From: an uncultured Clostridia bacterium
GTDB lineage: Bacteria > Bacillota_A > Clostridia > Christensenellales > Aristaeellaceae
Length of the DNA stretch: 9,263 nucleotides
NCBI GenBank assembly: GCA_946408865.1
Contig: CAMJTZ010000068.1
Location: 1 to 9,263 of the forward strand
Direction: 5' to 3'
Shown here: positions 1 to 9,263 of the stretch, in pieces
How the letters are laid out: each line of letters starts with the position of its first letter
How positions within the stretch are numbered: the stretch's first letter is position 1
Notes under the pieces: generated by a model
Seen by the model: only the letters and a program-made list of their open reading frames with translations
The model's database searches: none
Told to the model about the DNA's origin: nothing
Translations under genes and position numbers: made by a program

Positions 1-1
1 C

Positions 2-382
2 TTACATGTGGCGATACTGCCGGGGTTCGACAATCTCGGTTTCGACCGCTTCACCGTCCACGGTGCTGGCGGTTTCCTCCTCTTTGGCGGCGTTCCTCTT
101 CTTCATCCAGAGGTACAGGGCCAGGCCGAGCACGACGCCGATCGCCAGGCCGCTGCCGGAGAAGACCGTTTCCGTTACGGCAGACAGTCCGGAGAAGATT
201 CCGCCGACGATCATGCCGAACAGGCCGAGCACCCCGCCGAGGACGGCGAGCACAATCCAGCCGCCGAACATCAGGGCAGGAAGGATAAACAGGCCTCCGA
301 GAAGACCGCCGGCATTGCGGCGATTTTTCTTGTCACCGAAGATCATGTTTATCAGGGCCATAATACCAAGCAGGCGCAGCAT
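2..382 (-). CDS. Small glycine-rich integral membrane protein, function unknown
   Basis: Complete 126-residue gene on the minus strand. The ATG at 382-380 is preceded by GGAGGA (391-396 on the complement) at 8 bases, which fixes the start. After a short basic stretch (DKKNRR, about residues 17-22) come two long hydrophobic, glycine-rich segments at about 25-70 and a further one at about 76-92 (ending LALYLWMKKR). A charged acidic tail rich in Glu and Thr follows. The basic residues after the last membrane segment suggest a cytoplasmic tail. The Gly spacing (LGGL, LGGVLGLFG, GGIFSG) suggests tightly packed helices. I do not recognise a named family and give no function. Its neighbour is divergently transcribed, so it is not in an operon with the peptidase; anything downstream lies outside the window. 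Confidence 0.75.
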   Translation of the reverse strand: MLRLLGIMALINMIFGDKKNRRNAGGLLGGLFILPALMFGGWIVLAVLGGVLGLFGMIVGGIFSGLSAVTETVFSGSGLAIGVVLGLALYLWMKKRNAAKEEETASTVDGEAVETEIVEPRQYRHM

Positions 383-447
383 TGTAATGTTCCTCCGTTT
401 CCGTCGTTTCGTATGTACCGGTCAGCACTCTGCGGGGGAGCCGTTAC

Positions 448-464
448 CCAAATCAGAGATTTGG
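448..464. repeat. Perfect 7-bp inverted repeat (hairpin or operator)
   Basis: CCAAATC and GATTTGG are separated by AGA, a perfect 17-base palindrome-like element. It lies upstream of the membrane-protein gene on the minus strand. GGGAG (about 436-440) and CTCCC (about 470-475) flank it and could extend the stem across internal loops. No T-tract follows on either strand, so a terminator is unlikely. An operator or a 5'-leader hairpin fits better. Confidence 0.5.
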
Positions 465-547
465 ACGTCTCTCCCTCGGTACGTGTACAGGATAAAGCAG
501 TCCACAGGGAAAAAACAGGATCAGAAGCGAGAAATAAGGCGTTTTTT

Positions 548-597
548 TCTCCGGAAAGCGAAAAAAAAGCAGGATTTTTTCCGCGGTCTTCCGGAGA
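548..597. repeat. Long nested inverted repeat upstream of the peptidase gene
   Basis: The outer arms TCTCCGGAA (548-556) and TTCCGGAGA (589-597) are perfectly complementary. Inside them GCG (558-560) can pair with CGC (582-584), and the A-run from 561 can pair with TTTTTT (575-580). This gives one long imperfect hairpin of about 50 bases. It ends 14 bases before the TATAAT of the next gene and covers the expected -35 position. No T-tract follows the 3' arm on either strand, so I read it as a possible control site, not a terminator. Confidence 0.5.
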
Positions 598-617
598 GCG
601 GGAAGTTCGTGTATAAT
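589..617 (+). promoter_or_regulatory. Promoter for the S15 peptidase gene
   Basis: A perfect -10 box TATAAT sits at 612-617. Seventeen bases upstream (589-594) is TTCCGG, a poor match to TTGACA, and it lies inside the 3' arm of a long inverted repeat. The -10 call is firm, while the -35 is weak and may depend on a regulator. The Shine-Dalgarno site GGAGGTG is at 650-656. Confidence 0.55.
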
Positions 618-666
618 AGAGCATGTCTGATGAAAGCAGAATAATTCCCGGAGGTGTGTCTGAAAG

Positions 667-2823
667 ATGACAGAAAAGAAGAAAACAGATCGGAACGTTT
701 ATGCATGGCGGCGCGTGATCCCCTGCCTGCTCCTCTGCCTGTGCCTGGCGGCGGGGATGGTTTCAGCGGCTTCCGCCGCGGAGAAAGCCCGGACGCCGGT
801 TTTTGAGGATGGCATGGCGCAGCCGGTTTTTACCTGGTCGAATCTGCGGAGCGACGATTACAGCAACGAGAACAGCGAAATCCTCCGCTTCTGCGTGTAC
901 GTCGAGACGGATCACGATACCGACATGGACGGCATGGCCGACCTGGTTGAGGCGTTCGTGCAGGTTCCCCGCGCCGCGGCGGAAGGATCCTTCAAGGCGG
1001 CGACGATCTACGATCCGACCCCCTACGGCACCGGCACGGTGGATGAGGAGGAGATGAACAGCACCATCCGGATGATTCCGGTTCCCTTTGACTACAGCCG
1101 GATGTATCAGCCGGGTGAAAAGCGGAACCCGAACGGGGTGGTGACGACGCTGGACGCGGCGGAGGCGGCAGATCCCGACAGCTGGAATTACCATGTTCCG
1201 GTTTCCGACAAACAGGGGTACGCCTACGCCAGCCAGTATGACTATTACCTCGTGCGGGGCTTTGCCGTCGTCGAGGCCGGGGGCATCGGAACCTACCACT
1301 CCGAGGGCTTTGAGCTCTGCGGCTTCGATCTCGAGCGGGACGCGCACAAGTGCGTCGTGGAATGGCTGACGGGGGACCGGGTCGCCTTCACGGACCCGTA
1401 CAACAACATCGGAATCAAGGCGGAATGGTCGAACGGAAACGTGGCCATGACGGGCTCTTCCTACGGCGGGACGATTCCCTTTGAGGTGGCGGTCACCGGC
1501 GTCAAGGGCCTGAAGACGATCATTCCTTTCGCGGGAATCGCCTCCTGGTACGACTATTCCAACTCCCAGGGCCTGCCGCGCTTTACGAACGCGGCGTACG
1601 TGAACGAGCTGGCTTCCTACAACAGCGGCGCCGCCTACCAGGACGACGACTGGACCGTCATCAACGACGACTACGCGTCCCTGCTCTGGCAGCTGGCGCA
1701 GGATCAGCTGGACTCAAACGGCAACTACAACGCCTTCTGGGAGGCGATGGACTATACCCGCGACGTTTCCAGGATCAACTGCTCGGCGCTGATCGTGCAC
1801 GGGCTGAACGACCAGAACGTCCTCCCCAGGCAGGCGGACCTGATGGTGCGGGCCTTTGAAAAGGCGGGGATGCCCTGGAAGCTTGTTCTGCATCAGGACG
1901 GTCACAACGATCTGAAGAACAAGAGCATCAACGGCGAGCTGTGGGAGGAAATCATGAACAGATGGCTGTCGCACTATCTCTACGGCGAGGAGAACGGCAT
2001 CGAACACATGTTCCCCGTCGCCGTACAGAGCAACGTGGACGGCAGCTTCCGGACCTACGAAAGCTGGCTGGACTTTGCGGCGGACACGTTCGCGTACGAC
2101 AAGACGGCCAACCCGGACGCAGTTTCCCACGTGGACGCGGCCGGCCTGAAGGAATACGCCCCCTCGTATCTCAGCGGGAAGGACGACTTCGGCAGGAAGC
2201 TCCTGCAGGACAACTACTATCTCACCCTGCCGGAAGGCACGTGCGCAACCTACATCTTTGATCTGCCGGAGAACTACACGATGTACGGCATCCCCGAGGT
2301 GCATCTCAGGATGGCCACGCCGGACGCAGACAAGGACGCCATGATGGTTACGGCCGCGCTGGTTGACACCATCGACGGCAAAACCCCGTTCAAGGCATTT
2401 CTTACCAAGGAAAGGCTGCAGAACACCGTACCCGTAAAAACCGTCGGGACGGGGGATTCGGGCCGCGTGTACGCCCGGATCCCGATGAAGGTGCTGGTGC
2501 AGAGCAACACCACCGCGAAGCTCGTCACCCTCGGGTTCGCCGACCTGCGGGACTACGGCCGCGGATACGAAGGCCGGGAATACACGGCGCCCGCGGAGGA
2601 GATGACCGCCGGGGAGTACCACGACTACACGATTTACCTCCAGCCCACGGTTCATACCTTCGCGCCGGGACACAGGGCCGTGCTCGTCATCACCGCCTGG
2701 GATCCCTTTACCGAATGCAACGAGGAAGGCAACGAAACGGACAAACCCAGGGATTACTCGTTTGACATCGACAACGCGTCGTTTGAATTCCGCATTCCGC
2801 GCAGCGCGCAGCCGCCGGTCTGA
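667..2823 (+). CDS. Exported S15-family peptidase, Xaa-Pro dipeptidyl-peptidase-like
   Basis: Complete 718-residue protein that probably releases Xaa-Pro dipeptides from peptides outside the membrane. A charged N-terminus (to about residue 16) and a hydrophobic core (about 17-37, ending ASAA) form a signal peptide. The alpha/beta-hydrolase core carries the nucleophile motif GSSYGG (Ser265), Asp382 in HGLNDQNV and His413 in QDGHNDL, the order expected for the S15 triad. The segment YYLVRGFAVVEAGG (about 193-206) resembles the region before the nucleophile in PepX proteins. The part after about residue 480 fits the C-terminal beta-sandwich domain of this family. DTDMDGMAD (84-92) fits a DxDxDGxxD calcium loop. 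Start chosen from ATG at 667 with GGAGGTG 10 bases upstream. Classical PepX of lactic acid bacteria is cytoplasmic, so export is a difference. Cocaine-esterase-type or acyl-transfer activity is an alternative within S15. It faces the transglutaminase gene tail to tail. Confidence 0.85.
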   Translation: MTEKKKTDRNVYAWRRVIPCLLLCLCLAAGMVSAASAAEKARTPVFEDGMAQPVFTWSNLRSDDYSNENSEILRFCVYVETDHDTDMDGMADLVEAFVQVPRAAAEGSFKAATIYDPTPYGTGTVDEEEMNSTIRMIPVPFDYSRMYQPGEKRNPNGVVTTLDAAEAADPDSWNYHVPVSDKQGYAYASQYDYYLVRGFAVVEAGGIGTYHSEGFELCGFDLERDAHKCVVEWLTGDRVAFTDPYNNIGIKAEWSNGNVAMTGSSYGGTIPFEVAVTGVKGLKTIIPFAGIASWYDYSNSQGLPRFTNAAYVNELASYNSGAAYQDDDWTVINDDYASLLWQLAQDQLDSNGNYNAFWEAMDYTRDVSRINCSALIVHGLNDQNVLPRQADLMVRAFEKAGMPWKLVLHQDGHNDLKNKSINGELWEEIMNRWLSHYLYGEENGIEHMFPVAVQSNVDGSFRTYESWLDFAADTFAYDKTANPDAVSHVDAAGLKEYAPSYLSGKDDFGRKLLQDNYYLTLPEGTCATYIFDLPENYTMYGIPEVHLRMATPDADKDAMMVTAALVDTIDGKTPFKAFLTKERLQNTVPVKTVGTGDSGRVYARIPMKVLVQSNTTAKLVTLGFADLRDYGRGYEGREYTAPAEEMTAGEYHDYTIYLQPTVHTFAPGHRAVLVITAWDPFTECNEEGNETDKPRDYSFDIDNASFEFRIPRSAQPPV

Positions 2824-2852
2824 GGGAGAATCATGTCCCCACCGTTCCCTCA
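2821..2852. terminator. Shared hairpin between two convergent genes, possible bidirectional terminator
   Basis: TGAGGGA (2821-2827) and TCCCTCA (2846-2852) are perfectly complementary, with a G-T wobble extending the stem. The peptidase TGA lies in the left arm and the transglutaminase TGA (complement) in the right arm. The 18-base loop holds one copy of the TGTCCCC repeat. No T-tract follows, so intrinsic termination is uncertain. Confidence 0.4.
2834..2849 (+). repeat. Copy A of the TGTCCCCRYCGTTCCC intergenic repeat
   Basis: TGTCCCCACCGTTCCC differs at one R/Y position from the copy at 4663-4678. It lies between two convergent stop codons inside a short inverted repeat. It lacks the GAACGAAAGG left half that accompanies the other two copies, so it may be a shortened or diverged member. 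Confidence 0.6.
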
Positions 2853-4568
2853 GCCGTTGCTGTCCTCCATTTCAGAGTAGACAAAGTACACAATATCGTG
2901 CTCCTCCGCGAAGCGGGCGGCATAGGTGTCATGGCTCTCCGTCCAGAAGGAGAAGTTGGGGCAGCCTTCAAAGGCGTCCTCAGCGATATACTGAACGCTG
3001 GAAGGGATGTGCAAGGTCCACAGGGCCCGGCAGTTTGCGAAGGCCCGGGACTCAATGGATTCCAGACCCTCCGGGCAGACGATCTCCCCGCAGTGGGGAT
3101 CGTTTTCATAGGCGCCGGCCTCGATGTGCTTCGTGCCGGCGGGAATTTCCAGCTTCAGCGGCTCGTCCGTTTCCCGCCGGCCTTCGGGGAAGATATTCAG
3201 CACCAGGCCGGAGGCGTCCGGCATTTTGTAGGTGTAGGTATCCAGGATGACTTCCTTTCCGTCCGGCAGGGTGACGGACACGCCCTTCAGGGCCCAGGCC
3301 AGCAGCAGCTCTTCCTCGCCGCCCATCAGGAAGGGCGGATCCTGGAAGCCCCGGGTGAAGATGGCCTGGTTATGCAGGCTGCGGGAGCTCCACACGGGTT
3401 CGCCGGCGGCGAAGGCGTCCCGGGCGAGCTCCGCGACGGTGCGGAAGTTTTCCCCTTCGCCGGTGCCCCAGGCGGCGCAGCGGCCGGTGTGCACGTGGTA
3501 ATTGGCGGCCAGGGAGCCTGTCGGCTGCTCAGGACTGCGGTTCCAGCTCGCGTCCAGCCATTCGTGGGTGAGGTGATTGAGCATGATATCCAGCTCCTTG
3601 TTCACCATAAAATGGCGGTAATCCTTGACCCCGTAGGAGAGGCCGTTTTCGTCCGCCGCGGGCTCGCTGTAGTCCATGGCGGGGTCGTTGCGGGGATGGT
3701 CGTCCCAGGTGGGATCCGCGAAAAACCATTCCCCGTCGATTTTCACTGCGTCCCAGGCGTGGTAGCCGACGCGGGTTTCCCCGTTGATCACATAAACCTC
3801 CAGCCCCGCCGCCCGGCACAGCATGGCGTACAGACGGGCATAGCTGTCGCAGACGCCGGTGCCCCGCAGAATCGCGTCGGTGGAATGAAAGGAGTAGGTT
3901 TCGTCATAGGTCAGATGGTCCAGCAGCCACTGATACAGGTTAAAGGCCGTCTGCCATTCATCCCCCGGCACCTTGCATTCCGCGGCGGCCGCGTCGATGA
4001 TCTCCGTGATCTGCTCCATGCCCGGGCCCTCCAGGGTAAAGCCGGCGGTAATGAGCACGTTATCGTCCGCGTTATCCATGATGACGGTGGCGGACAGATG
4101 GTACCAGCCGGCAACTTTCGGCCCGGCGCAGATCATCTTTTCCGGGAAGCCCTCATATTCTTTTACCCAGACCAGGCTCCAGGTGTCCTTCCAGTCCATA
4201 TCGTGGCAGGAAAGGTGCAGCTCGACGGATTTCACCCGGGAGGGAAGCGTCTGGTCCTTCCAGTCTTCCTTCAGCTGCAGCACCCATTCGCTCTCCCGGT
4301 TGAGGGCGGGCGCCCGGTCCGACATGTACAGCAGGCGGAAGGGGAGGACGTCCATGTCCAGGTTCTCCGGCTCTCCGCTCTCCGGATCGTATTCTTCCGG
4401 GTTGTATTCATCCTCCGGGTCGTATTCATCTTCCGGGTCGTATTCGTCCGCCGCCTCCGCCGCGGCGGCCGGAACGAAGGCGCCCGGAAATTCAGGCAGG
4501 CGGGGGAGCAGGCTGACGGACAGCAGGGCCAGCACCAGAGCGGTGAAAACGGATAAGAATCTCTTCAT
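2850..4568 (-). CDS. Exported transglutaminase-like protein with acidic repeat and C-terminal BspA-type LRR
   Basis: 572 residues from the ATG at 4568-4566. The preceding AAGGAA signal on the complement (about 4577-4583) and the signal peptide at this start argue against the 55-residue upstream extension, which would run through the promoter. Residues 1-39 are a signal peptide. Residues 42-62 are acidic repeats (EYDPED twice, then EYNPE and EYDPE). The transglutaminase-like core has Cys240 in GTGVCDSYARLYAML, His270 in GYHAWD and Asp285 in FFADPTWDD, an intact Cys-His-Asp triad. Around 475-565 there is a leucine-rich repeat of the BspA/LRR_5 type (HIEAGAYEND, ESIESRAFANC, YIAEDAFEGC). Proteins of this build in clostridia are exported and may cut or cross-link protein side chains or bind surfaces; the substrate is unknown. 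The gene has its own promoter and converges on the peptidase. Confidence 0.85.
   Translation of the reverse strand: MKRFLSVFTALVLALLSVSLLPRLPEFPGAFVPAAAAEAADEYDPEDEYDPEDEYNPEEYDPESGEPENLDMDVLPFRLLYMSDRAPALNRESEWVLQLKEDWKDQTLPSRVKSVELHLSCHDMDWKDTWSLVWVKEYEGFPEKMICAGPKVAGWYHLSATVIMDNADDNVLITAGFTLEGPGMEQITEIIDAAAAECKVPGDEWQTAFNLYQWLLDHLTYDETYSFHSTDAILRGTGVCDSYARLYAMLCRAAGLEVYVINGETRVGYHAWDAVKIDGEWFFADPTWDDHPRNDPAMDYSEPAADENGLSYGVKDYRHFMVNKELDIMLNHLTHEWLDASWNRSPEQPTGSLAANYHVHTGRCAAWGTGEGENFRTVAELARDAFAAGEPVWSSRSLHNQAIFTRGFQDPPFLMGGEEELLLAWALKGVSVTLPDGKEVILDTYTYKMPDASGLVLNIFPEGRRETDEPLKLEIPAGTKHIEAGAYENDPHCGEIVCPEGLESIESRAFANCRALWTLHIPSSVQYIAEDAFEGCPNFSFWTESHDTYAARFAEEHDIVYFVYSEMEDSNG
4383..4445 (-). 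repeat. In-frame acidic tandem repeat (EYDPED-type)
   Basis: About three and a half copies of an 18-base unit encode EYDPED, EYDPED, EYNPE and EYDPE just after the signal peptide of the transglutaminase-like protein. The DNA units are nearly identical, so copy number could vary by slippage. The Asp/Glu-rich spacer could bind calcium or act as a flexible linker; this is inference. Confidence 0.7.
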
Positions 4569-4613
4569 GTTTTTTATTCCTTCCGGATTTTCTTTTTTTT
4601 TCTTTATGGCTGT

Positions 4614-4642
4614 ATCATATACGAAAACCCGGTCCGGGTCAA
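4614..4642 (-). promoter_or_regulatory. Promoter for the transglutaminase-like gene
   Basis: On the complement, TTGACC (4642-4637), a 17-base spacer and TATGAT (4619-4614) form a strong sigma-A-type promoter, about 45 bases upstream of the chosen ATG. A perfect odd palindrome, ACCCGG T CCGGGT (4627-4639), overlaps the spacer and -35 and could be an operator. Confidence 0.65.
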
Positions 4643-4644
4643 CG

Positions 4645-4680
4645 CCGGGAACGAAAGGGCACTGTCCCCGCCGTTCCCGG
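4645..4680 (+). repeat. Copy B of the TGTCCCC repeat, with full inverted arms
   Basis: CCGGGAACG (4645-4653) and CGTTCCCGG (4672-4680) are perfect 9-bp inverted arms. The inner part holds GAACGAAAGG (4649-4658) and TGTCCCCGCCGTTCCC (4663-4678), and an inner GGG/CCC pairing is possible. The element lies exactly between the -35 box of the transglutaminase gene (4637-4642) and that of the STAS gene (4684-4689). It resembles a REP-like palindromic repeat. A regulatory site for the divergent pair is the alternative. Confidence 0.65.
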
Positions 4681-4683
4681 GAT

Positions 4684-4712
4684 TTGCTTCCGGATCCGCA
4701 ATGAAGTAAAAT
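4684..4712 (+). promoter_or_regulatory. Promoter for the STAS-kinase remnant
   Basis: TTGCTT (4684-4689), a 17-base spacer and TAAAAT (4707-4712) give a plausible sigma-A promoter. The -10 matches at 5 of 6 positions and the -35 at 3 of 6. It starts about 40 bases upstream of the TTG start and is divergent from the transglutaminase promoter. Confidence 0.5.
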
Positions 4713-4753
4713 GACAAAAAACTGGCGTATCAAAAATCCGGGAGGGAACCAGT

Positions 4754-5402
4754 TTGGAACCGCTGAAAATTGCTGCAGAATACCATCCGGAGATTCCGGA
4801 TCTCATCGTCCGGTGCTCGGGCCATATCACTTCCGCCAACGCGGAGGAGTTTAAGGAGCAGGTGGACGCGCTGCTGAAGCAGTATCCTGACGCGGCCATG
4901 ATCGTCGACTTTGACGGCGTGCAGGGGATCACCAGCGCGGGGCTCCGCGTGCTGATCCACGCAAAGAAGATCAACGAGGGGCAACACCTCTTCCGCCGTA
5001 TACGAGGTGTTCGACGTGACCGGATTCACCGCCATCATCCCCGTGACGAGGCGGGTGCGGACGCTGTCGGTGGACGGATGCGAAAAGATTGCCCAGGGCG
5101 CGGCCGGCGCCATTTACCGCCTGGACGAGGACACCATCGTGAAGGTGTTCACGCCGGAGGAAACCCTGCGGTCCATCCGCCTCGAGAGCGAGACGGCGAA
5201 GAAGGCGTTCTTCTACGGGATTCCGACGGCCATCTCCTTCGGCACGGTCCGGGTCGGGGACGCCTACGGCATCCAGTATGAGAGGACCTTTTCCAGCGTG
5301 CTGAAGGACGATCCGGAGCACTTCGGAGCGCATGTGCAGGATTATACGGCGCTGCTGCGGCAGCTGCACACGACGCGGGACAGCGACGGCGGAAAGGTAT
5401 AA
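4754..5402 (+). pseudogene. STAS domain fused to a phosphotransferase-like kinase; frameshifted and lacking the kinase C-lobe
   Basis: The TTG start at 4754 follows GGGAGGG (4740-4746) by 7 bases. The first frame encodes a STAS (anti-sigma-factor-antagonist-like) domain, including VDFDGVQGITSAGLRVLIHA with the conserved Ser before AGL. Near 4979-4983 the homology jumps to another frame, continuing as NTSSAVYEVFDVTGFTAIIP, the usual end of a STAS fold. Then comes a kinase N-lobe: glycine loop (AQGAAGAIYRL, about 5092-5124) and VAIK-type Lys (codon 5142-5144, TIVKVF). The arrangement resembles clostridial and Fibrobacter TIGR02172-type proteins (recalled, not searched). The reading stops at 5400-5402 after LLRQLHTT, before any HGD catalytic loop or metal-binding Asp. 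The linker at the frameshift also looks a few residues short, suggesting a small deletion. The product is probably inactive as a kinase. A separately translated short STAS protein, or an assembly error, remains possible. Confidence 0.75.
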
Positions 5403-5418
5403 GGATCTGGAAATCACG

Positions 5419-6636
5419 GTGGTGCTGCAGCTGAACAACCGGTACTATCTGGATTTCAAGGACGGGGAGCCGGCGGGATTTCCCAGGGGCGTCAGAATGG
5501 TCGTGCTGCCCAACGACGCAGCCATTCCGGATTTCCTGCGGGCCATCGAGGCGGAGAAACCGGACGTGGCCGTGGCCATGACCCATCCCGTCAGCGGATA
5601 CGACTGGAACGGGATCCGGGACGCGGTGATCGCGGAAAGCCTGCGGGACGACGGGATCGAAACGATCTGCGGCGACTACCCGGCGTCGCTGGTCTGCTTC
5701 GACAAGGCAAGAACCTTCCAGGTGCTGCGGGACAACGGATTCCGGGTTTCCGAAGCGGTGACCGTTGAACACGAGCTGTTTGCGCTCGAGGGGGCGGAGA
5801 CCGGATCCACGCTGAACGCGTACCGGGAAAGCATCCTGTGGAAGATCCGGAAGCTGGCGCCGGTGATCATCAAGGCGGCGACGGGATCGGGCTCCGTCGG
5901 GATCCGGGTATGCAGGACGTACGAGGAAGCGGAAGCCTTCCTGCTGAGCGGCGCGTTTGACAAGAATGCGATTGTCGAAAGGCTGCTGGAGGGGGAGGAG
6001 TACGGGGTTGAAATCCACGGCTGCGGCGGGAAGTATATCGTTTCCCCGCCCTACCGGAAGCTCAGCTATGAGGAGGACGTGGTGAACGACCCGCTGGGGG
6101 CGACGACGCTGAAGTACGGGCCGGTTCTCAGCGAAAGCATCCGGCCGGAAGCCCTGCGGGCGGAAATGCTCCGGCTGGCGAACCTGCTGGGTTTCACCGG
6201 GATCGTGAACCTGGATCTGTTCTTTGTGAACGGGGACTGGTACATCCTGGACATCAACGGGCGGTGGAGCGGCATCACCTCGCTGGTTTCCGCCTCCCAG
6301 GGCAGGAGCGCCTATGAGGTCTTTCTGGACCAGGTGACCGGGGACGACCGGGGACTGAACGACTGGACGCGGTGGAAGTACTGCTGCCAGTTCAAGATGC
6401 CGCAGACGGAAACGGCGGACTTCGGAAGGATGGTGGAGGACGGGGACCTGACCAGTGTTTCCAACGAGCAGATCCGCATCGGCGGGGAAACCAGATGGTA
6501 CAACGACGCGGTGACCGCGAGGTATGATTCTCCGGAGGCGCTGGCGGAAGGGTTCTGGAAATTCCGGGAAAAGTACCCGGAAATGCTGTGCGAAAAGAGC
6601 GTACGGGCGCTGGAAAAAGATATTGCTTCTCACTGA
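5419..6636 (+). CDS. ATP-grasp domain ligase, substrate unknown
   Basis: About 405 residues. ATP-grasp enzymes join a carboxylate to an amine or similar nucleophile through an acyl-phosphate. Numbered from GTG 5419: the N-terminal domain spans 1-110. The ATP-binding Lys152 lies in PVIIKAATGSGSVGI, where the GSGSVG loop is 156-161. Further ATP-pocket acids lie in IVERLLEGEEYGVEIHG (185-201). Metal ligands are Asp266 in NLDLFF and Asp278/Asn280 in ILDINGRWSG. A tail of about 100 residues follows. The start is uncertain: homology-like sequence begins around 5407 (EITVVLQL). GGAAAGG (5391-5397) is 9 bases from a CTG at 5407, and GTG codons follow at 5419 and 5422. An ATG at 5332 exists but would read the kinase remnant out of frame. 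It may be co-transcribed with the broken STAS gene. It could be a peptide- or amino-acid-ligase, but nothing nearby names a substrate. Confidence 0.8.
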   Translation: MVLQLNNRYYLDFKDGEPAGFPRGVRMVVLPNDAAIPDFLRAIEAEKPDVAVAMTHPVSGYDWNGIRDAVIAESLRDDGIETICGDYPASLVCFDKARTFQVLRDNGFRVSEAVTVEHELFALEGAETGSTLNAYRESILWKIRKLAPVIIKAATGSGSVGIRVCRTYEEAEAFLLSGAFDKNAIVERLLEGEEYGVEIHGCGGKYIVSPPYRKLSYEEDVVNDPLGATTLKYGPVLSESIRPEALRAEMLRLANLLGFTGIVNLDLFFVNGDWYILDINGRWSGITSLVSASQGRSAYEVFLDQVTGDDRGLNDWTRWKYCCQFKMPQTETADFGRMVEDGDLTSVSNEQIRIGGETRWYNDAVTARYDSPEALAEGFWKFREKYPEMLCEKSVRALEKDIASH

Positions 6637-6655
6637 TGTGGAACGCAGGGATGAA

Positions 6656-7336
6656 TCAGTTCCCGTTCACGTTCCGGATATAATCCTCCGCTGAAATCAT
6701 GGGCGTTTCCAGTTCGGCCACCGTTTCGGCGGACAGATGCAGTGCGGCGGCGTATTCTTCGCCCGCCGCCTCGAATTTCCGCAGCAGGGGATCGGCCACG
6801 ACGGCGGCCTCGGGTACATTGAGCATGGGCGTTTCCGGCACGCAGACGATGTCCGGATTGCCGAAGCAGGTTCTGCACATCTGTTTCAGTCCGTCAAAGT
6901 TTCCTTCCCAGTGCGGGAATCCGCAGCCGCAGATCACCAGCGTACGGATGCGGGAAAAATCCGCCAGCGCTTCATGCCGCACGGTTCCGTCCGGATTCTG
7001 CACCATCTTCATTTTCACCAGCGGGATCGTCCGGTCCAGCAGCGCCTTGAGATGAGAAGGCATGCCGTAGCAGTAGAGCGGGAAACTCCAGAGGATCACA
7101 TCCGCGTTCCGGTAAAGATCCAGGATCGCGTTCTGGTCGTCCGGGATGACGCAATGGCCGTCCCCGCGCTGCCAGCAGCCGAAGCAGCCCCGGCAGGGCC
7201 CGATCTTTTTGTCGATCACGTTGATGATATTCACCTCATGCTGTCCGCCCCGGTTCAGGCCTTTCAGGAAGGCGTCCGTCAGCCGGAAGGTGTCGCTCTT
7301 TTTCTTGGGACTGCCGTTGAGAACAAGAATCTTCAT
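6656..7336 (-). CDS. Iron-sulfur flavoprotein / NADPH-dependent FMN reductase family protein
   Basis: 226 residues. The ATG at 7336-7334 is preceded by AAGGAG on the complement (7350-7345) at 8 bases. The flavodoxin-like fold starts MKILVLNGSPKKKSDT, with the FMN-phosphate loop GSPxxxSDT (8-16). FPLYCYGMPSHLKALLDRT (85-103) is the second typical flavin-site segment. Between them Cys48, Cys51, Cys54 and Cys62 form C-x2-C-x2-C-x7-C, matching the compact 4Fe-4S motif described for archaeal and clostridial Isf proteins. The likely role is cytoplasmic electron transfer from ferredoxin or NAD(P)H to an unknown acceptor, possibly in redox stress. A plain FMN reductase without a cluster is the alternative. 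It converges on the ATP-grasp gene (19-base gap) and has a near-perfect promoter with flanking inverted repeats. Confidence 0.88.
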   Translation of the reverse strand: MKILVLNGSPKKKSDTFRLTDAFLKGLNRGGQHEVNIINVIDKKIGPCRGCFGCWQRGDGHCVIPDDQNAILDLYRNADVILWSFPLYCYGMPSHLKALLDRTIPLVKMKMVQNPDGTVRHEALADFSRIRTLVICGCGFPHWEGNFDGLKQMCRTCFGNPDIVCVPETPMLNVPEAAVVADPLLRKFEAAGEEYAAALHLSAETVAELETPMISAEDYIRNVNGN

Positions 7337-7382
7337 ATACTCTTCTCCTTACATCTGTTTTTATGTGAATCTCTGCTTCTGT

Positions 7383-7422
7383 GAAAGGTCCTTTCGTCCG
7401 AATCATTATAGAGAACGAAAGG
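7383..7422. promoter_or_regulatory. Candidate operator: CCTTTCGT/ACGAAAGG half-sites flanking a -10 box
   Basis: CCTTTCGTCC (7390-7399) and GAACGAAAGG (7413-7422) are complementary at 9 of 10 positions, with the minus-strand TATAAT (7405-7410) in the loop. A third half-site, GAAAGG (7383-7388), forms a separate palindrome with CCTTTC (7390-7395). A dimeric repressor bound here would cover the transcription start and the -10/-35 spacer. Confidence 0.5.
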
Positions 7423-7433
7423 TCACCTGTCAA
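7405..7433 (-). promoter_or_regulatory. Full-consensus promoter for the iron-sulfur flavoprotein gene
   Basis: On the complement, TTGACA (7433-7428), a 17-base spacer and TATAAT (7410-7405) match the sigma-A consensus at all 12 positions. The predicted leader to the ATG is about 60 bases. Such a strong promoter usually needs repression, consistent with the inverted half-sites around the -10. Confidence 0.8.
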
Positions 7434-7456
7434 TCCGCACTGTCCCCATCGTTCCC
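7413..7456 (+). repeat. Copy C of the TGTCCCC repeat, split around a -35 box
   Basis: GAACGAAAGG (7413-7422) is identical to the left half of copy B, and TGTCCCCATCGTTCCC (7441-7456) matches the core. Compared with copy B, about 15 extra bases lie between the halves. These carry the TTGACA -35 box of the flavoprotein promoter. The core again sits between two divergent -35 boxes (7428-7433 and 7457-7462). Confidence 0.6.
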
Positions 7457-7485
7457 TTGCGTCGGGCCGGCATTTGTGGTAACAT
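7457..7485 (+). promoter_or_regulatory. Probable promoter for the 11-mer repeat protein gene
   Basis: TTGCGT (7457-7462), a 17-base spacer and TAACAT (7480-7485) preceded by TGG, giving an extended -10. Each box alone is a moderate match. The position, divergent from the flavoprotein promoter and about 45 bases before the ATG, supports it. Confidence 0.45.
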
Positions 7486-7530
7486 ACAGAAACAAAATGA
7501 AAAAGAATAAGTAACCAAGAGGTGCAGATG

Positions 7531-8334
7531 ATGAAACGGTTCTTTGCAATTCTGATGGTTCTGTGCATGTTATCCACGGCGGCTTTCGCGGAGAGCGGAG
7601 AACAGAAATCCGTGTTTGACGCCATCGGGGGCTGGTTCAGCCAGGCGTGGACCGATGCTTCCGGCTGGGTTTCCCAGGCATGGACAGATGCTTCCAAATG
7701 GGTGGAAGGCGCCTGGAAAGATGCTTCCAAATGGATGGAAGCCGCCTGGGGAGACGCTTCCAAGTGGGTAGCGCAGGCATGGAACGATTCGTCTCAGTGG
7801 GTTGCCGGCATCTGGGGCGACGTTTCTTCCTGGATTTCAGGAACAAGTGAAAGCGCATCCGGACCGGCTGAATCCTGGTGGACAAAAACGTTTAGCACGG
7901 TTACCGGGAACACGGATCATCCATGGGACTGGCTTACTGAAGAAGCAGCAGCGCTTCAGCCGGAGACACGGGAAATCCTTTCGAAGGTAAAAGAAGCTGT
8001 AAAATCCGGCGAGGACGACGCGGAAGCAAAAGTAAAGGATGCTTTCAACAGCCTGCTGAAAACACTGAAACTGAGCGACGATGATGCACAGAAGATATGG
8101 AAAACAATGGAAGGCTACGCAAACCAGAAAGGGTTTTCCAAAACAGCCGTAGCCAAACTGGTTTTACCGTACCTGTTTCAGCTGACCATTGACGGCGCGG
8201 GAGCGCAGAACAATATGCCGGCAGTGGCCATTGCACAGTATTTTATGGCGATTGTCGGGAAGCTGAATATCAACTCGACGGATACGGTCAATTCACTCAT
8301 CGATCAGCTGAATGAGGCGTTTGGCAAAATCTGA
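7531..8334 (+). CDS. Exported Trp-rich 11-residue (hendecad) repeat protein, function unknown
   Basis: 267 residues from ATG 7531. AGAGGTG (7518-7524) gives 6-base spacing to this ATG, and starts at GTG 7522 or ATG 7528 would only lengthen the signal peptide. Residues 1-20 are a signal peptide ending AAFA. Residues 35-100 are six tandem 11-mers with consensus W-[VFM]-x-x-[AI]-W-x-D-[AV]-S-x, plus a partial seventh to 104. Trp recurs at 35, 40, 46, 51 and so on to 101, and there are 18 Trp in total. Plotted at 100 degrees per residue, W1, A5, A9, V2 and W6 all fall within a 140-degree face, and Ser, Lys and Asp fall opposite. This implies a continuous amphipathic helix. Residues 105-135 are a Ser/Gly/Trp linker, and 137-267 a predicted mostly helical domain with no family I recognise. 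Membrane-surface binding, lipid binding or oligomer formation outside the cell is inference. GC content looks lower than in the neighbours. The 3' end overlaps a transposase remnant. Confidence 0.85.
   Translation: MKRFFAILMVLCMLSTAAFAESGEQKSVFDAIGGWFSQAWTDASGWVSQAWTDASKWVEGAWKDASKWMEAAWGDASKWVAQAWNDSSQWVAGIWGDVSSWISGTSESASGPAESWWTKTFSTVTGNTDHPWDWLTEEAAALQPETREILSKVKEAVKSGEDDAEAKVKDAFNSLLKTLKLSDDDAQKIWKTMEGYANQKGFSKTAVAKLVLPYLFQLTIDGAGAQNNMPAVAIAQYFMAIVGKLNINSTDTVNSLIDQLNEAFGKI
7633..7842 (+). repeat. Six in-frame 33-bp tandem repeats encoding W-x4-W 11-mers
   Basis: Units start at 7633, 7666, 7699, 7732, 7765 and 7798, each opening with TGG, and a partial seventh runs to 7842. Units 1-4 share GATGCTTCC or a near match. 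Units 5 and 6 are more diverged in DNA yet keep the two Trp and the Asp, so selection on the protein pattern is likely. The units are contiguous, with no spacers. Confidence 0.9.
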
Positions 8335-8482
8335 AAACCACATATACGCTCAATACTTTGCCAATATCCGCACCTATATCGAAACCTGCGCCAGAAACGG
8401 TGTGAACGAATTCCAGGCTCTTCTTCGCCTGACTCAAAACAAGCCCTATACTCTCCAGGAACTCTGGGCTGCCGGTAGTTAA
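8312..8482 (+). pseudogene. C-terminal remnant of an IS66-like transposase
   Basis: A 56-codon frame, opening with ATG at 8312 inside the end of the repeat-protein gene, encodes HIYAQYFANIRTYIETCARN followed by GVNEFQALLRL and a short tail to TAA at 8480-8482. The pattern IRxYIxTxxxxGxNxxxAL is typical of the extreme C-terminus of IS66-like transposases (from memory). The homologous part begins around 8327-8333, where the upstream gene stops. The catalytic DDE region is absent, so it is a leftover of a mobile element. No matching terminal inverted repeats or target duplication could be fixed by eye. A short real protein is less likely because no ribosome-binding site stands before 8312. Confidence 0.55.
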
Positions 8483-8508
8483 TCCAACTACTGGCAGTTT
8501 TCATTTTC
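8471..8508 (+). terminator. Intrinsic terminator
   Basis: GCCGGTAGTT (8471-8480), loop AATCC and AACTACTGGC (8486-8495) form a 10-bp stem with one G-T wobble. AGTTTTCATTTT (8496-8507) follows. It overlaps the last codons of the transposase remnant and probably came with that element. It now ends the transcript of the 11-mer repeat gene. Confidence 0.8.
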
Positions 8509-8538
8509 TCCTTGCAAAACTGTGAATAGTAACCGCCC

Positions 8539-8580
8539 GGCGGGACGGCCCGCCTGCATGCTGTGCAGTTCATTTTTTTT
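8539..8580 (+). terminator. Second hairpin pair followed by T8
   Basis: GGCGGG, loop ACGG, CCCGCC (8539-8554) is followed at once by CTGCA, loop TGCTG, TGCAG (8554-8568), then TTCATTTTTTTT. Either the short second stem or both together could stop transcription ahead of mglB. The T-run is good but the second stem is only 5 bp. The sequence may also be part of the end of the lost insertion element. Confidence 0.4.
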
Positions 8581-8691
8581 CGGTGCACAAAAGAACCGGC
8601 TACCTGTTTTTTGCTGTGTTTTCGTTTTTTTTGGAAGAAGGTTCAAAATCATTTGCATTTGTAAAAAACGGTGGATTTTTCGCCAGATGTA

Positions 8692-8700
8692 TGTTATAAA
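8692..8700 (+). promoter_or_regulatory. Extended -10 promoter for mglB
   Basis: TGT followed by TATAAA forms an extended -10 element. The 17-base-spaced -35 position (8672-8677, TGGATT) is poor. The upstream 8575-8680 stretch is AT-rich with A- and T-runs, compatible with an UP-like or curved region. I found no convincing catabolite-repression (cre) site. Confidence 0.5.
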
Positions 8701-8724
8701 TCATACTGATGTGATCAGATTTCG

Positions 8725-8756
8725 ATGCGGGGAGCCGCATGAAAAAATTTATTTAA
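8725..8756 (+). promoter_or_regulatory. mglB leader hairpin and five-codon mini-ORF
   Basis: ATGCGG (8725-8730), loop GGAG, CCGCAT (8735-8740) is a perfect 6-bp hairpin in the predicted leader. An ATG overlapping its 3' arm (8739) opens a mini-ORF encoding MKKFI, ending TAA at 8754-8756, directly against the AAAGGAG site of mglB (8755-8761). It could be an RNA stability or translation-control element; this is speculative. Confidence 0.3.
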
Positions 8757-8771
8757 AGGAGACGAGAACCC

Positions 8772-9263
8772 ATGAAAAAGACCCTTGCGATCCTGTTGGC
8801 TGCCATTCTCATGCTTGGCTGCATGAGCTTTGCTTCCGCCGAAGCAAAGACCTACAAAGTCGGTGTATCCATCTATCAGTATACCGACAACTTCATGACC
8901 CTGTACCGGAACGAGATCGAAGCTTACTTCAAGACCCTCGAGACCGACGATGTGAAGTACGAAGTCACCATGGCCGACGGCAAGAACGACATGGCTGAGC
9001 AGACCAACCAGGTCCGCAACTTCATCACCCAGGGCATGGACGTCATCATCCTGAACCTGGTGCAGACTTCCTCCGCTGATGCCGTGATCGACGAGATCGT
9101 GGCCGCCGGCATCCCGCTGGTGCTGATCAACCGTGAGCCCCTGGCCTATGACGCCGAAGGCAACACCATTGACGAAGCCTACGAAGGCATCCTGAACAAC
9201 GCTCAGGTCTGCTACGTCGGCGCTGACGCCCGTCAGTCCGGCACCTTCCAGGGCGAGATGATC
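8772..9263 (+). CDS. mglB: Galactose/methyl-galactoside ABC transporter substrate-binding protein (5' part)
   Basis: The first 164 codons of an exported sugar-binding protein are present, and the window edge cuts the rest. ATG 8772 follows AAAGGAG (8755-8761) by 10 bases. Residues 1-24 are a signal peptide. It could be cut after ASA by signal peptidase I, while the LGC around Cys17 is an imperfect lipobox, so lipid anchoring is possible. The mature part aligns by eye with E. coli MglB: IYQYTDNF (34-41) corresponds to IYKYDDNF, keeping the sugar ligand Asp (39) and stacking Phe (41). LINREP (118-123) corresponds to FFNKEP, keeping Asn120, and YVGADARQSG (148-157) to YVGTDSKESG. It would deliver galactose or related sugars to an MglA/MglC transporter expected downstream. 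Codon use is clean and GC-rich, suggesting high expression. Confidence 0.9.
   Translation, partial: MKKTLAILLAAILMLGCMSFASAEAKTYKVGVSIYQYTDNFMTLYRNEIEAYFKTLETDDVKYEVTMADGKNDMAEQTNQVRNFITQGMDVIILNLVQTSSADAVIDEIVAAGIPLVLINREPLAYDAEGNTIDEAYEGILNNAQVCYVGADARQSGTFQGEMI

Follow-up and report, generated by a model that had tools for sequence, protein, structure and literature searches.

A tryptophan-marked 11-residue repeat array in a putatively exported protein family of Clostridia with relatives at toxin/immunity loci

Amphipathic helices with an 11-residue period lie on lipid surfaces in exchangeable apolipoproteins, ApoLp-III and synuclein. Tandem 11-residue repeats in which Trp serves as a marker have been described, in the sections of PMC3271669 and PMC5099701 consulted, for phage tape-measure proteins; according to the latter, these proteins help DNA to pass into the cell, and one repeat could be swapped for alanines with infectivity unaffected. 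A different kind of system, the Sec/T2SS polymorphic toxins, includes the known pairing of LHH toxins with SUKH immunity proteins, and a Trp 11-mer leader is unmentioned in the excerpt of the paper used here (PMC3482391).

We studied a stretch of 9,263 nt (the window) from contig CAMJTZ010000068.1 of an uncultured Clostridia bacterium (Aristaeellaceae; assembly GCA_946408865.1), and in particular the protein P0001 encoded in it. Like the tape-measure proteins, as far as described in the consulted part of PMC3271669, P0001 has 11-residue units in tandem that are marked by Trp and differ in number among its relatives; unlike them, it carries a putative signal peptide for Sec export, has six to seven units with two Trp each, and possesses a C-terminal helical domain of its own. 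As regards the polymorphic toxins in the excerpt of PMC3482391, the corresponding module of several relatives is encoded immediately upstream of an exported LHH protein and a SUKH-like gene, and an N-terminal module is shared while the C-terminal parts change, but for P0001 itself Pfam and searches of the window with cassette genes gave neither a toxin domain, at its C-terminus or in the next gene, nor an adjacent immunity gene.

The repeat array and export signal of P0001

The features of the window are collected in Table 1. The start codon of P0001 is either that at 7528 or a second Met codon at 7531, which by eye has the better-spaced ribosome site; residue numbers in an earlier sequence-only reading of this DNA were one lower than ours, as if counted from the second Met. 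The signal peptide is textbook-like (MMKRFFAILMVLCMLSTAAFA/ES) and lacks a lipobox (by eye), and the family alignment repeatedly shows a basic start, a hydrophobic stretch and an Ala ahead of the cleavage site. P0001 is therefore probably Sec-exported, as that reading had proposed, and would consist, without an anchor, of the array, which takes up only the N-terminal third, and the conserved helical domain that makes up the remainder.

Table 1 Coordinates of genes and P0001 features in the window
Feature	Position	Strand	Basis or remark
S15 peptidase	667-2823		
Transglutaminase/LRR protein	2850-4733	-	
STAS	from 4754		
ATP-grasp	5332-6636		
Flavodoxin-like reductase	6656-7336	-	
Ribosome-binding-site-like AGAGGTG	7518..7524	+	by eye
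Gene for putatively exported protein P0001	7528..8334	+	268 aa; translation
Putative Sec-type signal peptide, residues 1-21, without lipobox	7528..7590	+	by eye
Six full 11-residue units W-x4-W-x5, residues 36-101 (amphipathic hendecad array)	7633..7830	+	
Start of degenerate seventh unit (W102)	7831..7842	+	translation, position listing
Linker helices; W117, W118 and T121 nearly invariant	7843..7905	+	family alignment; structure model
C-terminal helical domain, residues 127-268	7906..8331	+	pLDDT, profile comparison with shuffle controls
Sugar-binding-type periplasmic binding protein	8772 onward		

Trp occupies positions 36, 41, 47, 52, 58, 63, 69, 74, 80, 85, 91, 96 and 102, so that the gaps alternate between 5 and 6 with zero exceptions (translation, position listing). 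The six units read WFSQAWTDASG, WVSQAWTDASK, WVEGAWKDASK, WMEAAWGDASK, WVAQAWNDSSQ and WVAGIWGDVSS. The chain of Trp in this 5/6 register counts 14 residues over eight steps, the fourteenth (Trp 118) falling outside the perfect array, while 10,000 shuffles of the mature protein reached a maximum of 7. The six 11-mers and partial seventh first read from the sequence are confirmed as a real repeat, far beyond chance. For the array, Tandem Repeats Finder gave two 33-base rows that overlap (7641-7703 and 7681-7769). When the six units were compared with one another, the third codon positions were the most variable (a mean of 5.7 of 11 sites, versus 3.8 and 3.5), and 4.7 of 11 residues differed on average; the claim that the DNA diverges under a constant pattern is true mainly of Trp, Ala, Asp and Ser. 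Among 297 distinct family units, selected for Trp at 0, 5 and 11, 87% had Asp at position 7, 78% had Ser at position 9 and 73% had Ala at position 4. Array length changes by whole units, with 5 to 9 steps in 89 of the 92 proteins collected. In a 30-row alignment, Trp 69, 74, 80, 85 and 96 of the array were invariant and the C-terminal domain was conserved as well.

The hydrophobic moment peaks at 98 degrees per residue, i.e., three turns per 11 residues, which agrees with the proposed 11-residue amphipathic period with Trp edges. The observed value was equalled by none of 5,000 shuffles on the Eisenberg or the Fauchere-Pliska scale and by 21 of 5,000 on the interface scale, where the top peak over 60-180 degrees stood at 66, not 98. 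A wheel drawn with 98.2 degrees for each residue shows an apolar arc of 131 degrees that has Trp at both edges (0 and 131), Ala at 33 and at 65, and Val at 98, its centre being mostly small Ala. The wheel proposed before was thus about right in placing Ala and Val between two Trp and Lys (262) opposite; Asp (327) and Ser (164), which it had also put opposite, flank the Trp. All 11 arrays measured showed a moment peak at 97-99 degrees within the 85-120 range, two of them with a slightly higher peak outside it (131, 164), and all 11 were net acidic (-0.63 to -1.71 per 11-mer; -4 for residues 35-104 of P0001), including those with one or two Trp. Since even arrays with few Trp keep the period of about 98 degrees, it is the period, more than the Trp, that the group keeps. 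The whole-residue interface free energy ranged from +0.59 to -2.32 per 11-mer (positive being favourable, with the backbone folding term left uncounted), i.e., it was near zero or unfavourable. Asp and Ser conserved by position, together with the small Ala centre, fit specific packing better than surface coating. With its period of about 98 degrees the array can be fitted to the hendecad coiled-coil pattern, the apolar residues falling on positions a, d, e and h; Trp at two of five apolar positions is unusual for such a coiled coil.

The helical domain and the family

The C-terminal domain of P0001 was modelled as helical with pLDDT block means of 75-95. The array was the least certain part of the model, with residues 21-74 below pLDDT 50 and block means of 34-50 over residues 21-80 of the monomer. 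A Foldseek search of the PDB with the domain model gave no match at E <= 0.001 from which a structural family could be named. Comparison of helical-domain profiles with hhalign scored the window type at 99.2% against type 2, 98.9% against the Gly/Ala group and 93.9% against type 3 (types defined below); in 20 column-shuffles for each of these three comparisons the score was at most 1.4%, and with reversed profiles at most 0.9%. Types 2 and 3 compared directly reached only 67%. The profiles were built from 28 window-type, 11 type-2, 4 type-3 and 5 other sequences, with L025 left out. The four architecture groups thus share one homologous helical domain behind the array.

A protein search with P0001 found 45 homologues at E <= 0.01, with full-length alignment, and a search with the alignment retrieved 89 out of 5,088 candidates. 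Only five of the 89 were named by their source, all as 'hypothetical protein' and four from Clostridia or Clostridium MAGs; a precomputed Pfam domain was present in one. A further search with the array of P0074 gave nine proteins, two of them new. According to their record titles, the relatives come from gut or rumen Clostridia. P0001 had no Pfam match above cut-off, no curated family was found, and the titles and abstract starts retrieved from open-licence PMC literature contained no description of the exported family, which is undescribed as far as searched. This part of the sequence-only reading stood; its further suggestion that no family with the feature was described did not, given the Trp 11-mers published for tape-measure proteins (PMC3271669, consulted in part). 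Other candidate matches were set aside. Rep3_N (five of 30 members) and DUF1002 (three of 30) matched at E 0.001 or weaker and fell below cut-off in P0001. Among PDB sequences, we took as chance both the match to the beta-cell expansion factor BefA (E 0.17, profile positions 2-82, covering the signal peptide and array) and that to 7rdr, the best row (E 1.2e-12), in which eight weak copies in a designed repeat were summed.

Two genome samples were scored for the module. In the sample of 300 genomes from the family of G001, with at most eight candidates scored per genome, module genes were present in at least 27, a lower bound since at least one array protein, that at locus L072, was missed. In the class-level sample, with at most six candidates scored per genome, five of 391 genomes matched, G001 included. 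The four others were two tape-measure-like proteins, an RHS protein and a membrane protein with a similar tail. The best matches of L079 were to tape-measure families (3.7e-83); L078 hit a family of unknown function first, followed by a tape-measure family (4e-49). By eye, YD repeats mark L077 as an RHS protein, and L076 looks like a membrane protein whose tail is made of aromatic 11-mers. Tape-measure models were also matched by the arrays of L076 and L077. Occurrence was patchy among close kin (four of eight genomes of one genus, five of 45 of another), and two copies were irregular, that of G002 having one in-frame stop early in the match and that of G145 (L039) lying in two overlapping frames.

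Among the open frames of the relatives, one form is bare and the others continue in at least three ways after the signal peptide and array, showing that the array, often with the homologous helical domain, is an N-terminal module with differing C-termini. Proteins of type 1, the window type, stop at the end of the helical domain; those of type 2 carry a related helical domain, to which some add a further domain; in type 3 the array leads into a beta-rich domain, with the helical domain present or absent (a structure model of this beta-domain type, A2, had a mean pLDDT of 40); other relatives have glycine/alanine arrays. In the long type-2 forms, L037 (914 aa; 4868-7612) and L038 (879 aa; 2211-4850), the exported module precedes a long toxin-like C-terminus, and the proteins contain a region of the pattern 'GHGWAAERGNN...KNGADR...IQTKYY'. 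The only Pfam match there, just above cut-off (33.2 bits versus 30), was to a stretch of L037 resembling C19orf12, and the region of L038 matched no family, so that the term toxin-like rests on the layout and on a conserved gene of 115-130 aa directly behind the long proteins in L037, L038 and L039. A relative of this small gene, named by no family, follows the array gene in L057. In the shorter type-2 proteins P0075 and P0078 the last residues are like the very C-terminal end of the forms of 879-914 aa, and by eye it looks as if the middle of such a form had been lost. At L060 and L063 the array proteins end in a 'FGMPLSEA' domain, and the next exported proteins look like paralogues of it (by eye). 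In the RHS proteins L005 (Streptomyces sp. A1136; from 10004) and L077, both recognized by eye, an aromatic 11-mer array stands directly behind the RHS core and ahead of the C-terminal region, whereas the array of P0001 is N-terminal and RHS repeats are absent.

Gene neighbourhoods of P0001 and its relatives

When the 9.3 kb of the window were searched with seven queries taken from the cassettes described below, no relative of LHH, SUKH, the small gene or the beta domain turned up, and the neighbours scanned at L001-L004 had no toxin set in common. At L003, S15 and transglutaminase/LRR genes lie within 10 kb of the array gene, so the neighbourhood is partly conserved. Just after the P0001 stop, an open stretch on the plus strand (8339-8482) resembles the C-terminal end of a transposase, which we take to be IS66-type. 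It had no Pfam match; four plasmid records matched, the best and unannotated at E 3e-4 and two annotated as transposase at E 0.2 and 0.8, and the stretch may be an insertion-sequence remnant. At L004, from a sheep-rumen MAG, two ABC exporters (11245-15649), presumably NHLM-like, start 489 bases behind the array gene, and the first carries a C39 peptidase domain; as such exporters were not seen among the downstream genes compared at the other loci, we claim no link for this pair.

PF14411 (LHH nuclease) had 15 matches in 15 genomes of the 300-genome sample. A recurring exported set of a beta-domain protein, an LHH nuclease with signal peptide and a SUKH-like gene was seen among L042 (2103-4983) and the 14 other LHH loci. 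The beta-domain protein lies directly upstream of the LHH gene in 13 of the 15 loci. An array-fronted exported protein stands directly ahead of the LHH gene in seven (L042, L049, L050, L052, L053, L065 and L072), and a DUF6273/TPR-like front, identified by Pfam in two loci and by eye in the other four, replaces the array on the beta-domain protein in six. Since the array is replaceable in this way, the beta domain, rather than the array, is the constant partner. L071 has a shorter ORF of the DUF6273/TPR-like kind upstream of the LHH gene, and L067 stops at the contig edge. The SUKH-like gene adjoins the LHH gene in 13 loci (all except L053 and L070) and occurs together with the beta domain in 11; in L043, which lacks LHH, it follows the array protein. 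Pfam confirmed LHH and SUKH in L042 (5e-20 and 7.3e-9) and SUKH in L043 (1.3e-11). The LHH gene of G009 (L053) is split over two open frames. Cassette arrays are more divergent: those of L049, L052 and L053 have roughly one Trp for every 11 residues, and that of L065 counts only some three units.

Possible roles of the array

We tentatively favour, at a probability of about 0.4, a role of the array as an extracellular stalk or docking module that assembles through an Ala/Val groove and Trp ridges and serves exported antagonism proteins. It is favoured by the specific polar conservation, the small centre of the apolar face, the acidic charge and a unit number that varies as in tape measures. 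The N-terminal part of P0001 would form a straight amphipathic alpha-helix of about 10 nm, made of six to seven 11-residue units, along which Trp ridges would border a shallow Ala/Val groove; given the low confidence of the array model, helix and docking are deduced from the periodicity. Outside the cell, the array may work as a length-adjustable stalk whose apolar groove docks onto another copy or a similar helix as the strands of a hendecad coiled coil do; docked arrays would assemble or mount whatever follows them. Array and helical domain together would form the N-terminal module shared by a larger family of exported proteins in one Clostridia group. Because the continuation in several relatives is part of a toxin/immunity cassette, the module would most likely serve exported proteins directed against neighbouring bacteria. 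P0001, which has the module only, could be an assembly partner that stands by itself, or the orphaned part of such a system. We infer in this way that the array would be helical in solution and dock onto itself as an extracellular stalk, and that P0001 may take part in antagonism.

The resemblance to tape measures bears on two other explanations. P0001 matched five tape-measure families of PHROGs at E 2.8e-8 to 2.3e-5 (the best being phrog_1535 at 2.8e-8 and phrog_167 at 7.9e-8) and one more at 0.021. The array alone matched these models weakly (best E 0.0017), and none of three versions of P0001 with residues 35-104 shuffled did, suggesting that the similarity depends on residue order. Among translated phage records, 166 had a match at E <= 1, and the best 12 of the 166 were annotated as tape measure; peptide patterns gave no match in viral contigs. 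These matches speak for P0001 being a fragment of a domesticated prophage tape measure that acquired a signal peptide, which we nevertheless regard as very unlikely: the helical domain, present family-wide, had no tape-measure match in PHROGs, the best 12 of 166 phage matches showed 24-27% identity at E 0.01-0.1, as convergence on an 11-mer predicts, the six window neighbours scanned include no gene of a phage tail or other phage gene, and P0001 (by eye) bears a signal peptide, which a virion protein would lack. The same order-specific similarity could instead reflect a membrane-active translocation helix, the main rival to the stalk, which after release would lie on or insert into the target-cell membrane and help linked or partner proteins to cross it, as tape measures do for DNA. 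Trp at both interfaces of the 131-degree apolar arc, the arrays just before the C-terminal region of the RHS proteins L005 and L077, and the toxin cassettes neighbouring the relatives agree with such a helix, but the net acidity of all 11 arrays, an interface free energy near zero or unfavourable (backbone folding term uncounted) and a face centre of mostly small Ala, with strongly conserved Asp and Ser, make it possible rather than probable, and on balance somewhat unlikely.

The sequence-only reading had suggested a lipid coat or a surfactant-like or antimicrobial protein. A surface-coating or surfactant-like lipid binder of the exchangeable-apolipoprotein kind would share with apolipoproteins, ApoLp-III and synuclein the 11-residue amphipathic period, and sub-threshold matches occur in a few family members: PF01442 in four of 30 (best E 0.01) and PF07464 (ApoLp-III) in three of 30 (best E 0.0003), with the homologue P0061 reaching 31.9 bits for ApoLp-III, below the cut-off of 36.3. 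P0001, however, matches neither at E <= 1 and differs from these proteins in its acidic, Trp-edged, Ala-centred array and its separate conserved helical domain; the Asp and Ser fixed by position, the varied C-termini of the relatives and their place in nuclease/immunity loci also argue against a lipid coat, which we consider unlikely, and a general lipid binder of this kind has in our estimate a low probability. The module occurs on varied exported proteins, several in toxin/immunity sets, and may thus be a swappable mounting or delivery part, not a lipid coat. Trp-rich antimicrobial peptides are typically cationic. The exported and Trp-rich P0001, with its toxin-associated relatives, might be thought an antimicrobial protein by itself with the Trp array as the killing part, but the array is net negative and the window holds no immunity-like gene related to those of the cassettes, so that this seems highly improbable; arrays that are net acidic and modular speak against surfactant and antimicrobial peptide alike.

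Beyond the stalk or docking role preferred here, we mention a wider reading as speculative and itself unlikely: Trp or aromatic hendecad arrays might be a recurring device for macromolecule transfer, found in tape measures, RHS toxins and the exported Clostridia family. The family would then provide the front part of a toxin system that monoderm bacteria export through Sec, with the array acting in cis in the 914- and 879-aa toxin-like proteins and in trans as partner of the LHH nuclease, and arrays of variable length might set the reach or the geometry of a pore.

A family that was unnamed and, in our data, almost solely metagenomic thus gains a probable structure and a modular logic, together with a testable setting, antagonism between Clostridia of rumen and gut. 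The 11-mer of tape measures, which has been described from phage tails, is also linked to exported bacterial toxin loci. To our knowledge, the mounting and transfer of Gram-positive Sec-exported nuclease toxins are poorly understood outside T7SS and RHS/WapA; if the array is a delivery or assembly part, it would bear on how such toxins are mounted and passed on.
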